Assembly (NCBI GenBank): GCA_026027325.1
Contig: JAMSLZ010000006.1
Location: forward strand, 1,054,001-1,118,000
Source of the DNA: Actinomucor elegans
Lineage: Eukaryota > Mucoromycota > Mucoromycetes > Mucorales > Mucoraceae
Length of the DNA: 64,000 nucleotides
Direction of reading: 5' to 3'
A program made the translations under genes and the position numbers. Shown here one piece after another: positions 1 through 64,000 of the stretch; positions within the stretch are counted from its first letter, which is position 1, and every line of letters starts with the position of its first letter. The notes under the pieces were generated by a model. It did not search any database and had not been told where the DNA came from. It saw nothing but the letters and a program-made list of their open reading frames with translations.

Positions 1-1
1 A

Positions 2-1087
2 GAAGCAGAACTACCAGAGATCTACCTTAATGATGATCCTATACCTGAAGAAGACGATGATCCACTTGCCTTTGGTCGAGGCCAACGTTCCAAGGAATCT
101 GTTCGCTATGATGATGGTTTAACAGAAGAACAATGGTTAAATGTAGGTTTTTTTTTTTTTTTTGGGTAAACTTGACCTTTTAAGTATTGACCCCGTGATC
201 AAATATAGGCTTTGGAAGATGATAATGTAGATCTAGATGAATTAATTGCCAAAAAAGAACAAAGAAAGCAAAAACGTATGGCAAAACTATTGGGTCAAGA
301 TATTGTAGTAGAGGAATCAAGACGTCCTGGTCGCCGTAGACGCGAAGAAAGCGTTGTTGAAGAATCCAGTAAAAAACGAGGACGATCATCCAAGAAAAGT
401 GAACCAGAGGTAACGCAATTTGAATATGGTTAAAACGATTCAAACTAATATACCTCTAGTCTAAACGTAAACGCGGTAGAAACGATGTTGACTTAAATAA
501 GCCTGATACAGTTCCACCAGAAGTGAGACAAAACATGCTGCGCATTTTTAAAGAATGCTATAAAGCAGTAGAAGAAGCTACTGAGGAAGACGAAGAGTAA
601 GTTTTAGATTATACACGTGAACGCGTCACTAACCATCTACTATAGAACATACCGCAGTCGAAGTGAACTGTTTATGGATCTCGTTAGTAAACGTGATTAT
701 CCATTATATTACACTATGATTAAGAGCCCGATATCCATGAACATGATCAAGAAGCGTCTCAACTCGACTTACTATAGAACCATTGCACACTTTAGAGATG
801 ATTTCCATTTAATGTTTAATAACGCAAGGATATTTAATGAAGAAGGATCTTTTGTATATGAAGATGCCAATGAGATGCAGGTAAAAATAATAATAATAAC
901 GATGAAACACTAGAATGATACTAATGCTTTACCAAAGAGAATATTTGACGCTAAATTGGAACAATTATGTCCAGGTGGTGTATTAACGCTAGCCCCAAAC
1001 TCTAGCCAATCAACACATAGATCAAGACGATATCTAAATGAAGAGGAAGAGGATGATTTTGATGATGATGATGATGAAGACTATTAG
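2..1087 (+). CDS. SNF2-family chromatin-remodelling ATPase, C-terminal part (Snf2/Sth1/BRG1-like), 5' truncated by window edge
   Basis: Exons 2-142, 209-409, 460-596, 646-880 and 914-1087 splice in phase to 295 residues. The helicase core lies upstream of the window. What is visible is the post-helicase region (acidic motif, DDGLTEEQW, then a Lys/Arg-rich stretch ELIAKKEQRKQKR), AT-hook-like basic patches (RPGRRRR, KKRGRSSKK, SKRKRGR), and a bromodomain in exon 4 (YPLYYTMIKSPISM, then FNEEGSFVYEDA). It ends in an acidic tail DDDDDEDY. This order (SnAC-like, AT-hook, bromodomain) is that of the catalytic subunit of SWI/SNF or RSC, which slides and evicts nucleosomes and reads acetylated histone tails. 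Sth1 versus Snf2 cannot be told from this part. Confidence 0.9.
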
Positions 1088-1269
1088 CTTAATAAAAATA
1101 AAGGATAATCTACTTTTCCGAGATCGACAAATAAGATCGACATTCAATGATTGGTTGCGTCGTCAGCCCCTCCCCTCGCACTTTTTTTTTTTTTTTTTTT
1201 TTTTTTTGGTTATTTAAATTGAGTTTCCTTTTTTCTTTTTCGTTCTTTCCTTCTTTCTTTGTTTACACA

Positions 1270-1560
1270 ATGTCTCTGCCTTCACCTCCACCTTCACCTT
1301 TAGATCGAAAAAGACATCGTCGAAGCGATAGTTTCGCTCTATTACAAGCCGTCATCAAAGAAAGAGAAAAAGAAGAACATCAACAAGAAGAAATACAGCT
1401 GAAATCAAAGTTCTTGCGGTTTAGCTGTCCTGCGCCTACAAAGAAGACAGTGATGATGGATAATAAAGAGATCATTATACCACACAAGAGTCTATCTCAT
1501 CACTCTGTCAGATTTACGACAGAACCACCCAAAGTGTATCATTATAATTATACTGTATAA
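1270..1560 (+). CDS. Small unknown protein (96 aa) with proline-rich N terminus
   Basis: Single-exon ORF. I chose the ATG at 1270 (ACACAATG context) over an upstream in-frame ATG at 1147, because the upstream extension only translates a poly-T tract into poly-Phe. The protein starts with a Pro/Ser-rich segment (SLPSPPPSPLDRKRHRR, a possible proline-directed kinase site and basic patch), has a Glu/Lys-rich helix around residues 30-50, and ends with HSVRFTTEPPKVYHYNYTV. The VRF-x-x-EPP segment resembles short linear motifs at the ends of small fungal proteins, and VRF could act as an imperfect RVxF-type phosphatase-docking site (inference). I do not recognise the family. Confidence 0.6.
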   Translation: MSLPSPPPSPLDRKRHRRSDSFALLQAVIKEREKEEHQQEEIQLKSKFLRFSCPAPTKKTVMMDNKEIIIPHKSLSHHSVRFTTEPPKVYHYNYTV

Positions 1561-1641
1561 AAAATCAAAAACAAAAAAAAACGGCAAGCCGCAGCCAAGG
1601 TAACTATTGATTAAATGCCCGCATACTTTTTCTAATCTTTT

Positions 1642-3107
1642 TTATTGAAGTTGTTCCAGATAATCACGAAATAAATCCTCTCTCTCAGTCTTTGATTCTA
1701 TAGCATAATAACGGTCATCTTTCTCCAAGATCTTTTTGGCATCTCTCCAACGTATCCCCACCCGAATGTCTTTTGTGTTACGCAAAAGATCCATGTACTC
1801 ATCGGTTGGACTCGCGCGTTTTTTACCCAGACGATGTTTCACATGATCTTTAAACAGAGCTTCTCTTTCTTTGGTAGTTGAAACTGCTTGAAATCTTGGA
1901 TCTTGTTTGAATTTTCGGCGGAAATCATCCCAATACATCTTCTCTGTTACTTTGGATTCCAGTAGATCTCTAAACGCGTCTTCTGGTTTCTAATCTGACG
2001 TGTCAATATACCCTTCTTTTTTTAATTAATTCATCATCATTACCTTTTTCTTTTCATTCTTCTTCTTTTCACCTAAAGCATTACAATACTTGTTAAATAA
2101 TACCTTTTGCTTATTAGGTGGTACCACTAAAAAAAACTTTTTAATAAAACTATTCCTTGCTTAATATCATGCTAACTTACTTGAAAATCTGGGATCGGTC
2201 ATTAATTTTGGATATTCTGTGGTGTATACAGCAAATGGTGAAATATTCCTTTCTTCTAACAACTCGTTAAATTTGGCAATACATTCTTCTTCTGACAGCT
2301 GAACTTGTTTGTTATCAGTCAAAGGCTCTTCCTCTGGCTGCTGTTGATTCTCATCTTGTTCTTGTTCCTGTTCTTGTTCCTGTTCTTGTTCCTGTTCTTC
2401 TTCTTCAGGCTCCATCTGCTGCAATTGCCACATGATATCCTCCTCAGTCATTCTAATCCAAATAATATCATGAATCATCAGGTATTGACATAGAAGAAAA
2501 TACAACTTACTCGGTAGCCTCCAATTGGTCTTCAGCAGCATGTTCTTCCTGTTGATTTTCAGCATGACTTTCTACCACTTGCTGCTCCAACTTGACGCGT
2601 TTCTCTTCTAGTTCTGCTTCTTGCTGCTCCAACTTAACCCGTTTCGCTTCCTGCTCTGCTTCCTGCTCTTCCAACGCCGCTCTTTTCTTGTTTTCCTTTT
2701 CTTCTTGCTCCATCTTTCTCAGTTCCTCCATAGGTTCTTTCAACACGTCGGGCATATCCCAAACAGACGTTTTGGTTTCACGATCATAGTAAAACTCATA
2801 TCCGTCTGCAGTCGTTACAAATAACCATTGTGTATTTGGAATCTTCTTTCTATCAACCGCATTAGAGTTTGTCAATGGGATCTATATAAAATACCAGTGC
2901 TTACTTGATTTGCTTCTTTTTCTTTTTAGGTAGCGTCGATGCCGCTGATGGTGTAGGAAACACCCAAGAGCTTTGTCGAGTATGCGTATTGTACCAGTAA
3001 GGCTGGCCTGTAGGTGTGCGATACTCGATCCAACCAGTAGGTAGTACTGGTGCGCTATATGGGTTATACACGAGCGGTTGCTGTGCCTGAATGATTGCTG
3101 GATCCAT
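1642..3107 (-). CDS. WW- and FF-domain protein (TCERG1/CA150, URN1 or Prp40-like), 414 aa
   Basis: Exons (transcript order) 3107-2905, 2849-2511, 2452-2181, 2126-2044 and 1989-1642 join in phase. WW domain 1 spans about residues 22-51 (W26, W48; LPTGW...YWYN) and WW domain 2 about 71-101 (W76, W98; EFYYDRETKTSVWDMP). A Glu/Lys/Gln-rich coiled coil follows, with a (QE)n run, then three FF domains (ERNISPFAVYTTEYPKLM...DPRF; MYWDDFRRKF...DPRF; RVGIRWRDAKKILEKDDRY). WW domains bind proline-rich splicing factors and FF domains bind phospho-CTD or other spliceosomal partners, so a nuclear role coupling transcription and splicing is expected. The FF1 sequence is closest to TCERG1. The length suits the short fungal URN1/TCERG1-like members rather than full Prp40. 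The second WW exon uses an internal acceptor at 2850; the more upstream AG would break the frame. Confidence 0.85.
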
Positions 3108-3980
3108 ACTTTTTTCTTTCAATTGCGTCGAGATTCCAAGCAAAAGAGGAAAAAAAAAAAAAAAAAAAAAAAAATTGGTGACTAGTGAATTGAATTTTCT
3201 TTTCTCAAAAATCGGATTGTTTTTATAGAATACACACTTTATTTTTAAAGTATAACTCGAAATGTTTAAAAAACTTCATGGCATCAATAGGTATGCATAG
3301 ATACTTTTCCGTAATTTTACTGATAAACCAAAAGCAACTTATCACCTAAAAAACAAAAACCACGTTAAACGTACCTAATTCAAGGTTAACTCCACAATTT
3401 TAAATGGTTTTAGCAATGTATTCGCACTAATAACTGCATGATTAGATCTTAAAAAACTTTCTAAAGTAAAATATATATGCTTTAACTTTAATACTGAATA
3501 AAACTCGTGTTAAAGCAAACCCAAGATGCAGTAATGAGTATTTAGACGCTCAAAAATTAGTCTGTGAGGTCTCTAACCGCCAATCAAAATCATCCGCTAA
3601 ATATCATTTTTGAAAACCCGTCAAGGGGTGGCCAGTGAACCAAAGTTTTCACTCCAGATATTTTTCTTTATTCTCAAGTATGCGTGCATAATTTTTGCGC
3701 AAAAAGTACATACAGCTCCAAAAGAAGAACTTGCATGTGTGCAAACATTGTTAAAAAGTTCTAGTAGTCATACAAGCTTTTTTTGCCTTGCTAAAAATCG
3801 CTCCAAAGTGAGCATCAGACCCAGAAAATTATTTTTCTCTCTATTTAACCATACTTTGCTTCGGCGGAAGTAGATTTTACTTTTTTCAAATTATCCAACC
3901 GAACTTTTTTCTTCTTTATCTTTTAAACAAGTTCATACTCCATTCAAAAGTCTACAAAATACGCCCAGCTTTCAAAAAGA
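3108..3980. other. Intergenic, divergent promoter region
   Basis: This lies between the divergently transcribed WW-FF gene and the F-box gene. It contains a poly-A run near 3150-3174. An 87-codon open frame at 3610-3873 is Phe/Lys-rich with no recognisable motif and is probably chance. No gene is supported. Confidence 0.6.
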
Positions 3981-4889
3981 ATGGACAAAGGATTTGCATA
4001 CGAAACATTACTTCAAATTGCAGGTTATCTAAAAGACGATCAGAAAACTCTACTTCAACTCAGTCGAACTTGCCACAAGCTACACAGCCTATGCACACCA
4101 TTTCTGTTTAAATCGCCCCAATTCACAACGTTTCAAGGATTTGAATTATTTGCCAAAACATTATCTATCGAAAATGGTGTACATGTTCGCGACATTGATC
4201 TGCACATGGTGCCTCACCGCTGGGATCCTAAAACTAACGATCTACTATACATCTTATCTGAAAAGACACCCAATCTCGAGATACTCAACCTGGAACTTTG
4301 CTATAAACTGTAGGTATCGCCACTTGCTTATATATGTTTTCTTTTTTAACCAAGGCACCTCTTTAGCACTAATAAGGCGCTCAAGCGAATTACAAAACCA
4401 TTGCATGACCTAAGGATTCTATCAGTGGATCAGTGTGAAACGATAGGCGATGATTCTATTGAACAAGTGATAGAGAACTGTCCGTATCTACAAGAGCTCT
4501 ACTTGGGGTCAACGCATATTACAGACAACTCATTAAATTTAATTGCGACCAAGTTGATACTGTTGACACATCTTTATATAGCTGGTTGCAGATATGTTAG
4601 CGAGATTGGGGTGAACAAGGTCATACGTGAATGTAAAACCTTACAGCGCCTTGTTATTAAGGATTGCTCTAATGTGGTGGGAGACTTTGGGCTCTCCATG
4701 CGTCATTTTCTCGATTCTAATAATATGGACTCTCACCTGTCTGAAATGATGAGAAGAAGAAGCAATGCTAGCATTGACTTTTTTGACAGCTTTGAAATAG
4801 ATAACGGATGGGAAGATGTAGAGGAGAATGAAGACGAAGAAGAGGATCTATACGATGGTGATCGTCCTCCAGCATACTTTTCTCATTAA
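3981..4889 (+). CDS. F-box / leucine-rich-repeat protein, 283 aa
   Basis: Exons 3981-4309 and 4367-4889, with a GTAGGT donor and CTTTAG acceptor, join in phase. Residues about 3-45 form an F-box (YETLLQIAGYLKDDQKTLLQLSRTCHKLHSLCTPFLF), the Skp1-binding module of SCF ubiquitin ligases. The rest shows cysteine-containing LRRs of the AMN1/Fbl type (LRILSVDQCETIGDDSIEQV, LQELYLGSTHITDNSLNLI, LTHLYIAGCRYVSEIGVNKV, LQRLVIKDCSNV). These normally form the substrate-binding surface. The C terminus is strongly acidic (DVEENEDEEEDLYDGD) and ends in PPAYFSH. The substrate is unknown. Mucoralean fungi have many such F-box/LRR paralogues. Confidence 0.85.
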
Positions 4890-4907
4890 AACGACACAGT
4901 TTAATCT

Positions 4908-5690
4908 TCAAATTGAATAAAACTTGGCCTCAAAAATTTCCCAGTCTTTTATGATTTCTTTCAGGCAAATAAGTTTTACTAGACGCTTTTGAACACTCTC
5001 TAAAATTTTCAAATTGGCTATTGATATGGCAGAGCTCAATGCGTTCGCAACACGGCTCAACGAGTGAATATGGGCGAATTTTACAACACTAAAATAGTCG
5101 TTTTCTTTCACAGACAAAAATAATTGACTTTGGACATTTGTAAATGTTTGCTTCGCCTTCGGGGAAATCTTTAAAAAGCGACTTTATCACTTCCAAGTCG
5201 TTGATATCACCACTATTCGCTGGAGAAGCAGAAAAATTGGTTAGTATATTTAGTGTCTTGCTTCCAATGATTAATCTGCTGCTGTCTTTTGCCGAATCTG
5301 GCTTTAGTACTATGTGGTATTTCGTATAGATTGGTAACGAGAGTTATATAGAAATATAAATTGATTTCTACTACAAAAAGTAATTATAACAATTCGATCT
5401 CGCTGAACGTGAGTTTTATTTAATGGTACAAAGAAAATACCAAGATCTTTCTATTGCATGGCTCAACTGACATTTTGTTGTACTGAAAGTACGACCAAGC
5501 TATCATGTCAATAAGGTTATATGTTGAATATTCATCGTGAAAACTATCAAAATCACAAAGTGTCATTGTATCAAGAAACACTTTATCTGCACTGACTATT
5601 GGTATATCTAGTTTAAATTGCGTGCTCTCTGGCCACACTTTACCTGCATTTTCAAAACAACTCGATCCAACTCGTCTCTTTTTAGATGAA
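4908..5690 (-). pseudogene. Frame-broken relic of an unknown protein gene
   Basis: On the minus strand, consecutive stretches read as plausible protein but in different frames with stops between them: about 5690-5420 (FENAGKVWPESTQFKLDIPI ... DFDSFHDEYSTYNLIDMIAW), about 5390-5233 (NLYEIPHSTKARFGKRQQQ), about 5235-5118 (GDINDLEVIKSLFKDFPEGE), and 5117-4908 (SVKENDYFSVVKFAHIHSL ... KILESVQKRLVKLICLKEI). Some gaps could be introns, but I could not find splice pairs that keep the phase throughout. The style, with no known domain, suggests a lineage-specific fungal family. A degenerate pseudogene is the simplest reading; an intact multi-exon gene is not excluded. Confidence 0.4.
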
Positions 5691-5839
5691 AGAGAATGAC
5701 CTGGCTAACAGTTCAGCTACTATGCATAAGAGCGCGCGAAACTTTGGCTAACCTATCAAATATCTCTATTTTTTTTTTCTTCGTTATCTGTGAAAATCCG
5801 AATTCTCTTTTGTAAAATAAGTCTTTATCTTATTTTATA

Positions 5840-7408
5840 ATGACCGATTCAACAGAAGACGAGAAAACCACTGTTACAGCTTTGGATTATATTGAAAGAC
5901 AAGAAAGACTCGAAAAAGAAGCTCAAAGTACCTTGCCTGGCAAGTTTGAAAAATGCACTTTCCCTCTTGGTTACATTCGACAGCCTCTTTATGCATGCAA
6001 AACATGCTCTATCGACACAGAAGAAAATGAACCAGCAGGCGTATGCTATAGTTGCTCCATTGCTTGTCATGCAAGCCATGATCTCTTTGAATTGTTTCCT
6101 AAGCGCAACTTTAGATGTGATTGCGGTTTACCAGGAAAACTCGCTGGACATGCTTGTTCTCTCATGATCCCTGCAAAGAAGATTATAAAAAAGAACGACA
6201 AGAATCAGTACAATCATAACTTCCAAGGCCGTTATTGCAGGTAAAACGCGTTCTACTGGCAAACATTCTATATATTGATTGATCTATTAGATGTGACCAG
6301 CACTATGATCCTGAAACAGAAGAAGGAACAATGTATCAGGTATAGATAGTCGCTATACTGATAAATGGGCTTGTTCTGATATCATTATTCCAGTGTATTG
6401 CTTGTGAAGATTGGTTTCATGAACATTGTATAGGAAACGTAAAGTATTTTTGAAGGAAAAAAAAAAACGCGTTTTTTTTTTCTAATTTTTTTTTTTTTTT
6501 TTTTTACGCGTCTTAGATCCCCAAATCCGTAGAAGAATTTGACTGTTATGTGTGTAGGGATTGTACAAAGAATTATCCATTTCTGATGAACGGAAATGAT
6601 TCCAGGTTCAGCTATGGATTATCAAAAGGGAAAGAAAGCATTGATACATGGATCTTGCCTGAAAGTCAGATTGTTGTGGTGGATGATCAGCCGGCATCCT
6701 TTGCAGAAGTCAAAACAGAGCAAACGACCTCAATATACGATACGAAATCAGGTGAAACAATGGAATCTCAAATTAGTACTACAAGTGAAGCAGTTGTAGG
6801 AGAAAAAAGAAAGCTCACAGAAACCATTATACCCAATACATTCAAGAAGATCAAGAGCGAAGAAAGAGACTGCCAAAATGGTATGTATCGTTATTTCGGT
6901 TAAAGGCGTCATACTAATTTATCTAAAGTTGATGTGTCTTCATTGCCTGAACACGATAATATTGAGATTTTTTTACAAGATGAATGGCGTCAAGGCCTAT
7001 GTAAATGCGCCAAGGTATTATGCCATTCAAGTGATAGTGATACAGCATGCGTTAATGCTTTACTATAGTGTTTAGAAGGTTACAAGGCAAACCATGTCGA
7101 GTATTTACTAGAAGAAGAAAAGACTTATGAGCCAGAAGAAGATGAAGACGCAGGAAAATCGTTATTAGAAGTGGGAATGGAACAACTGCAGCGCGTAGAT
7201 CGAGTTCAAGCTTTAGAGAGTTTAATGGCTTACAAGACACTTGCAAATGATATAAAAACTTATTTAGAATCCTTCAAGGACTCTGGAAAGATTGTAACAA
7301 AAAAGGATATTGAAGAATTTTTTGCTGTAAGTATATGCATACAAAGTGAAAAAGTCACACTTTCTAATATAATATGGATAGGCTAAACGTCAAGAACGGG
7401 AGCACTAA
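5840..7408 (+). CDS. UBR7: UBR7-type E3 ubiquitin ligase (UBR box + PHD finger), 409 aa
   Basis: Exons 5840-6240, 6291-6339, 6394-6438, 6517-6880, 6929-7014, 7069-7326 and 7382-7408 join in phase. Residues about 36-115 form a UBR-type zinc finger rich in Cys/His (KCTFPLGYIRQPLYACKTC, CYSCSIACHASHDLFELF, FRCDCG), which in the family recognises N-degrons. A PHD-like finger follows (RYCRCDQHYDPE, MYQCIACEDWFHEHCIG, FDCYVCRDC), then a C-terminal conserved block (LPEHDNIEIFLQDEWRQGLCKCAKC, EPEEDEDAGKSLLEVGMEQL). In animals UBR7 acts in the nucleus as a histone H2B ubiquitin ligase. Length matches the family (about 400-425 aa). The intron at 6439-6516 is longer and poly-T rich. Confidence 0.93.
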
Positions 7409-8033
7409 CATATATATGTTTAATAAAATACTATTAGGATATTTGTATATATATACACAAAAGTCTTTCATACTTAATCAGTACACATGTTTAGATTAGT
7501 ACCTATTTAATATTAGCCTGTAGTGGGTCAAATCCAATACTAGTTGTATAGTCGAGATAAATAGCAAAAAAGAGTTTAAACCAGTCAGTTATTACGGATA
7601 GTTAGATAAATAGATAGACATAACGGAGAGGCCGTAATAGGCATTCTACAGAACGAATAATGCATTACAGTGCATACAGTAATGATAACATATCAGCGCA
7701 TGATGTTACAGAAGTAGAGGTAATATACAAATTTTTGGTTTGCTCAATAACGCTCATTGTTAAGCGCCGGTATATCTTAAAATTGCAGTTGTTATATGTC
7801 ACTATATACCAATGTTTTGACAGCTCTATATTTAGCTATGTATCAAGTCTTTGATAACTGTTTTCTCGTATAAATAGGTGCCTAATACACTTTGAAATAA
7901 GCGTTTTCTGACGCGACCTAACTTGCTAAATTAAGAAAAAGGCTTGTGCGCCCATGAAAAGCAGTACTTCTCTGCAGTTTCTGTAAACCTCCCGCCCAAG
8001 AATCTTGCCTTTTTCATTAAATCGATCTAAACC
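7409..8033. other. Intergenic region
   Basis: This lies between UBR7 and PARN. It holds the likely 3' UTR of UBR7 (AATAAA-like signal around 7422) and the PARN promoter. A 64-codon open frame at 7660-7854 has no recognisable content. Confidence 0.6.
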
Positions 8034-10495
8034 ATGGAGGTCTTGAGAAAAGAATTTGAAGAGAAATTACCCATAATTGAAGCAGCCTTATTGGAAGCAG
8101 ATTTCATCGCCATTGATACAGAATTTACTGGTATGCATATTCACGAGAGATTTTTATTTCGATCAACTAAAAGGTTTCTACAGGTCTTTCCACGCCTGAT
8201 ATCCAGTTTCAACATACGGACGATATCTCTACGAGGTACTCGAAACTCAAGAGTTGCGTGCAAGAATTTACTATTATTCAGTATGGTGTATGTGCTTTCA
8301 AACGAGATAAAGAGACAGGCAAATACACTGCCAAACCCTTCAATTTCTATATATTCGGTGCCGATACCTCAGAGGTGCATAGTAGACGTGTCTTTTCTGC
8401 AACACCTAGCAGCTTGTCCTTCCTTAGATCAAACAAGTTTGACTTCAACAAGCTGATTGAGGAAGGTATTCCCTTTTATAACTTTTCAGAAGAAAGCTCC
8501 ATGTTTCAATCCACACAAGGAACAAGCGTAGTGAATAGACGAGGCATGATTAAAGGTACAGAGTTGGTTTGAATTCATCCGCAGTAAAAGATACTTAATG
8601 ATACAATAGAATCTTCTTTGACCAAGTCAGGCAAAAGCTTTTTAGAATATAACAGAGCCTCAATCCAGAAATGGTTGCAGGGAAACACTGAAAAGCCTTT
8701 GATTGTGCAAGTGAATAGTAACTTTTATAAGAAGCTGATATACCAAGAGATCCAAGATAGCAAATATAATGGATTCCTACAAGCGACTCAGAGAGATAGC
8801 AAACATTTACAAATCAGTAGAATGAAAGAGGAAGATAAGCGAAAGAAAAGCGCCAATGTAAGAGTAGAAAAAAAAAACTACTATTGCATTTGTTAATCAT
8901 TTTATATAGTCACCCAAGCTGAATTTCCGTGCAGTGATTGATTGTATTAGAAGAGCCAATTGCCCTGTAGTTGCACACAATGCTGCCTATGATATATTTC
9001 ATACAGTGGATCAGTTCTGGCAATACTTACCAAATGAAATCCAAGACTTTAAACAGGTCACTAATAGTATGTGGCCCAACATTGTAGATACCAAATACTT
9101 GGCAGAATACCATCCTGCATTAAAAGTAAGTATACGTATGATTCTACCCGTCTATCGTCTCACCATCGTTTCTATTTAGTCGTGCTTTAATACATCTGTG
9201 TTGGGCTCTTTGTACAATACTGTTTATGAAGAATTAAAGAGGCTGGTCAAGACATTGGTAATGCATATATATATATAATATCTAATATAGCTAATTTACT
9301 AATGTTCATTATAGTGATGGGAGAAGGATTTGACAGATATACAGGTATCGGTAAAGATGTTGCACATGAAGCCGGTTACGATGCTTATATGACCGGTGTG
9401 ATTTATCTTGCATTCATTGCATTCATACGTGAGAAACAAGGTAAGGGTGGAATACATCTTTTTTTTTTTTGATAATATATTGACACATGACATTATAGAA
9501 GAGGAGGAATCTCTTGGTAAAAGAAAAAGAAGCGAGTCTGAAGATGAAAGTGAAGATATATCCTCTTCAGAGGAAGAAGAAGAAGAAGAAGAGAATGCTT
9601 CAGAGGAAGAGAAGGAAGAGGCTCCTAAAGACAATGTTGAATCTACAGTAGAAGACAACGCCCAATCTGCTAGTGAAGAGGGCCAATTGAGCGCCACGGA
9701 TTCCGATGATAGTGATAGCGAAAAAATAGTAAAGAAAGAGCCTACTATTTTCATGGACAAGTCCATTGTGCCATATTATGGTCGAATCTTCTTGATGCGC
9801 AGTGATATCCCTTATATCAACTTGAAAGGCGAAGAAACAGTTGGTAAAATGGTCTCAAATCAATTCAACCACATCAATAGCTTACCCATATTTTATTATT
9901 ATAGACATAGTTTCTTATCCAAACAAGTTCTTCCTTCATAACATTCCAGCTGGTTTGACGAATGCTGCTATCGAAAGACTGTACCCTTCAATTCAACCTA
10001 TTGCAATTTCCTGGGTCAATGATAATAACGCTTGGATTATTCTTAAAGATGAATCTAAAATCCCTCTAGTCAAGCTCGGTGTCCTTGGATTATCTGTTGT
10101 GCATAGCTTCTTGCCTGGTTGCTCAAGATATGTGGAAGGCGAAGCCTATGGTATTACCAAGGAAGCTAGCAATATGGAATTGATCTCTCATGAGCAATGG
10201 CAAATCACTTATGGACCTAAGAAGATTGTCAATTATAACAATACAGCATCTGTGCTGATGGCCAATAACATGAGCCCAGCCATTTCTGTAGAGACTACCA
10301 CAGTGGAAAGTGTGCCCAAGGGTGGATCAGGATATGATGGTAAGTAAGGATTGAACGTTATGTTGACCTGACTAACCTTATAATATAGAATTAGATATAC
10401 CTTTACCTCCAAGTTTTGCCGCTTCATTGAAGAGACATAGGGATGACAACGACGATGACACTGATGATCGCGAAATAAAGAATATAAAGGTGTAA
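8034..10495 (+). CDS. PARN: PARN-like poly(A)-specific 3' exoribonuclease (CAF1/DEDDh family), about 674 aa
   Basis: Exons 8034-8130, 8184-8555, 8610-8857, 8910-9125, 9180-9257, 9315-9440, 9499-9843, 9905-10339 and 10389-10495. The exonuclease motifs are present: Exo I DTEF (D28, E30); FTIIQYGVCAF; Exo II VAHNAAYDIFHTVDQF; Exo III HEAGYDAYMTG with the catalytic His and Asp. A C-terminal RRM-like segment follows (NKFFLHNIPAGLTNAAIERL ... WIILKDESKIPLVKLG). Between them lies a Ser/Glu-rich acidic insert (residues coded by 9499-9700) after a basic KRKRSE. PARN shortens mRNA poly(A) tails and matures some non-coding RNAs. One splice junction (9257/9315) is off by one nucleotide with canonical GT-AG sites; see findings. 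Confidence 0.9.
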
Positions 10496-11275
10496 ATTCT
10501 GTTTTCATTATACGTATTGCACTTTATAATAAAACATGTAATTTACTCGGAATCTTATTATGGAGTGCCTTATGAGTCCCTATACTATTGATTTGTTGAA
10601 TAACGAGTCCTCAATATGTCGTTAGAATCACAGAATCACATTAGGTCGGTGATGAACAGAGATAACTTTTGGATCCTGAGCATTATGGAGAGCAGGTCAC
10701 ATCTTTTTCTAATCGACGGATCGTCATTTTTGTTCATCGGCATCAGTAAACACTATGAAAAACATGTCCAAGTGTTATAGGAATGTGCTCACGGTCTATC
10801 TTGAGCCAATTCATAGATAATTCTTGCCATTAGCGTACTCAGCTATGACAACCTGCTTTATTTGAAACATTATATTTCCACACAATCTGGTAGCATGGTT
10901 TATTCTTCACCCATGAACTATTAGATGTTTGGTTTGGAGATAGTATCAATTCTATTTCACTAAATCAGGGGTCAATTTAACTAAGAATTACAGGCGCATT
11001 TACTTGCTAATGATCAAGAACTTACCTTGCAATAATACAAATAGGACCACCACCACTCCTTCAAATCCAGTAACATTGCGGAGGTTGGCTTAATCATTAA
11101 TGAAAACCCAGCTTCATTTATTCCAATCTGCCTCTAGCGTATTATGTATATGTAACGTCATGCACTAGTTTTACGTCAGAATGATAATTAAAGAAAAAAA
11201 AAGTATATATAAAAGCGTGTCAATGGAGTTCCTTTGTCTGTATTGATACACATACAAATTTTCTCACATCTCAAA
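10496..11275. other. Intergenic; promoter of first SMP gene
   Basis: No coding potential is seen. Upstream of the SMP gene there are two ACGTCA motifs (11155-11160, 11173-11178) and a TATA box at about 11204-11213. Confidence 0.6.
11155..11215 (+). promoter_or_regulatory. SMP gene 1 promoter: two ACGTCA sites and TATA box
   Basis: ACGTCA occurs twice 12 bp apart, and a TATATATAAAAG box lies about 70 bp before the ATG. ACGTCA is the half site of the CRE/ATF element bound by stress bZIP factors (Atf1/Sko1 class). Function is inferred from position and motif only. Confidence 0.45.
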
Positions 11276-11497
11276 ATGTCTGACGCTCCTATTACTAAGG
11301 CTGACGCTTCCAACATCCAATCTCACAATGATCGAACTGGTCAAGATTCTGGAAAGGGTTCTGTATCTGCTGCTGCTCAAAGTTTTGGCGATAAGAACTA
11401 CCAAGCTGCCGATGAAGCAACTCGCAGAGGATTTAACACTGAGTCCAATTATAATGAAAAAGATACTACCAAGCCCGGCACTACAATGAAGAAATAG
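11276..11497 (+). CDS. SMP-domain (seed-maturation/LEA-like) stress protein 1, 73 aa
   Basis: Single exon; start set by CAAAATG after the TATA box. The sequence ITKADASNIQSHNDRTGQDS-GKGSVSAAAQSFGDKN matches the repeating pattern of the seed-maturation-protein (SMP) type LEA domain, in which 'T-K-x-x-A-S-x-I-Q-S' precedes 'G-K-x-S-x-A-x-x-A-Q-S'. The protein is hydrophilic, Gly/Ala/Asn-rich and probably intrinsically disordered. Plant relatives accumulate during desiccation and bacterial and fungal ones in dormancy or stress, so a role in spores or dehydration is likely (inference). It is the most divergent of three paralogues within 4.4 kb. Confidence 0.75.
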   Translation: MSDAPITKADASNIQSHNDRTGQDSGKGSVSAAAQSFGDKNYQAADEATRRGFNTESNYNEKDTTKPGTTMKK

Positions 11498-12403
11498 ATA
11501 ACCTTTTTCTAAACTATCTGTAAATAATCATATCGTACATATATAACACATTGTATTAGTTGATTATGTAGATGATCATTATACATTTCATAACTAATAA
11601 AAATGTATGCTCTTTTGAAATACTTTTTCTTTATTGATTTCCCTTTCTTCTTACAAAAGCTATTTATAAGCTCCATCTAAATGTCTTGTATTCATATCAA
11701 TAGTAAATAGGACCATCATTGTTCCTTAAGCCAAATCAACAAGGACCTATGTCTATATACTTATGGCATATAACTCGAATCTGTGATAAGGCATATCTTC
11801 CTTATTGATACTTAATCTGCCTTAGAGCCATCTGCTATTGTGGTTACGAGACTATTGCTTATTTGGGAATTTTCTTGTTCTTTATGCGATCCAATGCCTG
11901 TCAAACCCCGGATTTCAAACTAGTGCATATAATTCAATTTAGACACGCATCTGGTTATAAGATTTCATTTTGACTTGGTCAGAGCAGTTTATATCTAGCT
12001 GCTTTACGATAGAGACTATGTAAGGTGTCGAGGGTACTGCATATATGTTCTTAAAGTGGTTGATATCGTTTATGCATAGCCACTTGTCTCATGAAATCTT
12101 AAAGCAAAGGATTATATAATCACATAATTTATGATACATAGCCATACCAGAGTTTTACTTAGAGGTTTATTAGACGTGCATATATAACAAAAAAATGAAA
12201 ATCGATTAATTAACAGTTGTATAGCAGAAAATTCTAGTATACTCTTTGTTGGAGGACAATCATAAAATTAACAAATTGTTACGTGGATAGTTCAAGTCCA
12301 TGTATTCATTGTTTTTTTCATATAAACGTCATGATTACTCTCTAATCAAAGGTATATAACAAAGAGAAGTGAATCTAAATTGAACTCCTATACTTTTTTC
12401 AAT
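11498..12403. other. Intergenic region between SMP genes
   Basis: Low-complexity AT-rich DNA with no supported gene. It contains the promoter of the second SMP gene: ACGTCA at 12326-12331 and TATATAA at 12353-12359. Confidence 0.55.
12326..12359 (+). promoter_or_regulatory. SMP gene 2 promoter: ACGTCA and TATA box
   Basis: ACGTCA lies 22 bp before a TATATAA box, which is 44 bp upstream of the ATG. This layout is close to that of the first SMP gene, suggesting shared stress-responsive control (inference). Confidence 0.4.
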
Positions 12404-12919
12404 ATGCCTACCAACCCTGTACCTAAGGAAGCCGCCTCTCGTATCTATTCTGCTCAAGATAAAGCTGGACAAGGTACCGGTAAAAACTCCTTTGCTGCTC
12501 ATACTCAAAGTGCTGCCGACAAGTATGCTTCGGCCTCAGGTGAGCAACACGATTACGCTTCTCAAGTCCAATCGGCTCAACACAAGGCTAGTAAAGATAC
12601 TGGCGAAAAGACATTCATTGCCGGTATACAAAAGACTGCTGAGCAATATGCCTCCGGTGATGACAAAGATTATAAAATAAATGAACCTGGAAATCCAATT
12701 CCCAAGGAAGCTGCCTCCGAAATCCAATCTACACAGGCCCATGCTGGTAAATACAGTGACAAAGATTCATTTGCTGCTTGTGTCCAAAGTGCTGCTGATA
12801 AACAGGCCGATGTTATGGGTGATCAGGATGATTACCGTACTCAACAAATCGAATCTGTTTTACCCGGGGCTGCACAAGCTGCCACTCAGAGAGCCCAAAG
12901 AAGTAATCAGCGACAGTAA
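12404..12919 (+). CDS. SMP-domain stress protein 2 with three tandem repeats, 171 aa
   Basis: Single exon; start at CAATATG. Three consecutive SMP-like units are seen: VPKEAASRIYSAQDKAGQGT...FAAHTQSAADKYAS (about residues 6-45), SQVQSAQHKASKDTGEKTFIAGIQKTAEQYAS (about 52-85), and IPKEAASEIQSTQAHAGKYS...FAACVQSAADKQAD (about 100-140). Internal duplication of a single unit like the third paralogue (60 aa) explains its length. It is hydrophilic, with no membrane segment and a single Cys. A desiccation/spore protectant role is inferred from the family. Confidence 0.8.
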   Translation: MPTNPVPKEAASRIYSAQDKAGQGTGKNSFAAHTQSAADKYASASGEQHDYASQVQSAQHKASKDTGEKTFIAGIQKTAEQYASGDDKDYKINEPGNPIPKEAASEIQSTQAHAGKYSDKDSFAACVQSAADKQADVMGDQDDYRTQQIESVLPGAAQAATQRAQRSNQRQ

Positions 12920-15009
12920 TAATAATAATAAAAAAAGGGAATGGAGAAATGTGCAGTATTATGTATATATTATTATCAAGTCGAAATATTGCTTATGAAT
13001 AAAGGTCTTTTAAAACATGCTTATATCAAAATCCCTTTCTTTGTATGATAAAGTATTATCTTGTAGTCTTATACCACCATTATTCTAACCTATTTAGACG
13101 AGCTTTGAATTAAGCAAATTGTTTTATTTAGGAAATGATCTCTGACATTTGTATCGTTACAAGTTTTGTAGTATTAGTAATATTTGTTTTAGCAGTTGTT
13201 GATCTAGCTTCTAGCTTCTACTTTTTACTTGGAATTTACATAAATACACACCTGTAAAACGTTGAGCCGATTATTTGCCTAAATTATGGTTCTCGCTGAA
13301 AGCTATTGGCAAGGAACTCGAAACATTACATACTATGATATATTAGTATATTACTTCTTTATTATAGAATTTCAGTTCAACAATCCTTCTCCAGAATATT
13401 TGATGGTTTCCTTCGAAATAAACATTTGAAATAGACCACGAAGTTGTTCTTTAAGAGTACCAGAGAAAGGTAAAAGTATGTGTTCCGGGATGAATGGTAA
13501 ACTTTTTTTTTTGGAGTGGGATTAATGTTAAACAAAATATGGTCTTTTAATATTGATAAAACTCTTGTACTTGTAGATAAAAACTTTTTTACGTCAGAGA
13601 GTTTCCAAAATACAGTTTTTTTTTTTTTCTTGTAGGGCTATATTTTTCTTTGTGATTTCTTGTAAAAAAAACAATCATTATTAGACAAAGTGCTATACAA
13701 TGTTTCATCAATTATACGTAATGCCAATATGTGTCTGTCGCTCTCTATGTCGGCGATATTAAAAGTAGACAGTTTATCTGAATTATCTCATCATCAATCA
13801 AAGTAATCATTAATTTTATTGGCTGAAGGAGAGCGGGTTCTGTTGTCGACCTCCTATGGTCTTCCCCCTTCCATCACAACAACTCTTGAGAGAATCCACA
13901 AATGCTTCACTGTAGTTGTCTAAAAGCCTCTATCTCGGATTAACATTCTTGCTATCAGTACTAATACTGGGACATAAAGCAGCAGCACTAATGTAGAATA
14001 AGTCGCGGGTAATAGTAATAGTACCACAATAGGGCCCGTGTAAAAGCAACATTTTATTTAGATATATAGCGCCTAGTTTCAGCTGGACGAAATGTAGATG
14101 TTAAGAAACCGCAATTTACCAAGTTTTGACTAAAGATTTCCAAAATGCAATCGTTGTTATTGCATTCGTTTTGATTGTAACCAAAAGGTGTGAAATACTT
14201 TTTTTTTTTTTTAAAAAAAAAATGAAATTGCTTATTATGAACACGCACCAGATAACCAGAGACAATGTTCGATGACGGCCTATATAGATTATTATTAGAA
14301 CTATTGTTTTTATATATAAGATACAAACATTTCGCAATCGAATCTTCAAAATATAGTATATCTATTGAATCTTAGCTAAATAATGATTTTAATAAGCGCA
14401 ATGGTTCATTCTGAACATTTAATAGCTTCCCTATGTGACATTCAACTAGAAGCATTGAAAATTGATTGATTTTAATAATAATCCCAAGAATATTCTTCTT
14501 TGGTCCTATATTTTTGAAATTTGCTCTTTACATGGAATGCAAAGGCTTCATTTCCGAGGCATCATTAATTAATTAACAACATAGTTTTAATATATTGATT
14601 AGTATGCAAAAAAAAAGAAGAGTTATTTTTTATAAAAACACGTAATAAGCACTTTAAAACGTAGAAAACAGGCTTTCAACCAAGACGAACTTTTTGAAGT
14701 AACTGATATAATGCTTTTCTCATTATCCAAAGTATTCGTTTACTGGTTTTGGCTTTTCTTGGTTATATGATATAGTGGAAAACGCTTCGTTATTATGGTC
14801 CATTGTATCTACCTATAGATATGGCCATTTAAGCCTTAGAGCACAAAATGATAAAACGACGTCCTGTTAATGCATAACAATACTTGTCTAACTAACACAA
14901 AGGCAACTCTTCTACCTAATATAGTTGCTTGTTTGGGTATATCATAAAAGAACCTTCTTGCCCACCTAAAACAAGATATACTTTACCAAATGTATATGCA
15001 TTGATGGCA

Positions 15010-15083
15010 GGTTTCATGCTCCTCCTGAGGTTTCATGTTCCTGTAGAAGTGTTATGTCCTAGGAGAGGTTTCATGTCCCAGCA
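15010..15083 (+). repeat. Short imperfect tandem repeat, about 19-20 bp x 4
   Basis: The unit GGTTTCATG(C/T)(T/C)CC... recurs at 15010, 15029 and 15066, with a degenerate unit (GTGTTATGTCC) between. It lies in the intergenic region about 0.4 kb upstream of the third SMP gene. The function, if any, is unknown. Confidence 0.5.
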
Positions 15084-15368
15084 GTGTCCGACTTTAAAAC
15101 CTTGTCAATTCCTTGTCAACACAGTTAGATAACCGTAATTTCCTATATTTTAAAGGCTTCGAAAGAAAGATTAACTTCTTATGATGAAATGATACAGGAT
15201 TGTTACAACATTTAAACAATGATTAAATGATGAATGATCACTAAAAATATTTTTACAGCAAGTGAAACCCGCTTATATATCAATTAACTAAGTTCATGTT
15301 TTATTCAAGTATTCACAAACCTAGCTTCTTTCTTTTTGTTGCATAAATATCATGGCTTAGAAAGCTCA

Positions 15369-15413
15369 CACGTGTTAACATAAATCTATCATGAATCAAA
15401 AGCTGTATAAATA
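15369..15413 (+). promoter_or_regulatory. SMP gene 3 promoter: CACGTG and TATA box
   Basis: A palindromic ACACGTGT core (E-box/G-box) sits 31 bp before TATAAATA, which is 50 bp before the ATG. It differs from the ACGTCA motif of the other two SMP promoters. Confidence 0.4.
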
Positions 15414-15462
15414 CAGGTGGCATCTTTTAGTTCAACCAAGTCTTTATTATTAAACCATAATA

Positions 15463-15645
15463 ATGCCTAAGAATCCTATGACCAAAGAAGCTGCTTCGCG
15501 CATCCAATCATCTCAAGCAAAGTCTAATAAAGACACTGGTAAAAAATCGTTCGCTGCTCGTGCTCAGAGCGCTGCTGACCAGTATGCAAATACTCAAGCT
15601 AGCCAACAGGCTTCTGGTGGTACCCAGCAGCAAGGTGGTAAATAA
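15463..15645 (+). CDS. SMP-domain stress protein 3, single unit, 60 aa
   Basis: Single exon. PMTKEAASRIQSSQAKSNKD-TGKKSFAARAQSAADQYAN is a clean, single SMP unit, followed by a Gln/Gly/Ser-rich tail (ASQQASGGTQQQGGK). It is the closest of the three to the canonical domain and probably resembles the ancestral unit. It has its own TATA box, so it is likely transcribed independently. Predicted hydrophilic, disordered and cytosolic. Confidence 0.8.
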   Translation: MPKNPMTKEAASRIQSSQAKSNKDTGKKSFAARAQSAADQYANTQASQQASGGTQQQGGK

Positions 15646-16083
15646 TCAAGAAACTGATTCTTGTCTCTTATCGAAAGTTAGAGGTACAGTATAGGCAAAA
15701 CCTTGACTACTTTGCAAGCTTCTACTGTATTCTTTTTCTTTTCGATATGTACAGACTATAGGCCATATTGTATACTTTTTGTTTCAATGATTTGATCATC
15801 TATTTTTTCGCTTTTACTATCATTAAAATAACTAAATAAAAGTTTTCATGATATATCGCTGTTGATATCTCTGCTATATATCATCCGCTTAACGTTTATT
15901 ATATAATCCGAATCATTAACAAGAGTATTTTGGCATATGTTGAACAAATAATAATTGATTATTAAAAGCCTTAAGAAACTATACTGGTAACAATAATCTT
16001 GGGCATTTTCGAGTTTGTCTTTGATACTCGGACTTGTAAACGCCTAGTGGTAATTGGCTGAAATCGTTACATAAATGCAACCA

Positions 16084-16122
<39 letters not shown>

Positions 16123-16156
16123 TTCAGGCAGTTTTATCACTCACTTTTTCGTAACA
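15646..16156. other. Intergenic region with 33-bp poly-A tract
   Basis: No gene seen. An uninterrupted A-run at about 16087-16119 lies just upstream of the cytidylate kinase start and may be a nucleosome-excluding promoter element (inference). Confidence 0.55.
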
Positions 16157-17005
16157 ATGTCACGATTATTTCGAATTGCCATTGATGGGCCAGGTGCTTC
16201 AGGAAAAAGTATGAATACATACTAAAAGTAAACACCTCGTAACTGATTTGCTAAGCTTTGTGTGAATAGGCACAACAGCTAAACTTCTTGCAAAGCAATT
16301 AGGGTTTGGTTACATTGATTCAGGCGCCATGTTTCGAGCCGTAAGCGCCTTTTTTCACCCTATTGCTAAATTCAACAAACTAACGGTAATGCATAGATAA
16401 CCTTAAAGTGTCAGCAAGAAAAAATCGATCCTAGCGATAGCAAGAATCAAGACAAAGTGGCTAACATAGCAAAGAAAGCTCAAATACGATTTCCTTCTCT
16501 GGGCCAGGTCGAACTAGACGGCCAGGATGTGAGTGAACTCATTCGAAACTCCAATATTACGCGTAATATTAGTCCCGTTGCATCCAATTTAGCAGTGCGT
16601 GAAGTATTAGCTGATCAACAGCGTGCAATGGCAAAAGGTGATATCCCAGGTGCTCACTCGACTGGCTTTGAGAAAGATGGTAAGCTGATACAAGGGGTCG
16701 TTATGGATGGACGGGACATAGGTACTGTCATTCTACCGGATGCTGAGCTCAAAGTATTTATTGTGGCGGATGTTCGTATTCGTGCGCAACGAAGATTCGA
16801 TGAGTTGAAAAAGAGACAAGGAAGTGCTCTTGAAGACACATTGGAACAGGTAGAAAAAGATTTAGAAGCAAGAGATTTGGCCGATCGAAGTCGCCAGGTA
16901 GCGCCTCTCTTACAAGCAACGGACGCTGTTGTGTTGGATACGAGCCATATGACTATAGACCAGCAAGTAAAATCAATAGAAGATATGGTTTATGAACGTC
17001 TCTGA
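16157..17005 (+). CDS. Bacterial-type cytidylate (CMP/dCMP) kinase, 243 aa
   Basis: Exons 16157-16208, 16270-16340 and 16397-17005 join in phase. Residues 7-19 are the P-loop IAIDGPGASGKST, followed by LLAKQLGFGYIDSGAMFRA, the Cmk signature. The NMP-binding insert IRFPSLGQVELDGQDVSELI and R-x-ISPVASNLAVREVLADQQR follow. The lid and catalytic region GVVMDGRDIGTVILPDAELK, FIVADVRIRAQRR and RDLADRSRQVAPL complete the family pattern. These are features of bacterial Cmk, not of the eukaryotic UMP/CMP kinase (Ura6) family. The product phosphorylates CMP/dCMP with ATP. Introns and fungal-like base composition show it is resident, not contamination. No clear mitochondrial presequence is visible. Confidence 0.92.
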
Positions 17006-17894
17006 GCACTTAATATGAATAAACAAAGCTGTTAGGTGGAACCAGTATGATTGTGCACCTAATAGAATGATGCCTGTAAGCAAAAAAGGACATCATTATT
17101 AGCACACGCTATAATCCCTGTAATTCAGACTGTATTTCAGTTAAATAAAAGTTTTCATAGATAGAAGTGGATTCTAAACATACAAGTTGGTGAAATGCGA
17201 TAATTGACCAAGATCGACAAATAAAACTAAAGATGGTTAAGTACTATTTAGGCCAAGTTCTCTGCCAATAATCAAGAATGTAGCATAATCACCTTTATCT
17301 TTTGGATAATATATATATATTGTCTAACTATTGAAAGACACCTCAATGCAAAAGAACCGTCAACTTATACCATCCCTTCTTTTTCTGAAGCTAGATTTCT
17401 TACTCAACTTGCATGATCCACTGAAATATTGAAATATACATCACTACTACTACAGAACAATGGAGTATGTGTAAATTCATCGTTTTACATCTTGCTAATA
17501 AAGTGCAACGTTTTAACCAAAATCAATAGATATTCATTGTACTATTGATACTCTATACTAATCTCTATGGTGTAGCTGCTCATGGTAACTATATTTCCAT
17601 TTTCAAAACTAGACATAGCTTATATAAAATGAGACGGGGTTGGGTTTGAGCATACGTTCTTCAAAATTAAGAACATACCGACGCTCACATCTCTCATACT
17701 TCAAAAACAAAGTACAGATCATTCATAGTGGCTAAATAACTATCATACCTAGTAAAAAATAGCTAGACAGTGTTTCATTTCTATGTGTTACTTGAATAGA
17801 CGTGATTATACCATAAGAATGAGAGAGCGTGTCTTGGATTATGATAACTACAACACCAATGGTAGGCAAACGACAAAACTTTATTGATCATGCT
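17006..17894. other. Intergenic between convergent genes
   Basis: This lies between the convergent cytidylate kinase and COG8 genes. A sequence near 17208 (GACCAAGATCGAC) matches part of the fold-back element arm at 47.58 kb and may be a relic. A possible tiny secreted-peptide gene starts at 17461 (separate entry). Confidence 0.5.
17461..17583 (+). CDS. Possible N-terminal exons of a small secreted protein
   Basis: ATGGAGTAT followed by GTGTAA (donor) and, about 60 nt later, CAATAG (acceptor) would give MEYIFIVLLILYTNLYGVAA, a convincing signal-peptide-like stretch, then H and a GTAACT donor. I could not find a convincing continuation after the next intron, so this may be chance or the remnant of a small secreted protein gene. 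Confidence 0.2.
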
Positions 17895-20426
17895 TTAGCG
17901 TCGGCCTTTTTTGCCTTTATGCTTTCTAGACTTTTTACTTGAAGTAGATGGTTTTACGTCGGCAGCAGTGGGTTTAGTATTTTCTTCGACTGCTACTGTA
18001 TTGTCTTTTGGTGTAGGATCTTCAACCTTTGCCTCTTCTTTATCTTCAGACTTGTTATTTGTTTCTTGTTCCGAATTTATCAGTACGTTTGCATGTTCTT
18101 TTGCTTTTTCCAACTCATGTGGCTGCTCTACAACCGTATTGTCGTTTTCAAGAGTTGTACTTGAATTTTCCAGCGCTTTCTCTCTATCAGGTTGAGCATC
18201 TAATCCAAGTTCTATAGTGTCTATCACAGGTTCATTTTCTACTTGGTTCATTACGGCAGGCTGTTTAGTTTCTTCGGTTTCTAGTAACACTTGTTCTGAT
18301 CCTCCTTCTAAACTATCTATGGGATCTTGCTTTTCAATATGAGACAGTTCTTTGGACGAATCCATTTCTTTGTCAATTACAGTCTCTTCAGTTCTAATTA
18401 GCTGCTCATCAGAAGGTGGTAGTTCTGGAGTTGGCTGCTCCTCTTTGATTTCTTCGGCACATAATGGTACATCTTCAGCAACTTTTCCCGTAATCTCAGG
18501 GTTTGGCACTTCCAAAGAAAGACCAGCATCTCCGGTCTTGAGCTTAGACATTTCCAGTGCAACTTCCTGATCACTGGCTTTGTCGCTCTTCACCTCTTCC
18601 AAGTTTTCATTGTCTTCTGTAATTACTTTGGTATTAGGATCGTCTTCATTCGTTATTGTTTCGTCATCTTTTAATAGCTCTTCCACTGTAGAACCCGTTT
18701 CAGCATTAGCTTCTATCACAGAATCAATTTGCTTCTCATCACTCGTAGGTACACTTGTATCCTCGGTTTCTTCAGCTTGCGTTTCTTCTTTGTTGATAAC
18801 AGACAAGTAGGGTGCCAGTAATTCCTCCATATCTTCATCTGTGGTTTCAAGGTTTGACAGATCACCATAAATACCATCCACTAGACAAGATTTTAAATAA
18901 GGAAGGCAGCATCGTACATACGCTGCAGTATACGATTGAAGATATGTAATTTCATCTGGTATATGGGATAAAGCTTGGTCACAGTACTGTTTCAATGCAA
19001 GGCCAATGTCCAAAAAGCAAGCTTCAAGATGGTTTAAAATAGGTGCATATAATCGGATGGCAGGTAAAAGACGTAGAGCATTAAAAGCAGACAATATATC
19101 ATTGGTGAAGATAGCAAGTGATGGATAGCCTACAAGAAGCATTGGAGGTTGAAAGGCATGACGCCTAGCTTGATCACTGTCCGTAGTATGATTACTATTC
19201 GGTGAAGCGATTTTCGAAGACATCCAAGTACTTGGTGCGCTTGCTTCTTCAGTAGCCTTTGATACCAAGGTCACTAAATCTTCAGTAGCTGCATCAATCC
19301 ACTTTAGAATCATAGGCTGTACAGCTTCTTCAAAAGAATGGACAAAAATGTGTCTGAAATCCAAACCAATACGTCCAAGGGACATACCGCAGTATTGAAG
19401 TTGTGTTAATAAGGATGCTAATGCTGATGTATCTTCAATCATGGGCAGATAGGTGGCTAAAGCTGATTTGATCAGTCCAGTGATATGAACCATATAATCC
19501 GACAATAAAGTGCCTTGTTCATTTGAAAAAATGGATATATACTGAGTGCCTATTTCAAACATTTGTTCGCGCATCACATCAATGAATCGCTTCAAATACT
19601 CAAAAGCATCCGTGCTTTTCTGTCGAGCATCGTCTGATATATCTCTTTTTACTCGGACTAATCTCTGTTGTAAAAAGTCATGTCTACATCGCAAAAACAG
19701 CATACGTAACTCTGTTTCTGTATCAAACACATCCATACGACGTAAGAAACCTACTACATTCATAGCAGCCGCGAGTCGAATTGGCTTCCGTAAATGCGAA
19801 ATAAGCTGTACCAACATCAGATCAGACGAAGTTTGCACTTGTTCTTGAATGCTCTGGATCACAGATAATGGATAGCGTACACGTAATAAACGTACATGAG
19901 AAGCCAAATCCATAGCTTCAGAGTAATAACCGTTCCACACACATGTCTCCATAAGCTGTGGAATTTCCAACAAATCAGTTAATACGCTTTGGTGTTCGAG
20001 GACACTTGTGATTTTAGTGCGCTCTTCTTTGATTTGCATCGCATGTTGGCTGAATTCCTGGCAAGCTTCTTGTAATTCGGGCACTGAGTTGAGAAACTCG
20101 GCTAGATGAACGTCCAAGCCAACTAAGGTTTCTTCTACTTGATGCCGGCAGGTTTGCGCGTGAAGGAATGCTGGGTAGTCGCGAAATGCCAGCTGTTGGG
20201 CATCACGCTTGGCTTTCGTTTGTTCTTGTCGAAGTTCAACTGGTTCGTGCAAGAGGGCGTCTAGTGGTAGTGAAGTAAGTCGTGTAATATAGTCGCGTGT
20301 CCATTTGGAGTTGATAAACGTATCTTTGAGAGGACTGTCCCAATTATCTGTGAGAAGATGGAGTAATTCGTCATTATTATCCTCAAACGTCGACTGAAGC
20401 CCAGGAGTCGTTGGCAGGACTGACAT
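17895..20426 (-). CDS. COG8: Conserved oligomeric Golgi complex subunit 8 (COG8/Dor1), 843 aa, with long acidic tail
   Basis: One uninterrupted exon. Residues about 25-420 match the COG8 family: WTRDYITRLTSLPLDALLHE, RQEQTKAKRDAQQLAFRDYP, LLEIPQLMETCVWNGYYSEAMDLASHVRLL, FLRRMDVFDTETELRMLFLRCRHDFL. COG8 sits in lobe B of the COG tether, which captures vesicles for retrograde transport within the Golgi. After about residue 545 the protein changes to an acidic, Glu/Thr/Ser-rich low-complexity tail of nearly 300 residues, ending in a basic SRKHKGKKGRR. Such a tail is not part of the core family. It lacks introns although most neighbours have them. Confidence 0.9.
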   Translation of the reverse strand: MSVLPTTPGLQSTFEDNNDELLHLLTDNWDSPLKDTFINSKWTRDYITRLTSLPLDALLHEPVELRQEQTKAKRDAQQLAFRDYPAFLHAQTCRHQVEETLVGLDVHLAEFLNSVPELQEACQEFSQHAMQIKEERTKITSVLEHQSVLTDLLEIPQLMETCVWNGYYSEAMDLASHVRLLRVRYPLSVIQSIQEQVQTSSDLMLVQLISHLRKPIRLAAAMNVVGFLRRMDVFDTETELRMLFLRCRHDFLQQRLVRVKRDISDDARQKSTDAFEYLKRFIDVMREQMFEIGTQYISIFSNEQGTLLSDYMVHITGLIKSALATYLPMIEDTSALASLLTQLQYCGMSLGRIGLDFRHIFVHSFEEAVQPMILKWIDAATEDLVTLVSKATEEASAPSTWMSSKIASPNSNHTTDSDQARRHAFQPPMLLVGYPSLAIFTNDILSAFNALRLLPAIRLYAPILNHLEACFLDIGLALKQYCDQALSHIPDEITYLQSYTAAYVRCCLPYLKSCLVDGIYGDLSNLETTDEDMEELLAPYLSVINKEETQAEETEDTSVPTSDEKQIDSVIEANAETGSTVEELLKDDETITNEDDPNTKVITEDNENLEEVKSDKASDQEVALEMSKLKTGDAGLSLEVPNPEITGKVAEDVPLCAEEIKEEQPTPELPPSDEQLIRTEETVIDKEMDSSKELSHIEKQDPIDSLEGGSEQVLLETEETKQPAVMNQVENEPVIDTIELGLDAQPDREKALENSSTTLENDNTVVEQPHELEKAKEHANVLINSEQETNNKSEDKEEAKVEDPTPKDNTVAVEENTKPTAADVKPSTSSKKSRKHKGKKGRR

Positions 20427-21408
20427 AATAAAGGTTGTTTGACGCTAAATTGCAAAGCGAAGAAAGCCAAAGCCCTCGAAACACTTCAAGGCAAAGATGT
20501 GAATCATTTTAATTGGCTTGCGGCTATTGAACACAAGAGCGAAATTCAGTTCCGGATTACTTTTGATGGAAGTCGTGAACACTATAAAGTTTGTTAACAT
20601 ATCCTGTATAAGATTTAAATGTGAATCGTATGACATATATAATACCAAATCTCTTCTAAATGTATGGACATATTCTTGAAATATATGCAACTTCTTTTTC
20701 TTTCAAGATTGTTAATGGTAGCCAGGATTTTTGACATATTAGAAAATAAAAATACAAAATAAATATTAACCAGTATTCTTGTATTTTGGGAATGTTTTTT
20801 TTTTATGTCAGAAGCAATGTTTAAAGTGATATCTATCATTTAAATAATAGATAGCTATTTTTTTTTTTCGTAAATTCAAGTTAGATGAAACCTAGGAAAT
20901 CCATGCCCTTTGATTGGAGTATGGAACTCACTTGAATTTTCTTCTTTCTGCTATTTCTAATACAAGTTTTCTTGACAAAAATGTTTTGATAAACTCAAAC
21001 TACTTTATCAAAGTTTGTACAAATTCCAAATATGCATTAAGTGCAGTGAAAAATCATATGGTATATACTATCAATATATTGAATAATATTTGACCTTTTT
21101 AGTTGTACGGTTCTCTGTTAGTATCTTGCTTAGTATATTATGCTGGAAAAAATACAATAAAAGAGTATAGGTATACCTTCACGTATAAGAGATATTTCTA
21201 TATTATTAATTATGCCGTTTATATCTCTAAATGAATAATCAAACTTTTGTAAAGCGGGGCAGAAGAGCATGTCTTATAAAATGTCAATTATGCATTTGTC
21301 TGTTATCTGTGTGTGTGGGCAGTCACAGCATAAAAGCTTTTTTTTTTTAAAAAAAAAAAACGGCTTTCCCATCCGGGTTTCTTTTTATCTCTTTTTTTTC
21401 TGCAAAAA
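20427..21408. other. Intergenic, divergent promoter region of COG8 and the cysteine-synthase-like gene
   Basis: AT-rich, with no supported gene. A T-run followed by an A-run at about 21340-21360 could form a hairpin. Confidence 0.55.
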
Positions 21409-22644
21409 ATGACCTCTTCTTGCTCAGCAAACAAAGCAATCTTGCTTGGATTGCTTTCCGGCTCAGCTATCACCCTATTATCTACAGGATTATTCTATTA
21501 TTTGACAAAATACAGTGAACAAGATACCGAAGACGATCATGACACTAAAGACAACTCAACAGACCAACAGCTATTGCCTGGTATTGTCGATGGTGTGGAT
21601 GGACTTATTGGAAATACACCATTGATGAAGATCAGAAGTTTATCGGAAGAAACTGGCTGTCTTATATTGGGAAAAGCAGAGTTTTTAAACCCTGGCGGTA
21701 GTTCCAAAGACAGAGTTGCCTTGAATATGATTAAAACAGCGGAAGAGCAAGGCATTTTGGAGCCTCACATTGGCAGTACTGTATTTGAAGGTACTGTAGG
21801 TTCTACAGGTATATCCATTGCCATGATTGCCCGTGCCAAGGGATATAAAGCATGGATTGTGATGCCTGATGATCAAGCCATCGAGAAATATCAGTTATTG
21901 GAAAAACTAGGAGCAACAGTAGAAAAGGTACGACCTGTCAGTATCATTGATAAAAAGCAATTCGTCAATCTAGCTCGAGAAAGAGCTGCTACTTTTCACA
22001 ATGGTGATGCAAAGGGGTACTTTGCTGATCAATTTGAAAACGAAGCCAACTTTAAAGCGCATTATACGTTTACTGGACCCGAAATCTATCGACAAACTGC
22101 AGGCAAGATTGATGCCTTGGTATTGGGTGCTGGCACTGGCGGTACATTATCAGGCATTACGTGCTTTTTGAAAGAACATATCAAGAATTTAAAGGTGTTT
22201 TTAGCGGATCCTCAAGGGTCTGGATTATACAACAAGGTCAAATACAATGTCATGTATGCACCTACAGAACAAGAAGGCAATAGAAGAAGACATCAAGTAG
22301 ATACTGTTGTAGAAGGCATTGGAATCAATCGCTTGACGAAGAATTTTGATAGAGGAAGACACCATGTTGATGACGCCTTTCGTGTTACAGATGAGGAAGC
22401 GATCAAAATGTCCAGATACCTTGTGCGAGAAGATGGTTTGTTTATTGGCAGCAGTTCAGCTGTCAACTGTGTTGCAGCCGTCAGAACCGCAAAGCAATTG
22501 GGCCCGGGCCATGTCATTGTAACTCTACTAAACGATTCTGGTCAAAGACACTTGACCAAGTTCTGGAGTGATGAATATCTGAAAGCACAAAACATTTACT
22601 TTGAGTTAAAACCTGAAGAGACCTTGTTTGACTTTGTAAAGTAG
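21409..22644 (+). CDS. Membrane-anchored cysteine-synthase-like PLP enzyme (Mcy1/YGR012W type), 411 aa
   Basis: Single exon. Residues about 9-31 form a hydrophobic membrane anchor (ILLGLLSGSAITLLSTGLFYYL) followed by an acidic linker, as in the yeast mitochondrial outer-membrane protein Mcy1. From about residue 62 it is a fold-type II PLP enzyme: IGNTPLMKI, the lysine K100 in LNPGGSSKDR that forms the PLP Schiff base, VFEGTVGSTGISIAMIA, the phosphate-binding GAGTGGTLSG, and a C-terminal IGSSSAVN. The family makes cysteine from O-acetylserine, but the physiological substrate of the Mcy1 group is not certain. The poly-C tract just downstream (22681-22689) is unusual in this AT-rich setting. Confidence 0.88.
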   Translation: MTSSCSANKAILLGLLSGSAITLLSTGLFYYLTKYSEQDTEDDHDTKDNSTDQQLLPGIVDGVDGLIGNTPLMKIRSLSEETGCLILGKAEFLNPGGSSKDRVALNMIKTAEEQGILEPHIGSTVFEGTVGSTGISIAMIARAKGYKAWIVMPDDQAIEKYQLLEKLGATVEKVRPVSIIDKKQFVNLARERAATFHNGDAKGYFADQFENEANFKAHYTFTGPEIYRQTAGKIDALVLGAGTGGTLSGITCFLKEHIKNLKVFLADPQGSGLYNKVKYNVMYAPTEQEGNRRRHQVDTVVEGIGINRLTKNFDRGRHHVDDAFRVTDEEAIKMSRYLVREDGLFIGSSSAVNCVAAVRTAKQLGPGHVIVTLLNDSGQRHLTKFWSDEYLKAQNIYFELKPEETLFDFVK

Positions 22645-22781
22645 TCTAGTAATGTATAGAGAACCCTGTATAGATTTTACCCCCCCCCCATTTGATTTAA
22701 GAATAAACACGCCTAATGCCATAAGTCACTTTTTACGCGGCAGATTTTACTGGGGTTTCTTTCAGTTTTCCAAATTCTGTC

Positions 22782-24599
22782 ATGAGTAGGTCATTAGTAA
22801 CAAGCGGAAGCTCATTCTTAACTCCTCCATATTTATCACACATGATGCGCAAAACAAATGCTATCTCAACGCGAGGAATTGCCTCCATGCCACCTTCAGA
22901 TCCTGGAACTTTGGGAGGTGTCATTGTTGCTATAGCAGAGAAACTGGGCATAGGAGAGTAAGTACAGCATACACACTTGAGAATAGATAACCAAGGTAAA
23001 ATCAATAACAGGTTGGCTACAGGAGGTCTGCAACTAGCAGTGATTGGAGGTACGCCACTAATACATGCAATTCAGCATATAAATAACCTTATGTCTTTAT
23101 TAGGCGCTTTGGCTGGGTTTCGATACTTTGGAGGCTATTTCTTTGAGTTTTTAAAGAAAAAGACTATTGTTACGGCGGATTTTGATAGCCGAGATGAATC
23201 TTACAGCTGGATACTGAACTGGCTTAGTGAACAGCCTTACAGTAAGCATACTTCTCGATTCTCGGTATCAACCAGCATACTTCGCGCTGGACAGAGATTG
23301 CCAGGCGAAGGAATGGATGCTATGTTACCGCCTGTTTATTTTTTGCCGTCTCCTGGTACGACTAACCTCTGAGGGTCTATCTCGCAAAGACTCATGTTCA
23401 TCTGTATAGGTATGCATTTTTTCACCTATAAGAATAGATTGGTATGGATGACAAGAGAACGTCCTGGCACATCCTCTCCAGCTGCTGCTGTTTCCAACTC
23501 GAATATGATGTTAGAGAGGATTCAAATTAGTACGTTTGGGCAATCGCGTGCTTTACTGCAAAATCTTGTTTTCGAGGCTCAAAAAAGATTTATTGACAGA
23601 GACAAGAGTAGAACTGTTGTATTTGCGGCAGATCAATATGGTGCTTGGAGAAGAACGCGATCCAGACCCAAGAGACCTCTTAGTACTATTGTGATCCCTA
23701 CCAATGTCAAAACAAAGTTGATAGAGGATGCTCAGGATTTTTTCGCTTCAGAACAATGGTATAGTGATCGTGGTATCCCATACAGAAGAGGGTACTTACT
23801 TTACGGAACACCTGGATCAGGTAGTTTTTTTTTTTTTTTTTTTTTGTAAAAGAATGGAATATCATTAATATGAGTGCCTGTAGGAAAAACAAGTTTTGTG
23901 TATTCATTAGCTGTAGGTTTGCATATCTTTCTTACCAAATCAATATTGACCATTATACTTATACCAGGGCGAACTTGGACTGAACATCTATGTAGTAAAT
24001 TTGAGCAATAAGAGCATGACAGATGATACACTGGGTGAGCTTGTTTCAGACACACCAAGCAGATGTATCCTGTTATTAGAGGACATTGATGCTGCTTTCA
24101 TTCAACGAACAAAAGGCGATACTACAAGCGCTAATAATATCACATTCTCTGGCTTGCTGAACGCCATCGACGGCGTTGCTGCTCAAGAAGGTCGCATATT
24201 ATGTATGACTACCAAGTAAGGTATCTAAGGTCAAGACATCACCAGTAACTAACAATTTTCTACAGCCATATTGATAGATTAGATGATGCGCTTATTCGTC
24301 CTGGTCGTATTGATGTAAGAGTGCATTTTGGAAATGCAACGAAAAGACAAGCCCATGAACTGTTTACCAAGTTTTATCCTGGTTTGCCTCAAAGTTCTGA
24401 ATTGCCCGGCTTATTTGCTTCCAAGATACCAGAGGAGACCTTTAGTATGGCCCATCTTCAAGGCTTTTTAATGGGTCATAAACAACGACCTGAAGAAGCC
24501 GTTCAACTGGTAGACACTTGGATCGAATCGCACAAGAAAGGGGAAGTCGATGATTCAACCGAAGATAATATACAAACGTCTTCTGTTGAAGACCTTTAA
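22782..24599 (+). CDS. BCS1: BCS1-type mitochondrial AAA ATPase, 495 aa
   Basis: Exons 22782-22957, 23012-23049, 23104-23355, 23410-23820, 23884-23912, 23968-24215 and 24266-24599 join in phase. The first exon encodes a basic, Ser-rich leader (MSRSLVTSGSS ... MMRKTNAISTRGIAS) suited to mitochondrial targeting. A short hydrophobic segment (GGLQLAVIGGALAGFRYFGGYFF) and the BCS1 N-terminal domain follow. The AAA module has Walker A GTPGSGKTS, Walker B CILLLEDIDAAF, sensor CMTTNHIDRLDDALIRPGRID. In yeast Bcs1 translocates the folded Rieske protein across the inner membrane during complex III assembly. The leader is longer than in yeast Bcs1, which lacks a cleavable presequence. The minus-strand open frame across exon 1 is a shadow. 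Confidence 0.88.
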
Positions 24600-24638
24600 C
24601 TTTACTTTATTATACATATAATACACATGTAGTTTTTT

Positions 24639-25346
24639 TTAAGCCTGTTGCAACTTTTTGAATTCCTCGACAATTTGTCCAGAAGATGATGATCCAATAC
24701 GTGTAGCACCCAATTCAAGGAACTTGAGAACCTGTTCCAAAGTCTTGATACCGCCGGACGCCTTTACTTCCATTTCAGCAGGAACGCTGCTTCTCATCAA
24801 TTCAATATGCTCGTAAGTAGCACCAGCTGAAGCAAAGCCGGTAGAAGTCTTTACAAAATGAGCACCAGCAGCCTTGGAAATTTCACAAGCCTTTACGATT
24901 TCATCGTTGGTGAGGTAGGCAGTTTCAAAGATGATCTTGAAGCTGACATTGGGGTTCTTGGCTTTAGACAATCTGATAATATCCTTCAACTCTTGTTCAA
25001 CCTTGTCATAAAGGCCAGACTTTAAAAAGCCAATATTGATAACCACATCCAACTCAATAGCGCCATCTTCAATAGCTTGTAGAGACTCGGTGATCTTGGT
25101 TTCAGTGGCAGAGTTACCGTGAGGGAAAGAAATGACGGTACCCACCATCACATCGGTATCCTTCAATAGCTCACTGGCTTGAGCAACGTCGCAAGGCTTT
25201 ACGCAGACGGAAGCCAAGTTGTATTCTTTTGCTACTTCACAACCTTTGACGACATCTTCAGTGGTTTGATCAGGTCGAAGGATAGCATGATCAAAGACCT
25301 TGCCAAGCTTTTCAGTAGTTAAAGTTTCGGTGATAATAAGAGTCAT
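24639..25346 (-). CDS. deoC: Deoxyribose-phosphate aldolase (DERA), 235 aa
   Basis: Single exon, convergent with BCS1 and only 39 bp from its stop. It is a class I aldolase barrel. The Schiff-base lysine is K166 in HFVKTSTGF, the proton-relay lysine K195 is in VKASGGI and D100 in IELDVVINIG. S46-C48 lie in the SVCVKP strand, and VGTVISFPHGNS is the typical substrate-binding segment. It cleaves 2-deoxyribose-5-phosphate to glyceraldehyde-3-phosphate and acetaldehyde in deoxynucleoside salvage. The length is close to bacterial and fungal DERA. No targeting signal; cytosolic. Confidence 0.95.
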   Translation of the reverse strand: MTLIITETLTTEKLGKVFDHAILRPDQTTEDVVKGCEVAKEYNLASVCVKPCDVAQASELLKDTDVMVGTVISFPHGNSATETKITESLQAIEDGAIELDVVINIGFLKSGLYDKVEQELKDIIRLSKAKNPNVSFKIIFETAYLTNDEIVKACEISKAAGAHFVKTSTGFASAGATYEHIELMRSSVPAEMEVKASGGIKTLEQVLKFLELGATRIGSSSSGQIVEEFKKLQQA

Positions 25347-25896
25347 TGTAATAGAAAGACGGGTATTTCTTGGTAAAAAAGAAAAAGAAAAAATTTACTC
25401 TCACGAAGGGTGCACAGGGAAAGAAAACAAAGGGTAGAAAAGTCACAGCTTGTTACACGATCAATGCGGTGTATCATTAGGCGTTGGTTTTGGTGAAAAT
25501 AGCTTTTACAAGGATATCTGCTTACAAATTTTCTTGAAGGCTAGAACTTGGTAAATGGTTCGATCCAAAAGTAAAGACGTAGTTAGGCACGTTCAGGGTA
25601 AAGTGTACTCAGATCAAATGGATTGAGTTATATATGGCTTGTATCGATTCGCCCGATATCATCAATGGGTGGAAGGAATATTGCAAGTGTATCAAAAATA
25701 CTGTTCCTATAGTGTGGTGTACTGATCCACTATTACACTCTATAAAAGTGATACCTTTTAACACATGCTGTTTATATGTAGAATCTATTTTGCAGATATA
25801 ACCTAAAGCATGTTGGTATAAGGTATACAATAGAGGGTGTAGCTGATCATTATTCCTCGAAATATTTCCATCAGTATTTTTGATGGTCTAATACAC

Positions 25897-25990
25897 GCAG
25901 CAACTTATTCTGAGTATGATGTGCTAATCCCATGCGACATGTAACCAAGATCTGTTGAGAGATCTATCGATCTAGTTTAGTTGAAAATAC
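25897..25990 (+). repeat. Degenerate copy of the GCAGCAACTC-ended repeat family
   Basis: GCAGCAACTTATTCT, followed about 45 bp on by GAGAGATCTA, matches the end and inner block of the fold-back element at 47.5 kb. No matching opposite end was found, so this is a relic or a solo end. Confidence 0.35.
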
Positions 25991-26252
25991 AGGTATTTTT
26001 AATGCCAGTCATTATGTGTAGCATACTAATTATATTTTGATTTAAAAAAAAAATTCTAGTAAATGCAACTGTCCGTTATGAGCATGTCTCAGTATATTCA
26101 TGCGATTTTAACCTAGAATATAGAGAGATAGAATAATTTTGAAAATGAGAAAATCACCTAGAAAATCGCAAGTTGGGACCCTCTATAGCGCTTTATTTCA
26201 ATCTCCGTTTCACATTTAAGGTTATTATATACTTGGATTTGTGCCATACACT

Positions 26253-26255
<3 letters not shown>

Positions 26256-26296
<41 letters not shown>

Positions 26297-26375
26297 TTAG
26301 AAATCGCGCGATTGACAGGCATGGGACAAATAGTTTTAGTACAGTTTCCAAAAAAAAAAAAAAAAAAAAAAAAAA
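26256..26375. repeat. T38 / A26 inverted homopolymer pair
   Basis: A run of 38 T is followed, after 56 nt, by a run of 26 A. Transcribed or single-stranded, these could pair as a long T-A stem. It may be two oppositely oriented poly-A tails of old retro-insertions, but no other sign of these is seen. Confidence 0.5.
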
Positions 26376-27407
26376 TATTCAAGCGCGAAATATAAACTAA
26401 ATCTGTATGTCAGAATCAAAGTTTTTGCTAGACCACAATTATAACTACTACATCGTGGAAGCAACAGAAAGGGAAAAAAAATATTAACTGTTTAACGTGT
26501 TTCTCTGGTTTAAATATTAAAGCGGAAAAACTGTTTGTCCTGCGCTTGTCAATTGCGCAAACTCCAGTTTAAAAACCAGTCGTTTACAAGTAATTAGCGC
26601 CTAAGTGTCATGAAATGTAGTTATATATTAATTTTTGATTATGGCAAGTAATTGTTGTTCTTGAGAATTATATGAAGCTGGAATTGTATCCGTTTGAAAA
26701 GCTCTCTGTAATGCATTTATAGTGTTATATAATTAACGTAGGATACATATATATATACTTTTAAAGATTATCATCGAGGATAGCAATTTAATATCATTCT
26801 TTGATAACAATTGTAGTATAAAATTTAGTTATAAGCGTCTCGTTCTTTGGCTGTTCTACTTAATGAAAAAAAAAATCTGTACAAGCGGGCATTTCAGTTT
26901 TTTTTTTACTACATTCACCTATTCAAATCTAGTCCTCCTTTGATTATTCATTGAAATATCAGTAATCCTTTGATTTAGGCGGGAGCATCCCTTCCTCACT
27001 TTTACTTCCCTCCGATAAAAGAACGATGCTTATGTTCTGTTCGCCTACATACCCAATGCCAGCTCTTCGTTTCCCTATTTACTACTCAATATTATTCATT
27101 AAAACTTTTTCTCCCTGGCACGACTCAGTAGTCTTATGTCTTCGAAAATACAGTTGCCACGCTTCTAAAAAAAAAGCGAATTTGGACTGGAGGTCTCTGA
27201 AATTTTCTCTTCTAAAATTCGTCTCTTCCAGGTTTGCCTTCAACATCTTTTCATTTCTAGATCAGCTTCAGTTCTGTTTACTATTTTTTTTTATTCAAAA
27301 TAAAAAATTACATTTATTAAAAGCATCAATTATTGATTTACAAAGCCAATAATGCTGTTGCTTATAGAAGCGCTGTAAAATTACTTGCATTTCCAGTAAA
27401 CTGGATT

Positions 27408-27440
27408 TAATGATCTATAGATCTCTCAACCGATCTCAAT
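27408..27440 (-). repeat. Short relic of the GAGAGATCTA repeat family, inverted
   Basis: Read on the minus strand, GATCGGTTGAGAGATCTATAG matches the inner block of the 25.9-kb and 34.2-kb copies. It lies about 250 bp upstream of the Dph6 start. Confidence 0.3.
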
Positions 27441-27687
27441 CACAAGTTCATTTAATTTTATTACATGCTGAGGACGGACTATTGTGTCTATTGAAACCTC
27501 TATTGAATTAAAGTATGGTATGTATCATCCCATTTGTCAAGCAAACTTTACATGCAACATGTTTAAAGATCAATCAAACTCTCCAACTGTCAAAAAAGAG
27601 TTTCAAAGACCGAACCTGTTCCTTATCAAGATAACGGTCAAAAAGTTTTGAAATCTTCCTTTAACACCATTATTCAAGTCTACATCA

Positions 27688-30311
27688 ATGAAGATCGTGG
27701 CATTAGTGAGGTAGGATTGTGACATTCTACAATTAGTGCACCTTACTCACCTCACCGAACAGTGGCGGCAAAGACAGTTGCTACAATATGATGCAATGTG
27801 TGGCTAACGGCCATGAAATCACGGCTATAGCCAACTTGAAACCACCCAGTCAATCAGGAAAAGGTACGTCTTATTCGTGTATATTAATAATTTCGTGCTA
27901 CTGATAAACCTGCAAAGATGAACTCGACAGTTTCATGTATCAGACTGTCGGTCATGACGCGATTCATTTGTATTCCGAATGTATGGACGTTCCTTTATAT
28001 AGACGCGAAATTCTCGGTGGATCTGTTCTTCAAGGAGCCGACTATACAGTGACTGCAGACGATGAAACTGAAGATTTGTACATGTTGTTAAAAGATGTTT
28101 TGGTAAATACAAGCTTAAGTATAGTTTTGGAAAGGATGCTCAGTTTTGTTACTTGTTAGAAACATCATCCTGATATCAAGGGCGTTTCTGTCGGCGCCAT
28201 TTTATCAAACTACCAGAGAGTACGCGTTGAGCATGTGTAGGTTTAATACTGATACCAAATAAGAAAGACGCACAACTAACAAATCGGCGTAGCTGTAATC
28301 GATTGGGCCTCACTTCATTTGCGTATTTGTGGAGGCGCGAACAGAAAGAGCTGTTGTATGAAATGGCAAATGCTGGCGTGAATGCTGTTCTGATCAAGAT
28401 TGCAGCGATTGGACTGAAGCCTATGCACCTTGGTAAATCAATTGGACAAATGTATCCTTTTTTATGTAAAATGGTAAGTATAGACTGGTAATATTGGGAA
28501 TGTAGGAGATTGATCATACAAGTAGAATGATATGTATGATTTGCATATTTGCGGTGAAGGTGGAGAATATGAAACATTCACAATTGACTGCCCGTTGTTT
28601 AAAAAGAGAATCGTCATGTAAGTGAAAGAACTAAGCAGCCTCCACTAGCTTATTGATTGTTTTCACAGCGAGGAAACAGAAACCGTGATTCACTCGGATG
28701 ATGCGTTTGCTCAAGTGGCCTATCTAAAGTTCAAAAAGTGCTCTGTGGTTGAAAAGACAGAAGATGAAATGGATATGTCCAATGTTATTATACAGGACTG
28801 GAAGAACTGGGATCAATACGAGGATATTGTTTCTGCAGTGAATAACGTGAAAGAGACCAAAATGATGACCCCTAAACTTCTATCATGCTGCCAAAGCAGC
28901 ACTATTACCGAGATGAATCAGTCTGCTTCTATGGAACACTCGCCATTCTTTGCAATTAGTGGGACTACCGCGTTTGATAAAGACCCTGCGGCTTCTTATG
29001 AAAGTATCGAAGATGAAACTTTAGCATGTATGGAAGCAGTGCAAGAGAAACTGTATAAACGCAGTTTGAATTGGAAGGACGTAGTGACAGTAAATGTTTT
29101 TGTGAGTAATATGGATGATTTTGGACGCATCAATACTATTTATAAGCAGTTTTTCGATATCAATCCTTCGCCTCGGTAAGTAATCCTATGGAATAGGACA
29201 AAATCATTCCATTTAATTTATGTTTCTATAGTGCTTTGGTCGGTGCAAAATTAAAAAGTCCAGCCAGGTTACAAATGGACTTGATTGCTATCAAATCCAT
29301 TGATAACGTCAAAAAGGAAACAATGCACGTTCAAGGCATTTCATACTGGGCACCTGCTAATATTGGGCCTTATTCCCAAAGCGTTGTAGTAAGTTCTTTT
29401 TTTCTTGGTCTCAATAGAACAACGCCTAACCTGTTTCTAGACTCAAGGCCAAGCTTATATTGCTGGTCAAATTGGCCTTGTTCCCAACACTTTAGATTTG
29501 CCTTCACCTAGATCATTTGCAGACGAGGCGGCGCTATCGCTACGCAACTTGGAAAATATAGTATCTGTACTAGAATTACCTTTGAAATCACATACCGCCT
29601 TGTGTTATTGCTATGTCAGCAATACTAATTATTTGCCTCTGGCACAAGCAGCTTGGGAAACCTATTACAATGGGAATGTACCTCCTACTCTATACATTTC
29701 AGTACCATCTCTACCTCGTGAGGCTATGGTGGAGTGGCAAGTCATTCTCCATGCGCCTTTACCTACCCCCTTTGGAGAAGAAGAGTATGACAATACCACA
29801 GATGAGGAATTAGATGCCGAAACAGTCGCTAAGCTAGCAGCGATGAAAGTGACAAATGATCCTTTTGGTAAGTCCAGTACATGGGTTGACCTAGTCTTAT
29901 ATGTATATTTTTACATAGACATTATTACATGTGGTTCCAATGTGAATAGTAGAGCACAGGTTAAAGATAATATCACAACTATCGTTGTACAGACTGCAGG
30001 TAAGAGCAATCATTTACATACATGGGTCCGAAACTTAAAATATAATAGATGGTACCGATTTAGATGAAATGGCCTCCGAACTGGTTCGTACTATGGATGA
30101 GTCTTTAAAACAGTGTAAAAAAAGCTGGAAACAAGTGCTTTCGTTACGTATCTTTTTCTATGAAGAAATGTTTGGACAAGATTGTACGCATTTAATTGCT
30201 TCTGAAATACTAAAACGATCAAATTGTATACCTTCGATGACTGTAGTTCCTGTGTGTGCTTTAAGTCCACAAGGTAATGGCATTATTGCTTGTGCATTAC
30301 AAGTTTTATAA
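27688..30311 (+). CDS. DPH6: Diphthine-ammonia ligase Dph6 with two C-terminal RidA-like domains, 697 aa
   Basis: Eleven exons: 27688-27710, 27763-27863, 27918-28102, 28160-28236, 28293-28473, 28526-28617, 28669-29175, 29232-29388, 29441-29867, 29919-29999 and 30049-30311, all in phase. The N-terminal domain is an adenine-nucleotide alpha-hydrolase with the PP-loop SGGKDS (residues 8-13), followed by [28 protein letters not shown] and [18 protein letters not shown]. This domain amidates diphthine on elongation factor 2, the last step of diphthamide synthesis. Two YjgF/RidA-like domains follow ([21 protein letters not shown]...; [28 protein letters not shown]...). The same three-part layout occurs in yeast Dph6 (YLR143W, 685 aa). 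The first exon is only 23 nt, so the start depends on this splice model. Confidence 0.9.
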
Positions 30312-30781
30312 TAATTAAAAAACAGTCTTTTGTAACACCTTTACTGTTGCCCGAGAAATTTCTTGTCTTGTAAAAGTTTATCGGATGTGGATATACGTTT
30401 TTCAATGTAAAATCGAAACATGTAACATGCGGATAGTCCGACTTCTAGTCGACTAATCAATGCACCTAATATTACCTTATTGAGTAAAAAGGCTTCGTTT
30501 CCGAGCACTAAATACAAGTAACTGAAACCTTGCTTTTGATAATTCGGACGGCATATAAATCAAGTAGGACGTTGTACCATGACATTTTCTTAGTATAACC
30601 TGCTCTTGCGCAACAGACCACAAGAACTTTTTTTTTAAAGCTCACTAAGAGTACAAGAATAAGCGTTTGAATTCACTAAAGCATCTGTAGTGGTACGCGT
30701 CAAATGAAAATCCGCCGATAGTTATATCATCTTCTACTGCTCTGAATTTCTCGCTTTCTTTATTCAACTTTAAAAATCGGT
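30312..30781. other. Intergenic region
   Basis: This spans the Dph6 3' end to the start of the acyl-CoA-synthetase-like gene. No gene or repeat recognised. Confidence 0.6.
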
Positions 30782-32616
30782 ATGGTGGTGGCAATCAAAA
30801 ACCCAAAGCTTGTTCATCAAGAACCAAAGAAAGCTATCATTTACAAGTCTCATATCAAGGATGATAAGGTTATTCCTACCAACATCACGCCTTATGAGAT
30901 GATGTTTATCAAGAATCCAAACAAAATCAAACCTGAACATCGTGTTTTTATTGATTCGGCTGATCCAACTAAGTTCATTACATATGAACAGCTGCACCAA
31001 GATATTCTCAAGATCGCTGCAGGCTTAAAACGTGATTTCAATTTCCAACCTGGAGATGTATTAGCTCTCTGCTGTCCCAATGATAATGAATTCCCTGCTG
31101 TATTCCATGCCGCTGTATGCGCAGGTAAACAAACATATCCCTTTGCCATACTACTTAACTCATCTCACATTCTATAGGTGGTATTATCGCTGCTATCCCT
31201 CATTCTTCGGATAACTTTAGGACTCAAGATGCGCTTGATGACTTGATGAACATCAAGCCCAAGGTTGTTGTAATGTACCGAGAGTTTTTGGAAAAGGTTC
31301 TTCCGCACCTTGAAGCCATTGGCATTCCCAAGTCCCATGTTTTGGTAATCGCCGATAAAAAAGATCGGCCTGTTCCAGCCAATAGTATTACTCAACACAT
31401 TCGCACGGTGAATCAGGAGTTTTTATCGGAGCCCAAAAAGTATTCGGAAAAAGAGCTTGCAAATGCCTGTTATAAATATACTGAAGAGGAGATTATGAAC
31501 TCGCCCTCGTTCCTATTTTTTACCTCAGGGTCCACTGGTAAGCGCAAGGCTGTCATTAATACACAACACAGTGTAGTTTCGATTCTTCTCAATTGTCCTG
31601 TAACTTGTGGGTCCGAGATTACCAAGATCTTGGGCTGCAACAAGTTCTTCCACTGCTCTTCCTTGATTTTGGCCCTGCATATAGCCATCTATAGTGGAGC
31701 TGAAGTCTATGTGGACAAACGTAACTCCCTTGAAGATATCTGTATTGCTATTCAAAAGTACAAGATCAATAGCTTTATGGCCTTGTTCTATGCCATTTCA
31801 GAAATGTGCCAACCCAGTATTGCAGACAATTATGATCTCACTTCGCTTACCGTTATATATAACATTGGTACAAGACTCCACCACTCTGCTGTGCAAAGAT
31901 TAATGGAACGTCACGGCATAACGGTAGTTGATTTATACGGTATGACTGAAACGCTCACGATGTTTGAGAATACGGTCGAGTTTACAAAGAAAGGAAGTTC
32001 GGGCCGACTACTCAGTGGCTATGAGGCTCGATTGGTCGACGAAGACGGCTTTGACGTGCCTAAAGGTGAAGAAGGCCAATTGTGTATCAGGGGTCCTACT
32101 ATTTGTAAAGGCTACTTTAAAGATCCTGAAGCTACTGCTGATCTGTTTGATTCCAATGGATTCTTGTACACTGGCGACTTGATGCGTTGTGATGATGACG
32201 GTTTATTCTATTATATTGATCGATTCAAAGATATGTTGAGATATTACGAGATTTCCATTTTCCCAACCACCATTGAATCTGCAATTATGAAACATCCTAA
32301 GGTGGTGGAATGTGGTGTCGTTGGTATTAGAGTACCTCCAACAATGATTGAAGTACCACGAGGATATGTCCGTCTTTACGACCAATATGCTGCCGAGATG
32401 GAGGACGAAGAAGCTACCAAAAATGAAATCATTGAATTCGCCGCCAAGCTGTTACCCGATGAAATGCGTTTACGTGGTGGGCTCTATTTTACTGACACTT
32501 TCCCAAGAACTTATAGTGGAAAGATCCGTAGATATGGACTTAAGGTGGAAGCCAACAAAGAAATCATGGAAGATTACAAAGCTGGAAAACCCATTCTCAA
32601 GTTATCAGTATTATAA
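30782..32616 (+). CDS. AMP-binding acyl-CoA synthetase / 4-coumarate-CoA-ligase-like protein, 593 aa
   Basis: Exons 30782-31124 and 31178-32616. It is an ANL-superfamily adenylation enzyme. The phosphate-binding loop is FLFFTSGSTGKRKAVI (usually SGTTGxPKGV, so the conserved Pro is replaced by Arg). Later motifs are VVDLYGMTET, RGPTICKGYFKDPEAT, LYTGDLMRCDDDGLFYYIDRFKDM, and the C-terminal catalytic lysine in FPRTYSGKIRR. The hinge segment after DRFKD reads MLRYYEISIFPTTIESA, where most members have a Lys/Gly then Val-x-Pro-x-Glu-Ile-Glu. Such enzymes activate a carboxylic acid with ATP and load it on CoA. The substrate is unknown and the divergent loop and hinge leave activity uncertain. No C-terminal peroxisomal SKL is seen; it ends LKLSVL. 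Confidence 0.85.
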
Positions 32617-32726
32617 ATAATAAACTATCTATTTGCTACATGTGTTTGTGATATTGAGTATCAGCACTAAGTATTTTTTTTTAGCCTACAGATGTTAAAT
32701 GTCTTTATTGTCTATTTTGTTGCTTT

Positions 32727-33744
32727 TTACAAAGCTTTTCTGTTTTGAATGTCTCTTGGTGGCATATAATGAACACCAGATGCCATACCCATGTTTGAAT
32801 GAGATTGTTGGTTGTATGAAGTGGAAGGGCTAGAATAGGAGGCAGGATTATAATCTGAGGTTGTAGAAGCAGAAGCAGAAGCAGAAGCAGCAGTAGTAGG
32901 CATGGACGTGTCCTGAGTCTTTATACCAACATAGTTCATCATAGTTTTCATTAAGCCTTGCTTTTGTTGATTGGGAATAGCATCCACAAAAGCAGGATCT
33001 ATAGAACACATTATCAGGTACTGAGAGCATATCAAATTAAATACACTTACCGCTCGTAGGTAAAGCATTATCATTTGCGCTCAAACTGATAAAATAAGCA
33101 AATGGTACAAGCCAAACACACAAACCAAAGAATGCGGCGATATCCATGAAAGGCTTATAATGAGTCGTAAAGTATTTGAACCATAAGAAATGATCAGCAA
33201 AGACAAGCACTATACGCAAATAAGGTCAATGCGCCGTACGCGAAAAAAAAAGGGTTCATTGATGGACATACCGCAACTTCCAAGAAATGGAATGCTTGTA
33301 AGGCTGATAAAGGGAAAGGTCTTCAAGTTTAAGCTATAAACAAGATGACAGAATACCGAAAAAGCTAAATAAAAGAAGGGTAATCCATCAAAAATCCAAA
33401 ACAATACATGCAGAGATATAATAACCTAAGAAAAGTCTAAGGTTAGTTTACAGCAGGAAGCGTTAATATTACTATAAAACATACAACAGTCATAGCTTTA
33501 ATGACTTTTTTCGTATATACAGAATATTCTTCCACCTAAAGAAATAAAGTAAGTATTTGAGATGCTTTCAAAAATAGTGCACATACTAATTCAGCAAGAT
33601 AGTAGAGACCACATGCTATTTTTCTCGAGTTTTGTTAAGAGTGATGCCATCAGATTTTAATAGTAGATTACCTAAACTAAGGACTACAAAACAAAATGCA
33701 AGACCTGTCGCACCATAAGCTACAAGATGTAAAACTCCTGGCAT
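32727..33744 (-). CDS. SVP26/TEX261-family ER-Golgi membrane cargo adaptor, 245 aa
   Basis: Exons in transcript order 33744-33672, 33615-33587, 33535-33485, 33425-33272, 33209-33051 and 32998-32727 join in phase. The product starts MPGVLHLVAYGATGLAFCFV and shows the family signatures GLYYLAELVEEYSVYTKKVI and LHVLFWIFDGLPFFYLAFSV, then NLKTFPFISLTSIPFL and HFLWFKYFTTHY. Four hydrophobic segments are evident. A cytosolic Ser/Ala/Tyr-rich tail follows. Yeast Svp26 (Erv26) loads membrane enzymes such as mannosyltransferases into COPII vesicles. It is convergent with the acyl-CoA-synthetase-like gene, about 110 bp apart. Confidence 0.85.
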
Positions 33745-33958
33745 GATTAGATTGAATTATAATAAAAAAGATTGAGATCACTCGGCCTGAAAAAAGCAGA
33801 AAGAAACCGACCCTTCATACTCCGATGAATTGTCTTTCTTTCAGAGGTATACCCATTGGTTTTCAGTCTTTGGCTGTATTTATATTTGCAATCATATACA
33901 TTTTCGAGTTATAGCTTAAAACACAAAAGCACAATCATAGCTAAACGCATATGTACAC

Positions 33959-33962
<4 letters not shown>

Positions 33963-34017
<55 letters not shown>
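33963..34017. repeat. T55 homopolymer
   Basis: An uninterrupted run of 55 T, the longest homopolymer in the window. It is likely length-variable and may be an assembly weak point. Confidence 0.8.
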
Positions 34018-34019
<2 letters not shown>

Positions 34020-34152
34020 TATATGGCTTTTTTCATAGTTGAAAACAGAGTCTTATGTAAACTACTTCAAAAATTTTCTACTGTTAACAATCATCATCTA
34101 AACTACATCCTTTTTTTAACTTTTAATTTAAAGGCTAATCAAGATTCTAATA

Positions 34153-34270
34153 GATGCAGCAGCTCATTCTTGACATAATTTGCTAGTCAACTGTAATTTT
34201 AGACCGATCTCGCCGAGAGATCTATTAATATATGGAATCAACTTAGCTAAAATGTGTGTGTTTTTCTGTC
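34153..34270 (+). repeat. Degenerate copy of the GATGCAGCAACTC-ended repeat family
   Basis: GATGCAGCAGCTCATTCT, followed at 34215 by GAGAGATCTA and a run resembling the inner arm (TATGGAATCAACTTAGCTAA), matches the end of the fold-back element at 47.5 kb. No second end recognised. Confidence 0.4.
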
Positions 34271-34940
34271 AGTTTATGTTATATAGTATATCTCTGGTAA
34301 ATTGGTCAATTAATGATTCAGCTATATGTGACAATCTGTCATGAACATGCGCTAATTATGTGTGCCATCAAACGGAAATTGATCATCTCTCGAGATGTTG
34401 AAAATAGCAGGAAAAGGAGAAAATTTTAAAAATACTGAAACACCCTTATTACAGGCCCATTTTTTTTTAACTTTTTATTTTGGGAGTATAAACGGTAATT
34501 CGGAGACATTGATTATTCATATTATAAATATACTACTATGAGAATATCTCAAACTATTCTTATATATACGTTTAATATAGATCTACTAAGGTACGAGTAC
34601 ATCTTTCATGACCCAAAAACCAAAATTTATTAAAGGTAGATCTTTGAATTAAATATATTATTAGATAAACTTTACTCCAGTAGATGTCATCATTAATTTT
34701 TTTATAATATGCCTTGCGCATCTAATGTATCTGAACATCTATGACATTGAAAAACCATTTGGGTCCACCAGGAATAAATTTAACAATCCTAGCCAAATCA
34801 AATTTCGAAAGCGTTCAATCGCCGCTATCCACTAAAAAACCGAGAAACCCCCAAGCTTGACCTGTCAAAAAGAAGCTCCTAGAAATATATTTTAGCTCTT
34901 TTATCTTTTTTTTACTTTTAAACGCGTTTCGTTGATCAAC

Positions 34941-36803
34941 ATGGCATTGCGCGTACCTAAAAGCACACTTCCTCAACTGTTTAAAGATGGATATAAAGTA
35001 AATAATAAAGCAAAAAGTAGATGATGCCCGATTATTTATATCATCTGTTTTCATTAGTTCCAACAAGGTGTAGAAGAAGCTGTTCTTCGCAACATTGATG
35101 CAACTCACGAACTTTCTGAAGTCGTTAGAACCTCCATGGGTCCTAATGGTAAATATACCCCAAGAATAATGTTTCTTTTTGTATCAAAATGTTGAGATGA
35201 ATGAACTCATTCTTTTTGTAAATAGGCCGTAACAAGATGATCATCAATCATCTCGAAAAACTTTTTGTTACAAATGATGCTGCCACCATCATTCGCGAAC
35301 TCGACGTCATTCATCCCGCTGCCAAGCTCATGGTGATGGCTTCTCAACAACAAGAAAGTGAATTAGGAGATAATACTAATTTGGTCCTTGTTTTTGCTGG
35401 CGAACTTTTGCAAAAGGCTGCTGATCTCTTGAAGCTTGGTCTTCATCCTTCTGAAATTGTGCAAGGTTATGAATTAGCCCGGGATCGTGCATTGTCTATT
35501 ATTGAAGGTAATATTTTGATCCTTATCTAAAAAAAAAAAAAAAAAAAAAATACCTTGGTTTGCTCACGGTTTCAAAATAGAATTATCCGTCGACAAGATT
35601 GAATCCATGACAGATCGTGATCAACTCTTGAAAACTATCAAAGCCACTATTTCTTCAAAACAATATGGTTACGAAGAGTTCTTGGGAGATTTAGTTGTTG
35701 AAGCTGCTTTGAACGTTATGCCCAAGAACCCCAAGGATTTCAATGTTGATAATATTCGTGTTGTAAAGATCATGGGCTCCAGTATTCACGAATCGCGTGT
35801 TGTGCGTGGTATGGTATTTGGTCGTGAACCTGAAGGCATTATTCAAAATGTTACCAATGCCAAGGTTGCCGTCTTTACTTGTCCTTTGGATATTTCACAA
35901 ACCGAGACCAAGGGCACTGTATTGATTCATAACGCGCAAGAAATGTTGAATTTCAGTAAAGACGAAGAGAAGCAAGTGGAAAAGATCTTTCAAGATTTAG
36001 CAGATGCTGGTGTTAAGGTTGTTGTTACTGGTAACGGCATTGGTGAACTTGCTCTTCATTATTTGAACAGATATAATATTATGGCTGTCAAAGTGCTTTC
36101 CAAGTTTGATTTACGTCGTCTTTGTCGTGTTATTGGTGCCACTGCTCTTGCACGTTTAGGTACTCCAATGGCTGAAGAAATGGGTCAATGTGATGTCGTT
36201 GAAACCGTTGAGATTGGTTCTGATCGCGTTACTGTATTCCGTCAAGAAGAATCTGATAAATCACGTACAGCTACTGTTGTCATTCGTGGAGCCACGCAAA
36301 ACCATATGGATGATATCGAACGTGCTGTGGATGACGGTGTCAATGTTATCAAGGCTGCTACCCGTAACCCTCTCTTGTTGGCCGGTGCTGGTGCTATCGA
36401 GATGGAATTAAACAAGCGTCTCCAAACAGTTGCTGCTAAAACACCCGGTTTAAATCAACATGCTATTAAGCGATTTGCTGAAGCATTGGAAGTTGTTCCT
36501 CGTACTCTTTGTGAAAACGCTGGTATGGATGCCACTGCTGTTTTGTCTCGTTTGTATGCTGCTCATTATCAAGAAGGAGACGCTGGTTTATGTGTTGGTG
36601 TTGATGTAGAGAATGAAGGTGATGGTACTTTGGATGCTGCTAAAGCAAATATCTTTGATTCTCTTGCTTCAAAGTATAGTGCTTATAAATTAGCTGCTGA
36701 TGCAGCGATAACTGTTCTTCGTGTTGATCAAATTATCATGTCTAAGCCTGCTGGTGGCCCCAAACCTCTCAAGAAGGATGGCCATTGGGATGAAGACGAC
36801 TAA
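34941..36803 (+). CDS. CCT8: Chaperonin TCP-1 complex subunit theta (CCT8), 550 aa
   Basis: Exons 34941-34997, 35058-35148, 35226-35507 and 35581-36803 join in phase. The start MALRVPKSTLPQLFKDGYK fits the theta subunit. Group II chaperonin motifs follow: RTSMGPNGRNKMIINHLEKL, VTNDAATIIRELDVIHPAAK, ESELGDNTN (with theta-type DNTN in place of the usual DGTT), KSRTATVVIRGATQNHMDDIERAVDDGVNV, and a theta-like LCVGVDVENEGDGTLDAAK. CCT folds actin, tubulin and WD-repeat proteins in the cytosol, using an eight-subunit double ring. The length (human CCT8 is 548 aa) fits. A poly-A tract lies in the third intron. Confidence 0.95.
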
Positions 36804-37279
36804 ACGCGCTAAATGTTAATAAACTTGTATTTCAAAAGCAAAAAAGGAATATACCTTATAAATTCTGCTCGCAATGGGGGTACATACATTATCTGAACTT
36901 TTATCAATACTATACGTGCCCACCAAAACTGCAGTTTTCTTTAATTCTATGCATAAAAAATACATCTCATTGTATAATAAGCATCGTTGAGCTCAGTATG
37001 GCTTGTCTTTATTCAGCATTTAATTTTAACAAATACCAAACGCAAAATATCTTTGATCGCTGTTTGATTTAAGGGTTTTATAGACACATCTTCCTTTTAT
37101 CGTCATTTTGTTAGTATGGGCAACCCTTTTGATGTTCTCCATGGTACGATGGTAAGTATTACTCACACTTATACATAACTCCGCTTTTCCTGCTGCTCTG
37201 CTTCTCCGAAGGAGCTTTTAAATGAGCGTTCACTGCAAGTTTCCTTGTCCCTTTTTCCCATACTAACTTTGTCATACTT
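36804..37279. other. Intergenic; leader of ketopantoate reductase with a short upstream ORF
   Basis: An upstream ATG at 37115 opens a 20-codon frame (MGNPFDVLHGTM...). A GTAAGT inside it suggests a 5' exon, but no acceptor gives an in-frame join to the reductase start. It may be a uORF or a leader exon. Confidence 0.4.
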
Positions 37280-38260
37280 ATGAGCATACATATTCTCGGC
37301 ACAGGTGCTATCGGTTGCCATGTTGCAACTGCACTCAAGTCGCAAAAGAACAAGGTGAATCTCTTGCTACGATCTCAATCTCATTTGAATGACTTTCAAA
37401 GCCGTCAAAACAGTATTACTTTTCGTCGCAAAGGACAAATGCAAGTGGTTCCTGGGTTTACAGCCAGTGTCATGACAGATGCGTCTGATAAGTCGCCTAT
37501 CACATCGTTGATCGTGGCTACCAAGGCACACCATACATTGAAAGCGCTGGCACCCATGGCTCCTCGCCTCTCTTCTGCAAGCACCATATTGTTGCTGCAA
37601 AATGGAATGGGTGTGGCCGAGGAATTGATAGGCAATCTTTGGCCGAACAGCTTACCGCCCAAGATCTTGGTCGGTGTCAACCGCCACGCTGTAGAGCGTT
37701 TAGGCCCTTTCGATGTTATACAGCATTCAGGCCAGGATGATCCAGAGGCTTTGCGTATTGGACGGTTTCCTATTGACGGACATACCAACACGGAACCATC
37801 GGAGCTATTACAGAAGATTTTGGACGTACCTGAATTACAAGCTGCCGAGTTACCTTGGGATGAAATACGCGTCAAAATGTATAAGAAATTGGTTGTAAAC
37901 GCGTGTATTAACCCAGTCGCGTCTATGTTGATGAGTAAGAATGGCGCTATAATACATCATGGTAACCCTGGTGGTATTGCTATGATGAGAGCTGTTTGTG
38001 AAGAAGCTTACGATGTGTTAAAAGATGGTATACCGGGTGAAACTGTAGATTCCTTGATGGATATGGTGCTCAGAATCAATGAAGATGCTGCAGAGAACAG
38101 CTGTAGCACTTTTCAAGATATTAGAAGCAAACGTCTTACTGAAATTGATTATATCAATGGATATATCTGTAAGCTGGGAAAGGAAAAGAATATCAATGTT
38201 AAATCCAACCAAGCTCTTGTTCACCTTATTCATGCTAAAGAGGCTATATATGATTTTTAA
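37280..38260 (+). CDS. PAN5: 2-dehydropantoate 2-reductase (ketopantoate reductase, PanE/ApbA family), 326 aa
   Basis: Single exon. The dinucleotide-binding motif HILGTGAIGCHVATAL sits right after the start (residues 4-19), which fixes the ATG. NADPH-domain features include LLLRSQSHL and VATKAHHTLKAL, then LLLQNGMGVAEELI. The C-terminal domain carries the catalytic lysine region WDEIRVKMYKKLVVNACINP(V), with ASML and the substrate-binding CSTFQDIRSKRLTEIDYINGY. It reduces ketopantoate to pantoate with NADPH in pantothenate and CoA synthesis. The yeast homologue is PAN5. A similar fold is shared by imidazoleglycerol-type reductases, but the motif set fits ketopantoate reductase. Confidence 0.9.
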   Translation: MSIHILGTGAIGCHVATALKSQKNKVNLLLRSQSHLNDFQSRQNSITFRRKGQMQVVPGFTASVMTDASDKSPITSLIVATKAHHTLKALAPMAPRLSSASTILLLQNGMGVAEELIGNLWPNSLPPKILVGVNRHAVERLGPFDVIQHSGQDDPEALRIGRFPIDGHTNTEPSELLQKILDVPELQAAELPWDEIRVKMYKKLVVNACINPVASMLMSKNGAIIHHGNPGGIAMMRAVCEEAYDVLKDGIPGETVDSLMDMVLRINEDAAENSCSTFQDIRSKRLTEIDYINGYICKLGKEKNINVKSNQALVHLIHAKEAIYDF

Positions 38261-38614
38261 TTACAATAAATAGAAGCTATTTGAAGAAACATTACCAATG
38301 AAACAGCAGTAAAGTCACATAGAAAGGTACACGATTTAAGATTGGTACGAGTAAAAGAACGTGATTTTGCATTGCAATCAAGAATAAGCCTCTTTATTTG
38401 ATATTTTAATGTGCATAAAGCCATGAATACTAGCCAATGTAGTGTCTGAATAGGATATAAAGATTATTAACTGTAGACGTAACTGAGGATAGAATTTTCT
38501 TGATAGAATTGTGCTATTATATCGATCATTTTATTGGCACTAGCCATTGATTAAATCCCGCTTTTTCCTCATTTCTGTCTTTTCGCAGCTTTTCTTCTTA
38601 TTTATCACTTTTCA
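38261..38614. other. Intergenic region
   Basis: Short spacer with no recognised element. Confidence 0.55.
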
Positions 38615-40719
38615 ATGGTAGTTAATGAGTTTGAACCAGATGACATTTTCATCGAACTGAACAGAAAGTTTGCCAATGTCTCTATTGATCAACCAACGTC
38701 TACTGAATATATTTACAAGGAAATCATGTATGACGATGTATGTAAACTATTTCGTTAAAGTTATCCTTTTGGCTAACTATCAAAAAAAAAGCTCTATGAA
38801 TACCGAGACACTCTAGAGTTTTCAACTAATATCACGAGCTGCCACCACGCAATGAAGAGTATTCGTAGATACCTTACGCAGAATATTTCGTGGGATCGTA
38901 TTCAAAATGTATTCGATCTCGGGATTCAAGACAGAATCAAATCAATATTAGAAACACCTGGCTATGACGAACTCAAGGTAAGTTGGCTTTTGTTTGTATT
39001 AGTAATGTATACTAATCCCCAAACAGTATGAGACGGCTTGGACAGTAACCAATTTAGCTGTAAGTAATGTTGCATAAACGTTTGAGAGATACTGATCTCC
39101 TTTACAGTATGGTACACAAGAGCAAACCAAGAATTTGATTGATACAGGTATCATTGATGCTTTAGTACATTGCTTTCGTAGTACTGAAGATTATCGAGTG
39201 AAGTCTCAGGTATTACTTACAGAACTCTTCATTGACATGTATTTAATCTGTATCATAGTCTGCCTGGGCTTTGACAAACGTATCGATTGAATCACCAATA
39301 TATAGAGAATCCATGGCGCAAGAGAACCTAATTGAAGATGTAGCGCAAGCGTTGGCCCAGAAGTGTGAGATTGTATACAACAAGTTGAATTCAGTCGTCA
39401 ATCAAGAGCAGATCCAAAAGGGCGATCAAGGACAAATTATCTGCAAAAGCAAAACAGACAGTGATGATGTTAAAGATTTGACCTGGTCTTTGGCAAATAT
39501 ATGCAGAGGTGGGTTCAAAACTGTTGAGCATTGGAGACAGTATCTTGTTGCATTCAACGCGTTTTCACAATGCATCCACTTTGATAACGAAGACATCTGG
39601 TCTGAAGCATGGTAATATTCGTCATTTAACAATGAAACGAACACTGACTTGTCTACAGTTGGGGACTGTCGAGGATTCTTAGTAATATGTACAACTTTGA
39701 CCCGTTTTTTGAAGCTTTAAACTTGAATCCTAGACTCTGCCCAAGGATGATAAATCTGTTAAAGTACAGTACAAAAGTGCAGTTGATGACATATCATAAA
39801 ACTCACCTTTTCGGTAGGAATCAATCTTCAGAATCAGTCTTTCCTGTATTACAGACTATAAGTAATTTCTCTTCTGGACCCAACAGCTATATCGAAGTAC
39901 TATTGAACGCAGATCTTTTAAATAGTATTTGGTGGTATCTAACGCCGGATACACATCAACAACTACGCAGAAACGCCATGTTGACTGTTTCCAACTTGGC
40001 AGCAGGCCATGAACAGATTGTTCGCAAAGTAGTATATAACGAGAATATCATGCAGAGTGTCATGTCACATATCACTGTCCCAGGTCATATATACCATCAT
40101 GAAGAGTGCCAATGGGTCTCTTCTTCGAAAGCCGTAAACCCTGAGACTAAAGAAGAATGGCGTATTGTCAAAGAAGCTCTCTGGGTCCTGTCCAATGTAG
40201 CCACTTTGGCGGATGATGATTGCATCTGGTATGTGTGCGTACATTAATCTACAACTTCAACTAAACGCTGTTTGTAGTGCCCTCTTACGAACTTATTCAA
40301 AACTGATCAAATCACTTGCTTCTTTACTTCATTTTTCTCGATTACCAGCATCGATCTGTTTAAAGATAGTTGAAATTCTGATTCGTATCATTGAACGTAC
40401 AAGCAAGATTGCAGAGCTAACACCACCTGTACAGCCTCATCCTAGAAACCCATTTTCTGAAGAGATGATGCGAGAAGGCGTTATACAAGCTCTTCGTTAT
40501 CTTTGTAAGCAAGTTGAATCTGAAGAGTTAACAGAACAAACAGAATTGTTATATACAGCCATCATGCCATCACATCCTGGGGCTGGTGTGGCAAATGCAT
40601 TTGGATTATCTAGAAGTGGGCTTAGTTTACCAGGTCCCAATGTCAGACGTATAGTTCACAGCTTGGAAGATGGAGATGTGCGCCTCATTGAAGATGCTAT
40701 TCATGGTATAAAACTCTAA
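38615..40719 (+). CDS. Importin-alpha-like armadillo-repeat protein, 602 aa, divergent
   Basis: Exons 38615-38737, 38792-38977, 39027-39059, 39108-39209, 39259-39611, 39659-40228 and 40278-40719 join in phase. Armadillo signatures of karyopherin alpha are visible: YETAWTVTNLAYGTQEQTKNLIDTGIIDALV, SQSAWALTNVS, LTWSLANICRG, ACWGLSRILSN, QQLRRNAMLTVSNLAAGHEQIV, VKEALWVLSNVATLADDDCI. The W...N ladder that binds nuclear-localisation signals is partly kept. The N terminus (MVVNEFEPDDIFIELNRKF) lacks the Arg/Lys-rich importin-beta-binding domain, and there is an insert around the exon-5 linker (QKGDQGQIICKSKTDSDD). It could be a non-canonical import adaptor or an armadillo protein with another job. 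Confidence 0.7.
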
Positions 40720-42439
40720 ACGGCCCACCAGAACAAAACAAAAAAGTAGCTTTTTTTATATCCCCTCACTCTTCTAATCTCTAATTGAACAAAAACTGTC
40801 TTTTTATCATGACCCACTTTTTTGCTTCATTATGCACACAACTTTTTATATAATAATAAGATACTTCTTGGACTTCAGAATCTAAGGGTATAAACCTGTT
40901 GATTTTTTTTTATGACATTGTGTCATCATTAAAAACGTTAGGTCTCTCATCCAGTCCTGGTTGAAAATCGCATATAATTATGGGTCCTTTCTACTACAGT
41001 AGTCTCTGCCTCCGCTTCGGCTCCAAGACATGTTTTTTTCTTTTTCTAAATGCTTTTCCTCTTTATAACTCTCTAAGCCGTGCAATATAAATTAACTATG
41101 CAAAAATCGTATAAATGAATAGCGGGTCTACTAAGAAAAAAGACGATGAAGACCCAAGCATCTAGTCTTTGGTCTAAGAAAGAAAAAGAGGACTTGATTA
41201 ATGTGCGGTACAACTGCACGCAAGAATTCAAAGGCCAGCATATAATAATTTTTGCGATAACACTAGTGCACGCAAATACGCAAAGAAATCATGGAATCTC
41301 ATCGCATGAGGGATATCGCCAAGATTTACCGGAAATAAGGCCTGACTGAGGAGGCAATTGTGCTTCTAAAGGAATGTACAATTTGGCTTGTGATCAATGA
41401 CACAGATTTTGTAGAATTGAGGATTATGAACCTTGTGAATACAATGTGCAAGTGACAAGGATTAGATTTCAAGTGCGAGATCGGCCTGATGAACTATTGA
41501 TTATTATGTCTTGTCTATATAAAATACATGTCATTTAGAGTCAATTACTAAATAAAATACATTTATTGATCTAAGCAAAACAACGGTTTAGATAGATGTA
41601 TATAGTGCTTTATTCCGAGTTTTCACTTTTTTTTTGCTCTCTCATAATCATTAAACAATTGCATCTTGTCAAGTAATTGCTACTATCAATGAGCCCGTGT
41701 AGATTAATTCAAAAGAATTCGACCTCCAAGTATATTATTTCGATTTAGCTCAATAGATTTACTGTTTATGATTCTAAAGATTGGGCCTTGATGAACGGAC
41801 TAAAAGGCCAGCCCTGATCTTGAGCAAAAATTGAAACTGAATGCCAACTATTGAAATAGATATAACTAGAGAGAAATGGAGCTAAAATAGTATTGCCTGT
41901 CAAATTTTATTGAAAATAACACAAAGTCAAAGGGATTAATAATAATAAATATTGGCATTAGCAAGAGAGACCTACATCTCTTACTACAAAAAATGTCTCT
42001 ATGAACAGAGGGTGCGATGGCTTATTAAACAAAAGCAATAGCAATATTTTGTTTCAACGAATCTTTTGAAGCTTTTCAGTGAATAAAAGTTATCAGATTA
42101 AATACCCCAAAATAAACTAATGGAATAAAAGCCCATCCTATTTTTACCATGAAGCGGCCTATCCTGTCACAAGTGAGGGCAATTGGAGAATGAAATAAGA
42201 GTAATGAAAATAGAAGTGTGTGGCGAATCTGAATATATTCAATTCGACAATAAAAATGTATCTTTATTGTTCTCTGAAGCTTATACCAAAAGAACATTCA
42301 TGCTATATGCTTGTCGCGTCCAAATTATTCTTTTTCATTACGGTCTGAATATTAAAGCTGATTTTTACTAGGTTGTCATGTCAATGCGGAGAAAGACTAA
42401 ACTATATTTAACTTATGCAACTTGAAAGCGTCTATATAT
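40720..42439. other. 1.7-kb gene-poor region with a possible Myb/SANT relic
   Basis: No intact gene. A decayed sequence resembling a Myb-like domain lies at 41146-41349 (see separate entry). The rest is AT-rich without motifs. Confidence 0.5.
41146..41349 (+). pseudogene. Possible Myb/SANT-like gene relic
   Basis: SSLWSKKEKEDLINVRYN resembles the first helix of a Myb/SANT repeat. A second frame about 80 nt further reads ARKYAKKSWNLIA, like the third helix region (K-x-W-x-x-I-A). The two parts are in different frames with stops nearby, so a frame-shifted relic is likely. Confidence 0.25.
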
Positions 42440-43648
42440 CTACTTGTTAGATTTTTTCTTCTTTTTGGAAGAAGACTGTAAGGTGGATTCAATGACATGC
42501 TCCTCCGGTATATCTTGTAAGACAAAGGTTACTCCCTTTGGAACCCATTGTGATTTAGATACTGTATATTTGACACTCTCATCCCAAAGCTGGTAAGCGG
42601 TGATCTGATTGATCAAAGGCACATCTTGTAGCAACCTTCTATATAGTCTCCTTTTTTGCCTTGGTGTATATTGAACAATCGGTTGACGCTGATCTTGGTC
42701 AGGTTCTATAAATTCTACTAGCGTTGGCTTCTTGGAAGTCATGTATGGCGATTTTGATAAAGGCTCTTGACGAATAAGTTGTGATTGTTGTGGTAGTTCC
42801 GCGTTGGGTCGTAAATGGGGTATCATGTCAACTACATTGGTAAGTGCAGAGTAAAAAGTATGCCATAATGGTCCACCCGTCAAAAGCGTGGCGCAAGTAA
42901 GCGGGTGTTGTGAAGGCGCTCCAGCTTTTTTTTCTAATTCACATATAATTTCAAAAGGTAATGGGACCGAAACACGTTCCAACAACATGGAATGGTGTCT
43001 CCATAACAAATTGGCTTTTCTTCCCGGATGCAATGGCTTATATTGAGGAACAGGCAGTTCAGGTTCTAAACTTTTCCCGAGATCTTTTGTAATTATGGCA
43101 CGTAAAGGTGGACATAATAAGGGTGGTGGTGTAGTTCTTAATGCATGAGCTACAAGCGGCTCAGGTTGGATATTTAGATCTCGAGGTTGGTGCGCATTCA
43201 AGTAAGGCTACAAATTACAATGAGCATTTTGTTTAGTATTTTCTTTTCACACTTACATAAAGTAAAGCATGTCGCGTTTTGCCTGATCGACCGTATACTT
43301 CTTCCAGTACTTTCAATGCACTTTTTTGATTTCCTCTATTGGCTTGTTCTAGTCTATGCAAGCGCTTTGTACTTTTTATTAGTAATGTTTCAAACACATT
43401 TACTAGTCTTACCTTTCTACCCTCTCTGATCTTATATTTGACTCGGTCGATATCTTTACATGTCTTGTAGTCTTTAAAAATCTTTCTTACTCGGTCTTTT
43501 ATATAGAATCTTTGCCAGGATATGAATAAAAAGAGTACTATCTCGTATATATAAAGTACCTTGCTCTATCATCAAAGAATAAGGACCCTTCTTTTAATAT
43601 AGCCTTATATAATGACTTGATATAAGGTTGATGGTTTGCCGGAAACAT
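42440..43648 (-). CDS. LYR-motif (LYRM2/Cup1-like) protein with long C-terminal extension, 353 aa
   Basis: Exons in transcript order 43648-43560, 43509-43413, 43364-43257 and 43207-42440 join in phase. The start MFPANHQPYIKSLYKAILKE carries an LYR-like motif (SLYKAILKEGSL). FYIKDRVRKIFKDYKTCKDIDRVKYKIREGRKRLHRLEQANRG follows, then a conserved YGRSGKTRHALLYPYL. LYR proteins bind mitochondrial acyl-carrier protein and assist Fe-S or complex I-type assembly. The C-terminal 250 residues (NAHQPRDLN ... PGRKANLLWRHHSMLLERVS ... TPRQKRRLYRRLLQDVPL) contain a basic segment and a poly-Lys end and have no domain I recognise. An in-frame upstream ATG at 43723 (MHFLMRSFWSHFSLSTFSSR) would add a mitochondrial-presequence-like N terminus and is a realistic alternative start. 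Confidence 0.7.
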
Positions 43649-43833
43649 CAAATAAGCCACAATTCTCGAAGAAAAAGTTGAAAGAGAGAAATGACTCCAG
43701 AATGAGCGCATCAAGAAGTGCATGAAAGATATCTGGCTTTCATTCAATAAATGTCACGTGTATGGTTTGGGGTAAGTGTTCATAAATGACTTGGTCATTA
43801 TCATCTTTTTCTTCTTTTTTCACTTACTATACT

Positions 43834-44729
43834 ATGTCTCAACAAATCCCTACTTTAAAGCTATTACTTATCGGTAACTCTAACGTCGGTAAAAGTTCTC
43901 TGCTTTTACGTTTCACCGATGATACCTTCTTACCCCAGGAAGAAGTCTCTGCAACTATTGGTAAAGCAAACACTAATAATACGAGAATATAGAAACACTA
44001 AACACTACGTTTCGTTAGGTGTTGACTTTAAAGTGAGTATGATGGAGGTGAATGGTAAAATGTACAAGTTGACCATTTGGGTAAGTTCGGTTTCAAAAAG
44101 TAAAACTGGTTATACTGAAGTTTTGTGTGGCAGGATACTGCCGGGCAAGAACGATTCAGAACGCTGACTTCTTCATACTATCGTGGTGCACAAGGTGTTA
44201 TTCTAGGTAAGCCTATATTATGCTTATCCGTATTCGTACTAAAATATTTTGTATGATGAAACAGTATACGACGTCAGTAATAGAGACACTTTTGACGCAT
44301 TAAATACTTGGTGGAATGAAGTTAATACCTATTGTTCTAGTCCTGACGTGGTAAAGATGATTGTAGGAAATAAGGTCGACAAGGTAGGGTCTTGGCTTCT
44401 TTTGTTCTAGTGTATTTCGTCAGTATAAATAATCATAACAATAGGAATCGTCTCGAGTTGTTACTTACGAAGAAGGTGCTAACTTTGCCAGAAAACTCTC
44501 GACGCTATTTGTCGAATGTAGTGCTAAAACCAAAGTAGGTGTGAAACAGGCGTTTGAAGAACTTGTTGAAAAGGTAGGATATTGTCACCTTTAAGTATTT
44601 AATCTAATCACGAACGTTTAGATTATTGAAACACCTACATTATGGCAAAAAGACGCCGCCCCTAATTCTACTGTCAGAATGACTGCAGATGATAAAGAAC
44701 AGAGTGGCGGTGATTCTTGTGCCTGTTAG
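43834..44729 (+). CDS. RAB18: Rab18-type small GTPase, 205 aa
   Basis: Exons 43834-43960, 44019-44080, 44134-44206, 44265-44383, 44445-44573 and 44622-44729 join in phase. GTPase motifs: P-loop GNSNVGKSS, switch [24 protein letters not shown] (G3), NKVDK (G4), ECSAKT (G5). [20 protein letters not shown] and [12 protein letters not shown] are Rab18-like. The C terminus ends CAC, a double-cysteine geranylgeranylation motif. Rab18 acts at the ER, lipid droplets and ER-Golgi contacts. It is divergent from the LYR gene; the two starts are only about 185 bp apart and likely share a promoter. The mobile element begins 44 bp after the stop codon, so the Rab18 3' UTR may run into it. Confidence 0.93.
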
Positions 44730-44772
44730 ATTTAAAACTTCAAACTAATGGCTAAAAAAAACTATAACCTTT

Positions 44773-45011
44773 GAGAAACGTTTCTATTTGTTTTTAATCT
44801 AAAAATAATTTAGTCCTTTTTTTTATTTATTTAATTTTTTATATTTAAATATTTTATTATCTTCAAATCTTATAATATATTATTTATAACATATATTTAA
44901 AACAAAAAAATAGATAAAAAGGTTTTCTTTAATCCAAAAAATGAAGTGTTAGTCCTTAACAATGATATATTGATTTAGTTTTAATATTTTAAATGATTTA
45001 GGTCGTTTCTC
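44773..45011 (+). repeat. Left 239-bp terminal direct repeat of the element
   Basis: It starts GAGAAACGTTTC, which contains the perfect palindrome GAAACGTTTC, and ends GGTCGTTTCTC. Inner flank TTA, outer flank TTT. Same sequence and orientation as the right copy. Confidence 0.85.
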
Positions 45012-45345
45012 TTATCTTATGTCGAATATATCATTTCCTTAAAAAACAATAAAAATTGTATAATCAAGAATTAATTACAAATATTTATGTTTTTCTTTTC
45101 TTTTAATTGTTTTTTTTTACAGAAAATAATAAAAATATCTTAATATTGTTTCTATATTTTCTTTTTAAAACGATTAATGTTTGTGAGCTCAAATAATTGA
45201 TTAGTAATTAAGATTACGTGATCATTATTGTTACACAAACTTTAAAAAATTAATAAAAATAATAAAATATAAATCTTAATTTATATGTCTATTACTGCTT
45301 TACAGTTAATTATCAATGTCTTATATTTATTATTAATATTTAGAA

Positions 45346-46800
45346 TTATTTTAAAGTACTCCAATATAAATTTATTTTTTCTTTATCAGTAAAATCTACT
45401 TCTTTTACCCAAGAATTCTTATTTTTGTTATATCCTTTCCATTTTACAAAATAATCTATACTACTATCTGTATTAGTTCTATGTTTTATAATATATGATA
45501 CTTCATAAAAATCGCTATCGTTATCTTGTTCCATACATATGTCATTATCTATTTCAATTATATTATTATTTGAATTTTCATTATTATTATCAATTTTTAA
45601 TTTTAAAAACAAATCATTTTGAAAATTTCTAATTCTCTTTATGTTTTCCAATTTATATGAAACAGTATTAGATGTGATATTTATTTTTTCTTCTGGAAAG
45701 TCAAAGTTATCATCAATCCATCTTTTATGTAAAGTATTTGGTTCAATACTCCCTAATTCTATAAATTTTTTAATATTTAACAATAAACACGCTAATTTTA
45801 ATTGTAAATTATAAGTCTTAAGCTTAGTTACTCTAATATTTTTATGAGGGTCAAATCTTTTAAATGTTTTTGATATTTCTGAAAAAAATGTTTCTATCTT
45901 AGACCTATATCCTGATAATTGATCATTAAATGTAAGTTCATCAATATTTAAGTCTATATTCTTTTCTTTTTTAATAGGAAAAATAAAATTATCCTCATTA
46001 ATATTAAATTCTATATTATTATATTTGCTAATAACTGCATCTAATGTATTAGTATATAATCCATCAAAGCATAAACAATCACCATATTTAATAAATGTAT
46101 TTAATTTTACATTATTCATAAACATTACATCGTCATTATTGTTTTTACAGGGTAAACTGTCAGACACATATAAAACCATATTATTGTTATCTATTACAAT
46201 TTGTGTGTTTAATCCATTTTTTTTAAGTTTCCAACTGTATAGATCCTTTTTCTCAAAATCAATATTTTCATATGTAATTTTATTATGATGACCATCCATT
46301 ATTAGTGTACATTGTTTTAATAATTCAGGATTTTTTATATAACTTGTTAATAATCTTATATTTAAATTTGAAAAATAATTTTTATACATATCATTTATCC
46401 AATTATCTAATTCTTTTTCTTGTTTTATATATAACTTTTCATATATTCTGTAATAAGTTGTATCATTTATAAAATCATTCATCTGATGGGTTGAGTATCC
46501 TTCTATTAACTGATATAATACTAATAATATTTTATCTATATTATTATGGGGCCCAGGAAAATAATAATTATTACAAAAACTTGTTAAAAAAACATAAATC
46601 GGAATATATCCTAACTTTTGTATTAAAATTTCTTTAATTTTTTTAATATTTGATATATCAGTAATTACTGTTCTATGGTATTTTTTATTTTTTATTATTC
46701 CATAATCTTTTTTTAAAATATTTATCCAATAAGATTCATATATTTTCTTAAATTCACCTTCTAATAAACTTTGGATATTTGTATCTTTCATATTTATCAT
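45346..46800 (-). CDS. DDE transposase-like protein with C-terminal chromodomain, 484 aa
   Basis: Uninterrupted ORF; start ATG at 46800 (a second ATG three codons later is possible). An N-terminal helical region (residues about 85-125, NIDKILLVLYQLIEGYSTHQ) could be a helix-turn-helix. The catalytic core resembles the DDE_Tnp_4 (IS5/PIF-Harbinger) type: D169 in TLIMDGHHNK, YSWKLKKNGLNTQIVIDNNN, D246 in GDCLCFDGLY, and E303 in SGYRSKIETFFSEISKTFKRF. After an Asn/Asp-rich linker (about 403-430) a chromodomain occupies residues about 432-480 (YEVSYIIKHR ... DYFVKWKGYNKNKNSWVKE). The chromodomain probably reads histone methylation and may steer insertion (inference). Lys/Asn/Ile-rich codon use differs from host genes. 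Confidence 0.8.
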   Translation of the reverse strand: MINMKDTNIQSLLEGEFKKIYESYWINILKKDYGIIKNKKYHRTVITDISNIKKIKEILIQKLGYIPIYVFLTSFCNNYYFPGPHNNIDKILLVLYQLIEGYSTHQMNDFINDTTYYRIYEKLYIKQEKELDNWINDMYKNYFSNLNIRLLTSYIKNPELLKQCTLIMDGHHNKITYENIDFEKKDLYSWKLKKNGLNTQIVIDNNNMVLYVSDSLPCKNNNDDVMFMNNVKLNTFIKYGDCLCFDGLYTNTLDAVISKYNNIEFNINEDNFIFPIKKEKNIDLNIDELTFNDQLSGYRSKIETFFSEISKTFKRFDPHKNIRVTKLKTYNLQLKLACLLLNIKKFIELGSIEPNTLHKRWIDDNFDFPEEKINITSNTVSYKLENIKRIRNFQNDLFLKLKIDNNNENSNNNIIEIDNDICMEQDNDSDFYEVSYIIKHRTNTDSSIDYFVKWKGYNKNKNSWVKEVDFTDKEKINLYWSTLK

Positions 46801-46934
46801 AAATAATCATTTTATATATATGTCATAATTCAATTTTTATAAAAAAAGTATGTAGGATAATTTTATTTTGTTATCTAAAAAATACTGAACCCTCAGCGCA
46901 ATTAAGTGTGATGGTATTATATTATAGATTCTAA

Positions 46935-47173
46935 GAGAAACGTTTCTATTTGTTTTTAATCTAAAAATAATTTAGTCCTTTTTTTTATTTATTTAATTTT
47001 TTATATTTAAATATTTTATTATCTTCAAATCTTATAATATATTATTTATAACATATATTTAAAACAAAAAAATAGATAAAAAGGTTTTCTTTAATCCAAA
47101 AAATGAAGTGTTAGTCCTTAACAATGATATATTGATTTAGTTTTAATATTTTAAATGATTTAGGTCGTTTCTC
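46935..47173 (+). repeat. Right 239-bp terminal direct repeat of the element
   Basis: Same length, sequence and orientation as the left copy. Inner flank TAA, outer flank TTT. Together with the left inner TTA, the inner junctions form an inverted CGTTTCTCTTA / TAAGAGAAACG pair. Confidence 0.85.
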
Positions 47174-47513
47174 TTTATTATATTTTACTACCTATTATAA
47201 TATTAATCTTTTTTTCTCATATCAATACACTCATCTATAATTTATATATTATTATATAGCGAATTTTATTTCGAAATACAAGTCTATTTAGATTTTGCGT
47301 TATCCTCTTGATGTTTCCTCCCATCAGAAACATGTTTATGGAGACTTGGCAGCAGAAAAGAGTGTTAATTGCATATTGGGCAACTGGTCATTACTAAACT
47401 GGTTGTTCTGAGTGATCAAAACCTAAAAATGAATAGATATTGGATGTAGGAGTGCATAGTATGTAAGTATTAAAGGCATTAGGTATTGGCTGTGTTGTAG
47501 TCTAAATTGGGTG
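47174..47513. other. Spacer between two mobile elements
   Basis: AT-rich, with no gene or repeat recognised. Confidence 0.5.
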
Positions 47514-47874
47514 TAATAAAAGCAGCAACTCATTCTAATTATGAGAAAGTAATCAGACTCAAGCTTTGACCAAGATCGACCAAGAGATCTAGAGATGATT
47601 AGCTAATGAGAATATTTGTAATGTATATATTTTACAGTTAATTGCTGACTAGTATGATGTGCTACTTGTATTTCAGTTAGATAGATATCCTAACAGATAC
47701 AATAGCTTAGTCCTAACATGAAGTACATCATACTAGTCAGCAATTAACTGTAAAATATATACATTACAAATATTCTCATTAGCTAATCATCTCTAGATCT
47801 CTTGGTCGATCTTGGTCAAAGCTTGAGTCTGATTACTTTCTCATAATTAGAATGAGTTGTTGCATCTAATAAAA
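47514..47874. mobile_element. Fold-back (MITE-like) element with 139-bp inverted arms
   Basis: Arm 1 (47522-47660) and arm 2 (47725-47863) are reverse complements with a single mismatch (fourth base), separated by a 64-nt loop. The ends read GCAGCAACTC...GAGTTGTTGC. TAATAAAA occurs just outside both ends (47514-47521 and 47867-47874; three extra bases ATC on the right), which suggests an 8-bp target duplication. No coding capacity. Near-perfect arms imply recent origin; transcription would give a long hairpin. Related single ends occur at 25.9 and 34.2 kb. Confidence 0.8.
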
Positions 47875-47877
47875 TCT

Positions 47878-48200
47878 TGTATATAAAATATATTCTGATA
47901 ATTGAACTTGTATCGCTTCATTACAGTGAACAGATATCTTTGTATCGATTAGCGAATGCCTCTACCGTATGTACTATTCGACCAAAATTGATCGCGCTGT
48001 GTTGCTCCATTGAATTATTACTAGTTAAAGAAAACGCTATAGATATGATCAAGCTAAATTATGGGCCAATAGATGACATTATAAATTCTTTTTTAGATAT
48101 CCATAATGCAATGCTCTATATCTGTCCATTCAAATCTAGAGTTACTTATAGTGAATACCTAAAAATCATTGCAGGAAGCTATCCTGACGTTATGCAGTAG
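47878..48200 (+). pseudogene. Fragment of an unknown gene beside the fold-back element
   Basis: The open frame lacks an ATG near its start and begins immediately after the element's flanking repeat. A splice acceptor-like ATTACAG around 47920-47926 precedes it. The readable part (ISLYRLANASTVCTIRPKLI, LLLVKENAIDMIKLNYGPID, MLYICPFKSRVTYSEYLKII) has no recognisable domain. It is probably the last exon of a lost or disrupted gene, or an exon with an upstream part I could not identify. Confidence 0.3.
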
Positions 48201-49958
48201 GACAGACTCTATTGTTATTCTTTTCAGTTGCTTCCTGTATGTGATCTTAAAGCCACAAATGCTAACTTTAAATATAATAATGTTAACTTTATTATTAAAA
48301 AAAAACTAAGCTCTTAATGATATTACAGAATCTGATCCAAGTTGTCGGATTCCCTTTATATCTAAGGATCATACTTTGACCTGAAACCCATTAAAGGTAT
48401 ATACAATCTAGAGGTTTCTATATGGGCGTCCCCTTGATTTGTCCCAAGATACTTTCATTAATAATCTCAAGTATGTAGTAGCCAGGGATGCCTTAGATAA
48501 CCGATCGAAATCCGTTTTATTGTGAGGTTAATTGAAAGCCTGCCGCCCAGCGAATATTAGGAGTAGTTCTAATCATGCCTTTTTGTAGACACCCTATCAC
48601 AATTTGTACCTGAAACATATCGTTGTAATTAGTTAATAACACAAAATAGCCCGTGGGTCACTGCCTTACAACTCCGTGTTTTTTTGGACCAATATGATTT
48701 ATTGAATCCTGTCATAGATCGTCATACACCAAGTAATGCATAAACAAGATTTGCAATTCGAAGCTTCTGGGATGAACGCCAATCTTTTCACAGCCTAATA
48801 ATACCTCGATAACTATTTGCTGAGCTGCAGAGATCGTTAATAGAAACGTGTAGAAGCCCGTCTTTATATGGTTAGTCGTCTTTAAAGAACAGGAGCAGTG
48901 TTTAAGCCTGAAGACATTAATGATAGAAGACTGTTATATAACAAACGATAGGGGTCCTTTCGATCATATCTTATATATAGAAGGAGCTGGAATGGGTGCT
49001 TAACCTTTTACAAGACCAATAAGAATACTTTCATCAAGATCATAGGAGGCAAAAGATAGAAAAGATGATTACAGTTGACAAGAAATTTACATTAAACGCT
49101 TCTTAGTGTATACTAGTAGGGGAAAATAGCTGGTTTTAGGTTAGAATATGGCAGAATGAATTCTTTTTGCCGCGATTCACTTAGGAGACACAATATAATT
49201 GCTTTATACGAACACTGAACCGACGAACTTGCGTATTAAGCGTGATATTATAGGAGATGCTCTCTACAGGAGATTATACTATATAATGCGAATCAGCAGT
49301 GAAATAGCGCTCTAAATAGCAGTAGTCTTTACAGCAGGGACATTGCACTCTGCATAGTACTTTAACTACCTACTGTAGTTAATAGTATAATTGTTTTAGC
49401 GCACAGATGTACAATACTGTGTGTCAATTACCTTGATAATTTTTTGATCTTTTACGCATACCCCTCTTCTTCTTCTTACTTGAATAGACTCTTTACTAAA
49501 CTTATACCAAGTGCTTGATACCTGTTTATATTCTTGACATCAACCTTTGACGTGTAGAAACTGTCTCAAATGATATGTCCCATTGATCATGAATTCGTAC
49601 ATAGGGAAGTAAAAAATGTAACTAATATCTTTCTCGGTCTTATATCGTAAATATGTCCAACTTGATTTACGGCTTGGTGATGAAATAGGCAATCAAAGTC
49701 TCTATTCTTTTATTTCTTTTACAAGTGCTCTCTGTATACATCCCTCTTTCTGTTTCTCTTCCCCTGCATGGCACACATGAATTATACGCATATCAGAACC
49801 ATTAGGCACTTTTTCGCTAGCCCCGTTAATGCTTACTATCATAAATATTAAGGAAATCAACTAGAAAAGTTCTTTGCCTCTCTTTTTCGATTAGCTATAA
49901 AAACAAAAGCTTTACTGTATTTTATCCTATATCCACCCTATACCCGATCAAATACCGA
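48201..49958. other. 1.76-kb gene-free region upstream of the WOPR factor
   Basis: No coding region is supported on either strand; short frames such as DTFINNLKYVVARDALDN around 48.45-48.5 kb break quickly. It could be a decayed sequence block or a long regulatory region for the transcription factor downstream. Confidence 0.45.
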
Positions 49959-51768
49959 ATGACAGTCAACGAAACGTTCAATGGTTTCATTGAAACCACC
50001 ACAGATGCTCTTTTAATTTTTGAAGCTTGCCGTAGAGGCATTCTTACCAAGATCAGTCGTAGATTACAAGAAAAAGAAAGAAGTGCTATTCGTTCAGGCA
50101 CGGTCTTTGTATTTGACGAGAAAGAATCTGGTATAACAAGAATTTTTAGCTGACACGATAGGCACTAAATTCACAATAATAGGTATCAAAAGATGGACGG
50201 ATGGATTTGTTTGGAGTCCATCACGTATACTTGGTAATTTTCTGATCTATCGAGAACTGGATGGTCGAGAATCACTTCATCAAAAGCATCGGTTTGATGG
50301 CACAAGCCTTCAAACGTCGTATATGTCTCGTTACCAACAAGCACCTCATTATTTACTTGAAGAAGATATGGAATCTGAGGAGAACATCTTTGACAACCTT
50401 TCAAATGAAGAAAGAAACCGAGAGCGTAATTTGGTTGGATCACTGACAGACACATACAAGTTTCGCAAGGGTGGCCTTATTAAAAAAACCATCAGTATTC
50501 ATTTGAATGGGTCCACTCAGCATTTGATCAGCTATTATACCAAATCTGATGTGATCGAGTCTAAATTGGCCACGCCTTCCTCCATTTCCGAGCTATCATC
50601 GCTTCAGATCGCACCCGAACTGCTGCTAAGACAGAGTTTCCGTGTGCCACCTTCAGTTGAATTTGCTGAATTAATGTTGAAAAGACCCAGCTTGTCACCT
50701 TCTTCTACCAACTCATCTACATCGTCTAACAGCAGCGCTAGAAGGATCTCCAACGTAACCACGAATATGACTCAGCATTTCCCCTATCAAGATCAGCAAA
50801 GAGAAGATCATTCTTTGTGTAAGTCTGTGAGACACAACCTGCATTTAACTTAACATGCAAGAGCGTGCATCGATTGTTTTTAATATCTTTCTATCTTTTT
50901 AGCTATTGATCGAAGACTCAGCTTTGAATCGACGGGCAACCCTTCGTATAGAAAGTATACACGAATGAGTATGGATGGCAGTACCGGGGATACTACATCT
51001 CGTCACCGCCCCTCTATCATAACTCACCCAGTACCTGATAAGTATAACATGCCACCACTAAGCACGGTTACCGAAAATATCCATCAATATGATCGCTATT
51101 ACGAAGAAAGGACTCCTATTGCATCAAATGCTCCATTTCACCCTATAATGAACAGGTAAGTCCCCCTCCCCCTTTTCTTACTTTTACATTATTTGATTTA
51201 CTAAAAGTCGATTAGAACACCCATTGTACATGAACACTCTGGCTACGAAGCAAATTCTCTTCAGACTATTACCACACCACACCCAAGTGCTAGTCCTGCT
51301 CAGATAAATATAGCTGTTGGTCAGCGCCGTCATTCTAATACCAGTTTCTTACTCAATAACAACAGTAACAGCAGTGGTAGTGGTGGCGTTTTACCAGCAT
51401 TGACAGCGGCTTCTTCTATTTCTTCTTCCCCTCGTTTTCACCAAAGGCCCTATGACAGTGGTATGCCTTCTTCTTCAGCACAGGATCCTTATCATCATCA
51501 CTCACCCTCGCTTCCATCTCCTTCTAGTTTAATTTGGTCAAATACTTTTCAAGCTCAAAGTGAACCTTCATCAACCAGTACTATCTCACCTATCATGGAT
51601 AGCTCTTTTATCACTTTTAATAATAATAATAATACTTACTTTAATCATCATCATCATAAGCACCAAGTGTCTGATGAGCAACAAAACAATCATTACAATA
51701 ACACGACTCGATATGACTATAACAGGCTCACCCATTCTTACACTCAACAATCATTACAACCACAGTAA
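49959..51768 (+). CDS. Gti1/Pac2 (WOPR-domain) transcription factor, 537 aa
   Basis: Exons 49959-50130, 50183-50818, 50903-51155 and 51216-51768 join in phase. Residues about 5-95 form the first WOPR half: ETFNGFIETTTDALLIFEAC, RRLQEKERSAIRSGTVFVFD, IKRWTDGFVWSPSRILGNFL, IYRELD. The second half is around residues 150-190 (YKFRKGGLIKKTISIHLNGSTQHLISYYT). WOPR proteins (Wor1, Ryp1, Sge1, Mit1, Pac2) bind DNA and switch morphology, nutrient response or virulence programmes. The KRWTDG element is the conserved PKA-type site. The C-terminal half is low complexity (Ser/Asn/His/Gln-rich, SPSSTNSSTSSNSSARR, NNNNN), typical of these regulators and of activation or phase-separating tails. The long gene-free DNA upstream is consistent with complex regulation. 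Confidence 0.9.
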
Positions 51769-52072
51769 TCTTGTTCTAGCGGCACGCGTAATCTCTAATA
51801 AAGCCTTTCATCCAGACATTGATAAGGTATATTAATGTATGCAACTATGATGATATAAGTTATTTATGATCTATGCCACTTGATTTCCACTACTATCTAT
51901 GTACGCAATAAACAAAAACAAAAGCCCTTCTAATAATAACAGTAGATGTGCAGATATGCATGGAAATGCCAGTTAATAATATCAAGATTTCACTGTATGC
52001 GCATCCGATGAAATCTTATTGACAAAGCTTCTTTGTTTGATCAAGATAGCGTTAACAACTCCTTTATTAAGA
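51769..52072. other. Short convergent intergenic region
   Basis: 3' ends of the WOPR gene and the alpha-galactosidase; no further feature. Confidence 0.6.
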
Positions 52073-54277
52073 CTAAGCTTTCTGCTTGATATGCACAACG
52101 ACGCTACTATATGACTTGGAAGTCAAATAAGGCAAATCTAAACCTTTATGCATTAACACAGCTCCGGACTTTGTCCCTTCATATACAGGATGCCCAGGAT
52201 CTGTACCCCAGATACAGACATCATATAAAGCAAATGCAATCAGACGACGCAAACGAATAGGCCGTAAAGGTAACCAAAAGGGACTCGTTTGTCTAAACGC
52301 CAGTACTACAGCTTCATTCCCCATTTTCAGATTTGTTTGCGTCACTGCAGTGTAAGAACATGGCTGTTGAGACGCATTGGGCACTACCAACCAGTCCAGA
52401 TTACCAAACTGTAGCACATGGCGTAGTTTTTTATATAGTTGAATCCAGAGCAGGAATTGTATCGCGTCATCATCATGCAGTTTGTTCAAATCAGACCCAA
52501 TACCCAAAGAGCCCATAAAAGAGACATGGAAGCGATATGAGATGGGGATTAGCGAGAAAGGATCGTCATTGGGCGAGTCAGTTACCCAACAGCTCATGAT
52601 ATTAGAAGGCATAACAAATGAGGCACCATACTGAATCATGAGGCGGGCATCAGGGCGCGTATTATCACTAGGCCAACAAGATTCTACCCTTTTAAGTACT
52701 GAGAGATCTGCTCTGCCGCCACCACTGCAGCAGGTTTCTATGCGTACTAGGCCAGTCGATTGCTTGATCTTTTTCACTAGCCGTTCAAAACAAAGGACGT
52801 GTTCCACCCATACCTCTTGATCATACTCAGAACCTGCTTCTGAGATGGGCCTGTTCATATCCCACTTGATGTAATCAATACCGACTGAATTGACCAAAGC
52901 AATAATAGTGGTACTGAGATAGTTAAACACTTCTGGTTTACCGATATTTAAAACCAATTGATTTCGTTCCAAATGGCGTGTTCGATCAGGATAATGGTAT
53001 ACCCAATCTGGATGCTCTCGGTACAAGTTAGAGTCAGGATTTACCATCTCTGGCTCAAACCATACACCAAATTTCATACCCAAATTATGGACATAGTCAG
53101 CCAAAGGCTTCAAACCTTCAGGAAATTTTCGCTGATCAGCAAACCAGTCACCCAAGCCTGCTTTATCTGAATTACGGTTATGAAACCAACCATCGTCCAA
53201 GACAAACATCTCCATACCAAGCTCTGCAGCCTTTTTCGCCATCTGCTTTTGGTTTTCAAGATTCACATTAAACGCATACGCTTCCCAGCCGTTATAAAGT
53301 ACTGGAGCAAATGTATCAGGCTCTGCCACCAGTTCCAAGTCTCTGTTATCTCTAATATAGTTCGCTAGCGATCGACGTGCGCCTGATAACCCTTCTGCTG
53401 TATATCCAGCTACAAATGTAGGCAACTCAAGCACAGGATCATTTGCAGTAAGGCAATATTCAAAATCTCGATCGTGTATGCCTCCCGTAACAATGAGCTT
53501 GCCTTCAATATCTGTATGCGCTTCTATTTTCCAGTTTCCACTCCAACCCAATGATCCGAAATACACTTCACAATCATTATGTTCGCCGTCACTTGTTGAA
53601 TCCTTAATGGCAAAGTAAGGATACGCTTGTGCTGAAGGAATGCCGCGTGTGGATTCCAGAACCTGAGATGTACCAGGCCGTAATGAATGTCGCTGGACTT
53701 GTGTCTCGCAGGCCCAGGCACCTGCCAAAGTAAACAGCTCGCGCTGGCTGTGGTTGGCTGGAGCAGGAATATGCCAAGCACACGTCTGAGCTTTACTTAC
53801 AACAAACCGCGAAAGCTCGCCAAGGTTTGATATATGGGTTTGGCGAATAATTAAATCATTGTCAATATCTAACTGGTAAATGAGTTTGACTTGACAGTCG
53901 TAGTGTTTTCGATCAACGAGCGTCAGCACAAGTTCGCGTTTATTAGTAGCCACTCTGCTGTGGGTATATACGAGATCTAATTCCCGTGTTCCATTATCAA
54001 ACTTGATGCGAAGGACATCAGGTCCATAACGTAGCCCACCAAATGCAGGAAATTCTTCGGTGGCAGAGGTCATGGCAGGATCTTGGGAACTGCGTTCTTC
54101 AGGTAATTTGACGGGTAGATCGATATCTTTGGGAGTAAGAAGGCGAGGGCCCCAATATAGATTGAGAACGGTGCCAGAGGCCTTTTCTACGCCTATTACA
54201 TAACAAGTGTTACGCGTAGTAATGTACCAGACATGTTCTTGTAAGTGAGGTTCAATTCCGGGCTTCAAGATTTGCAT
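52073..54277 (-). CDS. Intracellular GH36 alpha-galactosidase, 734 aa
   Basis: One exon with no signal peptide. The N-terminal beta-sandwich precedes the barrel, where GH36 motifs are clear: YNGWEAYAFNV (about 328-338), FVLDDGWF (358-365), FGVWFEPEMV (403-412), nucleophile D473 in DYIKWDMNRP, the substrate loop CCSGGGRAD (516-524), and acid/base D538 in CWPSDNTRPDAR. The enzyme releases alpha-1,6-linked galactose (melibiose, raffinose-type sugars). Lack of a secretion signal suggests it acts on imported sugars. Both the length and the motif layout match bacterial GH36 enzymes closely. It is intronless in an intron-rich region, so an old transfer is possible. Confidence 0.93.
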   Translation of the reverse strand: MQILKPGIEPHLQEHVWYITTRNTCYVIGVEKASGTVLNLYWGPRLLTPKDIDLPVKLPEERSSQDPAMTSATEEFPAFGGLRYGPDVLRIKFDNGTRELDLVYTHSRVATNKRELVLTLVDRKHYDCQVKLIYQLDIDNDLIIRQTHISNLGELSRFVVSKAQTCAWHIPAPANHSQRELFTLAGAWACETQVQRHSLRPGTSQVLESTRGIPSAQAYPYFAIKDSTSDGEHNDCEVYFGSLGWSGNWKIEAHTDIEGKLIVTGGIHDRDFEYCLTANDPVLELPTFVAGYTAEGLSGARRSLANYIRDNRDLELVAEPDTFAPVLYNGWEAYAFNVNLENQKQMAKKAAELGMEMFVLDDGWFHNRNSDKAGLGDWFADQRKFPEGLKPLADYVHNLGMKFGVWFEPEMVNPDSNLYREHPDWVYHYPDRTRHLERNQLVLNIGKPEVFNYLSTTIIALVNSVGIDYIKWDMNRPISEAGSEYDQEVWVEHVLCFERLVKKIKQSTGLVRIETCCSGGGRADLSVLKRVESCWPSDNTRPDARLMIQYGASFVMPSNIMSCWVTDSPNDDPFSLIPISYRFHVSFMGSLGIGSDLNKLHDDDAIQFLLWIQLYKKLRHVLQFGNLDWLVVPNASQQPCSYTAVTQTNLKMGNEAVVLAFRQTSPFWLPLRPIRLRRLIAFALYDVCIWGTDPGHPVYEGTKSGAVLMHKGLDLPYLTSKSYSSVVVHIKQKA

Positions 54278-56113
54278 TTTATGTTGTATAAATCAGTTGC
54301 AATGAGCTTTAGTGCATCATTTGACTGCATTGCGTTACATTGGTATCCCGCTAGTACTTTCCGAATTTTATTGGCCACCAACGATTTTATAAGTAAAGCC
54401 GCTAGCGCTGTTTGAAGTTCATTTAGTAAGTTGATTTCAAATCACCTCTTCACTATGTTCATAGTCAAAACGATATCAACAGTTTTAGTTAATTAGTATA
54501 AGGGACTGAAACATAGCTTGTAGTATCTAGTTGTGTGTAATACTTATAAAATGGAAGCTCGTACAATGTGTACTCGTTACTGAGATTTTCATTTATTTCC
54601 TTTGAGATAACTCTTTTTTCAATCAAAAACTCAACATAAGTGTGTCCTGCCTGTCTCAATGAATACAGGAAAAACTAGTTATTCTCAATAATGATTATGA
54701 TACGAAATGTAAGTTTTCTATCAAATATACTAGTTTTATTTAGAAAACTTTGAACAAGGCCGTTTAGAATTTAGTTTTTAAATTGATACAAAGGCCTGTA
54801 GTTTCCACTAGCATTACAATACTAACTGTCTCAGTTGGGTTTGTATGGCATTTCTTTCTCCTCAAAATTGGATACTTTATCAGCATCAAAGAAGCGTCCT
54901 TTCGTTTACTCTCGGAAACAGCAAGATTATTTGTCTCTTCTTTTCACTATCATATATAGTGCAGTACATTCTACTGTTAGAATGTTCTCAAACCTGGAAA
55001 GGTAATTGCAGTTACTCTCATTTTTAAGTAATCCATTTTGGAAAGACTCTTAATTAGGGGATACGGCGTTCCAAGCCATCATTAGACGCATTTTCTTTTT
55101 TCCACTATATACCATTTTTCTTCCTTAACGCCGTGTCTAGCATCGATCTACACAAATTGTATTAAAAAAGTGTGTGTAAAATTTAATAGCAAATTCAATG
55201 ATGCAAATAGCACTCAGTATTTCATTAGGTTCATGGGATCATTCGTAGTATAGTTTCACCGTTGAATCTTTTAGAAATGTGATCATAATACGGATACTTG
55301 GTATTAAAAGAAACGTATATATAAATATAAAAAAAAAACGTGCATATTCTCTTGATTGTTTTACCTATGTTTGTTACAAGTAATGCATTTAAGTATTGCT
55401 TTCTCGTTCTATGAAATAAAAAGAAAATTTACCAATTTGAGCTCAAAGGCATGCCCTTGGTTATTTATTTATTTTATTTTGAAATCAGGCCCTTTTTAGC
55501 TCATGCACATCTTTTCTTAAACATCACAGTCATCGGTAGTTTCCAGTTTAAAATCTTACCTGATGACTATGAGAACCATTGTCCAATTGAAGATCGAGGA
55601 TTATATTATATATTAGGGATACGCTATAAATTGCAAGTGTTTTTTGTAGCATGGATGTACAAGATCAATAGATTACTCGATTGATCTCGGTTTCATGCCA
55701 CACCTAATGACTAATATATGTTAAAGTGCTATATCTATTGGGGACTATAGTTAGCCCAGGCACTGCGAGTACACTATACATGTATGATCGACAATAAGCT
55801 GCATGCGTTTCCTTATAAACAATCTATAAGAGCTGTATATCTTTCGGCCGATTTTGATTTTAATATTGTTCCTGAAAAGCAGACTGCGCCCAAAAGAGCT
55901 ACTACATCTATTAACATTTTTCTTTGTGGAATAATTGAGTTTGGTTGGTTCCCATTCTAGAAAGCCTTTGAGTTGACCAGATCATAGTACCTTGAACCTC
56001 TCTCCAATTCTAGCAGTCCAAATTTTTCTGACAGTATGAAAATCAAGTTACTGGCCTCTGTTAATATAAGATGACACGTACAATGTTAAATTTATTACAG
56101 TAACTGTAAGCTA
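54278..56113. other. 1.8-kb intergenic region
   Basis: AT-rich, with no supported gene. A 77-codon open frame at 55451-55684 has hydrophobic content but no motif or clear promoter and is probably chance. Confidence 0.55.
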
Positions 56114-58513
56114 TTATGTAGTCTTTTTTAAAGGAGGCACTAATTCATAGCCTTGTTCAGCCTCATTCAATACAGCCGTACTATTACGTCTTAAAGTCCA
56201 CCTGTGAATCATGTCTGATGCTTTTTGAACAGCTTCCAACTGCCCCACATCATCCAAGATGCTCTGATTGGCAATAGAAGGCTGTACTAACGGCACTAAC
56301 TTGGGCCAGTCCACAAAAACTGCTCCATTCTGTTGAATAAACAGCCAGCAAGTCACTGCCACTGCAAACAAGAACGATAAAACCGAAATATGTATAAGAG
56401 AGGACTGTATACTGAACAGATCTGGTGAAAACAAAACAACGAGAAACAATGCAAGGGATATGAACAAGTAGAGAGGAACCAGTTTGACAAGGATAGATGA
56501 AGGTGCGACTTTGAACGGGCTATGAGAGTATATCAATGGGACTTGGTACTTTCCAAGTATTAAATCGATACCATCTTGCCTTGAGCCATCTAAATAGTTG
56601 TTTTTGATATAGCGAATAGCCGAGTTATTAAAGTCATTAATCATTCCTTGTCTTGTACGGCTGCCGCTTCTAGTGAAGTCGGTCTTCAGCGCACCCGTAC
56701 CCGAATAAGGAATACTGAGCGCATCTGCATTATCAGCCCAAACTATAAAAGCAAGTCAATATATTGCTTGTATCTTTCTTTTTGTAGGCGTACCATTCTT
56801 GAAGACTTGCATAAACTGCTCGTCATTTTCAATCACTTCTGTGGATTGTAAAATGCCGATATCACGCAACTGCCGATTAAGGACCCATCGACCTATTGTG
56901 CTCTGCACAACGTTGGTCCTATCCAAACAGTCCATGCAATTAGAACGTACGACTGATGTCTGTGCTTTCCGTAACATGGGCACCTCAGAAGTGCCGTCAA
57001 ATAGACAGTAACTTTGTGTTCTCAGATCAGATTCCAATTGATCCACCAACAGCTGAACACGTGCCCATCTCATCTTGCGGCACTCGTGGTGGAAATCGAA
57101 ATGAATATATTTCAGTCTAGCATCTGCTAGCTCTTTGACTACGTTGGCATACAATTGCCCTACAGGATACTCGTATCCTTTAGTATTTGTCAAATTGACC
57201 AAGATTTGAGGTCCATAATACTTGATTTGCTGATCAAAATGTGCCCGTGATGCATTTATCACTTTTTCGTCTGCCAGATTGGCATTGACCCACAGTTTGG
57301 GTGTGTATCGTGTATTTGGGATTTGGCCCCAGAAGGCGGGCATACTACCACGCGTTTGTACAAACGAGGCACGGATGAGGTTGTTCTGTATCAATGATTT
57401 GGATGGATCGCATAGCAAGAGTTGCTCTGTCTCGACAAAGTTGGAAGCAGCACCGTTCTGATCGAGCCCACGAGAGAAATAACGAGTACCTGCACGTTCT
57501 TGGCTACGTCGACTGATGAGAGCAAATGTTACTGCTCTATTATGAATAACTGTTGGTGTAATGGCTACAACTAGATAGTAGGAAATATGAATATATGTTT
57601 ATATAAGGCTCATGTACACTTACAGCCTTGTATGACAGGCAGAATAAATGAGCTAAACTATGGTTCGAAAGCTTGTCAATAGATGAATGATAAAGAAACC
57701 AGTGACTTACATCTCGGTTTGTTCTAGAATTGACAGTGGCAGATATCAACTTTTCACTCAAATATCTATTCCAAAAGAACCTTGTATCTGCCTAATTCAA
57801 TACGTTTATATCAGACTCTATTTAACTTAAACGAATAGCTTACATCTCTCCAACTACTGCCTGTTTTTTTATCCAACTCGGCCTGCTTTTGAACTGATAG
57901 CGTAATATCGTATGTATACGAATAGTAAAATCTGCCTTGTTTCAAATGATTATCCAGCAACTGAATATATCTTTGCTCATCATCCGATTGTTGGCTAGAA
58001 AGATTGCCTGTATGACGTGCTATCGGTAACATTTGAAAAGCTGTAGCACGATATACATCACAGCCTTGCATCAATGTGCCCACCCTTTGGCAGCTTGTGA
58101 TAACGATCATATATTCACCTAGTATAATCATAGTGTTGACTAATTAAGTTTTGGTATGAATACTGCTCTTTATTACCTGCTATAAGCTTGATGAAGCCTA
58201 AAATACCATATACTACTATTTCTCTTTCAATAGGCGCGTTTTGTATCGGTGGGGCTGTAAAGACACGTTAGATCTTCTGAAAGCATGTATGAACACATTC
58301 GAAAGCTACCATTTAGTTGCAATTCACCAGAATCTCGATAGACTGTCAGTGTTTCTATATGGTCTAGTGTCGGCTGTCCTTTTGCCGGCGTTATTAAAGG
58401 TGTAAAATGATAGGATTCATTGGTGATACATCTAGTAAAAAGGGATATTAGGCCAATTTGATATCATAGTAACCTAGGTTTTCTGCTCACAGTTCAAGTT
58501 GATCGTATATCAT
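56114..58513 (-). CDS. SAC1: Sac1 phosphoinositide (PI4P) phosphatase, 672 aa
   Basis: Exons in transcript order 58513-58491, 58431-58310, 58254-58177, 58118-57844, 57791-57711, 57657-57624, 57570-56794 and 56742-56114 join in phase. The start is MIYDQLEL, a 23-nt exon matching the family N terminus. The catalytic CX5R(T/S) loop is SNCMDCLDRTNVVQ, preceded by HFDFHHECRKMRWARV. RYFSRGLDQNG, FVQTRGSMPAFW and WADNADALSIPYSGTGALKTDFTR complete the Sac domain. Two C-terminal transmembrane segments (LVPLYLFISLALFLVVLF, LFAVAVTCWLFI) match ER/Golgi-anchored Sac1, which hydrolyses PI4P and controls lipid transfer. It starts 97 bp after the stop of the Fig4 gene, same strand. Confidence 0.95.
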
Positions 58514-58612
58514 AGTCTAATATTATGCTTAAAAACAAGATAGATAACAAAGAAAAAAAAAAGGCTTTATTGGGGTTTATCCCATTTTCCCCCGAGATTT
58601 AAAACTCATAGT

Positions 58613-61600
58613 TTAGTCAGTTACACTAGTGGATGATTGCTTTTGAGGCACTTGCATCGATTGCGAAGAGGGATACTTGCCATTTCGTAAATAGCTGGCA
58701 TAGCCTTCAAATCGTTTCCTAGCATTACCGCTCCATTCTCGACTGACTTGTACTGAAGCAGCTCGACGCGGTATATCTACATAAGTATTATACACTTGTT
58801 CATCCAGGCTTGTAGTTTTAATTGCTGAAGGATGCTCGTCCAATGCATTCTTATGGATATAATTTTGGTACTGCTGAAACTCTGGAAAATTTTCGACGCT
58901 GGTATAGTTGGTTCGATCACCATGTGTCACCGTCAGTTTCTCAATGTTTTTAAACTGTTGGGTATATCTACATAGTACATGTTTAGTGGAAAGCCTGATT
59001 AACTTGTGTTTTACCTTTTATATTCTTTATGCTCGCCATGAGTAATGCTTGGCTCCAAATTACGCTGTGTAATACCTTCGATCGTCCAAGCAGGGGCTTT
59101 TTCTTTGCCATTAGACTTATCCTCATCTTCAGGTTCATTCATTTCTTTGAATGGGGCTGCGTGCGTGTTGGATGAGCTCTTGGCAACTCTCACAGTAAAA
59201 GGGCTCATATCCAATGCTTCTGCCTTGGTTAATCTACCAAAAAGAAATCAGCTCACATGCTCTGCAGTCATGCTATTGTACTTACTCTTCCTTTGCATGT
59301 GCGGACATTTTTAAAGGCCTATATTTTAGTGTACCATTCATATTGAACGTGAACAAACTATCAAGGCTTGTCAGCTCTTTATGGTCGTAGTATTCCACCC
59401 AATAGCCTTGATAAGGATCACTACAATCAGGATTTGTGGCAGGCACTCGGAGCTGCTTTGGTATCTCGAATAAACTAGTATCTTGCTCATATATCTTTGT
59501 TTCGAGCACTTCTTTGTTATACCAGTTGCGATAGCTATAATGACCGTTAGTAAATTGATACGTTCTGCTGAAATAGATACTTACTCGCGACGCAATGCTT
59601 TCTCTAGTGGGTGCTGGTTATGCAAATGATAATCAGAGCTTAGTTCCCAAAGCATGGGTTGACCATCACGCGTAACAAAGTTGCCAAGGAATAAGTTGAT
59701 AGCATCTTGCTTATCAGCGTCTATACTACAATGTAAGTCTCTTCCGCTAACAGATTCTTAAGGACTTACCAGAGAACGCATTGGCATAGAAACGACGAAT
59801 CGACTCAATCATATCGCGTGGATGACTGGTCCATTGGTTGATCTTTCTGTATGTTTCCATTGTATTCACAAGATGAGAGCCACCGTATTGTAAGGCAATG
59901 GTGTCTCCATGGTCATGATACATTTCCGTAAAAATGTTTACCGCATCTGAATCAAAGTCAATCTTGGGAGAAGCTATAACACCAAGAACATATAACTGAT
60001 GGCCCAAGGCACACTTGCCCATCAGAAATTGAGCAGCATTTGTTCTATCGAGACAATCAATACAGTTTGTTCTTAATACACCATTCTGTCTGGATTGCTT
60101 TAACCTATAGAACAAGTTAGCAGTAGGACTTAATTAGTGGGGTGATGTTACTCTTCAGCATTTGATCCAATGCCACTCTGAAAGAACCCTGTGGTTTCCA
60201 TAGTATCGTCTGCTATTTTTTCCAAAAAGCCAATGACATCTTGATCATGACTAGAGTTATTTAGTTTCTAATACTATTAGATGCGGGAAACGGCGGCTTT
60301 ACCTCTTGGATGCTCTAGACATATCCCAAGCAATATACTTTATCTTTTTATCATCTGGTAAAAACTGATTCAAGTAAGCGATAGCCTCTTGGAACTCTTT
60401 TCCCAAAATCGACTCTCGCTTTGTCTTTTCCTTTTGCTTGATCAAGTTTAGAACAATACATGGTGTACCATATCTTTTGAATATATTCTCGAAATGAAGC
60501 GCTGCGGCCGAGAAAAAAGGATCCACGACGTTTACTATCTACAAGTTAGCTATTGTACTGATTAATGGCTTGCTACTTACATTCAATAGGTGGCTTTGGT
60601 GACATATTAGTAGTATCTTGCGACCAGATCAATGGAATAGATCCTCTGTGCTGAACATACGAGGTATATCGAGGATTTCCATATAAATAGTCTGTGGAAT
60701 GGAATGAAGTAGTGGCCATATCGGTCACGATTTGCTCAGTTTCTACATCGTTTGCCACAAAGCCTTTATCATTGACACCGCGCTTCAAGAAACGCGCACC
60801 AGCAAAATACCTTGATCTTCTGGCTATCAAGGTCACTACAATGCTCTTGCCAAATACCGAGATTTCTATCATTTGAGTCAATTTAACTGCTATCTATTGC
60901 TTCTAAATACGTACTTGCTTGGTCTACAAATCCATATATCAGGGGCAATATCCATCCCGATCGACTGTTGAGGTTTTTAAATCCAGAACTAAGTAAATAG
61001 TGATTCCATACAAACATATCATTATGTAATAAACCAGGACTTGTATCAGTTTGGCCAGGCTTTGCCAGTGGAGGCTGAGTCAAATTATTCTGCAGCGAAT
61101 TTGTTATATCATATGTATAAGAAAAGTAAAAGTTTTTTGCTAGATCAATGTTTTGAAAGGTAGCTACATAGCGCGCTTCATCCGAGTTTTTATCAATCTT
61201 GGTGCCTAGTCCAATAGGAACCAAGCGCGTCTCATCAATGTGATAGATGTAATGACCTCCTAACAATGCCACTTGTCTGCGTTTCGTAATAAAGATCATG
61301 TACCAACCTTGTGTAAACCGAACAAAACCCACTATGCCATAAATACGCATGGGTGACAGCTGCAGACCTCCTACGCTAAGATTGCCGTCTTCAATCATTT
61401 TCAGCAACCGCGTCTTTTCAGGTTCAGTATAAAGCACATCGTCCTCGATTACCACGAGGTCTGTTGGGTTTGTACGATGGATTTGAAGTACTCGATACCG
61501 GTTTTTGGCTTGGTTGGTGCCTACGAGATAGTATCTCTGTAAAAATATAAGCAAAAGACGCGTATATCTAAGCAAGATGCATACCGTTTTTGTTTCATAT

Positions 61601-61806
61601 AGTTGAAATTGGCTCATTGTAAACCGAGGATGGGCCCAACTTATGGCATCCTTCTTTTGATCTCGAGGTGTGTCCTCGGGAATCGTTGGTATTACTTCTT
61701 CTTTCTTGGGTAACTCGGGTACTTGAGCAGCCAAGTATTGATCATTCAAGGTCTCTTGGTTGTCATTAAATATCTGGGCATCTTGATTCATTGTAAAAAA
61801 GGACAT
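58613..61806 (-). CDS. FIG4: Fig4 PI(3,5)P2 5-phosphatase (SAC domain), 917 aa
   Basis: Exons in transcript order 61806-61585, 61536-60915, 60865-60581, 60534-60303, 60250-60152, 60104-59770, 59720-59585, 59534-59286, 59233-59015 and 58967-58613 join in phase. Fig4 signatures: [68 protein letters not shown], catalytic [50 protein letters not shown]. Fig4 works with Fab1/Vac14 on the vacuole or late endosome to turn over PI(3,5)P2. No transmembrane segment is seen, as expected. An in-frame ATG five codons downstream of the chosen start is also possible. The tandem Sac1 neighbour is a distant paralogue. Confidence 0.94.
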
Positions 61807-61938
61807 TGGAACAAAATAAGAAGAAAAAGAAGTAAATAGTGAAACTTTATATAGTAAATAGTGCTTTGATTCGATTTATTTCCCTTTTGATTATATCAAA
61901 AATCTACGTTTTATATAAAAAAGAAGAATAGTTTAAAT

Positions 61939-63005
61939 CTACTTGGCTTCATCAGCATCCTCGGGCTTGTTTTCAGCCTTGTCAGTTTCTATAGCAAACA
62001 GTCAGTATAAATATAACGTATGTAAATCAAGACTTACCATCCTGCAAATCAGAAGTCCACAAAGTCAAGTTATCTCTTAACAATTGCATGATAAGAGTAG
62101 AGTCCTTGTAAGATTCTTCAGAGAGGGTATCAAGTTCAGCAATAGCATCATCGAATGCTTGCTTGGCCAAATGACAAGCACGGTCGGGAGAGTTGAGGAT
62201 CTCGTAGTAGAAGACGGAGAAGTTCAAGGCGAGACCGAGACGGATAGGATGAGTAGGAGCTAATTCAGTTTGAGCAACATCGGTAGCGTTCTTGTAAGCA
62301 TCGTGAGCTTCAGTAGCAGCGTTCTTACGAGCATCACCAGTAAGGAACTCGGCGAGGTAACGGTGGTAATCACCCTTCATCTTGTAGTAGAAGACCTTGG
62401 ACTCACCACCTTGAGCGTTAGGAATCAAATCATCAGTCAAGACGTTCAAGATGTCTTGGCAGACCTCTTGAAGTTCATTCTCGATCTTTTGACGATAAGC
62501 CTTGATCTTTTCAACTTGGCTAGAGTTACCCTTGCTCTCTTCCTTTTGTTCAATAGATGAAACAATTCTCCAAGAGGCACGGCGAGCACCAATCACGTTC
62601 TTGTAAGCAACAGACAAAAGGTTACGTTCTTCAACGGTTAATTCAATACCCATCTAGAAACATGATGAGTTAATGTCTCTTAATCCCTTTGTTCTTTCTT
62701 ACCTTGGCGACTTCCTTGGTGAATTGAACCATTTCTAAAGAAGAAACACGTTGTTTTAGTTTCAGATGATACAGATGAGAACCTCGGATGAGCAAACTTA
62801 CCATCGTAACGTTCAGCTTGCTCGGCGAGCTTAGCCATGTAGACATTATTTTCGCGTTCCTATTAAATAGAAGTTAGAATATATAGTCATCTGGAATAAG
62901 ATGAAGAAAAGAAACTAGAAAGAATAACGAGATGATAAAGCTAGCCATCTCTACTCTTTTGTATTCTTTCTTCGAGAGCGCGTGTTTTATACTTACAGTA
63001 GCCAT
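61939..63005 (-). CDS. 14-3-3 protein, 254 aa
   Basis: Exons in transcript order 63005-62997 (only ATGGCTACT), 62859-62802, 62734-62703, 62653-62038 and 61988-61939 join in phase. Family motifs: [112 protein letters not shown]. The acidic tail ([15 protein letters not shown]) is usual. 14-3-3 dimers bind phosphoserine/threonine sites and regulate signalling, metabolism and cell cycle. The nine-nucleotide first exon means that simple ORF callers will miss the true N terminus. Confidence 0.96.
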
Positions 63006-64000
63006 GTTGTGTAATTAGTATTAATTAAATTTGTAATAAAGAAGATTAAAACCAAAATATTCTTTCTTCTGGTAACTAATAAAAAAATCTTTTTGCGAGG
63101 CGGAAAAAAAAAGACGTCATACGGTTGGATAAACTTTATTTCTTTCTCTTTCCATGTCTTTCCCTACTATTTATTTTGCTACACTATGATTTGTACCTTT
63201 CTTTTTGATATAATTAGAAAGCTAGAGTGGTGCAAGCTTAAGCCACCGTCTTCTTTTTCGGTTTTCCCTTGTATTATCACACTTGGACAAGATAATGCTT
63301 TGTCCAATCAGCTTATCCAATTAAAATAAACGCGTAGATGAGACGTGTCATAGCTTTCTGAGCTGTCGTAGTAACGCATTATTGTCAAATTCTCGGATCA
63401 TAGTAACCCGTAGCTGTCAAAAAAGCAGTCCCTAGCAACCAGTCAAATATTTGTCCTCATTAACAGTTTGCCTATCAAAGTACAGCCTACTGCAACCATC
63501 AACTATTAAACACGCGTTCCATATCAACTTGCGGTTATGTAGGAGCAAGCAGACCCTTTTCTGTTACTACATAGTGGCTCCCCTTTAATTAAGCGGGGAT
63601 AACATTGTCTAGGGAGAAACTCAGCTGCACATCTGAGTCAGTAAGGCTTAATTATGTAACAGCTTCTGTTAAACTGAGGTTCTAGTAGTTGCATCCATCC
63701 ATTTTGAGCATAAACTACAATTTTGATGCGAATTTGGACTGAGATTAACCAGGACATTTTGTGATTCATTACATTGCAACGTACACTCTGTTAGAATTCA
63801 GCAAAATTAATATACGCATTGCAATTTAGCTAAATAATAACTGCAATAGATAAAATATTTCATAAGTACATGTTTTAATCATCAGATGTGACATTAAACC
63901 TGAATCGTTTGAGAAATTTCAAGATGTTGAAAAAGCCGAAAATGGCCTAATCTCAGAAGAATTTCAAGGGTATACCCTTAAGCCCAAATTTTAAAAAAAT
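63006..64000. other. Terminal intergenic region
   Basis: Upstream promoter DNA of the 14-3-3 gene, then roughly 700 bp without a recognised gene, repeat or RNA to the window edge. Confidence 0.5.

Follow-up and report, generated by a model that had tools for sequence, protein, structure and literature searches.

Long direct repeats at the two ends of a mobile element are usually taken as a sign of reverse transcription. Chromoviral LTR retrotransposons have long, identical repeats of this kind together with a DDE enzyme that carries a C-terminal chromodomain. LTR retrotransposons end in TG...CA and make target-site duplications of about 4-6 bp. Among DNA transposons, PIF/Harbinger elements have a DDE_Tnp_4 transposase, a 3-bp target duplication, short inverted ends and a second, Myb-like gene. 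IS5/Harbinger-like enzymes are generally regarded as cut-and-paste. In bacterial composite and IS26-type pseudo-composite transposons, a segment lies between two end-bearing units, and the unit also occurs alone.

The closest published design to the element described here is KolobokP, an unrelated DNA transposon reported from animals (Kojima and Bao 2022, PMC9587614). It consists of two long terminal direct repeats around an internal region (LTDR-INT-LTDR) and is a better comparison than LTR elements. According to its authors, no other DNA transposon resembles it; they bring up both recombination and a translocatable-unit-like circle. KolobokP has a Kolobok-type transposase with C/DxxH and zinc fingers. 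Most of its families also have a His-Me homing endonuclease, which is absent in some and is the suspect for upkeep of the direct ends (PMC9587614).

Elsewhere, the targets of PIF/Harbinger are given as TNA and ANT (PMC12477816), and chromodomains are placed in Gypsy/chromovirus and Maverick elements (PMC12477816, PMC10799480). An earlier note on the present DNA had suggested that its transposon type may be 'little-described'. This agrees with a search of open-licence PubMed Central text, in which no DDE transposon combining a chromodomain with long direct ends came up.

The element and its protein

The window is the whole stretch of DNA analysed, 64,000 nucleotides from Actinomucor elegans. 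It holds a 2401-bp element arranged as LTDR-INT-LTDR, with TTT on either side of the unit. Its parts are as follows.

44770..44772, no strand: left copy of the target-site duplication, TTT (sequence and match between the two copies)
44773..45011, minus strand: LTDR of 239 bp, downstream of the ORF in the coding direction, with ends GAGAAACG...CGTTTCTC
45012..46934, minus strand: INT, 1923 bp, with edges TTA (45012-45014) and TAA (46932-46934)
45346..46800, minus strand: single-exon ORF of 484 aa, DDE transposase with C-terminal chromodomain (Pfam and fold)
45358..45507, minus strand: chromodomain, residues 432-481, with cage residues Y432, W454 and Y457 (HP1 alignment, conservation)
45775..46299, minus strand: DDE_Tnp_4 catalytic core, residues 168-342, with D169, D246 and E303
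46935..47173, minus strand: second LTDR of 239 bp, upstream of the ORF in the coding direction, 100% identical to 44773-45011
47174..47176, no strand: right copy of the target-site duplication, TTT

The earlier note had placed two identical 239-bp direct repeats around the ORF, and its positions are exact to the base. Raw identity extends slightly further (44773-45013 against 46935-47175, 100% over 241 nt), but its final two bases fall outside the element, as the repeat ends in CGTTTCTC and TTT stands on both sides. The repeat proper is therefore 239 nt, a length set by comparing the window copy with other genome copies.

The element adjoins a Rab18-like gene, as had been claimed; the spacing is 43 nt beyond the stop codon (44727-44729), not 44. 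The coding end of this upstream gene matches Rab-18 (1x3s, E 8.4e-13), and the gene and the transposase gene are in convergent orientation.

A 156-nt inverted repeat lies 340 bp past the element (window 47514-47871). Its arms (47514-47669 and 47716-47871) are 96% complementary with 46 nt between them and could form a long hairpin. Among the genome matches listed, the only full-length ones are these two arms, with three partial matches at 73-78%.

The 484-aa frame is the sole ORF of at least 100 aa inside the element, and 334 bp and 134 bp of the INT lie outside it. Both domains that had been read in this frame score above their Pfam cutoffs: DDE_Tnp_4 at residues 168-342 (E 7.7e-10, 39 bits, cutoff 24.8) and Chromo at residues 432-481 (E 5.8e-9). 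DDE_Tnp_4 is matched in all 48 aligned members and a C-terminal chromodomain in 47 of them, and the proposed D169/D246/E303 triad is unchanged in 48/48. The chromodomain profile matches HP1 (1kna, E 2.3e-10), and the aromatic cage is kept. On HMM matches, fold and conservation, the DDE domain and the chromodomain are both intact. The NCBIfam model for bacterial IS5 (NF033581) gives 17.5 bits, well under its cutoff of 140.

The element shares with PIF/Harbinger the DDE_Tnp_4 catalytic domain, the length of the duplication and short inverted ends. It differs in its long direct repeats and chromodomain and in the absence of a second gene: the window element has no second ORF of at least 100 aa for a Myb-like DNA-binding protein, and scant INT space for one. 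Its target is also not restricted to TNA or ANT; the duplications have the 3-bp length of the TNA (TTA/TAA) type, but their sequence is mixed, so they are not of that type.

Two other DDE_Tnp_4 proteins in the genome (L001, C8:436928; L002, C8:190345) give far stronger matches, of ~110 bits. By eye, their frames stop without chromodomain-like sequence, and no flanking direct repeats were found within 3.5 kb. A relative of the present, eukaryote-type transposase, 38% identical and truncated near the contig end, is encoded on a contig of 3661 bp assigned to an uncultured Bacilli MAG (L056:2781-3611). It is probably foreign DNA in the Bacilli bin.

Copies, families and mobility

In the 36.5-Mb assembly, the 239-bp repeat has eight matches, which form four pairs around the same ORF. 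Since all four pairs also have 3-bp target duplications, the window pair is not a chance arrangement. The four elements are the window copy (L017, TTT), L018 (ACT), L019 (ACT) and L055 (TTT), and their INTs are 99.9-100% identical.

The genome contains at least 131 DDE_Tnp_4 matches among the best 150 of 157 candidates scored. Thirty-nine stretches (L017-L055), of 3.1-9.9 kb each, were picked for a transposase match or the 239-bp repeat. Four families, A-D, can be read end to end in them; these are given below with two further families.

Family A: 484 aa; LTDR 239 bp; INT about 1923 bp; 4 elements; inverted ends GAGAAACG...CGTTTCTC, 8 bp (8/8)
Family B: 483 aa; LTDR about 401 bp; INT about 1635 bp; 15 elements; inverted ends GAGCAACGTTA / GAGCTACATTA
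Family C: 478 aa; LTDR 221 bp; INT about 2062 bp; 19 elements; inverted ends GAAGAACATTTA / GATAAACATTTA
Family D: 422 aa; LTDR 288 bp; INT 1742 bp; 1 element; inverted ends GAGGAA
Family E: 504-aa frame; 232-bp LTDR in L007; inverted ends GACGGACATCT / GACGGATATCT
Family F: 471-aa frame; terminal units of 282 bp, each with perfect inverted ends of 67 bp (L007:2706-2987, L029:652-933, L006, L008)

INT length is almost constant inside each family, and LTDRs of different families are unlike in length and ends. The pairing in family E is by position only: in many copies a partial LTDR query matches on both sides of the ORF, at a spacing of ~2.1 kb. The terminal units of family F are mutually inverted by position in many of the copies listed (such as C8:292283/294259) and flipped in others (such as C8:43490), and the 282-bp unit occurs in either orientation, apparently also solo. 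The repeats are thus in direct orientation in A-D and, by position, in E. F is an exception, a relative in which long inverted and direct arrangements of the ends are mixed.

Of the complete elements, 39 in number with the dimer L041 taken once (4 A, 15 B, 19 C, 1 D), 37 are flanked by a direct duplication of 3 bp or longer. L028 and L050 have none, which counts against the best explanation given below. In a list of 38 elements, without L028, exact 3-mers abut the ends in 35; L050 fails, and L029 and L036 match at other lengths only. The duplicated sequences are ATA (9), AAA (8), ACT (4), AAT (4) and others (10), with strands pooled (n=35). The symmetrised target is C (40/70), three A/T-rich bases and G (40/70).

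These duplications surround the LTDR pair and not each single repeat. When 100 nt from each side were joined and one duplication removed, an uninterrupted paralogous (empty) site was found for 12 of 38 elements among the sequences compared. Among the 12 are a copy of the window's family (L018), the dimer (L041) and a nested insertion, the D element inside a C element (L039). The window unit is a real transposon, inserted as a whole 2401-bp unit with a 3-bp target duplication. The earlier note had proposed that a chromodomain-bearing DDE enzyme of non-retroviral type and LTR-like ends form one mobile unit; the complete elements of four families, with their duplications and empty sites, the HMM matches and the fold support this. 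The copies that it had wished to see aligned define both the ends and the empty sites.

LTDRs also occur alone. Solo LTDRs with their own duplications lie at L024 and L028 (B with TCT, D with GAT), L034 (CAT) and L046 (TAA); L024 and L028 have a duplicated chromosome end in common. The earlier note had named repeats lying mostly alone as a point against it; in the window's family none of eight does. Among scored repeats of the sister families, by contrast, 22 of 40 in B and 7 of 40 in C have no partner at full-element spacing and no adjoining ORF (scores cover 40 of 109 candidates in B and 40 of 101 in C, where one partial row was left out). Among the 22 lone B repeats, C22:837785 and C22:839597 are separated by 1.8 kb and may both belong to a single element with a deletion. 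The B match C26:18205, scored as beside an ORF, is the solo of L034. One dimer was read. Neither an excision footprint nor a circle was seen among the elements observed, and this counts against the best explanation.

Repeat anatomy and rival explanations

Each LTDR of families A-E is bounded by short inverted ends of its own, which makes the design composite-like and not LTR-retroviral. The end-bearing unit is complete in itself, as in the plan of a composite element. The description 'LTR-like ends' therefore fits the long, near-identical direct repeats but not their own terminal inverted repeats; the 8-bp ends on each A repeat and the TTT/TTT around the element are additions to the earlier note. 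At its inner edges the INT reads TTA...TAA in three families (A, B and D) and TTG...TAA in family C.

Bacterial composite and IS26-type transposons (also discussed in PMC9587614) likewise have a mobile segment between two end-bearing units, with the unit also found solo. Here, however, the transposase is central and not in the flanking units, the genome is eukaryotic, and a chromatin reader is present. Likeness to KolobokP goes further. Both have LTDR-INT-LTDR with short inverted ends on each LTDR (in A-D here, and in E by position with a partial query), and solo LTDRs (L024/L028, L034, L046) and a multimer (L041) with target duplications. Both have palindrome-like INT edges, TATA..TATA in one quoted KolobokP family and TTA..TAA here. 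KolobokP LTDRs are about 450 or 660 bp, compared with 221-401 bp here, where there is one ORF with DDE_Tnp_4 and a chromodomain and the duplications are 3 bp. As judged from the Pfam DDE_Tnp_4 match in 48/48, the transposase is not of Kolobok type.

Paired LTDRs are very alike. In family B, four substitutions (columns 286, 328, 354 and 389) split the LTDRs into two subfamilies, and both LTDRs carry the same set in 15/15 elements. The alignment holds 35 LTDRs: 30 from the 15 elements, three solos, and two that are the same place in overlapping loci. In families A, B and C no substitution tells 5' from 3' LTDRs, and what differences there are otherwise consist of private changes and of gaps, often in homopolymers. 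Such likeness within elements is not readily obtained from independent decay of a unit that moves only whole. It may come from recombination between LTDRs or from copying both from one template, and the sequences fit either. The subfamily split is one event, so the case for homogenisation consists of one shared four-site change and the comparison between families.

The best explanation, to which a probability of roughly 0.6 can be given, is a composite-like LTDR-INT-LTDR DNA transposon with whole-unit insertion, LTDR recombination and chromodomain tethering. The DDE enzyme would pair the outermost ends, the left end of one LTDR and the right end of the other, cut there, and insert them at a C-WNW-G-like target, with breaks staggered by 3 bp. 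The chromodomain would read methylated histones and tether the transposase complex to such chromatin, favouring subtelomeric and repeat-rich sites. Homologous recombination between LTDRs (crossover, conversion and unequal exchange) would keep the pair alike and yield solo LTDRs, dimers and, as a by-product, LTDR-INT circles. The strand-transfer steps, the circles and the chromatin targeting are parts of this explanation that we infer. The inverted 282-bp units of family F count against a universal direct orientation.

Three other explanations can be set against whole-unit transposition followed by recombination, and the strongest of them is that an LTDR-INT circle with one LTDR integrates replicatively. 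Both ends of that LTDR would be joined to the target, and replication would give LTDR-INT-LTDR with a 3-bp duplication. On this model each new insertion would start out with two identical LTDRs, like a new LTR retrotransposon; bacterial cointegrates and IS26-type translocatable units are comparable. Each LTDR does have both inverted ends, as a replicating unit needs, and paired LTDRs are concordant in family B. The INT edges (TTA..TAA or TTG..TAA) would form near-symmetrical flanks for the LTDR in a circle, with which dimers and solo LTDRs are also compatible. However, no circle was seen, recombination accounts for the same data, and IS5/Harbinger-like enzymes are generally held to be cut-and-paste. 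The data do not separate the two models, and we consider the circle a tentative and somewhat doubtful one. Kojima and Bao raised a circle of this kind, like a translocatable unit, for KolobokP (PMC9587614).

A degenerate LTR retrotransposon or chromovirus, its integrase misread as a transposase, would also have long identical direct ends and a C-terminal chromodomain on a DDE enzyme, which are the features shared with chromoviral elements. This is very improbable. The DDE family is a different one, DDE_Tnp_4 in 48/48, and apart from it only Chromo, DDE_Tnp_1 and Tudor-knot are listed for these members at E 0.001. Neither reverse transcriptase nor rve integrase is matched in the 48 aligned proteins (Pfam), so the HMM check for retroviral remnants named in the earlier note came back empty. 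The inverted repeat ends are GAGAAACG...CGTTTCTC instead of TG...CA, the duplications are 3 bp, and the non-ORF parts of the INT have no space for pol. Four DDE_Tnp_4-chromodomain elements explain all eight matches of the 239-bp repeat. Least credible of all is a chance flanking of a transposase gene by two independent miniature elements without common mobility. Each LTDR does resemble a small inverted-repeat element, and sister families do have solo LTDRs, but the duplications around the pair contradict this model, entire blocks are missing from the paralogous sites of 12 of 38 elements, and INT length is near-constant in each family.

A bolder combination would see here a second, independent origin of LTR-like architecture among DNA transposons, with a chromatin reader. 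Replicative integration of a circle would regenerate the repeats without reverse transcription, and the chromodomain would lead the circle to silenced, subtelomeric chromatin. Taken as a whole, this is unlikely.

Upkeep of the ends and distribution of copies

Annotation pipelines may class elements of this kind as LTR or unknown. The elements also raise the question, open to testing, of the means by which a DDE transposon restores its long direct ends or keeps them homogeneous. No His-Me finger nuclease gene lies in the INT of the window element, with its single ORF of at least 100 aa. Since the same architecture occurs here without a homing endonuclease gene, the endonuclease seems not to be required. 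Copies are near-identical, which suggests recent activity in this genome: in 40 pairs of neighbouring LTDRs (4 A, 15 B, 20 C, 1 D), the two repeats are identical in 23, and in the others they agree at 99.0% or more over the part aligned. If the elements were recently active, the question of end regeneration could be put to a living system.

To our knowledge, histone-guided targeting is otherwise known from chromovirus integrases. The chromodomain makes the present element a candidate, on domain content, for such targeting by a DNA transposon. For distribution, 117 of the 131 DDE_Tnp_4 matches were used, on 15 contigs, and a chromodomain was not required in each. Ten of the 14 dropped matches lie on contigs without known length, and four are top-scoring ones resembling another group. 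A contig end is no more than 100 kb away for 51 of the 117, whereas random placement would give 12 (at most 25 in 2000 draws). The median nearest-neighbour distance is 13 kb, compared with 88 kb expected at random. This clustering fits chromatin-guided insertion, and equally fits counter-selection in genes or contigs ending at repeats; assembly may break at repeats and so mimic subtelomeric clustering. The window copy adjoins a gene, which counts against the targeting step.

Two contig starts, C10:1-7000 (L024) and C24:1-7200 (L028), have 5.2 kb in common at 99.7%, and this shared stretch stops at a B element's right end. Past the element they diverge, and the duplication is kept in C10 only (ATT/ATT, against ATT/TAG in C24). 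This pattern suggests exchange between chromosome ends via the B element. One diverged solo B LTDR has eight copies, on C10, C24, C27, C4, C22, C26 and C15, each adjoining the same D-like fragment, and six of the eight are within 13 kb of a contig start. The LTDR and the fragment form a block that is duplicated between contigs and is probably subtelomeric.
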